From NCBI GenBank assembly GCA_005882895.1, contig VBBD01000009.1, forward strand, positions 71,648-105,720: a DNA stretch of 34,073 bases. The letters run 5' to 3'. Every line of letters begins with the position of its first letter. Within the stretch, counting starts at the first letter, position 1. The DNA is from Candidatus Bathyarchaeota archaeon (lineage in GTDB: Archaea; Thermoproteota; Bathyarchaeia; 40CM-2-53-6). The translations under genes were made by a program, and so were the position numbers. Positions 1 through 34,073 of this stretch are shown in pieces. Under the pieces are notes generated by a model that was given only the letters and a program-made list of their open reading frames with translations, was not told the origin of the DNA and ran no database searches.

Positions 1-927
1 GACAATATCCACCCCAGTGACCATTTCCGTAATGAGATGCTCTACCTGGATCCGTTTGTTTATCTCAAGATAGTAGAACTCGCCCCCCGCTGATTGTACG
101 AACTCTACCGTTCCCGCATTTTCGTACTTCGTCGCTTTGGCGATTTTCAAGGCAAGCGAGATCAGTTTTTTTCTTGATGTGGAATCGAGTCGCGGTGCGG
201 GTGTTTCTTCGAGGATTTTCTGGTGTCGCCTCTGAAGTGAGCATTCTCTCTCACCCAGATGGACAACTTGTCCTCTTTGTCCAGCGATTACTTGGACTTC
301 TATGTGTCGTGGATTGTTGAGGTGTTTTTCTAAGTAGAGTTCTGAGCGGCCGAAGGCTCCTTTCGCCTCGGAAGCAGCAAGATCGAAGGACCTTCGCAAT
401 TCACTGGCAGTCTTCACAATACGCATGCCCCTTCCGCCTCCTCCAAAGGAGGCCTTGATCAATACGGGAAAGCCCACGCGACGGGCTTCATTTTCAGCCT
501 CGTCCGCGGTCTCCAGTTGACGTTTCGAACCGGGAATTGTAGGGACGCCGGCTCGAGCTGAAGTTTCTCTTGATCCGAACTTGTTTGCGGTCGAGGCCAG
601 AATCTTGCTTCTTGGTCCGATGAAAACGAGTCCTGCTGCTTCGCACTCTCGGGCAAACTGGGGATTTTCTGCTAAGAACCCATACCCAGGGTGCACTGCC
701 TCTGCTCTGGAGGCTTTCGCAACCTTGACTATCTTTGGAATGTTCAGATAGCTTTCAGAAGGCTGTCCCGGCCCGATGTTGTAGGCTTCGTCAGCATAGA
801 CGACGTGCTGGGATTCCAGATCAGGCTCTGAGTAAACTGCAACGGTCTTGATTCCGAGTTTCCTGCAGGTTCGTATGATTCTGACGGCGATTTCTCCACG
901 GTTCGCGATGAGGATCCTTCTGAACAT
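1..927 (-). CDS. accC: Biotin carboxylase subunit of acetyl/propionyl-CoA carboxylase (3' end cut by window edge)
   Basis: This subunit performs the ATP- and bicarbonate-dependent carboxylation of biotin on the carrier protein, the first half-reaction of acyl-CoA carboxylase. The ATG at 927 gives MFRRILIANRGEIAVRIIR, the classic N-terminus of the family. Further on come the region HPGYGFLAENPQFA, the ATP-grasp glycine loop ASFGGGGRGMR, and the biotin/ATP site EINKRIQVEH close to the window edge. The 309 visible codons are about 60% of the usual 450-500 residues, so the C-terminal part and probably the biotin carrier gene lie beyond base 1. The carboxyltransferase gene ends 15 bases upstream, so the two are almost certainly co-transcribed. 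The KRIQVEH variant replaces the commoner TRLQVEH. Family assignment is very firm; whether acetyl- or propionyl-CoA is the main substrate cannot be read from this part. Confidence 0.96.
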   Translation of the reverse strand, partial: MFRRILIANRGEIAVRIIRTCRKLGIKTVAVYSEPDLESQHVVYADEAYNIGPGQPSESYLNIPKIVKVAKASRAEAVHPGYGFLAENPQFARECEAAGLVFIGPRSKILASTANKFGSRETSARAGVPTIPGSKRQLETADEAENEARRVGFPVLIKASFGGGGRGMRIVKTASELRRSFDLAASEAKGAFGRSELYLEKHLNNPRHIEVQVIAGQRGQVVHLGERECSLQRRHQKILEETPAPRLDSTSRKKLISLALKIAKATKYENAGTVEFVQSAGGEFYYLEINKRIQVEHLITEMVTGVDIV

Positions 928-942
928 CGGCAGTGATCCGTT

Positions 943-2490
943 CTATAGTGGAATGTTGCCGTGTTTCCGGGGAGGGCGTGCCTCTCTTTTCGTCTTCACA
1001 GATTCGAGATATTTGATCAATACCTCCCTTGTTTCTGAGGGCTCGATAACATCGTCAACATATCCCCTTCCCGCAGCGATGTACGGGTTGCTGAATTTTT
1101 CACGATATTCCTTTACGAGTTTCCTCTTCTCTGCCACGGTGTCTTTCGCTTTGGCGATTTCGTTGCGGAAGATAATGTTGATCGCAGCATCGGGACCCAT
1201 TACTGCTATTTCGGCCGACGGCCAGGCAAGGTTCACATCGGCCCTGATGTGCTTGCTTCCAAGCACGTCGTAGGCACCCCCATACGCCTTTCTTACGATT
1301 ACAGTAAGTTTGGGAACAGAGGCTTCGCAGTAAGCATAGAGGAGCTTGGAACCATGGCGAATTATCCCATCGTGCTCCTGATCTATCCCCGGCAAGAACC
1401 CAGGAACATCCACCAGAGTCAGAATCGGGATGTTGAAGGCATCACAGAACCTGACGAAGCGTGCAGCCTTGACAGAGGAGTCAATGTCAAGGGTCCCGGC
1501 GTTAACCTTAGGCTGGTTCGCCACGATCCCACTCGAGTATCCGTTGAGTCTGGCAAATCCGATGACGATATTCTGAGCCCAGAGCGACTGTATCTCAAAC
1601 AGTTCGCTTCCATCAACGATCCGGGTTATGACATCCCGGATATCGTACGCCTTGTCCGGATTGTCAGGCAGGACATCGTTGAGCTCACTCTTGTCCCCGA
1701 CGGGAGGTTTTGGCTTGGCTCTAGGCGGGTCTTCGGTGTTGTTGGATGGGATGAAGCTCAAGAGTTTCCTGATTTGCTGTAATCCTTCCTGCTCGTTTTG
1801 TGCGAAAAAGTGCGCGACTCCGCTCTTGGTGTTGTGGAGTCTTGCGCCTCCAAGCTCTTCGAAATCAACGTCCTGATTGAGAACGGCTTTGATGACGTCT
1901 GGTCCCGTTATGAACATGTAGCTCGTCTTGTCGACCATTATTGTGAAATCTGTCATGGCAGGGGAATACACTGCGCCTCCCGCGCACGGACCCATCACAG
2001 CCGATATCTGCGGGATCACTCCCGAGGCAAGAACGTTGCGAAAGAATATCTCAGCATAACCGCCGAGGCTGACAACCCCCTCTTGGATTCTAGCTCCTCC
2101 AGAGTCGTTAATCCCGATGACCGGGACTCCGGTCTTGAGGGCGAGATCCATTATTTTCGTCACCTTCCTGGCGAACATTTCTCCCAGAGAGCCTCCGAAG
2201 ACTGTGAAGTCGTGAGAGAACAAGTACACCGGTCTTCCGTCAATCTTGCCATAGCCCGTTACAACCCCGTCGCCGAGAATCTTCTTCTCCGCCATACCGA
2301 AGTCGGCGGTCTGATGAACCACGAACCTGTCCATTTCCACAAAACTGCCGGGGTCCACAAGTGCGACAATTCTCTCCCTAGCGGTCATCTTTCCCTTAGA
2401 ATGCTGATCTTCGATTCTGTCTCTGCCGCCTCCTTCCTGAGATTTTTCCCTGAGTTCGCCAAGTTCTTTCGAGAGTTCCTTCATCGTCAT
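943..2490 (-). CDS. pccB: Acyl-CoA (acetyl/propionyl-CoA) carboxylase carboxyltransferase subunit
   Basis: This 515-residue protein transfers the carboxyl group from carboxybiotin to acetyl- or propionyl-CoA. Its length and order of motifs match the PccB/MmdA family. The two crotonase-like halves are visible: the first carries [13 protein letters not shown] and [12 protein letters not shown] (oxyanion-hole glycines), the second carries [18 protein letters not shown] and [13 protein letters not shown]. The start is ATG 2490; an in-frame ATG two codons later is also possible. It is followed after 15 bases by the biotin carboxylase and preceded by the remnant of the biotin ligase C-terminal domain, which fits an original ligase-carboxyltransferase-biotin carboxylase operon. 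In archaea such two-subunit-plus-carrier enzymes often serve both substrates, and in some lineages they feed a CO2-fixation cycle. That role is not demonstrated here. Confidence 0.96.
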
Positions 2491-2544
2491 GGTCGTTTGG
2501 AACTCGCTGAAGAGGCCTCTCGTATTAAAGCACGGAAGACAAGC

Positions 2545-2757
2545 TCATGCGTCCAGTCGGAGACTCCCATCTGGAACTGTTGCGTTTCCCTGCTCTGTCT
2601 GGATGATGATGCTTCCGTCCGGATTTACTCCAACGCTTTCCGCGGATCTTACCGTTGCTGGTTTCGATTATCACCGGTTTCATTCTATGGGCGCAGTGCT
2701 CCCACCAATGCACCCTGAGTATCGAGAACTGATTTCCAAAATTGCCGTACACGGCAA
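2545..2757 (-). pseudogene. Detached, frameshifted C-terminal domain (BPL_C) of biotin protein ligase
   Basis: On the minus strand one frame reads WWEHCAHRMKPVIIETSNG then KIRG, and a second frame continues SVGVNPDGSIIIQTEQGN and ATVPDGSLRLDA to a TGA at 2545-2547. Joined, these match the small beta-barrel domain that closes BirA proteins (pattern G-x-A-x-G-[VI]-D-x-D-G-[AS]-[LI]-[LI] ... G-[DE]-[LIV]-x-L-R). The joint at about 2640 is off by one base (or lacks two), so the domain cannot be translated whole. The matching catalytic domain lies on the same strand some 500 bases upstream, and the carboxyltransferase starts 54 bases downstream, as expected for the end of birA in a birA-pccB-accC operon. 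No start codon gives a sensible stand-alone protein. The similarity is judged by eye. Confidence 0.6.
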
Positions 2758-2825
2758 GACAATCAATTCGCTAATCGAAAAAGAACTGAAGAAACACTGA
2801 GTCGTACATAGCATCGCCAAGCTTC

Positions 2826-2862
2826 ATTATATAGTCTGTATCCACCAATCCGTATTATACGG
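2826..2862 (+). promoter_or_regulatory. Archaeal promoter with a palindromic operator-like site for the VOC gene
   Basis: A TATA-like box ATTATATAG (2826-2834) lies about 27 bases before a perfect palindrome CCGTATTATACGG (2850-2862), which would cover the transcription start. The VOC ATG follows at 2884. A dyad at the start site is the usual arrangement for a repressor operator. The element was found by eye; no regulator is known. Confidence 0.45.
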
Positions 2863-2883
2863 GTAACGAAATAGAGAATCCCT

Positions 2884-3261
2884 ATGCTTGATCACATTAT
2901 TCTGACCGTGAGCGATGTGGAGCGCTCGCTTAAGTTCTATACGGCTGCACTCAAGCCTTTGAAGATAAAAAAGTTCGAGCCCTACAAAGGCGCGGACGGA
3001 CATCCAGACCTCTGGGGCTTTGGCGATGGCCAAAAAGCATTTTTCTGGCAGAAACAGGGTCAGCCTGATCCAGCCTCAATCCACTGGGGCTTCATCGCAG
3101 AAAACAAATAAGCGGTAGACGCCTTCTACAAGGCTGCGACTGCTGCAGGCGCAAAGGACAATATCTCGCCTCGTGCTCGTCTGGAATATTATCCCGGCTA
3201 TTACGCCGCGGACGTGTTTGATCCAGATGGCTACACGTTTGAAGTGGTTCACAAGAGCTAA
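2884..3261 (+). pseudogene. VOC-family (glyoxalase/dioxygenase-like) gene with an in-frame stop
   Basis: The reading frame starts MLDHIILTVSDVERSLKFY, a typical vicinal-oxygen-chelate opening with the first metal-ligand His. It runs to a TAA at 3109-3111 and then continues in the same frame with AVDAFYKAATAAGAKDN, YYPGYYAADVFDPDGYTFE and a second TAA at 3259. The joined 124 residues are a full-length single-domain VOC protein including the C-terminal Glu ligand, so the first TAA interrupts a complete gene. The premature stop leaves only 75 residues and removes one beta-alpha-beta-beta-beta module. The style (AENK-AVDAFYKAA) resembles bacterial VOC proteins of soil organisms. It sits on the opposite strand between the two parts of the biotin ligase gene, as if inserted there. 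The stop could be real decay or a sequence error. Confidence 0.7.
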
Positions 3262-3737
3262 GCCATGCCGACCTCGCATTCACCCACAACGGCACTTTCG
3301 TCTCTAAAGGTCTCATAATGCCGTTCCAAGACAGGCAGAATCGAGCTAAGCGTCTTTTCTAAACTGAATCGTTTCTTTTTGACCAGGAAAATCGAGGTGG
3401 CTCCCGTCGGCAACTGTTCAGCCGTCAGATTCACATTGAGCCCGATGCCGACGATTGCGTATACTAGCTCTGGACCGCTGATCTTCGTCTCGATGAGTAC
3501 ACCGGCTAGTTTTTTCCCGCCGACCACGAGGTCGTTCGGCCACTTTACCTCTGATTGGACGCCGTATACCTCTTCGATTCCTTTTCGAAGAGCGTTGGCG
3601 AACAAGAACTGGAGAAGCGATATCCGATCGACAGGTATCTTAGGCCTGATAATTAGCGAAAACCAAAGGCCGCCTTTAGGCGATTTCCAAGTGCGTCCTG
3701 ATCGGCCTCTGCCGTGTGTCTGGACATCCGATACCAC
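3258..3737 (-). CDS. birA: Biotin--[acetyl-CoA-carboxylase] ligase, catalytic domain only; start unclear, 3' end lost
   Basis: Biotin protein ligase activates biotin with ATP and attaches it to the carrier protein of the adjacent carboxylase. The signature motifs are intact: THGRGRSGRTW (biotinyl-AMP loop), KWPNDLVVGGKKLAGVLIE and GIGLNVN. The listed start is GTG 3737, but the essential upstream part RYKRISSTNTKAKTLAE is also encoded in frame. The frame is open to 3920, where a TAG precedes it, and has no ATG, GTG or TTG before 3737. After ERHYETFRDE the similarity ends and the last residues read antisense over the tail of the VOC gene, stopping at TAG 3258-3260. The expected C-terminal domain is found separately at 2545-2757. 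The enzyme may still work as a truncated protein from a rare start codon, or the gene may be dead; the sequence alone cannot decide. Confidence 0.75.
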   Translation of the reverse strand: MVSDVQTHGRGRSGRTWKSPKGGLWFSLIIRPKIPVDRISLLQFLFANALRKGIEEVYGVQSEVKWPNDLVVGGKKLAGVLIETKISGPELVYAIVGIGLNVNLTAEQLPTGATSIFLVKKKRFSLEKTLSSILPVLERHYETFRDESAVVGECEVGMA

Positions 3738-4034
3738 AACGGTCGATTCGGCGGCCTGTTTTTCAGCGAGGGTCTTTGCCTTGGTGTTGGTTGATGAAAT
3801 TCTCTTGTATCTGATGATATTCAGGCCGCAACCCCGTGTGATCGGGGTTGGGGTCCCGGTTTTAGGTGTAAGGATTCTACTTGGAGGATTTGGATTATCA
3901 GGCGCTCGGAGGCGATACCTCTAAGAAGGTTCGCCCACCCGGAACACAAGAAGCAATCCTAATTCGAAATTGCAGCGAGTAAGCTCCTTCTGCACTCTCT
4001 TCCTTAACAAACGCCGCGCACCAAAGTAGCGGCC

Positions 4035-4187
4035 GTGGAGATCAGCTGTCAATCACGGTCAGTTGCGAGGTCAAAAAAATGCAAGGGCCAGTCGCTGAGA
4101 CTCTGTCCGGGCTGCCTGAGGTACTACTGCGAAAAGCACTACACCGAGCACAAAGAGTGGATGCCCGGAACGACTTGCCCGACGTAG
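4035..4187 (+). CDS. Small AN1-like zinc-finger protein
   Basis: A 50-residue frame from GTG 4035 to TAG 4185-4187 contains a zinc-binding pattern C-x7-C-x2-C-x4-C-x2-H-x3-H followed by a further Cys, with the core LRLCPGCLRYYCEKHYTEH. This spacing resembles AN1-type and related treble-clef fingers, which occur in many short archaeal proteins of unknown role. An additional Cys near residue 5 and one at residue 17 could complete a second site. The frame is open upstream to a TAA, with no ATG, so the start is a guess. It converges on the RecA-like gene whose stop is at 4205. The pattern of six or more Cys/His in so short a frame is unlikely by chance, but there is no clear promoter or ribosome binding site. 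Confidence 0.5.
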   Translation: MEISCQSRSVARSKKCKGQSLRLCPGCLRYYCEKHYTEHKEWMPGTTCPT

Positions 4188-4204
4188 GAACCCAATTCTT
4201 CGAG

Positions 4205-4900
4205 TTACTTGACCCATGAGGTGTAATTCGTGCAGAGCGGCGTCAGGGATTGCGGGAAGGGTAGCCATCTGGTGTAGATGTTATCTGCAAAATTTAGTGT
4301 TCTCATCTCGACCGTCAGCGCGCCCTCGTTGTCTTGATCGCGGAACTCCAAGACGATGTCCGCGAATCGTTTGACCATCTCGACCATCGGCTTCTCGTGA
4401 ATATCCTCTTTGATCACCAGGATCGCGGTTCTCTTTCTAAGACGGACCCTCGAGGCGAGTTGGCAGAAGAAGGAATAGAAGCTCTCGGGTGATCCGATGC
4501 TCATCATGATGTTGTCTAGAAAGTCGCCAAGTATTACTTGAGGTCCTTCTCCCCGGGAGGCTTTCTCGATGAATAAGTTGATCTCCAATAAGTTGTCCGG
4601 TGAGATAATCTCTACATCGGTAGAGGGGTGAGCCATGGAGGTTCCATCGACAAAAGTAATCCATCCGACCTTACCGGTCCAGTCAGTGGAGAGATCCTCC
4701 GGGGCGGTCGGTCCAAGAACCAGGGTGGGAGACGGTCCGTCAGGGCCGATTGCTTCTTTCAGGATTAGACTCATAGTTTCTTTTACGCTGACGTTTCCTC
4801 GGACGCAAACGACGACCAGTCGATATTGATCGAGTGTTCCTCGGTTGAGGAGTGGTTTTCCTTGGTCGAGGCGTGTGAAGCTGAGTTTTCTTGTTGCCAT
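4205..4900 (-). CDS. RecA/KaiC-superfamily-like protein with degenerate Walker A
   Basis: The 231-residue product has the alternating strand/helix layout of the RecA/KaiC fold. A strand YRLVVVCV leads into RGNVSVKET (residues 34-42), which occupies the place of the P-loop but lacks the GxxxxGK[ST] consensus. A hydrophobic strand ending in Asp, PQVILGDFLDN (about 120-130), fits Walker B. A further strand TAILVIKEDIHE and the terminal ADIVLEFRD ... MRTLNF resemble the last strands of KaiC-like domains, where a long hydrophobic strand ends in acidic residues. Related P-loop-less or degenerate RecA-like proteins are common in archaea and are often linked to signalling or motility, but no partner is seen here. 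Start ATG 4900 is preceded by a short tandem repeat. ATP binding is doubtful; the assignment is by pattern only. Confidence 0.6.
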   Translation of the reverse strand: MATRKLSFTRLDQGKPLLNRGTLDQYRLVVVCVRGNVSVKETMSLILKEAIGPDGPSPTLVLGPTAPEDLSTDWTGKVGWITFVDGTSMAHPSTDVEIISPDNLLEINLFIEKASRGEGPQVILGDFLDNIMMSIGSPESFYSFFCQLASRVRLRKRTAILVIKEDIHEKPMVEMVKRFADIVLEFRDQDNEGALTVEMRTLNFADNIYTRWLPFPQSLTPLCTNYTSWVK

Positions 4901-5397
4901 GCATGTTGCCTTTTGAGGAAGCTACCTTTTTGAGGTAACAAGGTTATTAGAATGTCGGCATTATGGCTGTCTATGTGAGCGGCGAGACGCCAGACGCCCC
5001 ATCGGAACGGTTGCTAGGAACGTGCTAGCAAATTTACTTATTCCTACAGAAAAGAGTATACTTCTACTCGAAACGACCTCAAAATACCTCTACCGGCTCC
5101 TTTCTACCATGATGCTATTTAACTGTAGCAACAGAATATGGTAAATTCGCCATTCGAACGCCAAGTGTCCGCACCCTACTTCGAACTGTGCCATATGATC
5201 TAGAACCCTTAGGTGCAAGTGATTTCTTCAAAAGAACCATGTTTTTCCTAACCTTGGTCGTCTGCGTTGGCTTCAGTCTTAGCCAGTCAGTTTCCTTTCT
5301 CGTGTCGGCGCGATAGCGGAAACATAGCTCAACGATACTGGTGTAGAGTCACTGCCCGCTGAGTTCTTCCAACGCCTTTTCGTGAGCCCTATCCGGC
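4901..5397. other. Gene-free stretch of about 500 bases with a 21-bp dyad
   Basis: No frame on either strand looks coding. The clearest element is an exact inverted repeat TTGCTAG-N7-CTAGCAA at 5011-5031. On the minus strand a TATA-like TCTAATAA near 4943-4951 may serve the RecA-like gene. No tRNA-like arm, terminator T-run or CRISPR unit was found. Confidence 0.4.
4905..4935 (-). repeat. Tandem 14-15 bp repeat in the leader of the RecA-like gene
   Basis: Just upstream of the ATG at 4900 the plus strand reads gttgCCTTTTGAGG and then gctaCCTTTTTGAGG: two nearly identical units starting at 4905 and 4921. Two copies on one face of the helix suggest a protein-binding site or an mRNA leader element. 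No function is known. Confidence 0.4.
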
Positions 5398-5799
5398 TCA
5401 ATGGACAAATTCCAACTTAATTCTATCAGGGTCCTCGAAATAGACCGCATAGTAGCCCTTCCGATACTCAGGATATTCTTTCGGCCCACCGTAGAGGATC
5501 TTGATGCTCCTCGGAGCAAGAAACTCGCTGTGAAGTCTATCCACATCCGCTTTCGATTTCGCTTGGAAGGCAATGTGGTTCAATCCTACCCGTCTCCGAT
5601 GGAATCCTAACTCCTTGTAGCGCTCCAAGTAGGTCACGAAAATCTTGGCTTCGCCGTTGTCCCATCCAGCAAAATCCTTCTCATCCAGGATCCGGTTGTA
5701 GCCCAACCATTCCAGAAAATCCTGGTAGAAAGCCTTCGATTTTTGGAAGTTTGAGACATTGATCTCTATATGTTGAATGTTGCCCCGCTTCAACACCAT
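5398..5799 (-). CDS. VOC-family (glyoxalase/bleomycin-resistance-like) protein
   Basis: This 133-residue single-domain VOC protein has the two beta-alpha-beta-beta-beta modules: the first opens with IQHIEINVSNFQKSKAFYQ, the second with VGLNHIAFQAKSKADVDRLH, and it closes with YAVYFEDPDRIKLEFVH. The putative metal ligands are His in QHIEI, His in LNHIAF and Glu in KLEFV. Substrate cannot be inferred: members include glyoxalase I, dioxygenases and antibiotic-binding proteins. Start ATG 5799. The TGA at 5398 falls at the usual end of the fold, but shifting one base there opens a further hydrophilic helix EPDRAHEKALEELSGQ. The original protein may therefore have been 16 residues longer. The gene is alone, with gene-poor DNA downstream and a divergent DUF1801 gene upstream. 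Confidence 0.85.
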   Translation of the reverse strand: MVLKRGNIQHIEINVSNFQKSKAFYQDFLEWLGYNRILDEKDFAGWDNGEAKIFVTYLERYKELGFHRRRVGLNHIAFQAKSKADVDRLHSEFLAPRSIKILYGGPKEYPEYRKGYYAVYFEDPDRIKLEFVH

Positions 5800-5871
5800 T
5801 GATTAGTCGTCACCTGTCAACCATGAGTTTGCGTGAAAACATTTTGCCAAAAAATATCTCGCAAGTAATGA

Positions 5872-5905
5872 ACTCGTGAAAAGTAATTAAGCTCTGAAAA
5901 CGAGT
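5872..5905 (+). promoter_or_regulatory. Promoter of the DUF1801 gene, TATA box framed by an inverted repeat
   Basis: A TATA-like TAATTAAG (5884-5891) lies about 27 bases before the ATG at 5914, which predicts a leaderless transcript. It is enclosed by exact arms ACTCGT (5872-5877) and ACGAGT (5900-5905), an arrangement that could let a dimeric regulator block the basal factors. Confidence 0.45.
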
Positions 5906-5913
5906 AGAATTCA

Positions 5914-6387
5914 ATGAAACCTGCACAGAAGGGCGCTCAGAAGTCCGCCAAGACAACCTCCGCGACCGGCAGGAAGTTCAAGGGATTCACGGAGGAGGAA
6001 CACGGCGCGATGAGGGAGCGCGTCCAAGAGCTGAGGGCGGACAAGGGGGACGGGGAAGGTGCCGTGCTAGCGAAGATCGCCCAGATGCAGGAACCGGATC
6101 GCACCATGGGCAAACGGCTCCATGCTATCATCAAAGAAAGCGCGCCAGCCCTCTCGCCGAGACTCTGGTACGGGATGCCCGCGTACGCCAAGGACGGCAA
6201 GGACGGCAAGGTCGTCTGCTTCTTCCAAACAGCCCAGAAGTTCAAGACCAGGTACGCGACATTCGGCTTCAGCGACAAGGCGAACCTCGACGAAGGCGCC
6301 ATGTGGCCGACCACCTTCGCGCTGAAGGCGCTGACTGCCGCCGAAGAGGCAAGGATCGCCACACTCGTGAAAAAAGCTGTGAGCTAA
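5914..6387 (+). CDS. DUF1801 (YdhG-like) domain protein
   Basis: This 157-residue protein has a Lys/Ala-rich, probably unstructured N-terminus (residues 1-22) and then a DUF1801/YdhG-like domain. Recognisable features are [19 protein letters not shown], where the conserved W-Y-G-M-P-x-Y/F turn lies, then [21 protein letters not shown], and a final helical part [17 protein letters not shown]. The domain has a frataxin-like fold; some members were proposed as iron chaperones, but the role here is unknown. The gene is visibly more GC-rich than its neighbours, and such proteins are mostly known from soil bacteria, so acquisition by transfer is likely. Start ATG 5914 fits the promoter, and no other gene follows on this strand. 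Confidence 0.85.
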
Positions 6388-6429
6388 GGACGGAGCTCGC
6401 GACTAGTCCCCCCGAACATCGGATCGCAC

Positions 6430-6472
6430 TGTTAATCGCCCATTGTCAGCCCCGATCCCAGATCTAAGCCCG
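6430..6472. repeat. Diverged direct repeat, copy A
   Basis: Copy A shares the blocks AATCGCC, ATTGTC, GCCC, GATC and ATCTA, in the same order and spacing, with copy B at 6676-6720; roughly three quarters of positions agree. On the minus strand both copies read in parallel in two frames (for example GADNGR against RADNRR), so an old duplicated protein segment is possible. Confidence 0.5.
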
Positions 6473-6675
6473 CGATTTCCAGACCATACTATTCCACGCT
6501 TATCCTTAGGGGAATCCACGGGGATCGAAAAAGGCCAAACAAGCCGATAACGCACCCGTCTCGAAAAAACAAGCCCGGAATCACATCCAGGCAGAAAGAG
6601 CATCTCGAAAAGAAATTCCTATAACTTTTGCACAGTCCTTGTGTACGAGAGTGATGATTAAGGAAGCAAAGGGAT

Positions 6676-6720
6676 TGTGAAATCGCCTATTGTCCGCCCT
6701 GATCTCGAATCTAGAAGCCG
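6676..6720. repeat. Diverged direct repeat, copy B
   Basis: Copy B pairs with copy A at 6430-6472. The frame that includes it on the minus strand ends GRTIGDFTIPLLP and a stop at about 6658, the most protein-like text of this stretch, but it has no family signature. Confidence 0.5.
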
Positions 6721-6913
6721 TCCCCTTAATTTCACAGCAAATCGTTCTTGACGACTCATTAAAGCGCCATGCGATCCAAGCCCGGTCTGTTCCCTGAATG
6801 GCGAGACTCGCCAATAATCACTGGCAAATAGCAAATTTTCTCCTCGAAAGGGGGTCTTGCCGACTCGACCTCGCGACGCAAGAGAGGCGAATCTGGAGAG
6901 CACGCAAAACTAG

Positions 6914-6956
6914 ACTCGCCTGCTTGACACGCCATCAAGCAGAAACTGACGCGAGT
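6914..6956. repeat. Nested hairpin just beyond the coiled-coil gene
   Basis: An exact 8-bp stem CTGCTTGA/TCAAGCAG with a 7-base loop (6920-6942) is enclosed by a 6-bp outer stem ACTCGC/GCGAGT (6914-6919 and 6951-6956). It starts 16 bases past the minus-strand stop at 6972, so it could be a 3' end structure of that mRNA or a small structured RNA. No T-run follows. Confidence 0.5.
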
Positions 6957-6971
6957 GAGTAGAGTATCAGC

Positions 6972-7376
6972 CTAGTCTGTCGGCGAAGGGCGCGGCGACA
7001 TGCCGGCCTGACCTGTCCCGCCTGCCGTCCCAGGCCGCATCTCAAGCTGGCTCATAACCATAAGCAGGCTACGGATCTCGTCGATACTACGCAAGTTCGT
7101 CTGCAACTGATTCCGATACTCCTCCCTAGTCGACTTGTACTCCTGTTCCGGAATATCGCCTGACATAAAACGGCTCTCCAATCCAAGGAGGTTCTGGGGA
7201 GCATTAGTAACTTGATCCCTGAGATCCCGGACCCTACGCGTAAGATTCTCGCCCAACTGAGCCATCTTATCCGCCATAGCCCGGTTAGCCCTAGCGTATT
7301 CCTCCTTCAGCATAGCTAGCCTCTGGCGGAAACCGTTGATCTCAGTCACTACCTTGTCTATTGCTACCTCACTCAT
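6972..7376 (-). CDS. Coiled-coil protein of unknown function
   Basis: This 134-residue hydrophilic protein is rich in heptad-like helices from residue 1 to about 110: EINGFRQRLAMLKEEYARAN, then LTRRVRDLRDQVTNA, then a short hairpin FMSGDIPEQEYKSTREEYR and another long helix. The tail is low-complexity Gly/Pro/Thr. The 'sGdIpeqEYkstReeYr' part resembles the helical hairpin seen in SHOCT-like and CdvA-type proteins (from memory), but length and context do not prove a relation. It has no membrane segment or signal peptide. It follows a two-TM gene on the same strand by 98 bases, with a hairpin just past its stop, so the two probably form one transcript. I do not recognise a characterised family. 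Confidence 0.75.
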   Translation of the reverse strand: MSEVAIDKVVTEINGFRQRLAMLKEEYARANRAMADKMAQLGENLTRRVRDLRDQVTNAPQNLLGLESRFMSGDIPEQEYKSTREEYRNQLQTNLRSIDEIRSLLMVMSQLEMRPGTAGGTGQAGMSPRPSPTD

Positions 7377-7474
7377 CTGGTTGCACCCAAGAGTAGGCTG
7401 AGAGACGGTGTAGCCAGAATTACAGCTGTTGTAACCAGAAACACTCGGAAAGAGTAACCTATGATCGGAGAGAT

Positions 7475-7744
7475 CTAATGCTTCTCGTCCGGCTTCGAAC
7501 TGCTCGACCCGGTTCCAGTACTCGTAGTGCTCGGCTCAGCCTCTAACGGGGCCGGAGGAGGAGTCGTAAGCATCGTCCAGCCGATCCAGCCCGTTATCCC
7601 CAGAATTCCCAAAACGCCAAGCACGACGGGAATGTCAATCGCATACGTACGCAATACTGGGTCGGTTAGGAAGATCAGGTAGAGAACGAATACGATCGCA
7701 GATACGGCGAATATCAGACCGCCATAGGATTGGTCTTTGTTCAA
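7475..7744 (-). CDS. Small two-TM membrane protein with Pro/Ser/Thr tail
   Basis: The 89-residue product has two predicted membrane helices (about residues 8-26 and 37-60) joined by a short loop, then PPPAPLEAEPS and a disordered Ser/Thr/Gly tail ending DEKH. The sequence GWIGWTMLTTPPPAP at the end of TM2 resembles small conserved membrane proteins of TACK archaea (from memory). The start is TTG 7744; a good TATA box lies 40 bases upstream. It stands between the ThrRS gene, whose stop is at 7815, and a coiled-coil gene on the same strand. Its role is unknown; a membrane anchor for a cytosolic partner is a reasonable guess given the coiled-coil neighbour. Confidence 0.78.
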   Translation of the reverse strand: MNKDQSYGGLIFAVSAIVFVLYLIFLTDPVLRTYAIDIPVVLGVLGILGITGWIGWTMLTTPPPAPLEAEPSTTSTGTGSSSSKPDEKH

Positions 7745-7782
7745 GTCTGGCTATCACTTATCGCGACGGGCTATGAATGGCT

Positions 7783-7791
7783 GCATATAAA
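7783..7791 (-). promoter_or_regulatory. TATA box for the two-TM gene
   Basis: The minus strand reads TTTATATGC here, close to the archaeal consensus. Its centre lies about 43 bases before the TTG at 7744, giving a leader of about 17 bases. Confidence 0.55.
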
Positions 7792-7814
7792 TTGCTTATT
7801 CTCCGTTACCCAGC

Positions 7815-9680
7815 TTACATTCTCTTGTAGCCTGGGCGTTGAGAGAGCAATGTTGGATAGGTCAGGGTCTTCGCAGGGTATCCTTCGACCTCGCCTCTGA
7901 ATCGTTTCAGAAACGCGGCTAACGAAACCTTGCTTTCCTTCGAATCAGCTCTCGACCTGATCGATAGCTCCTTCGTCTTGATTTCTTTTTCTCCATAGAT
8001 AATCGTGTAGGGAATCCAGCTAAGCTCTGCGTCCCGCACCTTACTCTGCATCGTATCGTCTCGATCGTCGAGATCAGCTCGTATCCCAGCCTTCTCCAGC
8101 GTCTCGAGCAGTTTCACTCCCTGTTTTACAAACTGCTTCGCGATTGGGATGATTCGAACCTGTGCAGGTGAGATCCAGACCGGAAGCATTGGCTTCTTCC
8201 CCTGTCTCTCTAGACGAACCGCGCAATCCAGCAAAGTGAAGAGATATCTTTCCAGCCCGCCTATCACGGCAGTATGGATGATGACCGGGAATTGCTTTTC
8301 CCCCTTCTCATCCGTATAGGCTATTCCGAACCGTTTCGCGTTGCCGACATCGATCTGGAAGGTTCCGATTTCCCTAGGTCTGTCCAGATCGTCAATAATA
8401 TTGTACTCCACGTTGAGGACCCAGTAGTACAACCCTTCAGGGACGAAGTTGAGCAGTATCGGTTTCTTCTCCACCTTTGCCAGTTCCATGAAGGAGTCCT
8501 TGTTTGCCTCGAAAAATGATCGTGTGGTATTGTAGAGCGAGACGTATTCTCTGTTCAGCTTCCTGATCTCTTCGTATATCGTACGGTGAATCTTGTCTCC
8601 GATACGGATCGCTTCTCCAACGCTCTTGAGGTAGATGTGGAGATCCGGCATGAGAAATTTTCTAAGTCTGAAAGAGAGCAGCAGCTCCCCGCTTTGCTCC
8701 ATTCGGTAGCTGTCTGCGACCTCGAAGGTCCCGAATGGTAGTGTCTTGTAGCTTAGTGTCCAGTCTTTGACCATCGAGAATTGCTGGAAGCATGCGGCGT
8801 ATCTGAGAACAAATGTTCTCTCGTCCACTTTTACCTCGTAGGCTCTGGACCCGAATAGTTGGAGGTGTTCTTTTATCGGCTTGACGGCGACATCGAACAT
8901 GTTGGTTCCTTTTACGTTCAGTATCGGGATTCCTATCCGTCGGATTACCTGCCCCGCGTATTCCGCCAGCAGGTCCATTATCAGGTTGGCTTCAGGTCCG
9001 AACCTCATGTGTCCGACGTCTGCGAAGGATTCCCACTCGATTCCGAATCGACGTGCATAGTCTAGAAAATGCGGTTCGCCTCCAGTGAGCCCCTTCTTCA
9101 GAGCTTCTTTTTCGACAAGAGACTTGAACTCGACATCATGCGGCCCGAACATGAAATCTTCTGGCGAGTGTAATTTTCCCTCTTGGTCCATGATGACATA
9201 TTCTGTCTTGACCGGAGGGGCAGCTTGTCGTGATTTTGTGTCTACTGTTATCGTTCTTGATAGTTCGGAGAGCGGATGTCCTTTGGCTGTTATCGTGAAG
9301 CTCTTGTACCATCCAAAGGGGCTTCTGCTGACCTCGTATCCTTTTTGGGCGAGTTTTTCCTCCAAGGCCTTGAGGACGGATATTGCTGGCTCGCGGGAGG
9401 CCAAGCTCGTGGATAAATGGGCGTATGGGTACACCATCACTCTCTTTGTCTTCAGCCATCCGAGGACCTCCTCTATTGAAGAGGCTGCGTTTGTTGCGAT
9501 CTGTTCAGGTTCTTGCTCGTCATTCTTCTCGACGGTCGAGAAGACTACAAGCCCGTTTTCGAGGGCTCCCTTCTTGTGCGACTCATTAAGAGGCTCGGGT
9601 TCTTTGACTGCTTTTTCTCGGGCTTCGTATTCGAATCGATCCGCATGAACTAGAAGAAGTCTCACCGTTTCATCCGCCAC
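7815..9680 (-). CDS. thrS: Threonyl-tRNA synthetase, archaeal type
   Basis: This enzyme charges tRNA-Thr. The 621 residues have the archaeal layout. An N-terminal editing domain of D-aminoacyl-deacylase type (about 1-145) opens RLLLVHADRFEYEAREKAV and removes mischarged serine. The class II catalytic core follows, with LRYAACFQQFSMVKDW, the motif-2 region SFRLRKFLMPDLHIYLK and later LERYLFTLLDCAVR (motif 3). The anticodon-binding domain then starts at LPVWISPAQVRIIPI. The start is GTG 9680, lying inside the last codons of the small zinc-finger gene upstream (19-base overlap), which implies translational coupling. There is no sign of truncation. Bacterial-type ThrRS would carry TGS and a different editing domain, which are absent. 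Confidence 0.97.
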   Translation of the reverse strand: MADETVRLLLVHADRFEYEAREKAVKEPEPLNESHKKGALENGLVVFSTVEKNDEQEPEQIATNAASSIEEVLGWLKTKRVMVYPYAHLSTSLASREPAISVLKALEEKLAQKGYEVSRSPFGWYKSFTITAKGHPLSELSRTITVDTKSRQAAPPVKTEYVIMDQEGKLHSPEDFMFGPHDVEFKSLVEKEALKKGLTGGEPHFLDYARRFGIEWESFADVGHMRFGPEANLIMDLLAEYAGQVIRRIGIPILNVKGTNMFDVAVKPIKEHLQLFGSRAYEVKVDERTFVLRYAACFQQFSMVKDWTLSYKTLPFGTFEVADSYRMEQSGELLLSFRLRKFLMPDLHIYLKSVGEAIRIGDKIHRTIYEEIRKLNREYVSLYNTTRSFFEANKDSFMELAKVEKKPILLNFVPEGLYYWVLNVEYNIIDDLDRPREIGTFQIDVGNAKRFGIAYTDEKGEKQFPVIIHTAVIGGLERYLFTLLDCAVRLERQGKKPMLPVWISPAQVRIIPIAKQFVKQGVKLLETLEKAGIRADLDDRDDTMQSKVRDAELSWIPYTIIYGEKEIKTKELSIRSRADSKESKVSLAAFLKRFRGEVEGYPAKTLTYPTLLSQRPGYKRM

Positions 9681-9904
9681 CGCTCGATCTGTTTGTCTTT
9701 CTTGAGTTTCTTCTTGAGTTCTTTGTAGTGGTTCTTACAGAGATAGGCACGGCCTGAGGCAGCGGCCTTCAAGCCAGCCCTTGAGATCTCCTCTAGTGAG
9801 ATGGAACGTACGGCGTCCTCTTTGCACCCGACAATGGAGCATTTGACGCCTTTTGCGACCTTACCCAAACGCGGGGACCTTGGGTCATCGCGGTGTTGCA
9901 CCAT
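9662..9904 (-). CDS. Small zinc-finger-like basic protein overlapping thrS
   Basis: This 80-residue protein has a probable zinc site KCSIVGCKEDAVRSIS ... AYLCKNHYKELKKK, pattern C-x4-C-x27-C-x2-H, followed by a highly basic helical tail KLKKDKQIERWRMKR that could bind RNA or DNA. The start is ATG 9904. Its last 19 bases overlap the first codons of the ThrRS gene, so the two are co-translated and may be functionally linked, for example in tRNA or translation. Short proteins of this shape occur in TACK archaea (from memory), without known function. Upstream lies the divergent lipid synthase gene with only 67 bases between. Confidence 0.75.
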   Translation of the reverse strand: MVQHRDDPRSPRLGKVAKGVKCSIVGCKEDAVRSISLEEISRAGLKAAASGRAYLCKNHYKELKKKLKKDKQIERWRMKR

Positions 9905-9971
9905 AATAGAAGGTTTTGCGGAAGGAATGACAATACTCTAATGCCGGTTTCAAGGGAGAATCCCGAGTCAT

Positions 9972-10583
9972 ATGCTCTCAAAAATACAGTACCTTGTGGA
10001 AGGGCATTTCCAGCTGGCCGCAGGAGCATTCAACAGGGCCGGATTCACGCCTAACACTGTAACCGCAGTCGGTTTTCTCTTGATCCTAGTCACCTCACTG
10101 CTTTACTCTGGAGGATTGGGAACCGTATGGTTGGTCTTCGGGGCTGTCTTGGCACTCCTAGTCGGCGCCTATTTGGACGCGGTTGATGGTGCCATGGCCC
10201 GTAGATACCATCAGATCTCTAAAATGGGAGGAATACTAGACAGTGTCTTAGATCGTGTGGGTGAGATAGCACTCTATGCAGGTCTTGCCATTGGAGGTCT
10301 TGTTCCGGGATGGCTATCGCTATGGGCGCTTTCAGCTTCCTTGATGGTTAGCTACGTTAGAGCTCGGGTCGATGTTGAGGGTGTAAAGTTGAAGGGGGTT
10401 GGATTAGCTGAGCGTCCGGAGCGGTTTTTGATCCTATTGTTTGCCACAATCCTAGCCGCGCTTAGCTCCTTCTCGTTGGAGTTCGGGGTCAGCTTTATCG
10501 CACTACTGTCCACGGTGACTATTGTTGAGCGTCTCTATAGAACTCGAGTTGTGCTCTCAGGTTCTGGGAACGGCTCGGTTTAG
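9972..10583 (+). CDS. CDP-alcohol phosphatidyltransferase, probably archaetidylinositol phosphate synthase-like
   Basis: This membrane enzyme joins a CDP-activated archaeal lipid (CDP-archaeol) with a polar alcohol such as inositol 1-phosphate, releasing CMP. The family motif D-x2-D-G-x2-A-R-x8-G-x3-D-x3-D is complete: DAVDGAMARRYHQ then GGILDSVLDR, with Asp at residues 69, 72, 90 and 94. About five to six membrane helices surround it; the first is at about 33-48. The length of 203 is normal. The start ATG 9972 follows gggagaatcccgagtcat. It ends in a 4-base tail-to-tail overlap with the S26e gene. Inositol phosphate is the commonest substrate for archaeal members of this size, but glycerol phosphate or serine cannot be excluded. 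Confidence 0.9.
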   Translation: MLSKIQYLVEGHFQLAAGAFNRAGFTPNTVTAVGFLLILVTSLLYSGGLGTVWLVFGAVLALLVGAYLDAVDGAMARRYHQISKMGGILDSVLDRVGEIALYAGLAIGGLVPGWLSLWALSASLMVSYVRARVDVEGVKLKGVGLAERPERFLILLFATILAALSSFSLEFGVSFIALLSTVTIVERLYRTRVVLSGSGNGSV

Positions 10584-10852
10584 AGACGTCTGTCTTCTGC
10601 GGATCTGACTTTGGAGACTCCGAAATGCACCGCGCAGGAAACGCAAAGGTTCTTCATGACTCTTTGCCGTGCGATATAAGCGCCTCTTGCTCTGAGTTCC
10701 TTTGCCAGCGACGGTTCGACCAGGGACACCCAGCTAGTCACCCTCTTTACCTTGTCTCGTGGTGTGAGCATTCCGCAATTCGCACATTGGACCAGCTCGC
10801 TTCTTCCCTTGCCTCCCTTGCTTCGTCCCCTAGACCGTCTTTTCTTAGGCAC
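10580..10852 (-). CDS. rps26e: Small ribosomal subunit protein eS26
   Basis: This is the archaeal/eukaryotic protein of the 30S platform near the mRNA exit. The 90 residues start MPKKRRSRGRSKGGKG, and the family zinc site is complete: VQCANCGML (Cys 23 and 26) and NLCVSCAVHFG (Cys 70 and 73), with the conserved AYIARQRVMKN between. eS26 is present in Crenarchaeota, Thaumarchaeota, Bathyarchaeota and Asgard archaea but generally missing from Euryarchaeota, which makes it the best lineage marker in the window. The start is GTG 10852. Its stop overlaps by 4 bases with the stop of the lipid synthase on the other strand. Confidence 0.96.
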   Translation of the reverse strand: MPKKRRSRGRSKGGKGRSELVQCANCGMLTPRDKVKRVTSWVSLVEPSLAKELRARGAYIARQRVMKNLCVSCAVHFGVSKVRSAEDRRL

Positions 10853-10925
10853 TATCTAACAATCCTACCATGCAAGGAGTGCCATGAGTACATAATCTCT
10901 TCCCGGAGAGCGAATCCTGGCTGCC

Positions 10926-10930
10926 GGAGG
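10926..10930 (+). promoter_or_regulatory. Strong Shine-Dalgarno that fixes a GTG start
   Basis: GGAGG (within gccggaggggcgacctGTG) lies 8 bases before GTG 10939 and supports that start for the PfkB kinase. It is one of the few clear ribosome binding sites in the window. Confidence 0.6.
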
Positions 10931-10938
10931 GGCGACCT

Positions 10939-11841
10939 GTGAGGATTGGAGTATATGGCAACCTTACCCTCGACGAGCTAGACCGAAACGGCAAACTTAT
11001 AGTCCGCCCGGGAGGTTCCGCGCTCTACTCATCTCTTGCCGCTGTTTCTTTGGGCGCGAGAGTATCAGTTTTCTCGAACATCGGCTGCGATTATCCGAAC
11101 CTCATCCTATCCTTGATCAAGAGTCGGGGGATAGATGTTACTGGCGTCAAGAAGTTCAATGGCCTCACGACTCGCTTCAAAATATCCTACCGTGGGGACT
11201 CGCGAAAGCTAGAACTGATTCATCCCGGCCGAAGACTCAAGCCTGCTGACCGCTCTCGCTCGCTAGAGGCTATCCACTTAGGTCCTGTCTTCATGGAAGT
11301 TGGACTCGATGTGCTAAATTACGCGCGTCGTCACTCACGATTCCTCTCGTTGGACGTGCAGGGTCTCCTACGGACCTTAGACCGAGACGGGTCCATTCGC
11401 TTGGTGAGAAGAAATATCGGCCCATTCTTGTCAAACTGCAATCTCGTGAAGGCAACAGAGGAGGAAGCTCGCATGATAGCTCCCGCCGCGACTACAGTCG
11501 CCATTGCAAGGCGACTCTTGTACAAGGGCGCTCAATACGCGATAATCACAAAAGGCAGATCAGGTTCCCTTCTGGTGAGGAAGGATGGCAGTGCTCTCCA
11601 CATACCATCTCTTCCGGAAGGCAAAGTAGTTGATCTGACTGGGGCGGGAGACATTTTCATCGGTAGCTGGCTTGCAACTTTCTTGGCTATCAAGGATCCT
11701 TTTTGGGCTGGAGCTGTGGCCGCAGCCTTCGCCTCTCTTTCGGTTCGGGGCTTCGGGGCCTCCAAGTTCCGATTTGCTAGACGAGAACTGTTCCGACGAG
11801 CCTCCTGGGTTTACAGGAACTCGAGACTAGTCAAGGGCTAG
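10939..11841 (+). CDS. PfkB-family carbohydrate/nucleoside kinase
   Basis: This ribokinase-like enzyme phosphorylates a sugar or nucleoside with ATP. The 300 residues show the PfkB signatures: the early diglycine RPGGSALYSSLAAVSLGA (Gly 25-26) that closes on the substrate, and VDLTGAGDIFIGS (residues 231-243) with the catalytic Asp 238 and the anion hole. KATEEEARMI (about 171-180) is the usual 'N-x-x-E' region, here with Lys-Ala instead of Asn. Substrate cannot be inferred; no sugar-pathway neighbour is present. The start is GTG 10939, preceded by a clear GGAGG. The gene ends in CTAG shared with the ProRS stop on the opposite strand. Confidence 0.9.
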   Translation: MRIGVYGNLTLDELDRNGKLIVRPGGSALYSSLAAVSLGARVSVFSNIGCDYPNLILSLIKSRGIDVTGVKKFNGLTTRFKISYRGDSRKLELIHPGRRLKPADRSRSLEAIHLGPVFMEVGLDVLNYARRHSRFLSLDVQGLLRTLDRDGSIRLVRRNIGPFLSNCNLVKATEEEARMIAPAATTVAIARRLLYKGAQYAIITKGRSGSLLVRKDGSALHIPSLPEGKVVDLTGAGDIFIGSWLATFLAIKDPFWAGAVAAAFASLSVRGFGASKFRFARRELFRRASWVYRNSRLVKG

Positions 11842-13280
11842 TAGGAGCGCGCAAAGTAGACCTCGTTCGAATTGTCCGCTCCACAGTATACGCAACTGCC
11901 TTTTTTCGCCGTCTTCATGGGCACAACTCGTACGGTTGCTCCGGTCTCGATTTTGATTTTTTCCTCGCAAGACTCGTCAGAGAGAAAGGCTTTGATGAAT
12001 CCTCCTTTTTCTTCCAAGACCTTCCTGAACGATTTCATATCGGCCGCCGTGGTTGTAAGACCGTCGAGAGACTTCCTTGCTCTTTCGTACAGGTGATTCT
12101 GGACATCGCTAAGTATTCCATTGATTCGGTCCTTCGCGTCGCTTCGGTTGATCGCGATCTTCTCTCTAGTATCTCGCCTCACCACTGTCACCTGTTTCGC
12201 CCGTATATCCTTGGGTCCGATCTCGACACGGAGCGGAACCCCTTTCATTTCCCATTCGTGATATTTCCAACCAGGGGTGTACTGGGCTCGATCGTCGATC
12301 AGTGTTCTTATCCCGATCTGTTCCAGTTGATTTGAGAGATGTCTTACCTCATCTGAGATATCTTTCTGGTCAGTCTCCTTGTAGAAGATCGGAATGATTA
12401 CGACCTGCGTGGGGGCTATTCTGGGCGGGAGGACCAGTCCTCTATCATCGCCGTGGCTAAGGATCGCAGCTCCGATGAGTCGCCACGAGATTCCCCAAGA
12501 TGTTGTCCAGCCGTAGTGCTCCTTCTCATCCTTCCCAAGGTACTTGATCTCGAAAGGCACTGAGAATTTTTGTCCTAGGTGGTGTGATGTTCCCATCTGC
12601 AATGCCTTGCCATCAGGCATCATAGCTTCCATTGTCGTCGTATAGACGGCGCCCTTGAACTTCTCTCTCTCGGTCTTCTTGCCTACGAGAATGGGTATCG
12701 CTAGTTTCTCCTCAACCAGCTTCGTATAGATGTCCAGGATCGTCATCACTTCCTCCTCGGCCTCCTTCTCAGTTTCGTGTACTGTGTGTCCTTCCTGCCA
12801 GAGGAATTCTGTTGTTCGCAGGAAGGGCCGGGTGGACGTGATTTCGGCCCTTACCACAGAGTTCCACACGTTGATGAGTATGGGTAGGTCTCGCCAGCTC
12901 TTCACCCATTTACTGTAAGACTCATAGATTATGGTCTCGGAAGTCGGCCTAACGGCCAGCTTCTCAGCCAGTTCTGTGTCTCCGGAGTGTGTGACCCAGA
13001 AGACCTCAGGGGTAAAGCCTGCGAAATGTTCGGTTTCGGTCTTGAGCAATCGCTCGGGGATGAGCAGCGGGAAGTATGCGTTCTTGTGGCCTATCGCCTT
13101 GATTTTCTTGTCAAAATCCTCTCTGATTTTCTCCCAGATCGAATAGCCATACGGCATTAGTACCATGAAGCCCTTCGCGCTGGAATAATCCGCAAGTTGG
13201 GCCTTGGTGACTACTTGGGTATACCATTCTGAGAGGTCTTGGTCTTTCTTTACAGTAATTCCTAGCTCTTTGCTGCTCAA
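11838..13280 (-). CDS. proS: Prolyl-tRNA synthetase, archaeal/eukaryotic type
   Basis: This enzyme charges tRNA-Pro. The 480 residues lack the bacterial INS editing insert and have the archaeal layout. The class II core has KLAVRPTSETIIYESYSKW and FLRTTEFLWQEGHTVH (motif 2 with the Pro-specific TxE loop), then SWRLIGAAILSHGDDRGLVLPP (motif 3). The anticodon-binding domain follows (APTQVVIIPIFY), and the C-terminal extension has GSCVYCGA ... and ends with the characteristic Tyr (FARSY). The start is TTG 13280 with a TATA-like box 60-70 bases upstream. The protein is complete. The tail overlaps the PfkB stop by 4 bases. Confidence 0.97.
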   Translation of the reverse strand: MSSKELGITVKKDQDLSEWYTQVVTKAQLADYSSAKGFMVLMPYGYSIWEKIREDFDKKIKAIGHKNAYFPLLIPERLLKTETEHFAGFTPEVFWVTHSGDTELAEKLAVRPTSETIIYESYSKWVKSWRDLPILINVWNSVVRAEITSTRPFLRTTEFLWQEGHTVHETEKEAEEEVMTILDIYTKLVEEKLAIPILVGKKTEREKFKGAVYTTTMEAMMPDGKALQMGTSHHLGQKFSVPFEIKYLGKDEKEHYGWTTSWGISWRLIGAAILSHGDDRGLVLPPRIAPTQVVIIPIFYKETDQKDISDEVRHLSNQLEQIGIRTLIDDRAQYTPGWKYHEWEMKGVPLRVEIGPKDIRAKQVTVVRRDTREKIAINRSDAKDRINGILSDVQNHLYERARKSLDGLTTTAADMKSFRKVLEEKGGFIKAFLSDESCEEKIKIETGATVRVVPMKTAKKGSCVYCGADNSNEVYFARSY

Positions 13281-13338
13281 AGGAAAAATCTCCGGATTGA
13301 AGACGCACGAGGATGATTACAGTGCGATAGGTGAATCT

Positions 13339-13349
13339 GGAAATAAATC
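13339..13349 (-). promoter_or_regulatory. Probable TATA box of proS
   Basis: The minus strand reads GATTTATTTCC, fitting an archaeal TATA element. Transcription would begin near 13318, about 38 bases before the TTG start. The rest of the 209-base gap up to 13489 shows nothing else clear. Confidence 0.4.
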
Positions 13350-13489
13350 GCCCATTTTGGAACCCTCGGGAGTAGCTCGGCGAATGCTTGTCGACCGTAT
13401 TTAGTCTTTCTTTCCCTAAGGTGGATAGCCAGAGGAGGATTCGAAATTCACAAGACCAGTCGCTAGGTTTGACGTCTTCCCCGGAATCC

Positions 13490-13762
13490 TCACTCCGACA
13501 CTGCTTTTCTGTCGCGCTTATGTGTATAGAGAACTATTGCAGAGACGGTGCTTTTCACACCTGGTATCTTGAGGACCTTGTTCTTGAGAACCTCGCGAAA
13601 GGCGAGTATGCTTTCTGTCCTAAGCAAGCACACAATATCGTATTCACCGGTCACCTCATATACGTCGGTAACCTCGGAAAGTTTCACGAGGCTGTCGGTG
13701 ACCATCTCCAGTTCCTTCGACTCGACGAACAGGTTTAGAAAGACGCGGACTTCGTTCGGCAA
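13490..13762 (-). CDS. Stand-alone Lrp/AsnC-type effector-binding (RAM) domain protein
   Basis: This 90-residue protein consists only of the ligand-binding/oligomerisation domain of Lrp/AsnC regulators: VRVFLNLFVESKELEMV, then VTDVYEVTGEYDIVCLL (the conserved V-x-G-x-[YW]-D ligand loop) and VLKIPGVKSTVSAIVLYT. There is no helix-turn-helix, so it cannot bind DNA by itself. Such single-domain proteins bind amino acids or modulate full-length regulators by forming mixed oligomers. The start is TTG 13762 with a TATA-like CTTTATTAG at 13803-13811. It stands between ProRS and the divergent EndoQ-like gene. A link to proline or other amino-acid sensing next to ProRS is only a suggestion. Confidence 0.88.
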   Translation of the reverse strand: MPNEVRVFLNLFVESKELEMVTDSLVKLSEVTDVYEVTGEYDIVCLLRTESILAFREVLKNKVLKIPGVKSTVSAIVLYTHKRDRKAVSE

Positions 13763-13801
13763 AGGTTGTCCCTCGATCTCAAGCCGGGTCTTTTTGAACC
13801 G

Positions 13802-13840
13802 CTAATAAAGAGGCCGGTACGCGCAAGGGTCATCTTATAG
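13802..13840. promoter_or_regulatory. Divergent promoters for the RAM-domain gene and the EndoQ-like gene
   Basis: On the minus strand CTTTATTAG (13803-13811) lies about 45 bases before the TTG at 13762. On the plus strand CTTATAG (13834-13840) lies about 44 bases before the ATG at 13881. Each predicts a leader of around 17-20 bases. Confidence 0.45.
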
Positions 13841-13880
13841 ACACACACGGAAACATTCGTTAGAGCCACTGACATTTCCA

Positions 13881-15149
13881 ATGCGCATTTTTGCCGACCT
13901 TCAAGTCCACAGCCGATACAGCCGAGCAACGAGCAAGAACATGAACCTGAAAGAGCTCGGCCGCTTCGCCGCAATGAAGGGATTGAACGTTGTCGGAACG
14001 GGCGATTTCACCCATCCTGATTGGAGGAAGGAGATTCGGAAGGATCTACAAGACTCTCGGGGTTCCGGACTTTACCGGCTCAAGGAGGGCGCCTTCCAAG
14101 TACAGTATATGATTACCGGAGAAGTCAATACCACCTTCCAATTCGGCGAGAAGTCGCGAAGAATACATCATTGCCTTCTCGCTCCTTCGATAGAGGCAGC
14201 GGATGCCGTAAGCGATCGATTGGCGAAGCACGGGAACATGCTGAACGACGGTCGGCCCACGCTCCGTGCGACCGCTCCAGAGCTCGTGGATGAGGTGCTC
14301 GAAGCCGACAGACAATGCGTAGTCTTTCCTGCGCACGCCTGGACCCCTTGGTTCAGCCTCTTCGGTGCAAACAGTGGGTTTGACACCTTCATTGATTGCT
14401 ATCAGGATAGATCTAATAGAATTTTTGCGCTCGAAACAGGCATGTCCTCAGATCCTCCCATGAACTGGCGGATATCACAACTCGATCGTCTCTGTCTCGT
14501 CTCAAATTCTGACGCGCACTCAGCGTGGCCGTGGCGATTAGGGAGAGAAGCAAACGTATTCGATCTAGACCATCTTACATATCACAATCTGGTTGGCGCG
14601 ATCAGAGACAAGGATCCTAGACGGTTCTTGTTCACCATAGAGACCTCACCTGCCTATGGCAAATACCACCGGACTGGACATCGTGAATGTGAAGTTTCAA
14701 TGCCCGCTAGGGACGCTCGCCACCTAGATGACAAGTGTCCCAAGTGCGGAAAGAAGATGACGCGGGGCGTCGAAGAACGTATAGAAGAACTTGCAGACCG
14801 ACCGGAAGGCTACGTCCCGGAGAATGCAATCGGGTACCGCCATTTGCTCCCGCTCTCCGAGATTATTGCTCCCGTGATTGGTGAGGTCGAACCCGGTTCA
14901 ACGAAAGTCTGGGACAAGTACAACATGCTTGTTGGAAAATTCGGGTCAGAATATTCCGTAATGCTAGACGCGCCTAAGGCCCAGCTGCTAGCGGCGGCAG
15001 GACCAGAGATCGCTAGAGCAATTCTTCGCGTGCGTAACGACGACGTTTTTGTCGAACCAGGCTACGACGGTGTCTACGGAAAACTTGATCTCAACAAGCC
15101 CCCTCCAATGAAGAACTCCGTCGCTTTAGGAATAGGACAGTTTGTCTAG
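13881..15149 (+). CDS. EndoQ-like PHP-domain DNA repair endonuclease
   Basis: Endonuclease Q nicks DNA 5' of deaminated bases (uracil, hypoxanthine) and abasic sites. The 422-residue length matches the family. The PHP metal motifs are present: DLQVHSRYSRATSKNMNL (His 10), GTGDFTHPDW (39-48), EVNTTF, HAWTPWFSLFG (152-162) and SNSDAHSAWPW (209-218). HSRYSRATS and HAWTPWF are typical of EndoQ rather than of PHP phosphatases or PolX. A Zn-finger-like insert has Cys 270, 286 and 289 (KCPKCGKKM). The C-terminal part ends VALGIGQFV. The start is ATG 13881. It converges with topoisomerase VI A with a CTAG overlap at the stops. The role follows from family resemblance; activity is not shown. Confidence 0.85.
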   Translation: MRIFADLQVHSRYSRATSKNMNLKELGRFAAMKGLNVVGTGDFTHPDWRKEIRKDLQDSRGSGLYRLKEGAFQVQYMITGEVNTTFQFGEKSRRIHHCLLAPSIEAADAVSDRLAKHGNMLNDGRPTLRATAPELVDEVLEADRQCVVFPAHAWTPWFSLFGANSGFDTFIDCYQDRSNRIFALETGMSSDPPMNWRISQLDRLCLVSNSDAHSAWPWRLGREANVFDLDHLTYHNLVGAIRDKDPRRFLFTIETSPAYGKYHRTGHRECEVSMPARDARHLDDKCPKCGKKMTRGVEERIEELADRPEGYVPENAIGYRHLLPLSEIIAPVIGEVEPGSTKVWDKYNMLVGKFGSEYSVMLDAPKAQLLAAAGPEIARAILRVRNDDVFVEPGYDGVYGKLDLNKPPPMKNSVALGIGQFV

Positions 15150-16261
15150 TTGGACTTGATCTTCAGCTTCTTCGGTAGATACTCATCAACAATGTAGGTG
15201 AGCCCGTATCTGCTGAATGCTTCTTGTTCCGATTTCTTCTTGACCTTCCGGAAGGTATCTATCTCTCTCTGCCAGAGTCCACCAGCATACCGAGGGTCTT
15301 TCTCCAACTCGTTCAACCTTTTGACATCCAAGTCAGTCAAAGGATCGCTCGGGAGTTTGTAGTCGACAATGTCTGTCGCCCAGACCCCACCCCAGATTGC
15401 GTCTGGAGTGTTCAGCTCGCGAAGGTGGGCTGCATTGGCAGATCCAGAAATGATTACCATGGCTATGTGCATTCCCCATGGATCGCCGTCCGTGAAGATG
15501 TAGACTGGGATGTCCAATTCCTGGTTGAGTCTGCGAAGTAGAAACCTTGTTGCTCTGGGCGCTTGTCCTGCGGTGTGGATGAGGACCGCTTTGAAGCGCT
15601 GGTGTACGCGTTCTTCTATGAACCTGGTGAACAAACCGCCTTTCTCGATCGCGATTACTTTGTCGACTTTACGGCTGTCGGGTTGGATGAACTCTGAGGT
15701 TGTCAAGGCGGGTCCAATCATCACGCCGTCAGGGTGAGACGCTAGGTTCAGCCGTCGTCCTTCGTATCCGGGGACAGTGTACTCGATTGTCAAGTCGCCG
15801 AATATTGCGCTTCTTTCTTCAGGGTAGACGTTGAAGTCTTCTCTCGAGTATCCGGTTACGGTTTCTAGGTCGGTGATCAGATTGTCGCTTTCCTGTTGGT
15901 CCTGAAAGTCCATCTCGTAGGCTTGGGCCGAGTAGAACACATCTCTCAGCGTGCTGGTCTTGTTCTGCTCCGTGAGTTCGTCCGCGAACATGGCAGTCCA
16001 GAGAAGTTGCGTGAAGGGGCGGAGGTGCCTGACGTTTCGTGCGCTTCTCTTGACAGTCCGCTTTCCCAAGATGTATTGTCTTGTCTTGGAGTCGTAGAGT
16101 ATGTTGGCTATAGATCGACTGGGCATACGGAAAGTTGGAAATTCCTTCTTGTTTAGCTGGCCGTAGACCTGTCCGCCAAGGTCCCGCATCGCGGATAGGA
16201 CCTTTTCTTTCCGTTCTTTGATAATGCCCTTACTCTTGCTCTTCTTCCTCTTCTGCACCAT
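15146..16261 (-). CDS. top6A: DNA topoisomerase VI subunit A (Spo11-like)
   Basis: This is the DNA-cleaving subunit of the archaeal type IIB topoisomerase, which relaxes and decatenates DNA through a double-strand break. The 371 residues carry the winged-helix part with TSTLRDVFY, whose Tyr 110 is the expected catalytic residue, and the TOPRIM part with AIEKGG (Glu 206) and TDGDPWG (Asp 258 and 260) that bind magnesium. The start ATG 16261 lies within the 3' end of the B-subunit gene (32-base overlap), so the two are translated as a pair. The N-terminus is a Lys-rich stretch that may not be essential. No truncation. Confidence 0.97.
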   Translation of the reverse strand: MVQKRKKSKSKGIIKERKEKVLSAMRDLGGQVYGQLNKKEFPTFRMPSRSIANILYDSKTRQYILGKRTVKRSARNVRHLRPFTQLLWTAMFADELTEQNKTSTLRDVFYSAQAYEMDFQDQQESDNLITDLETVTGYSREDFNVYPEERSAIFGDLTIEYTVPGYEGRRLNLASHPDGVMIGPALTTSEFIQPDSRKVDKVIAIEKGGLFTRFIEERVHQRFKAVLIHTAGQAPRATRFLLRRLNQELDIPVYIFTDGDPWGMHIAMVIISGSANAAHLRELNTPDAIWGGVWATDIVDYKLPSDPLTDLDVKRLNELEKDPRYAGGLWQREIDTFRKVKKKSEQEAFSRYGLTYIVDEYLPKKLKIKSN

Positions 16262-17807
16262 ACTTGATCACTCCTTTGAGCAACGGCTTGATGTCTGGCT
16301 CTTTCTTCTCCTTTGCGAGCTTTGTCGAGAATTGAGCCACTTTCGGCAGATACTTTTCGAACACATCTAGACGTTTCTTCTCTTGGGTAAGGTGTTCGCG
16401 CTTTGAGAGGTATAGCCTGAGGTTCCGGCCAACTTCTCGGATGGCGTTGAGAATTTCGTGCTCTACCTCAGGTCGGTCAGCAATGAACTCTTTTCCGACC
16501 GTCTTGTAAGGAATCTTTGTACTGCAGACGTGGATGAAAACGGCGAGAGGGGTTTCACCGGGGATGACCTTGTAGTTTCGCCAATCAATCTCAGTATCTA
16601 CAACCTTCCATGATACATCGCTTGCCTCGTCGAAAAGTAGCGGGATCTTGTTTGCAAATCTGAAAAGGAGAATCTTGCCTTGCATTTCGATCTGTTTGGA
16701 GCTTGCGAGCCCGACTTCGATGATGAAGGGAAAGCCGGCGTACGTTGCAGGGCGTCTTTGAAGGGTGGTGACAAAGGCTGAGCCAGTCTCAATTTCCTCA
16801 TCCGTTATTCCAAGTTCTTTCTTTATTCCTGTTTCCATTAGGTCTTCGCCGAGAGGTGAGAGGCATGTGGGATCTGGAGACAGAAAGCCATCATAGTTCT
16901 TCATCGCATTGACTAGTTTGACCATGTCCTGCGCGGACAGGTTTCTAGGATTCTTCTTTTGTCCGAGGCTAGCGAACTGCAGGAACTTGCGAGCTGTAGT
17001 CTCCCCTATCCTCTGGAAGTTCTTTCGCATGAACTCCTGCACGCTCCTAGCATTGGTCAGCTTCAGCATTCGCTGGACAGTTTCAACATCGACTCCATGA
17101 GGATGGGGAGAGGTTTCAGTGGGAGCAGGTGGGACCTTTGTCGTGCCGCGCAGAAACTTGTAGAGTCTACCTCTGGGGTCCACGAATGTGATATTCGCAT
17201 AGGGAACTATGATGGCTGTCTGCTTGAAGTATTCGAGAATCCTGGGCATTGCCCGTGAGTAGTCGGCTTCGGTCTTGAACTCGATGATTGTGCCCTGCCA
17301 GTGAGGCTTGTTGGTCCGAGTCTTGTTCTTGATAATGAGGGGCTTGTTCTGTTGGATATCAATCCGAAGAACTACATCAGCTATGCGAGATTTGGATCCT
17401 GTGCTAGAGGTTATGGCCGCCTCAGAATGCGTGGTGATCTGTCCATAGAGAAGGGCCATTTTCCCGCCAAGGCCAAAGGTGCCTCTCGTCTGTCGGAGTT
17501 TGTATTTCGATCCGTAGAGAACTTGACCGAAAGCGGATGGGATTACGTTTGATGGAATCCCTATACCATTGTCTTCGACCCTCACTATGTAAGTGCCGGG
17601 ACCGTCTAGGGGACCGGATTCATGGGACAATCGTACGTAGATATCAGGGGGAATTCCGCCTGTCTCGCAGGCGTCTAGAGAGTTTTCCACAAGCTCGCGA
17701 ATCGTCGAGTATATGGATCTTGACGGGCTTGTGAACCCTGCGATGTCTCGGTTGCGATAGAAGAAGTCGGCGGCGCTTATTTCTTGGAAGACCTCGGCCA
17801 CTGTCAT
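16230..17807 (-). CDS. top6B: DNA topoisomerase VI subunit B (GHKL ATPase)
   Basis: This is the ATP-driven clamp subunit that captures the transported DNA segment. The 525 residues show the GHKL ATP site: ELVENSLDACE (about 38-48), VEDNGIGIPS (77-86) and GTFGLGGKMALL (109-120). A helix-2-turn-helix region follows (about 240-300), then the transducer domain containing the switch-lysine region (WQGTIIEFKTE is the strand entering it). The C-terminal acidic tail EEEEEQE is overlapped by the A-subunit start. Start ATG 17807. Gene order B then A is the usual archaeal one. Upstream lies the KH/RIO1 pair on the same strand after 28 bases, so all four genes may form one operon. Confidence 0.97.
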   Translation of the reverse strand: MTVAEVFQEISAADFFYRNRDIAGFTSPSRSIYSTIRELVENSLDACETGGIPPDIYVRLSHESGPLDGPGTYIVRVEDNGIGIPSNVIPSAFGQVLYGSKYKLRQTRGTFGLGGKMALLYGQITTHSEAAITSSTGSKSRIADVVLRIDIQQNKPLIIKNKTRTNKPHWQGTIIEFKTEADYSRAMPRILEYFKQTAIIVPYANITFVDPRGRLYKFLRGTTKVPPAPTETSPHPHGVDVETVQRMLKLTNARSVQEFMRKNFQRIGETTARKFLQFASLGQKKNPRNLSAQDMVKLVNAMKNYDGFLSPDPTCLSPLGEDLMETGIKKELGITDEEIETGSAFVTTLQRRPATYAGFPFIIEVGLASSKQIEMQGKILLFRFANKIPLLFDEASDVSWKVVDTEIDWRNYKVIPGETPLAVFIHVCSTKIPYKTVGKEFIADRPEVEHEILNAIREVGRNLRLYLSKREHLTQEKKRLDVFEKYLPKVAQFSTKLAKEKKEPDIKPLLKGVIKYGAEEEEEQE

Positions 17808-17835
17808 AGGGCTCGCTCCGCGAGGTCCGTTTCGG

Positions 17836-18426
17836 TCATGGTTTCTTTGCTTTAGGCACTTGGCCTTCCCACAGTCCTAAAGCTTTCTCCTTCTTGATTT
17901 CCTGTCGTCTTCTTCTTAGGAACTTGTAGACTGTCCCGTGTTGTCGGCCTTTGATCAATTTCTCTAGAGCATCTTTCGCCATTGTGACTGCTTCGTAGCC
18001 GCCAATTATAGACACGGTATGCCCGCTAACGGAGATGGCGGTTCCAGTTAGTTCTTCGAGAATCCTCCTTGTCTTGCCTTCTCTCCCGATGATTCTGCCG
18101 TCAACCCTTCGGATTTCGGCCTCGTTCTTGCCGAAGAAGTCGTGAAGGTCGATAATGTCCAATGTATTGTCCTCGCTGAAGAGCCTGAACGCCCGTTCGG
18201 GCGAAAATCCTCTCCCTATTGCAAGAACTATGTCCTTAGCTTGAAGCGCACCCGATGGATCAGGCGCGTCCGGTTTCACTCCGATCTCGACGGCACCAGA
18301 TGGGCTGTCTATCTTAAGGTCCACGAACAGCTTCTCTTCGATTTCTGACTTTACAGCGCCTCTTGGACCAACGAGAACTCCTACTCTATCCTTTGGTATC
18401 AGAGCGGTCATTCTTGTCTCAGCCAA
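17836..18426 (-). CDS. KH-domain RNA-binding protein, archaeal Dim2/Pno1 (KRR1) type
   Basis: This is a two-KH-domain protein of 196 residues. In eukaryotes the orthologues (Pno1/Dim2) help mature the 3' end of 18S rRNA; the archaeal form is thought to bind the 3' end of 16S rRNA. KH1 contains RVGVLVGPRGAVKSEIEEK with the GxxG loop GPRG (20-23). KH2 contains RIIGREGKTRRILEELTG with GREG (114-117). A basic helix KFLRRRRQEIKKEK closes the protein. The start is TTG 18426. It lies 3 bases after the RIO1 gene, a linkage known widely in archaea (often with eIF1A) and consistent with a shared role in small-subunit maturation. Confidence 0.93.
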   Translation of the reverse strand: MAETRMTALIPKDRVGVLVGPRGAVKSEIEEKLFVDLKIDSPSGAVEIGVKPDAPDPSGALQAKDIVLAIGRGFSPERAFRLFSEDNTLDIIDLHDFFGKNEAEIRRVDGRIIGREGKTRRILEELTGTAISVSGHTVSIIGGYEAVTMAKDALEKLIKGRQHGTVYKFLRRRRQEIKKEKALGLWEGQVPKAKKP

Positions 18427-18429
18427 GTT

Positions 18430-19275
18430 CTATCGAGCTCCAATGATCCTCGCCGGGGATTGGGTTCTGACATTGAGGCCCTCAAAATAATGGTTGATGT
18501 TCTCGATATCTCTTTCGAGAAAAGCGCGGGCCTCAGGATGTTCTGTGGTAACTGCTTGCCCAAAGTCGATGAGGACCGGGTACCCGTCTGGGATCATGAT
18601 GTTGTACTCGCTTAGGTCACCGTGGACGAGTTTCGCCTTATCATATAATTGCTTGATCAACTCGATGATTTTCTTGTACCAATCTGTCGCGGCCTGAAGC
18701 CGCACCTCTCTAAGGACCGGAGCAGGGACCCCGTCTTTCCCGATAAATCCGAGAATCAGAACATTCTTCTCCACATGGATCGGTTTCGGAACCGATATTC
18801 CCGCATGGTCTGCCAGTTCTAGGTTCTTGTATTCTTTCGATGCCCATTGATCTACGAGAGATGTTGTGTCATGCGGAATATCCTTGAACCGCGGATCTCC
18901 GCGGATATACTTCAACCTGCCATGCCGGAATATGTTGGATGTGGTTAGGAAAATCTTCACGGCCACTTCTTCGCCCTTCGGGGCTATTCCGTGATAGATC
19001 TTGCTCTCCTTTCCCGATTTCATTGCGCCGTGGAGTTCTTTCAATATACCAGTGTTCAACATCTTGAGGACTGTCATTATGGTTCGTCGGTCGAACACCT
19101 CCTCAAGCGACTCCGTATCCTCACTCCACTTTATCCTCACTCTACGCTCTCTATCGTACCGGACTTCTCTACGTCGAACATTTTCGTCGACCTTATCGCT
19201 CAAGGAGACCCCGGCTTTTCTATCGAAAGCCAAGAGGATATCTGCTGAACGAATCGATTTGTTTTCGGCACGCAA
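18430..19275 (-). CDS. rio1: RIO1-type serine protein kinase/ATPase
   Basis: This is an atypical kinase used in the late maturation of the small ribosomal subunit. Of 281 residues, the kinase fold covers about 65-270. The nucleotide loop is MKSGKESKIYHG (85-96), the ATP lysine is Lys 107 in VAVKIFL, the catalytic loop is LVHGDLSEYN with Asp 220, and the metal-binding Asp 237 is in IDFGQAV. The spacing and the ERDIENINHYF segment are typical of RIO1 rather than RIO2, as no winged helix precedes the kinase domain. The start is TTG 19275. It heads a set with the KH protein and possibly topoisomerase VI. The eIF1A gene that often precedes it is not found in the 218 bases upstream. Confidence 0.95.
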   Translation of the reverse strand: MRAENKSIRSADILLAFDRKAGVSLSDKVDENVRRREVRYDRERRVRIKWSEDTESLEEVFDRRTIMTVLKMLNTGILKELHGAMKSGKESKIYHGIAPKGEEVAVKIFLTTSNIFRHGRLKYIRGDPRFKDIPHDTTSLVDQWASKEYKNLELADHAGISVPKPIHVEKNVLILGFIGKDGVPAPVLREVRLQAATDWYKKIIELIKQLYDKAKLVHGDLSEYNIMIPDGYPVLIDFGQAVTTEHPEARAFLERDIENINHYFEGLNVRTQSPARIIGAR

Positions 19276-19447
19276 GCCACATCGCTCGTGGTCTCATATT
19301 GGGGTTCCTGCATGCTTCATTTGGCCGAAGTCAGCAAGGGCATTGGAAGGTAAGGTTTGGCACACGGTCCTTCGCCGGAGGCCTTAGATCATGACATGAT
19401 TTTGTCAAATTCTTCCTCAGAAGCTATTTTCGAAGCCATTGCAAAGT

Positions 19448-19456
19448 CTTAAATTA
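19448..19456 (+). promoter_or_regulatory. TATA box of the APC permease gene
   Basis: CTTAAATTA here places the transcription start near 19479, about 15 bases before the TTG start at 19494. The 218-base gap to RIO1 shows no other clear element. Confidence 0.5.
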
Positions 19457-19493
19457 GCAATGAGGCGCAAATGAGCCCTTCTAACGAGATACC

Positions 19494-21275
19494 TTGGCCG
19501 AAGAGAAATTATTTGTCCGGAAAGCAACAGGTCTGGTCAGAGAGATCGGCTTTCTAACGGCAATAATTATAGTGATCGCAAACACCGTCGGCGCTGGTTG
19601 GCAGAAACGGGTATTCCAATACACTGGACTTGCTCCTCTCCCCGAGAACCAATACCTAGCAGGTATTCCGCCCATGGTGATGGCTTTCATCATCGGCGGG
19701 CTTGTTGTGCTGCTCTCCGTCTTGGCCGTTGCAGTGGTTACTTCTGCAATGCCGAGATCGGGTGGAGGATACGTCGCGATATCGAGAATCCTAGGTCCCT
19801 TCTGGGGATTCATTGGCGCATGGCTCGAGTTCCTCAGCATCGCTTGGTCCTTCGGACTCATTGCCGTCATAGTCTTTGAAGGAATTTACAAGAATATTGG
19901 CCCGATCGCCTTCGGGGTCAACATAGGCGCTGGTCTAAACGAATGGTTCTACTTTGGGGCCGGCCTTTTGCTGGTTCTCATCTTTACAGTAGTTGGAGTT
20001 TTCGGAGTGAAACTGACTGGCCTTCTTCTCCAAGTCATGTTCTGGATTCCCGCAGTTCTCACATTCTATGTTCTCGGACTAGTTAGTCAGGTCAGTACCA
20101 GTTCCGTCACCGCTGGCATGACTAATCTCTTCGGTGCTGGCGTAACCCCCGACAAATACGTCATTGCGGCGACAGACCCGACGCTCGGTACCACATTACA
20201 AGGTCAGGCGGCAGGCATCGGTGGGTACTGGGGGGCCTTTGGAACAGCGTTAATCGGAGCGTACTTTGCCTATATTGGATATGCCGCATCAACTTTTGTC
20301 GCCGGAGAAATAAAACAAGCTAACAAGAACATCCCCCGGTCAATCGTTCTCGCCACCTTGCTCATCATAGCTCTATACGTCGGCGTTTCTTGGGCGTCCT
20401 CTGCCGCCTTAAGTGGAATTGCAGTGCATTGTGTAAATGGCAACACGGTGACTGCAGGAGCTTGTTCGGGTAACGGCCTGCAATATTCGCTGCTCTCAGC
20501 GTGGAGCTATCTCTCCTTTGGAGGTGGGACCTCTCTCAAAGACGCTGGATTGCCTGGTGTGAACCTTTGGACGAGTGCGGTATCTGGAGTCACTGCAAGT
20601 GGCATAGGCTTGGGTTCCGTCAACGTGTTACTAGTTCTCTTCGGGGTCTTTTGGATTGCCAACGACATACCGCCCTTCATCCTTACCGCGTCACGTATCG
20701 TTTTTGCCATGTCATTTGATAGAGTCTTGCCCGCACCCTTTGCAAACGTCAACGACCGATTCCATTCGCCCGTCAACGCTGTGATAGTGACGGGAGTCGT
20801 CGCGATTCTTGGTTGCATATCAGAATCCAAGCTCTTTGACGCAGGTGGACCGCTGAACGGGGGTAGTAGTCTGGCCCTCAGCACTGTGCTGGGTAGCGGC
20901 GGGGGAGTGGCGACAACTGATCTAATGGACTCATTGTTCTTTACGTTCTTCACCCTCTCGCTCGTGGTTCTACCACTCAGAGCTAGCAAGCGCCAAATTT
21001 TCGATACCGCTCCGTACAAGCCAGGAGGGAAATGGGGAATGGTGGCCCTTGGACTGGGAGGGTTTGCGGCGAACCTATTTGTCGACTACGAATTCCTCAT
21101 CGCGCCAGGCGGAGACTACGGTCTTGGCACCGTCAATTGGTCGGATATTTCGGCGATCTCGGGGCTAATATTCCTCATTGGAATCGTTGTACTCGGGGCT
21201 GCGATCTACTTTGCACATAGAATGAAGCGCGGAATCAACTACGCAACAATATTCGCGCAGATACCCCCTGAGTAA
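19494..21275 (+). CDS. APC-superfamily amino acid/polyamine permease
   Basis: This 593-residue secondary transporter of the amino acid-polyamine-organocation family probably imports an amino acid or related amine with protons or sodium. About twelve to fourteen hydrophobic helices are visible, starting with IGFLTAIIIVIANTVGAGW, where the broken helix NTVGAGW corresponds to the substrate-binding GxG turn of TM1. AMPRSGGGYVAISRILGP is the conserved TM2-TM3 feature. GYAASTFVAGEIKQANKNIPRSI (residues near 260-285) is the TM6-loop signature. A soluble loop with two Cys (AVHCVNGN and GACSGNG) lies between later helices. The start TTG 19494 is forced because a TAA lies four codons upstream in frame. 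No linked metabolic gene tells the substrate. Confidence 0.92.
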   Translation: MAEEKLFVRKATGLVREIGFLTAIIIVIANTVGAGWQKRVFQYTGLAPLPENQYLAGIPPMVMAFIIGGLVVLLSVLAVAVVTSAMPRSGGGYVAISRILGPFWGFIGAWLEFLSIAWSFGLIAVIVFEGIYKNIGPIAFGVNIGAGLNEWFYFGAGLLLVLIFTVVGVFGVKLTGLLLQVMFWIPAVLTFYVLGLVSQVSTSSVTAGMTNLFGAGVTPDKYVIAATDPTLGTTLQGQAAGIGGYWGAFGTALIGAYFAYIGYAASTFVAGEIKQANKNIPRSIVLATLLIIALYVGVSWASSAALSGIAVHCVNGNTVTAGACSGNGLQYSLLSAWSYLSFGGGTSLKDAGLPGVNLWTSAVSGVTASGIGLGSVNVLLVLFGVFWIANDIPPFILTASRIVFAMSFDRVLPAPFANVNDRFHSPVNAVIVTGVVAILGCISESKLFDAGGPLNGGSSLALSTVLGSGGGVATTDLMDSLFFTFFTLSLVVLPLRASKRQIFDTAPYKPGGKWGMVALGLGGFAANLFVDYEFLIAPGGDYGLGTVNWSDISAISGLIFLIGIVVLGAAIYFAHRMKRGINYATIFAQIPPE

Positions 21276-21294
21276 CTCCCAAAAACCCTTTTAG

Positions 21295-21318
21295 GCACTC
21301 GCTGGCGAAAACGAGTGC
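21295..21318 (+). terminator. Hairpin after the APC permease
   Basis: A 7-bp stem GCACTCG/CGAGTGC with a 10-base loop follows 20 bases after the stop at 21275, followed by gttgttt. A CCCTTTT tract just before it may act as the archaeal U-tract terminator. This is a plausible 3' end. Confidence 0.45.
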
Positions 21319-21378
21319 GTTGTTTCAGGGCATGCTATCGCGTCACTGATATGAAGCGGACCGATTTCACTTAGGTGA

Positions 21379-21903
21379 TTGGAAGACCTGAAGTCCGCCG
21401 TAGACGTCATAGAGCGGGAACTGATTCGAGGGCGAGCCAGATGGGTGGCAGATCTCACGGAGTTTTTCCGCGATTATAGAGTAATGGATGCTACTTTCAG
21501 CCTATATGCTCGAGGAAAGACTCGTAATAGGGGCCTCTTCCTATCTCGTTTTTTCGCCTCAACTGTGCTCCCGAACTATGCAGTTTCCCTCTTATGTGCG
21601 GACGAGAGTGGCAAGGGAGCGCTAACGACAGAAAAGATTCGTCAAAGAGCGGACTTAGTTTTCAGAATCATTAGGGCGGGAAATCTAAGGTGGGCTTGGC
21701 TGATAATTCTGACCAACTCTAGGCTGACCCCAACAGTCGTTTCGTTCATCGAAAGATACGACAGAAGAGAACTTGGAATTGGAATCGCCGACGTCAGTTC
21801 CAAGCAAGCTGTGTTCTCCAATAACCAAGTGGGCCGAAGTATTAGAAGCCGCCTTGGACTTGAAAAGTTGCTCGGAGGACTAACCAATGGAGAAGCTAAC
21901 TAA
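21379..21903 (+). CDS. Unrecognised 174-residue soluble protein, first of a coupled pair
   Basis: I do not recognise a family. The protein begins with an acidic/basic helix (DLKSAVDVIERELIRGRARW), followed by a helical region with many Arg. Then comes an alpha/beta part: LRWAWLIILTNSRLTPTVV, GIGIADVSSKQAVFSNNQVG and a final basic helix RSIRSRLGLEKLL. No signal peptide or membrane helix is clear. The order strand, helix, strand ending in Asp-Val, then a turn with SNNQVG, recalls nuclease-like or regulatory alpha/beta folds but lacks any catalytic signature I can name. The start is TTG 21379 after an aggtga sequence that lies too close for a normal Shine-Dalgarno. The next gene overlaps by 17 bases, so the two products are likely made together. 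Confidence 0.7.
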   Translation: MEDLKSAVDVIERELIRGRARWVADLTEFFRDYRVMDATFSLYARGKTRNRGLFLSRFFASTVLPNYAVSLLCADESGKGALTTEKIRQRADLVFRIIRAGNLRWAWLIILTNSRLTPTVVSFIERYDRRELGIGIADVSSKQAVFSNNQVGRSIRSRLGLEKLLGGLTNGEAN

Positions 21904-22360
21904 AATCCAGATTTCGGTTCTTGCGTCATATAGTTCCCCCTTCATCCTAATCTTCGCCCTTGGGATTAATCTTGCAATGCTCGACTTTGGCATTCAGACA
22001 GGCTTCACCAGGTTGTTAATGCTCAGTCTTTCGTTTCCCCTCGGATTCTTGGTAGGGCGCTTCATCTACTTCAGACTGAGCCACGTCGAAATTGTATACG
22101 ATGATCTGTCTTTTCAAGTTTTTAAAGGTCATAATCTGAAGATTTCAGGCAGCTGGAAGAACTATAGAGTCGTCTCTATAGCAGTTGACGGCTATGGGAG
22201 GGCAGATCTTAGACTTTACAATTCCGTTGGTGGGGAATTCGTGGAACTCCCTATCTCTAAGGTAGGAGTAGGCCCCCAAGCCTTTCGAGATCAAGTGAGG
22301 AAGATTCTATCGAGCTCGGGGAGTTCCTCGATTAACCTTCAAGTCGCTGAAGCCGCTTAA
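21887..22360 (+). CDS. Two-TM protein with a C-terminal beta-rich (PH-like) domain, second of the pair
   Basis: The 157 residues contain two membrane helices (about 12-35 and 40-62, the second ending LGFLVGRFIYF). A cytosolic beta-rich domain follows, with EIVYDDLSFQVFKGHNLKISGSW, YRVVSIAVDGYGRADLRLY and FVELPISKVGV. This looks like the bacterial/archaeal PH-like domains placed after two helices. No enzyme motif is present. The start ATG 21887 lies inside the upstream gene, giving a 17-base overlap. The 3' end overlaps the metallophosphoesterase on the opposite strand by 29 bases. A membrane platform for the upstream soluble protein is an inference from this tight coupling. Confidence 0.72.
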   Translation: MEKLTKIQISVLASYSSPFILIFALGINLAMLDFGIQTGFTRLLMLSLSFPLGFLVGRFIYFRLSHVEIVYDDLSFQVFKGHNLKISGSWKNYRVVSIAVDGYGRADLRLYNSVGGEFVELPISKVGVGPQAFRDQVRKILSSSGSSSINLQVAEAA

Positions 22361-23333
22361 CTTTCCCGTTCTCCAGCTCAATCATGTACGCCTTTAGAAT
22401 TCCTTCGGTATATTCGCTCCCCGGATTGATACATTGAGTTTTACCGATCTTGACGAGGCCAGGGCTCTCGTGTATGTGGCCATGAAGCCCCAGGAGGGGT
22501 TGATATTTCTCGATGACCTTTCGAACCGAGGTGGATCCTACCGGAATGAACGCTGGTCTCCCTCCTTCGTAGACCGGTCGGAGAGTCCCGTCAAGTTTCG
22601 GGGCCATGTCAATTGTAGAATTGTAAGGGGGGACGTGGAAGCAGAAGCATGATGTCTCGATGGATTTTAGTTGTGACACGGTCTTCTCTAGCTTCTCTAA
22701 GAGTTCGTCTTCGGTGCATTCGCGTGGGCTGTGCCACGGAGTTAGGTTTGACCAGCCAACGCATGCCGCCTCGTGGTGTTCATCGAAATGGACCACTGAC
22801 TCCTCTGCAAAAACTACGTTCGGAGAACTCCTTAGAACGTCGTCGAGAACGAACTTGTCGTCGTTCCCGGGGTGGATGATTACTTTTGAATCGGGGGCTT
22901 TTTTTGGGATGAGGGACAGCCAGTCTTTCACCATCTCTACTTCAAGGTCCTCGAAGACCTTCTCGACGTACTCCTGATCCTGGCTTAGCTTTTCGACTTC
23001 AGCCTTGGAGCAAACGTAGGGCAAGTAACAATGCTGTCGAATTTGCTTTTTGAGGTCGGGCAGGCCCTCTTCCGAGATCTTCATCTTTTTGCCTAGAAAG
23101 TTGGCGGTGTAACCTCCTTCAGGCTCACGTACGATGGGAACCATTACTTTACTGGTCATATCTCCTCCCATCAACAATACATTCGCGTTGAACATCGAGG
23201 CAGAGTTCAGGAATTTTCTCCAAACCACGTCGCTTCCGTGGAAGTCTGAGGAGAAGATTATTCTGGTCTTGAGCAAAGTTGAGAAAGGGAGAAACCCTAA
23301 TCTTTTAAATTCTCTAGGGTAGTTTGCGGGCAT
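22332..23333 (-). CDS. Calcineurin-like metallophosphoesterase
   Basis: This 333-residue protein has the five metal/phosphate blocks of the calcineurin-like superfamily in order: IIFSSDFHGS (Asp 30, His 32), LLMGGDMT (Asp 58), IHPGNDDKF (Asn and Asp), CFHVPPYNS and LLGLHGHIHESP (the GHxH block), followed by INPGSEY. A central helical insert (about 85-145) is larger than in the smallest members and may cap the active site. Members hydrolyse phosphomonoesters, diesters or nucleotides; the substrate here is unknown. The start is ATG 23333, but a later start near residue 19 would also keep the fold. The only near neighbour upstream is a divergent nucleotidyltransferase 78 bases away. Confidence 0.92.
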   Translation of the reverse strand: MPANYPREFKRLGFLPFSTLLKTRIIFSSDFHGSDVVWRKFLNSASMFNANVLLMGGDMTSKVMVPIVREPEGGYTANFLGKKMKISEEGLPDLKKQIRQHCYLPYVCSKAEVEKLSQDQEYVEKVFEDLEVEMVKDWLSLIPKKAPDSKVIIHPGNDDKFVLDDVLRSSPNVVFAEESVVHFDEHHEAACVGWSNLTPWHSPRECTEDELLEKLEKTVSQLKSIETSCFCFHVPPYNSTIDMAPKLDGTLRPVYEGGRPAFIPVGSTSVRKVIEKYQPLLGLHGHIHESPGLVKIGKTQCINPGSEYTEGILKAYMIELENGKVKRLQRLEG

Positions 23334-23352
23334 ACTATCTCGGGTTCTACGA

Positions 23353-23398
23353 AATTTAAGTATGTAACGAGATCAAACCTCCTTCCATAGGGTGGAAG
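23353..23398 (+). promoter_or_regulatory. Promoter with a start-site dyad for the nucleotidyltransferase gene
   Basis: AATTTAAGTAT (23353-23363) is a good TATA element. It places the transcription start near 23385, inside the inverted repeat CTTCCA-N5-TGGAAG (23382-23398). The ATG is at 23412. The position suggests an operator or a 5' hairpin. The same A/T box could be read in the other direction for the metallophosphoesterase. Confidence 0.45.
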
Positions 23399-23411
23399 AA
23401 GCTACTTACTC

Positions 23412-24188
23412 ATGCAATCCGCAATATCTGACGAAGCGAAACGGATATTGGACGAGGCAAGGGAAAGGGGGATCATTCTTAGGCTCTTCGGCGGAGTTGC
23501 CGTAAAGTATCATTGTCCAAGCGCAACGCATAGGTCCCTCCAGAGATCTTATCCTGACCTAGATTTCTTTGGAAGAGGAAAACAAGGTCGGGAAGTCAGG
23601 AAGCTTTTCCTGGATCTGGGCTACGAGCCTAACCAACGGTTCAATGCCCTCCATGGTGCCACTCGATTGATTTTCGAAGACGCCAAGAATCAGAGGGTCG
23701 TAGACATTTTCCTAGATGTTTTTAGGATGTGCCACACTCTTCATCTCGGAGACAGGCTTACTCTTGATGACTACACTATACCGATCTCCGACTTGCTCTT
23801 GACGAAACTCCAGGTTGTAGAAATCAACGAGAAGGATATCCGAGACCTAATCGCGATTCTAAATGACCACGACGTAGTCGAAAGGATCGCTTCCGTTGAA
23901 AAGGAAGTAATCGATACCGGCTACATCGCGAGTTTGTGCGCAGACGATTGGGGATTATGCAAGACTATCTCTCTAACGCTGAGGAAGCTCCTGACCTTCA
24001 TCTCGAAATACGAACTAGAACCTGGAGCCAGGCAGATCCTCGAAACCCGAATCAACAAGCTTCTGCATGCGATTGAGATGGTTCCGAAGTCGTTCAAATG
24101 GAGATTGCGTGACAAGGTTGGGGAGAGGAAGCTGTGGTACGACCTCCCAGAGATCCCCATACGGACCCAATCGGTTTCTTCAGCGTGA
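23412..24188 (+). CDS. Nucleotidyltransferase-fold protein (AbiEii/MNT-like)
   Basis: This 258-residue protein has the polymerase-beta-type nucleotidyltransferase core. ILRLFGGVAVKYHCP (23-36) provides the GG-x-A loop, RSYPDLDFFGRG (46-56) provides the first metal Asp pair, and VVDIFLDVFRMCH (about 98-110) provides the third acidic strand. Then comes TIPISDLLLTKLQVVEINEKD, very like the AbiEii and MNT pattern 'P-x-x-[YD]-L-[LI]-x-x-K', followed by KDIRDLIAIL. A helical C-terminal half follows. AbiEii proteins are toxins of abortive-infection pairs, while other relatives modify antibiotics or are housekeeping enzymes. No AbiEi-like antitoxin gene lies beside it, so the toxin role is not supported by context. 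Start ATG 23412. The end overlaps Trm112 by 9 bases, tail to tail. Confidence 0.78.
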   Translation: MQSAISDEAKRILDEARERGIILRLFGGVAVKYHCPSATHRSLQRSYPDLDFFGRGKQGREVRKLFLDLGYEPNQRFNALHGATRLIFEDAKNQRVVDIFLDVFRMCHTLHLGDRLTLDDYTIPISDLLLTKLQVVEINEKDIRDLIAILNDHDVVERIASVEKEVIDTGYIASLCADDWGLCKTISLTLRKLLTFISKYELEPGARQILETRINKLLHAIEMVPKSFKWRLRDKVGERKLWYDLPEIPIRTQSVSSA

Positions 24189-24458
24189 CAATTGAAGGTT
24201 GAAGGGTTTTCCTTCCCGCAATACTTGAGGTGGTGCGTTATCTTTCCATTTGCTTAGCCATGATAGTTCGTCCCTCTGCTCCCGTAAATCGTCAGGAAGT
24301 AGCTGAGGTATCTCATCCATAATTGGATACCAGCGTCCGCACTCCGAACATACAAGTAATCCTTCAACGATCTCCTCTTTCTCTTGGAAGACATGTAGAT
24401 CGAGGGGGTAATGCTTGTCGATGGGACAAGCGAGAATATCCATCAACCGTCTCTTCAA
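24180..24458 (-). CDS. Trm112-like zinc-ribbon protein
   Basis: This 92-residue protein belongs to the Trm112/YcaR type: MKRRLMDILACPIDKHYPL, then GLLVCSECGRWYPIMDEIP and QLLPDDLREQRDEL. Trm112 binds and activates several tRNA, rRNA and protein methyltransferases. The second half-site CSEC (Cys 37 and 40) is intact, but the first, usually CPxC, reads CPID, so zinc binding is probably lost or incomplete, as in several archaeal members. The insert between the two halves (LHVFQEKEEIVE) is of the archaeal short type. The start is TTG 24458, or ATG five codons later. It lies downstream of the nucleotide-sugar dehydrogenase by 117 bases but need not be linked in function. Confidence 0.88.
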   Translation of the reverse strand: MKRRLMDILACPIDKHYPLDLHVFQEKEEIVEGLLVCSECGRWYPIMDEIPQLLPDDLREQRDELSWLSKWKDNAPPQVLREGKPFNLQLSR

Positions 24459-24531
24459 CGCGATTCCCAGGATTCTGTAACGCTAGGCTTTCCCGGATAA
24501 GGATAACTGTTAACGTGATTGAATTCATCCG

Positions 24532-24546
24532 AGTCAAGTGTTGACT
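24532..24546. repeat. 15-bp dyad between the dehydrogenase and Trm112 genes
   Basis: AGTCAA-GTG-TTGACT is an exact inverted repeat. It lies 29 bases past the dehydrogenase stop (minus strand) and 73 bases before the Trm112 start, so it may be a 3' hairpin or an upstream regulator site. Confidence 0.4.
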
Positions 24547-24575
24547 TGGTGCCCCTCTTCCGGCGCATGATGATT

Positions 24576-25934
24576 CTACGGTCGTCCCGTTGCAAGATAA
24601 GTGAATCCGGCTTCCTCGCACTCCCTCTGATCTCGAAGATTTCTTGTATCGTACAGTATAGGAAGGTTACGCATAAGGCTCCTTATTTTCGAAAGGTCGA
24701 CACTTCGAAACACGTTGTGCGCTGTTGCTATGATGAGCGCGTCCGCGTCTCGGACGGATTCGATCTCGGAGCTCCCGGATTCGTACGCTCTGCCTCCGAC
24801 CACCACGCGTGGAACGTAGGGGTCAAAGACGCGAATCTTCGCTCTAGATTGTTTGAGTAGCTTGAGAATCTCTAAGCTCGGGCTTCTTCGAGTATCTTTG
24901 ACTTCGCCTTTGTATGCTAACCCCCATACGACCACAGTAGCACTTGCTAGACTCCTCTTGCTGGCTCTTAGTGTGCTGCCCAGTCGTTCAATCGTATGGA
25001 CGGGCATCATTTTGTTAACAGCCTTAGACGCAGATACTAGGCGGAGAGGGAATCCAGCCTGCTTTGCTTTGAAAACGAGATAGAATGGGTCCTTTGGGAT
25101 GCAATGGCCTCCAACTCCGGGACCTGGATAGTGTGGCATGAATCCGAATGGTTTTGTTGCTGCAGCGTTGATCGCTTCGATGAAGTCAACGCCCAAGGTC
25201 TCATGGAGGACTGCCAGCTCGTTTACTAGGGCGATATTCACGTAGCGGAAGATGTTCTCTAGCATTTTTGTTGCTTCCGCGACTGACGGGCTTCCAACTG
25301 TGACAACCGGAGCTTCCAAGATCGCCTTGTAGAATTCAGCACCTAGTTGAGTTGACTCGCCATCGATCCCTCCTACCACTTTTGGAATGTTTCTTACCCC
25401 GAACTTTGCATTACCATAGTCAATCCGTTCCGGAGAGTATACTAGGGCAAAGTCCTTCTCCGGTTTCTTCCCATCTCGTTCTAGCAACGGTTGAAAGATA
25501 TCTTTCGTGGTCCCTGGGAAACTGGTGCTCTCTACGATAACGAGTTTGAATCCGGCGAGGTTCTTTGACAGGCCCCTTGCAACCGATCGAAGAAAGGAGA
25601 GATCCGGCTCGCTTTTGGCATTAAGAGGAGTTGGCACACAGACGATCAATATGTCAGAAGAAGTCGCCCCGTCGGAGAGACTATCTGTAGCGCTGATCAA
25701 TCCAGCCCTTACAAGGTCAGGCAGATGTCTTTCGCTGTAAGCATCCTCGACGTAGCAAATACCCTTGTTGATCATGGAAACCTTCTCTTTGTCCACATCG
25801 ACACCGACTACAACAAAGCCTGCTTCCGCAGAAGCTACGGCTAGCGGGACACCGACATAGCCCAGACCCACAACACACACTTTCACCTTCTTTGACCTTA
25901 TCTTATCCAACATGGCAGTCGTATTTTCGTTCAA
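24576..25934 (-). CDS. Nucleotide-sugar dehydrogenase (UDP-GlcNAc/ManNAc/UDP-glucose 6-dehydrogenase family)
   Basis: This enzyme oxidises the C6 alcohol of a UDP-sugar to a carboxylate in two NAD-dependent steps. The 452 residues show the NAD site VVGLGYVGVPLA (21-32), IVESTSFPGTT, YSPERI (Glu 169), the active-site lysine segment SVAEATKMLENIFRYVN (Lys 223) and the nucleophile GVGGHCIPKDP (Cys 278). WGLAYKGEVKDTRRSP opens the C-terminal UDP-binding domain. The LENIFRYVN and GHCIPKDPFYL forms are typical of the WecC/WbpA branch that acts on N-acetylhexosamines, rather than of UDP-glucose dehydrogenase. The start is TTG 25934, 8 bases after the DUF354 glycosyltransferase, so they share an operon. 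The product would be a sugar acid for surface glycans. Confidence 0.93.
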   Translation of the reverse strand: MNENTTAMLDKIRSKKVKVCVVGLGYVGVPLAVASAEAGFVVVGVDVDKEKVSMINKGICYVEDAYSERHLPDLVRAGLISATDSLSDGATSSDILIVCVPTPLNAKSEPDLSFLRSVARGLSKNLAGFKLVIVESTSFPGTTKDIFQPLLERDGKKPEKDFALVYSPERIDYGNAKFGVRNIPKVVGGIDGESTQLGAEFYKAILEAPVVTVGSPSVAEATKMLENIFRYVNIALVNELAVLHETLGVDFIEAINAAATKPFGFMPHYPGPGVGGHCIPKDPFYLVFKAKQAGFPLRLVSASKAVNKMMPVHTIERLGSTLRASKRSLASATVVVWGLAYKGEVKDTRRSPSLEILKLLKQSRAKIRVFDPYVPRVVVGGRAYESGSSEIESVRDADALIIATAHNVFRSVDLSKIRSLMRNLPILYDTRNLRDQRECEEAGFTYLATGRP

Positions 25935-25942
25935 TGTCGTAT

Positions 25943-27013
25943 CTATTTCCCCGTTAGTTTTACCGTGCTAAGAATCTTGGCGACTGGGTCTTCCATCTTG
26001 GCTAGAAGTTTTTTCCCGCGTCTTTTCTGGGGTCCAAAGGCCTCCGGGTCGGTTAGCATTCTATGCACCTTAGATGCGATCTCACGGGGGGACTTAATTG
26101 TCTCGACTAGGCCTAGCCTCTCCAAATACTGGATGTAAAGGGGCTTAGGCCCTGGAAAGCAGGAAATTGATGGAATTCCCAAGAGCGCAGCCTCTACAGT
26201 CATGGTACCGCCCGATCCGACAAAGGCTGACGAATACGAAAGCAGACTAGTGGCATCGACTATCCTGTCAACTACAGTCACTTTTTCACCAAACCGCTTC
26301 CTTATCACCGGGGCTTGCATCCCGTACCTCGTCGATACGACTGCTTGGCATTCCAGTCCCCTCTTCAGCAGTTCATCGATGATTGGCGCCACGATTGGGT
26401 CCTTGTCGCTTGACTTCCCCATGAGATACGACGCGAATGCTTCCTCTGTTCGGAAAACAACAATCGGCCTATCCCTCTTCAAGTCCAATTGTCTTAGAAC
26501 GGTATCGCTCGGACGATGACGTTTGAGCCAAGCTGCTGGGTCCAACGCCCTGTAGAGAATGACCCTGCGTGAGGGTCCGCCGAACTCCTCCCAAACCGAT
26601 CGACCGATGATCCACGGACAACAAAGGAAAGTCGTCAGGGGTATCGTCAGTCGAGCTACCATCCAAGAGTGGGGCGAGTCATTAGCTGCAACATGAGGAA
26701 TACCCAAACCGAATGCGACCCGAGAAGCTTCGACTGATGAGAAGGAGACAGCCACGTTTGGCTTCCACTTCTGAATTAACTTCGCGAGTTTTGTAATTCT
26801 CTCAGCGCTCGCGAGGAGTTTTCCAAAAGCTGTTCCGCCGCCATGGCTTCCTACTACCGAAAATCGCAGTTTCTTCAACTTGAGAGTTTGTTCGGCCTCG
26901 CGGTAGACGCGCGTAGTGATCAACGCCTCATGTCCTTCCCGCCTCAGTGCGTGGTACAAAGGCTCGAAGAAGAGCGCCTGTTTCGGCGTTAGAACTTCAA
27001 TCCAGACTTTCAT
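25943..27013 (-). CDS. DUF354-family GT-B glycosyltransferase-like protein
   Basis: This 356-residue protein of the archaeal DUF354 family is related in fold to MurG and UDP-GlcNAc 2-epimerase. The N-terminal Rossmann half opens MKVWIEVLTPKQALFFEPLY and has HEALITTRVYREAEQTLK. The second half contains PIVVFRTEEAFASYL and the donor-site segment AFVGSGGTMTVEAALLGIPS followed by SCFPGPKPLYIQYLE. These are the family hallmarks. The exact sugar is unknown, but linkage with a nucleotide-sugar dehydrogenase suggests a hexuronic-acid or N-acetylhexosamine donor. No membrane helix or signal peptide; it acts at the cytosolic face. Start ATG 27013 with a TATA-like box 40-50 bases upstream. First gene of the minus-strand glycan operon. 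Confidence 0.88.
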   Translation of the reverse strand: MKVWIEVLTPKQALFFEPLYHALRREGHEALITTRVYREAEQTLKLKKLRFSVVGSHGGGTAFGKLLASAERITKLAKLIQKWKPNVAVSFSSVEASRVAFGLGIPHVAANDSPHSWMVARLTIPLTTFLCCPWIIGRSVWEEFGGPSRRVILYRALDPAAWLKRHRPSDTVLRQLDLKRDRPIVVFRTEEAFASYLMGKSSDKDPIVAPIIDELLKRGLECQAVVSTRYGMQAPVIRKRFGEKVTVVDRIVDATSLLSYSSAFVGSGGTMTVEAALLGIPSISCFPGPKPLYIQYLERLGLVETIKSPREIASKVHRMLTDPEAFGPQKRRGKKLLAKMEDPVAKILSTVKLTGK

Positions 27014-27053
27014 AGTCTATTTTTCCGGGCAACACTCGAGGCAAACGACAAGT

Positions 27054-27063
27054 AGATAAAAGA
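27054..27063 (-). promoter_or_regulatory. TATA box of the glycosyltransferase operon
   Basis: The minus strand reads TCTTTTATCT, with a predicted start near 27032 and a leader of about 19 bases before ATG 27013. Confidence 0.4.
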
Positions 27064-27134
27064 TGCAAATATTTTGACCCTCGAATCATTTCTGTGAGGA
27101 AGACTGGCGTCATTCGTGTTAACTGGCTATTGCA

Positions 27135-27153
27135 GCCATCTCGTAATGATGGC
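27135..27153. repeat. 19-bp dyad in the divergent glycan promoter region
   Basis: GCCATC-N7-GATGGC is an exact inverted repeat midway between the two divergent genes (27013 and 27244). Two GTTAAC hexamers flank it nearby. It is a candidate site for a regulator of both operons. Confidence 0.4.
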
Positions 27154-27243
27154 AACTTCTCCTTGTCGACCTCCCGATATTGTAATGGATTCGTATCAAT
27201 TGGTTAACCCGCCAATGCAACTATCTGCGGTTTCCGCAAGATT

Positions 27244-28572
27244 ATGGTGTTTCGAACGAGCAATCAATTTTCCGAATCCAAGATTGCTATCATAGGCAAC
27301 GAACCGGAAGCACTCCTGCTTTCAACCTTGTTTGCCGAGGCAGGCCATCCAAATTATCTCGTAGGGCGTTTTGATGAAGCCAAGACCAAAAGAACGGATA
27401 CCGGCGGGATAGGCGAAGCGAGATGGTTGCTAGGGGTTCACCGGAAAACAGGAACTACCACTCTCCTGTCAAGCGTGGAAGCCCTCTCTGCGAACCCACC
27501 CTCGATTATTGTCTTAACCGGGCACGCCGTGAGTCAAAGAGAGATTAGTGAGCTCGAAATAACTACTCGCGCCATTTGTAAGTTTATCTCTCGTGGGACA
27601 AGCCTCACTTTTACCGGGTTATGCCAACCGAACTTCACCGATACAACCCTTCGACAAACCATCGAGAAGCACAGCGGCTACGCTGTCGGCAGAGATGTCC
27701 AGTTAAGCTACGTGCCCTTGTTTTGGAGCGGGGAGACCCTTCAGAAATTCAGGGAGAAGCCGAAACTCATCGCAGGAATAGGGAAAGGAGCACTCTCGTT
27801 AGCTCAGGAGATTTTTCTTGCTGTATTCCCCTCCATCAGTACGAGTTCAAAACTTAGCGCCGCTGAGGCGGCCAGCCTGTTTGGGCCAATCTATAGAGAC
27901 GTGTTGCGAGCTTTGGAGTTCGAACTAGCAACCCTCTGCGAGACTGGTGATGTAGACTATTCTGAGGCTCTCGATCTCAGCAGGCAATCTGGAACTGACA
28001 ATCTGGGGATCCCCAGCACTTTTGTTGTCAGAGATGCAATTGCGAGCAACATCGCGATTGGCAGCTCGGGTAGCCGAGGAAACCTGAGCGTGGTTCGGGC
28101 AGCGCGTCGAATCAACGAGTCGGGTGAGCAAAGAGTTCTGGACTTGGTGAAGAGTGCATTGTCTCTTTGCGGAAAACGCTTTCGGCATTCTAGAATTGCA
28201 ATCTTGGGTTTCAGTGGGCTGGAGTCGCCCCGAGATTCGAAACCTAGTCCGCCACAAATTATTCGGACGCTTGAAAGGAGAGGTGCAATACTTTCAGTGT
28301 ACCCTGGGAGAGACAATCGATGGTTCGAAGCTGGCGTCCTAGGCGAGGGGGTTAGAGTTGAGAACTCGCCGTTGAGAGCTGCATCGAGGACGAGCTGCGC
28401 TCTAGTCGCTTTAGACAGGTCGGACTTTGCAGAGATAAGTTCGCAAAAGTTGGCTTCAGAGATGAGCCGTCCGGGGGCAGTATGCGATCTGTCAAGGGTT
28501 CTGGAAGCTTCAAATGTGGAGAGAGCGGGCCTCTTCTATACTTCTATTGGAAGAGGCAGTTCGAGGACTTGA
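27244..28572 (+). CDS. Catalytically dead paralogue of nucleotide-sugar dehydrogenase
   Basis: The 442 residues follow the whole length of the nucleotide-sugar dehydrogenase fold. An N-terminal Rossmann part is IAIIGNEPEALLLSTLFAEA, the central helices are LSAAEAASLFGPIYRDVLR and ALEFELATLCE, and the C-terminal domain is RIAILGFSGLESPRDSKPSP. Yet every catalytic feature is gone. The NAD glycine loop GxGxxG reads GNEPEA (18-23), the SPER glutamate motif reads YVPLFW, the active-site lysine of AAEAAK is Ser 211, and the GGHCxP nucleophile segment is absent. No frameshift or stop is present, so the fold has been kept while the activity was lost. It could be a regulatory or scaffold subunit. The gene is coupled by a TTGA overlap to the Gfo/Idh oxidoreductase downstream. 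Start ATG 27244. Confidence 0.75.
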   Translation: MVFRTSNQFSESKIAIIGNEPEALLLSTLFAEAGHPNYLVGRFDEAKTKRTDTGGIGEARWLLGVHRKTGTTTLLSSVEALSANPPSIIVLTGHAVSQREISELEITTRAICKFISRGTSLTFTGLCQPNFTDTTLRQTIEKHSGYAVGRDVQLSYVPLFWSGETLQKFREKPKLIAGIGKGALSLAQEIFLAVFPSISTSSKLSAAEAASLFGPIYRDVLRALEFELATLCETGDVDYSEALDLSRQSGTDNLGIPSTFVVRDAIASNIAIGSSGSRGNLSVVRAARRINESGEQRVLDLVKSALSLCGKRFRHSRIAILGFSGLESPRDSKPSPPQIIRTLERRGAILSVYPGRDNRWFEAGVLGEGVRVENSPLRAASRTSCALVALDRSDFAEISSQKLASEMSRPGAVCDLSRVLEASNVERAGLFYTSIGRGSSRT

Positions 28573-29510
28573 AACGTGTCGGCGCCGGCGTCATAGGAAC
28601 CGGATTCTGGGGCGAGAATCAAGTACGAGTCCTCCGCCAAAATCCCAAATGCAATCTTATCGGAATCTGCGACTCTAATCGCGAGCGAGCAAAACAGGTC
28701 GGGTCGAAATATTCGGTTCCGTGGTATACTGATACCCATGAGTTTCTTCGCATTCCCGAAATAGAAGCCGTGACGGTCGCAACACCTACCCACACACACT
28801 TCCAAGTCGGGACTAGGATTCTAGAAGCTGGAAAGCACCTTTTGGTGGAAAAACCTATGACTGGGAATCAGGAACAAGCTCGCAAACTCGTCGCCACCAG
28901 CTCAAAAGCAGGTTTGAAGCTTATGGTCGGATTTATTGAACGGTTCAACCCAGGGGTTCGATTTGTCAAAAAGCTACTAACTCAAAAAGCCGCAGGGCAG
29001 GTCATTATCGCTACCGGGCGTCGTGTCGCGCGTTGGCCGATCAGGATAGGTGACGTTGGAGTGATCAAGGATACGGCGATACACGATATTGACATTATGC
29101 GGTTTCTCTTAGAGGACAATGTCTCGGTAGTCTATGCCCAGACCGGTTCCTTGAAGCATTCCTTTGAGGACTATGCCGAGATCATGTTACGCTTCAGTCG
29201 CGGCGTTACTGGTTTCTTGGATGCAAATTGGTTGACCCCTCGCAAAGTTCGCACATTGATAATTACTGGGAGTGAGGCAACAATCAACCTAGATTACATA
29301 ACTCAAGAGATTACAGTTGAAAATTCGAAAATGATGACCAAACCGTACATTAGGTACGATGAACCGCTACGATTAGAACTTGAATACTTCATGAAGGTCG
29401 TGAGTGACGACGTGGACCCTATACCTTCCGGGAAGGATGCGATAGAAGCCATTCGCGTGTGTGACACGGCCTTGAAATCCGGCAAGACCAGAACCGCCTG
29501 TAAGAACTAA
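28569..29510 (+). CDS. Gfo/Idh/MocA-family sugar oxidoreductase
   Basis: This NAD(P)-dependent oxidoreductase of 313 residues is built of a Rossmann domain and a C-terminal beta-sheet domain. The NAD motif is GVIGTGFWGENQVRVL near the N-terminus, then VTVATPTHTHFQV and the catalytic-lysine motif LLVEKPMTGN, and the substrate-side IHDIDIMRFLL with its conserved His-Asp. A longer frame opens at ATG 28482, but the proper fold begins at TTG 28569, whose TTG overlaps the TGA of the preceding gene as TTGA. That start is preferred. In the WbpB/WlbA branch such enzymes oxidise the 3-position of UDP-N-acetylglucosaminuronic acid, which would fit the dehydrogenase made by the neighbouring operon. This is inference; the aminotransferase and acetyltransferase of that route are not in the window. 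Confidence 0.88.
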   Translation: MKRVGAGVIGTGFWGENQVRVLRQNPKCNLIGICDSNRERAKQVGSKYSVPWYTDTHEFLRIPEIEAVTVATPTHTHFQVGTRILEAGKHLLVEKPMTGNQEQARKLVATSSKAGLKLMVGFIERFNPGVRFVKKLLTQKAAGQVIIATGRRVARWPIRIGDVGVIKDTAIHDIDIMRFLLEDNVSVVYAQTGSLKHSFEDYAEIMLRFSRGVTGFLDANWLTPRKVRTLIITGSEATINLDYITQEITVENSKMMTKPYIRYDEPLRLELEYFMKVVSDDVDPIPSGKDAIEAIRVCDTALKSGKTRTACKN

Positions 29511-29535
29511 TGATCAGTCCGCAGAGGCAAACCGC

Positions 29536-30468
29536 TTAGCCCTTTGACGTCATCGTCTTTGACGATTCCTCTAGTCCGAATACCAGTTTTGTCAATATCC
29601 CATTTACAGGGGTCTTGACCCCTGTCTTCTTTCCGTGGGAGATAATGGCGCCGTTTAGTTGCCTAATCTCAGTCATCCTGCCTCGTTCTATGTCTTGGAG
29701 CATCGAAGACTTGTTGGCTCTAGTTGACAACAAAATCTTCCACCATAGTTTTCTCGGATCTCCAACAAGTCTGATGCCTATTGCGTGGCTAACCGCTATC
29801 CCCTCGTTCATCGCGCTATGGGCGATCTCTCCGATCCCCCGGTTCCTGGCTAGTGCGCCATTGGGGAGTCTGGTCAAACTTGAAAGCGGGTTTATTGCTG
29901 CGTTGACTATGGCCTTTGCCCACAGAACTCCATGGATGTTGGAACTAGTCTTCGCCTTCAATCCTGCTGTATCGAACGCTATCTTGATGTGAGAGCATGT
30001 GTCCGAGTTTGCGCCTCGTGCGCTCCCAATGAGAGTCACTCCTCTTCCCGTATGCACCACGTAGCCTGGGCCCAATGATAAGGCCCCTTCGGTGGTCGAT
30101 GCTGCAAGAATCTCGTTCGTGAACGCAGATTGCAGGGTCTCAACATTGCTTAGACCGTTTTGAAGACTCACGACTGTCGTCTCGGGAGGTATCCTCCCAC
30201 GATAACTTGTTGCGACAGCTCTGGTATGGTGTGCTTTCACTGCAACAATGAGAACCTCTGTTCCAGGCAGCCTTGTCGGACCCTTTTGAACGGGCACACT
30301 AACTTTAGTGAGTGTTCCGTCGAGGTCTTGGAGCTTAATCCCATTCTTCCTGATCGCCTGGATGACAATAGGGTCCCGATGTACTAGGGTGACGTCGTGG
30401 CCTGCTATCCTCAATCTTGCGCCGAATAGACAACCAATGGCCCCTGCACCTACAATGCTGAAGCGCAA
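29536..30468 (-). CDS. panE: 2-dehydropantoate 2-reductase (ketopantoate reductase)
   Basis: This enzyme reduces ketopantoate to pantoate with NADPH (or NADH in some archaea). The 310 residues begin MRFSIVGAGAIGCLFGARL, the dinucleotide-binding fingerprint. LIVAVKAHHTRAVA carries the conserved Lys of the active site, and VSLQNGLSNVETLQ follows. The C-terminal helical domain has ILWAKAIVNAAINPLSSL-type text (here GVLWAKAIVNAAINPLSS) with the second catalytic Lys and Asn. The start is TTG 30468, 4 bases after the PanB stop, and it is the last gene of the four-gene pantothenate operon. It is tail to tail with the Gfo/Idh gene, 25 bases apart. Confidence 0.94.
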   Translation of the reverse strand: MRFSIVGAGAIGCLFGARLRIAGHDVTLVHRDPIVIQAIRKNGIKLQDLDGTLTKVSVPVQKGPTRLPGTEVLIVAVKAHHTRAVATSYRGRIPPETTVVSLQNGLSNVETLQSAFTNEILAASTTEGALSLGPGYVVHTGRGVTLIGSARGANSDTCSHIKIAFDTAGLKAKTSSNIHGVLWAKAIVNAAINPLSSLTRLPNGALARNRGIGEIAHSAMNEGIAVSHAIGIRLVGDPRKLWWKILLSTRANKSSMLQDIERGRMTEIRQLNGAIISHGKKTGVKTPVNGILTKLVFGLEESSKTMTSKG

Positions 30469-30472
30469 GTTT

Positions 30473-31354
30473 TCAAGACTTCTGGGGTAAATCGAGCTTG
30501 TTTCGTTCTGCGTCGTCGATTTTGAAGACGTGCTTCTCTTCCGGAAATGTGCCTCGACGGACCTCTGATGCGTATTCTCCGAGAGCTTCCCCTATCGTTG
30601 CCGCTAGGTTTGCGTATCGCTTTGCGAATTTTGGCACAAACCTAGGGTAGAGCCCGAGAATGTCGTGTAAGACTAGGACTTGACCATCACAGTATCTCCC
30701 CGAACCAATCCCAATGGTTGGGACGGAGACGGTTTGCGTGATGACCTTTGCCACTTCTTCTGTTATCATCTCAAGAACAATCCCGAACACTCCCGCGTCC
30801 TCTAGTAACTTAGCATCTTCAACGAGGCTTTTGCCGGAGTGGGCGTTCTTGCCCTGAATTCTATACCCTCCGTGGAGTGTTGCGGTTTGCGGTGTTAGCC
30901 CAATGTGTCCGAGGACTGGTATGCCAGCATTCGAAACGGCCTTTGCAATATGTGCCATTTCCCTTCCTCCCTCGACTTTGACAGCCTCCATTCTTCCTTC
31001 TTTGATGAAGCGTCCTGCGTTTCTTATGGCATCCTCTTCGGAGATCTGGAAGCTTAGGAACGGCATGTCGCCGATCAACAGTGAATGGCGCGCTCCTCTT
31101 TTGACCGCTTGGCAAACGGGAAGAAGCTCTTCTACCGTTACAGGAATTGTTGTGTCGTAACCCAGAACCACCATTCCGTAGGAGTCCCCGACGAGGATCG
31201 AGTCGACTCCGACGTCATCCGCGATAGTCGAAGTGGGGTAGTCATATGATGTTACCATCACGATTCGCTGACCCTGAGCCTTCATTTTCGAAAAGTCAGC
31301 AACCGTTACTTTCTTTCTTTCTTTGTTAGAATTCTCACTCAAGTCTAGGCCCAT
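30473..31354 (-). CDS. panB: 3-methyl-2-oxobutanoate hydroxymethyltransferase (ketopantoate hydroxymethyltransferase)
   Basis: This enzyme adds a hydroxymethyl group from methylene-tetrahydrofolate or the archaeal tetrahydromethanopterin analogue to 2-oxoisovalerate. The 293-residue TIM barrel has VTSYDYPTSTIADDVGVD, ILVGDSYGMVVLGYDTT (metal Asp), AVKVEGG, GHIGLTPQTATLHGGY and TIGIGSGRYCDGQVLVLHD. All are conserved active-site segments. The first 15-20 residues (GLDLSENSNKERKKV) are an extra polar N-terminus. Start ATG 31354, overlapping the upstream phosphopantothenate synthetase gene by 10 bases. Second to last in the pantothenate operon. Confidence 0.97.
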   Translation of the reverse strand: MGLDLSENSNKERKKVTVADFSKMKAQGQRIVMVTSYDYPTSTIADDVGVDSILVGDSYGMVVLGYDTTIPVTVEELLPVCQAVKRGARHSLLIGDMPFLSFQISEEDAIRNAGRFIKEGRMEAVKVEGGREMAHIAKAVSNAGIPVLGHIGLTPQTATLHGGYRIQGKNAHSGKSLVEDAKLLEDAGVFGIVLEMITEEVAKVITQTVSVPTIGIGSGRYCDGQVLVLHDILGLYPRFVPKFAKRYANLAATIGEALGEYASEVRRGTFPEEKHVFKIDDAERNKLDLPQKS

Positions 31355-32097
31355 CCTTGCATGTAGTGAATCATGTCTTTCATCGCTCTCGCAAGATTCT
31401 TCTCATTGTCAAAGCTCGAAGCTATGGCGCCTAATCGAGACCTCGAAAGAGGTTTCATTTTCTCAGTGATTCGGAGCAATTCCGGAATAGCTCTGATGAT
31501 GTTGTCAACAATAGTGACAGTGGCGGCCAGGGAGGTCCGCGACATTGGATTGAGGTCTATCGCAATCACTGCCTTTCCAGCCTTTCTAAGTGCTTCCGCC
31601 CGGTCACCATCTTCAAGCGGGATCAATACAACATCAGCGTTACCGATTCCCTGAGCATCGACGCTACGCCTTGGGCTGGCTACTCCTCGGATCCTAACCT
31701 TAGTCTTTGAGTCCACTCCAAGTACTCGATCTGCTCCGTTGCGCCTGAGCAAAGAAGCAATTCTTCTCTCTCGCGCGAAGCTTCTATGAAACAGATTTAC
31801 TTCAAGTTCAGCCGGAACCAAACGCGCAAGTTTCACAACCTCTCGGGCTACTAAAGCGGCAGTGTTCCCGTTGATGGATATAACCGGGCTTTTTGCTCCC
31901 AATAGGAGAGCGCTGGCAGCCTTGGTCGCGAGTCGAGAGGATTTCGGGGTGACCTCACCGAGCATGTAATCGAATGCCTCTCCACGACCCTGGGCAATCA
32001 AGCCCTGAGAAGCTACGATTCCGCTTTGAAATCCTTGGACAAGTCGTTCTCTGGTCTCGAGGGATCTAAAACGTGGATGGTTAGGTGATATTTTCAA
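31345..32097 (-). CDS. 4-phosphopantoate--beta-alanine ligase (phosphopantothenate synthetase)
   Basis: This archaea-specific enzyme (DUF137 family) joins 4-phosphopantoate and beta-alanine with ATP to give 4'-phosphopantothenate, replacing bacterial PanC and CoaA. The 250 residues match the family length. Recognisable pieces are HPRFRSLETRERLVQGF, VASQGLIAQGRGEAFDYMLG, VISINGNTAALVAREVV (nucleotide-binding loop), ELEVNLFHRSFARE and AIDLNPMSRTSLAATVTIVD, which lines the active site. The start TTG 32097 overlaps the pantoate kinase stop as TTGA. It needs the kinase product as substrate, and the two genes are coupled, as usual in archaea. Confidence 0.96.
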   Translation of the reverse strand: MKISPNHPRFRSLETRERLVQGFQSGIVASQGLIAQGRGEAFDYMLGEVTPKSSRLATKAASALLLGAKSPVISINGNTAALVAREVVKLARLVPAELEVNLFHRSFARERRIASLLRRNGADRVLGVDSKTKVRIRGVASPRRSVDAQGIGNADVVLIPLEDGDRAEALRKAGKAVIAIDLNPMSRTSLAATVTIVDNIIRAIPELLRITEKMKPLSRSRLGAIASSFDNEKNLARAMKDMIHYMQGWA

Positions 32098-33005
32098 ATC
32101 ACTGCGGCTCCATGTCCAGAGATCTTGCTAACCACTGGAATGAGACCAGCTGATCTGATGGTCGCCTTCGCTTTAGGGACGAGATCTCTGCCAACTACCG
32201 TGAAGAGTGATTCCCCAATCATCATCATACTGGACAGTATCTGTCCCCTTTGCATGCTTGCTATTGCTTCCCGCAGTCGCGGGGAGAATATTCCTAGGCA
32301 ATCTGCAAACCTTCGCGATAATCTGATGAAAGTATTGGTCTCAGGACTCTTAACCTGAAGAGAGACTAGTTCTCGTCCGCATAGGTTAATTCGCTTTATC
32401 AAACCGCTGTTTGTCAGAACGCCCGCAGTTGATATCGGTCCGAACGCGCCTGAAACGACTCTCAGCGAGGACGAGGGGATGACCTTCTTGACTTCTCCGA
32501 TTCCAGGAGCTCCGGCACGGGTCCGTATTACAAGTCCTCCATAGAATGCAGAAGTCACTGTTCCGAGACCGGTCTTGTACTTCACCTCCACCTTATGAGC
32601 GATCTGCGCGGCCTCAATCTCGCTGAGGTAGGAACCCAGCGCTTGATTAAGCGCTAGAGAGAGGCTTAACGCTCCCGCGCCGCTGGTCCCGTAGCCGCAG
32701 CCCATTGGGAGGATCCCTTTGTGAAGGACGTTAACCCGCAAGGTTTCGGAGGATCTTTCTAGATGCTCTTGAACAACTGCTCTCGATACCACTGGATGTG
32801 CAAGCGGCTTTCCATTAAATGAGATAGCAAGTTTCGCTCGCGAAGCTCGGCTGATCCTTACTGAAGTCGTTACTCCTTGCTGAAGATTCACTCCGGCCCC
32901 TGTAGATCCGATCTTCAACGGATCCCTCGGGGTATCATGTATGCTAAAGAAGCCAGTAATCTGACAGGGCGAAAATGACAATCCGGTCTTGACCGTGAGG
33001 ATCAC
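32094..33005 (-). CDS. Pantoate kinase (GHMP family)
   Basis: This is the first enzyme of the archaeal CoA branch that phosphorylates pantoate with ATP. The 303 residues carry the GHMP features in the archaeal pantoate kinase form: FSPCQITGFFSIHD at the N-terminus, GSTGAGVNLQQGVTT, the ATP loop PMGCGYGTSGAGALSLSLAL (P-x-G-x-G-x-x-S/T-G-A-x-A-x-S) and the third motif near KISGHGAAVI at the end. Start GTG 33005. It heads the operon: pantoate kinase, phosphopantothenate synthetase, PanB, PanE. Together they convert 2-oxoisovalerate and beta-alanine to 4'-phosphopantothenate. The later CoaBC and CoaD steps are not in this window. Confidence 0.96.
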   Translation of the reverse strand: MILTVKTGLSFSPCQITGFFSIHDTPRDPLKIGSTGAGVNLQQGVTTSVRISRASRAKLAISFNGKPLAHPVVSRAVVQEHLERSSETLRVNVLHKGILPMGCGYGTSGAGALSLSLALNQALGSYLSEIEAAQIAHKVEVKYKTGLGTVTSAFYGGLVIRTRAGAPGIGEVKKVIPSSSLRVVSGAFGPISTAGVLTNSGLIKRINLCGRELVSLQVKSPETNTFIRLSRRFADCLGIFSPRLREAIASMQRGQILSSMMMIGESLFTVVGRDLVPKAKATIRSAGLIPVVSKISGHGAAVI

Positions 33006-33079
33006 GCATCCTGAATATAGCGTGGTTCTCCCTCTTGGACATCGGTAGTTCCAAACTATTCTGTGTCCGGCTCTAAAGA

Positions 33080-33088
33080 CAATATAGG
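33080..33088. promoter_or_regulatory. Candidate TATA element in the divergent intergenic region
   Basis: CAATATAGG lies about 45 bases before the TTG at 33129, giving a leader of about 19 bases. Read on the minus strand it could also serve the pantothenate operon with a leader of about 50 bases. Weak evidence. Confidence 0.3.
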
Positions 33089-33128
33089 GGACTAACGAAT
33101 CGAAAACCGCGGGTTGTAGACGATCTAG

Positions 33129-34073
33129 TTGAGAGGCTTGATACTTGCGGGAGGCTTCGCAACAAGACTGCGACCCCTCAGCTGCTCCAAGCCGAAGTTG
33201 TTATTTCCCATAGTTGGCATGCCGCTCGTTGAGTCCATGGCTCGATGGCTCAGCTCGGGCGGAGTTGACCGGGTAATCCTAGCTGTCAATCATCTTTCAG
33301 ATAAATTGAAGATCGAAGTAGGTCACCGTGTAGCTGGAGTGACGATCGAGTTTTCCGTAGAAGAGACCCCTTTGGGAACTGCGGGTCCGGTTCGGCTTGC
33401 GTCCAATCTTCTGAGTGGGGATGACCCATTCTTCGTGACAAATGGTGACATTGTAAGCAATATCGACATTAGACGTATGCTGGTAATGCACCAAGAGACC
33501 AAGGCAGATGCAACAATTGCCTTGGTCTCCGTTCGCGACCCTTCCCCATATGGCTCAGTCTTGACCGACTCTAACGGAACGGTGAAAAAGTTCGAGGAAA
33601 AACCGGCGGCTCACTCCGCTGCGAGTCATGTAAACGCAGGAGTGTACGTGCTCAGTCCTAAGGTAGTGGATTCCATTCCAGAAGGCCGACCCGCCAGTCT
33701 GGAGAAAGAGGTTTTCCCTAAATTAGTTCGGAATGGGAGGATGCGGGGATGGATGCACAACGGATTCTGGTACGACATCGGGCGGGTTTCGGAATATGTG
33801 CGGGCCAACCGAGAACTCTTGGAGAAGCAAGAGCCTAAGGCCGCAGTCCCCAATGCTACCAAGAACGGATGGGAGATCTTAAGGCCCTCGTTTTTGGGTA
33901 CTCAGACCCGTTTGGGAGTGGGCGCGAAAGTGGGCCCTCTTTCGATTCTCAGCGAGAACGTGAGTGTTGGAGATGAAGCAATTGTCCGGAATTCAATAAT
34001 ATTTGAAGAAACATCCATTGGCGAGAAAGCGATTGTCGAAGGCTCGGTCATTGGCGAAAGAGTGGTTATCGGT
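33129..34073 (+). CDS. Sugar-1-phosphate nucleotidyltransferase with hexapeptide-repeat tail (3' end cut by window edge)
   Basis: This enzyme makes NDP-sugars such as GDP-mannose, UDP-GlcNAc or dTDP-glucose. TTG 33129, directly after a TAG in frame, gives MRGLILAGGFATRLRPLS, the exact N-terminal signature of the family. KPKLLFPIVGMPLVE and FFVTNGDIVSNID (metal Asp) follow, then KKFEEKPAA, VNAGVYVLS and HNGFWYDIGRVSEY. After about residue 250 the text changes to left-handed beta-helix repeats (VGAKVGPLSIL, VGDEAIVRNSIIF, IGEKAIVEGSVIG), which continue past the edge. 315 codons are visible. This two-domain layout is usual for archaeal mannose-1-phosphate guanylyltransferase and glucose-1-phosphate thymidylyltransferase-like enzymes. 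It likely feeds the glycan genes at 24.5-29.5 kb. Confidence 0.92.
   Translation, partial: MRGLILAGGFATRLRPLSCSKPKLLFPIVGMPLVESMARWLSSGGVDRVILAVNHLSDKLKIEVGHRVAGVTIEFSVEETPLGTAGPVRLASNLLSGDDPFFVTNGDIVSNIDIRRMLVMHQETKADATIALVSVRDPSPYGSVLTDSNGTVKKFEEKPAAHSAASHVNAGVYVLSPKVVDSIPEGRPASLEKEVFPKLVRNGRMRGWMHNGFWYDIGRVSEYVRANRELLEKQEPKAAVPNATKNGWEILRPSFLGTQTRLGVGAKVGPLSILSENVSVGDEAIVRNSIIFEETSIGEKAIVEGSVIGERVVIG

Follow-up and report, generated by a model that had tools for sequence, protein, structure and literature searches.

A probable nucleotide-sugar-dehydrogenase pseudoenzyme from a bathyarchaeal genome, possibly a non-catalytic subunit of its Gfo/Idh neighbor

P0001, a dead nucleotide-sugar-dehydrogenase (UGDH)-like protein encoded at 27244..28572 (+) of a 34,073-nucleotide stretch of Candidatus Bathyarchaeota DNA (the window), is by its sequence a pseudoenzyme, being an enzyme homolog without catalytic motifs whose frame is kept by selection. 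Loss of the catalytic residues, a predicted UGDH fold, purifying selection, pairing with a downstream gene for a Gfo/Idh oxidoreductase, a possible stop/start overlap between the two genes, and intact motifs in the partner were observed, and we tentatively read P0001 as a non-catalytic subunit of that coupled enzyme. The strongest support for this reading is the recurrence of the pair with its possible overlap and the intact motifs of the partner.

The open frame of P0001 runs for 442 amino acids, and alignment with P0002, the intact paralog in the same window, confirmed the first-pass annotation, which had described a full-length fold that lacked the NAD loop, the glutamate motif, and the GGHCxP nucleophile and carried no stop or frameshift. 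All of the losses lie on the forward strand. GNEPEA (residues 18 to 23; 27295..27312) stands in place of the GLGYVG (GxGxxG) NAD loop, YVPLFW (residues 156 to 161; 27709..27726) replaces YSPER with loss of its Glu, and FVVRDAIA (residues 260 to 267; 28021..28044) replaces GVGGHCIP, including the nucleophilic Cys. TKMLEN has become ASLFGP, so that the Lys position is Ser211 (27874..27876) and the Asn four residues further on is also lost, and the Asp of the KDP motif is gone. Hence, all five of the residues that we take to be catalytic in UGDH (Glu, Lys, Asn, Cys, and Asp) are missing. Each of the five was likewise kept in none of the 20 rows of the P0001 clade (one row has an X at the Glu), and the second and third Gly of GxGxxG were kept in 0/20, with four rows gapped there. 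The previously claimed replacement of the catalytic Lys by Ser211 holds for P0001 itself, not for its clade, most orthologs having Gly at this position. No displaced active site was seen by eye in an alignment of 14 orthologs. Judged from these sequences, P0001 would be without catalytic activity.

Family models recognize P0001 below their thresholds. TIGR03026 gave 73.7 bits against a cut-off of 189.8, Pfam matched the C-terminal domain alone (19.6 bits against a threshold of 30), and every curated cut-off listed exceeds the score of P0001; the TIGR03026 E-value of 1.2e-20 nevertheless places the likeness to UGDH beyond chance. An AlphaFold2 model built from 22 aligned sequences contained all three UGDH domains (pLDDT 80.6, pTM 0.77), although this alignment includes intact paralogs that may pull the model toward their fold; it was used instead of a model from 13 rows only, which reached a pLDDT of 59.5. 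When the 22-row model was searched with Foldseek, nucleotide-sugar dehydrogenases made up the best 50 matches listed throughout (TM 0.60 to 0.76 by query length), including 4r16 (0.72), 4xr9 (0.72 to 0.73), and human 2q3e (0.73 to 0.74). Among the matches listed, the first by E-value was 3g79 (TM 0.60). They also included 3khu, by its title presumably the human Glu161Gln entry with a thiohemiacetal intermediate. The three-domain UGDH fold is thus predicted to be retained.

Orthologs of P0001 were found in 16 of 17 genomes of the same genus at 42 to 95% identity, the exception being one genome that is 77% complete (G001), and in one of the three other genomes of the family (G018, not G019 or G020). 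All of these orthologs share the losses of P0001. Among the 20 copies in the clade, 14 were full length and open, four were cut by contig ends, and two (G008 and G012) were broken at ambiguous bases. Pairwise Nei-Gojobori dN/dS across 10 sequences of the clade, one of them a 350-residue piece, had a median of 0.094 (range 0.060 to 0.174; all 45 pairs below 0.18), with absolute values being rough because synonymous distances are about 1. Medians for the other genes were 0.074 for P0002 (36 pairs), 0.055 for the Gfo/Idh gene (45 pairs), 0.072 for the DUF354 neighbor (36 of 45 pairs defined), and 0.184 for the ketopantoate-reductase neighbor (45 pairs), and the second clade gave 0.109 (six pairs). 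The earlier proposal of a pseudoenzyme under selection is therefore supported, both by orthologs with the same losses and by dN/dS, and apart from the two breaks at ambiguous bases there were no stops or frameshifts of the kind expected under relaxed selection. A frameshifted or decaying gene was ruled out on the same grounds, namely the median dN/dS and the full-length, open copies. The genome bin of the window also holds two more copies of the locus at contig ends (L038, G000:C13:1-8000; L039, G000:C71:1-8000), 82% and 76% identical to P0001, which related strains present in the bin probably contributed.

The gene downstream of P0001 encodes P0003 (28569..29510, +), a UDP-GlcNAc 3-dehydrogenase-like member of the Gfo/Idh/MocA oxidoreductases by its PF01408 score (104 bits against 24) and its EKP motif (LLVEKPMT). 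Against the UDP-GlcNAc 3-dehydrogenase model NF040723 it scored 308.5 bits, below the 450 cut-off. The listed open reading frame begins at 28482, and family matches start only at about residue 34. This listed start is probably not that of P0003 itself, because the four nucleotides TTGA at 28569..28572 (+) hold both the stop codon of P0001 and a probable Gfo/Idh start. The same offset recurs widely, a four-nucleotide start/stop overlap (ATGA, GTGA, or TTGA) being possible in 58 of 75 distinct UGDH-like/gfo pairs (57/76 under another choice of start), comprising 19/19 in the family of the window and 39/56 outside it. In 29 pairs the overlap start was the sole candidate among 13 codons scanned. 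For comparison, of 585 other gene ends in the same loci, 127 have the letters required; allowing for frame, which fits in one case of three, roughly 7% would be expected to overlap by chance. The 75 distinct coupled Gfo/Idh genes have intact motifs, with GxGxWG in 75 (GxGFWG in 71), EKP in 74 (one row gapped), and DxAIH in 75. In one of them, at locus L178, Met replaces the Lys that precedes DxAIH.

To place P0001 among its relatives, a profile was built from SPIR-type rows of the same order (below) and three class-level rows; of the 163 genomes of the class that are at least 85% complete, 149 gave a match at E ≤ 1e-20, canonical enzymes included. A further 92 stretches were added and 146 UGDH-like rows of at least 280 residues aligned; since loci were chosen by hand, the row counts that follow are not unbiased frequencies. 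A UGDH-like gene lay directly 5' of an intact Gfo/Idh gene in 9 of the 21 sampled families of the class, with no coupled row among those sampled from the other 12, and the coupling was also found in some other families of the phylum. In the 75 UGDH-like rows directly upstream of gfo, Glu was kept in 0, Cys in 8, Lys in 17, Asn in 18, and Asp in 14; 52 rows kept none of the five residues and none kept more than three. Gaps or X were scored here as not kept (Glu 1, Lys 0, Asn 0, Cys 48, Asp 19), those in the Cys column being mostly deletions inside the GGHC loop, not truncated rows, and alignment-dependent. The 71 UGDH-like rows that do not adjoin gfo include 22 with all five residues. SPIR-type rows (n = 26, with L166_7737 a divergent outlier) keep Cys and mostly Lys and have Ile, Leu, or Val for the Glu of SPER; examples are L041 to L050 and L053 to L058 of the same order and L176 to L180 of other families of the phylum. 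Possibly, these are enzymes whose thioester hydrolysis is altered. In other families of the order of the window, Lys and Cys are present in all 16 UGDH-like rows, of which 15 lie beside DUF354 and four are followed by gfo; these rows have SPIR or SPLR for SPER, retain the NAD loop, and have lost Asn and Asp. Beyond the class, families f45, f50, f56, and f59 carry the pair with Cys and Lys kept, and f31 carries it without Cys. In a quick tree of 58 rows, the Cys state changed at least three times and the Lys state six times, counts that do not distinguish gain from loss. Canonical, SPIR-type, Cys-less, and fully dead proteins coexist, and most of the Cys-less and fully dead ones share a small set of neighboring genes. 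At L162:8384-10366 (genome G038), an open frame of 661 residues includes a SPIR-type UGDH-like domain and exceeds the other aligned rows in length.

In the window, the order is DUF354 (25943..27013, on the reverse strand and so divergent; PF04007, 171 bits), P0001, and Gfo/Idh, the DUF354 gene being part of a syntenic block. Genes near the group in relatives, with one representative examined per cluster, encode archaeal GlmM (phosphoglucosamine mutase; 537 bits against a cut-off of 439), a sugar-1-phosphate nucleotidyltransferase, a GT4 protein (PF00953, with MraY types as the best NCBIfam matches, below cut-off), and DUF354. When the three or four genes closest to each Cys-less protein were considered, at least one of GlmM, nucleotidyltransferase, GT4, DUF354, and Gfo was present for 61 of 63 such proteins outside the family of the window and for 20/20 in the P0001 clade, there mainly Gfo (19) and DUF354 (16). 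By their sequences, these neighbors would serve UDP-GlcNAc synthesis and the priming of lipid-linked glycans. A 3-keto sugar would need a DegT-type aminotransferase. A search of 38 genomes of the order detected such enzymes in 36, and by the positions listed none adjoins a UGDH-like/gfo pair. In the genus, DegT instead lies beside a different Gfo/Idh gene (G000:C83:42174-43220 beside 43282-44187, the latter product being about 29% identical to P0003), which weakens the idea that P0003 feeds an aminotransferase. This arrangement recurs in other genomes of the genus. Elsewhere in the window, 29536-33005 (-) holds genes of pantothenate/coenzyme A type (ketopantoate reductase, ketopantoate hydroxymethyltransferase, phosphopantothenate synthetase, and a GHMP kinase), and 33129-34073 (+) a hexapeptide-repeat nucleotidyltransferase gene, truncated at the window end, that resembles a gene near the pair in other families. 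Frames at 13881-15149 (+; 422 residues) and 22332-23333 (-; 333 residues) had no Pfam match at the thresholds used. One short tandem repeat was seen in the window (5863-5900), and no tRNA was found in it.

P0002 (24576..25934, -) is a canonical nucleotide-sugar dehydrogenase with every canonical motif and an intact active site, and exceeds the TIGR03026 cut-off with 407.5 bits. Its group in the UGDH-like tree holds only f1 rows, so it was probably gained in the family. The UGDH-like sequence trees do not settle the origin of the P0001 clade, which sits on a long branch. When constrained trees were compared with the free 58-row quick tree, none of three placements was rejected, whether with ten SPIR-type proteins of the same order (logL +12.97, p-AU 0.783), ten canonical proteins (logL +3.42, p-AU 0.554), or three P0002-type proteins (logL -7.78, p-AU 0.352). 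Synteny and the Gfo tree are better evidence than these trees, and on that evidence P0001 probably arose from the SPIR-type protein of its order. In the Gfo tree, the Gfo of the window's family groups with its f2 and f5 counterparts from the same order (SH-aLRT 89); the f3 Gfo of that order (L057) falls outside the f1-f2-f5 group, with f31.

For P0001 as a subunit of P0003, we propose that the ancestor was probably a UDP-HexNAc 6-dehydrogenase beside a 3-dehydrogenase-like enzyme, like bacterial WbpA and WbpB, and that its C6-oxidizing residues would have been lost in several lineages while the fold was retained. Most likely, P0001 would then stabilize or activate the intact Gfo/Idh product of the overlapping gene that follows, or supply it with substrate. 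For such a subunit, we infer co-translation, a physical complex, a substrate, and a direction of regulation. The first-pass annotation had also named a partner of the coupled oxidoreductase among the possible roles, and the recurring overlap and intact Gfo/Idh motifs bear this out in part. Several results count against it. A mirror-tree comparison of pairwise distances over 41 loci showed no more co-evolution between the dead protein and Gfo than shared descent would give (partial correlation -0.10 given GlmM). A search of 31 genomes gave no Gfo match at E ≤ 1e-40 in seven that encode a Cys-less protein (G045, G062, G063, G070, G071, G073, and G153). Four others (G061, G065, G067, and G169) had distant Gfo matches only, at 178 to 214 bits compared with 557 to 593 for six coupled genomes. 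Single absences weigh little because some of these genomes are 85 to 92% complete. The lack of coupled rows among those sampled from 12 of the 21 families, the faster evolution of the dead proteins than of Gfo, and the position of the f3 Gfo outside the f1-f2-f5 group also speak against the subunit reading.

In lineages without a Gfo match the role must involve other partners, and the main rival is therefore that P0001 serves the glycan-priming cluster as a whole (GlmM, nucleotidyltransferase, GT4, and DUF354), as its scaffold or as a sensor of UDP-GlcNAc, and not the Gfo/Idh enzyme in particular. In family f21, Cys-less proteins adjoin the GT4 gene, and five of the seven genomes examined there had no Gfo match at E ≤ 1e-40 and the other two distant ones only. 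Distances between dead proteins correlate with those of GlmM (0.93), which may reflect species descent only, and no recurring link is tighter than the one to gfo through the possible stop/start overlap. Conservation of the C-terminal end G436-R437-G438 favors this rival; a C-terminal Lys and Arg, presumably nucleotide contacts, are kept in only 8/75 and 16/75 coupled rows, which speaks against it. We consider this scaffold or sensor role unlikely, if a serious contender. For the lipid-binding scaffold that the first-pass annotation had suggested, nothing observed spoke either for or against. It appears even less probable that P0001 is an enzyme whose active site has moved, or arisen anew, on the same fold. 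The candidate residues for such a site are conserved in the dead clades and all lie on the forward strand: Cys309 (28168..28170) in 20/20 of the P0001 clade, 38/48 and 11/15 of two other Cys-less groups, 11/26 SPIR-type rows, and 0/37 canonical rows (seven gaps); Arg314 (28183..28185) in 19/20 (one gap), 40/48 and 11/15, 4/26, and 5/37, respectively; and Cys385 (28396..28398) in 18/20 (two gaps), 47/48 (one gap) and 15/15, 25/26, and 10/37. From the secondary structure of the model, Cys309 and Arg314 would lie near a domain joint. Migrated catalytic residues are described for some pseudoenzymes (PMC10211241). Nevertheless, the P0001 clade lacks the NAD loop, and of the 34 positions that the dead f1 proteins share with other dead coupled groups, most have a predominant residue that also predominates in canonical enzymes and are therefore read as fold, not as a new site.

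Regulation of the intact paralog through mixed oligomers, also suggested earlier, was not borne out as a general role and, although conceivable within the clade of the window, is very unlikely for P0001. P0001 and P0002 share one locus in the clade of the window wherever the flank is covered, and central-helix residues that could serve an oligomer interface (Glu208, Ala223, Leu224, Glu227, and Ala229) are kept; however, the two proteins are only 22% identical over 355 columns, and P0002 was not adjacent in four loci of the second clade with the flank covered (L031, L033, L034, and L037). An active paralog moreover does not occur wherever the dead protein does. In six genomes at least 90% complete (G047, G057, G128, G153, G161, and G166), the Cys-less protein was the single TIGR03026 match at E ≤ 1e-6 and thus the only UGDH detected, with at most ten candidates per genome scored, which excludes paralog regulation as the general role. 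Least credible of all, to the point of being highly improbable, is that P0001 is a decaying remnant or is kept only since translation of the upstream frame starts gfo. The recurring possible overlap would fit the latter, and sequence change is fast in the long run, with dead proteins diverging at roughly twice the rate of Gfo (median distances of 1.14 and 0.53). Yet the low dN/dS in all 45 pairs, the many invariant columns among orthologs as little as 42% and up to 95% identical to P0001, and the 14 full-length, open copies out of 20, with the rest explained by contig ends or ambiguous bases, speak against both.

Compared with known systems, P0001 resembles archaeal UDP-N-acetyl-D-mannosamine dehydrogenase and other nucleotide sugar dehydrogenases (TIGR03026, NF040825; PDB 4r16, 3g79) in its predicted full-length three-domain fold and detectable homology, and differs from them in the lost NAD loop, Glu, Lys, Asn, Cys, and Asp and in scoring below the cut-offs. 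WbpA has the UGDH fold and WbpB is a Gfo/Idh protein. In synthesis of UDP-ManNAc3NAcA, WbpA and then WbpB act on UDP-GlcNAc as 6-dehydrogenase and 3-dehydrogenase (PMC10622841); in the P0001-P0003 pair, by contrast, the 6-dehydrogenase member lacks catalytic residues. Trypanosome prozymes are reportedly catalytically dead paralogs that activate AdoMetDC and deoxyhypusine synthase (PMC5201418, PMC3663545). As a dead enzyme proposed to be kept as a partner, P0001 is like them; unlike theirs, its proposed partner comes from another enzyme family, and activation is hypothetical. Extended to the widespread archaeal family of dead UGDH proteins, the idea is that they act as prozymes across enzyme families. 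Each would be translated together with a Gfo/Idh UDP-GlcNAc dehydrogenase and serve as its non-catalytic subunit, one member of a former two-enzyme channel having become a regulator of the other or a carrier of its substrate; we regard this broader proposal as doubtful, though worth stating.

Pseudoenzymes as a kind are already known, and the open-licence literature, to which the search was confined, yielded no description of one derived from a nucleotide-sugar dehydrogenase. Annotation pipelines may label such dead proteins UDP-sugar dehydrogenases, and the finding bears on the little-known surface glycans of these archaea. Because graded states survive side by side, the route from enzyme to non-catalytic subunit is experimentally testable in this family.
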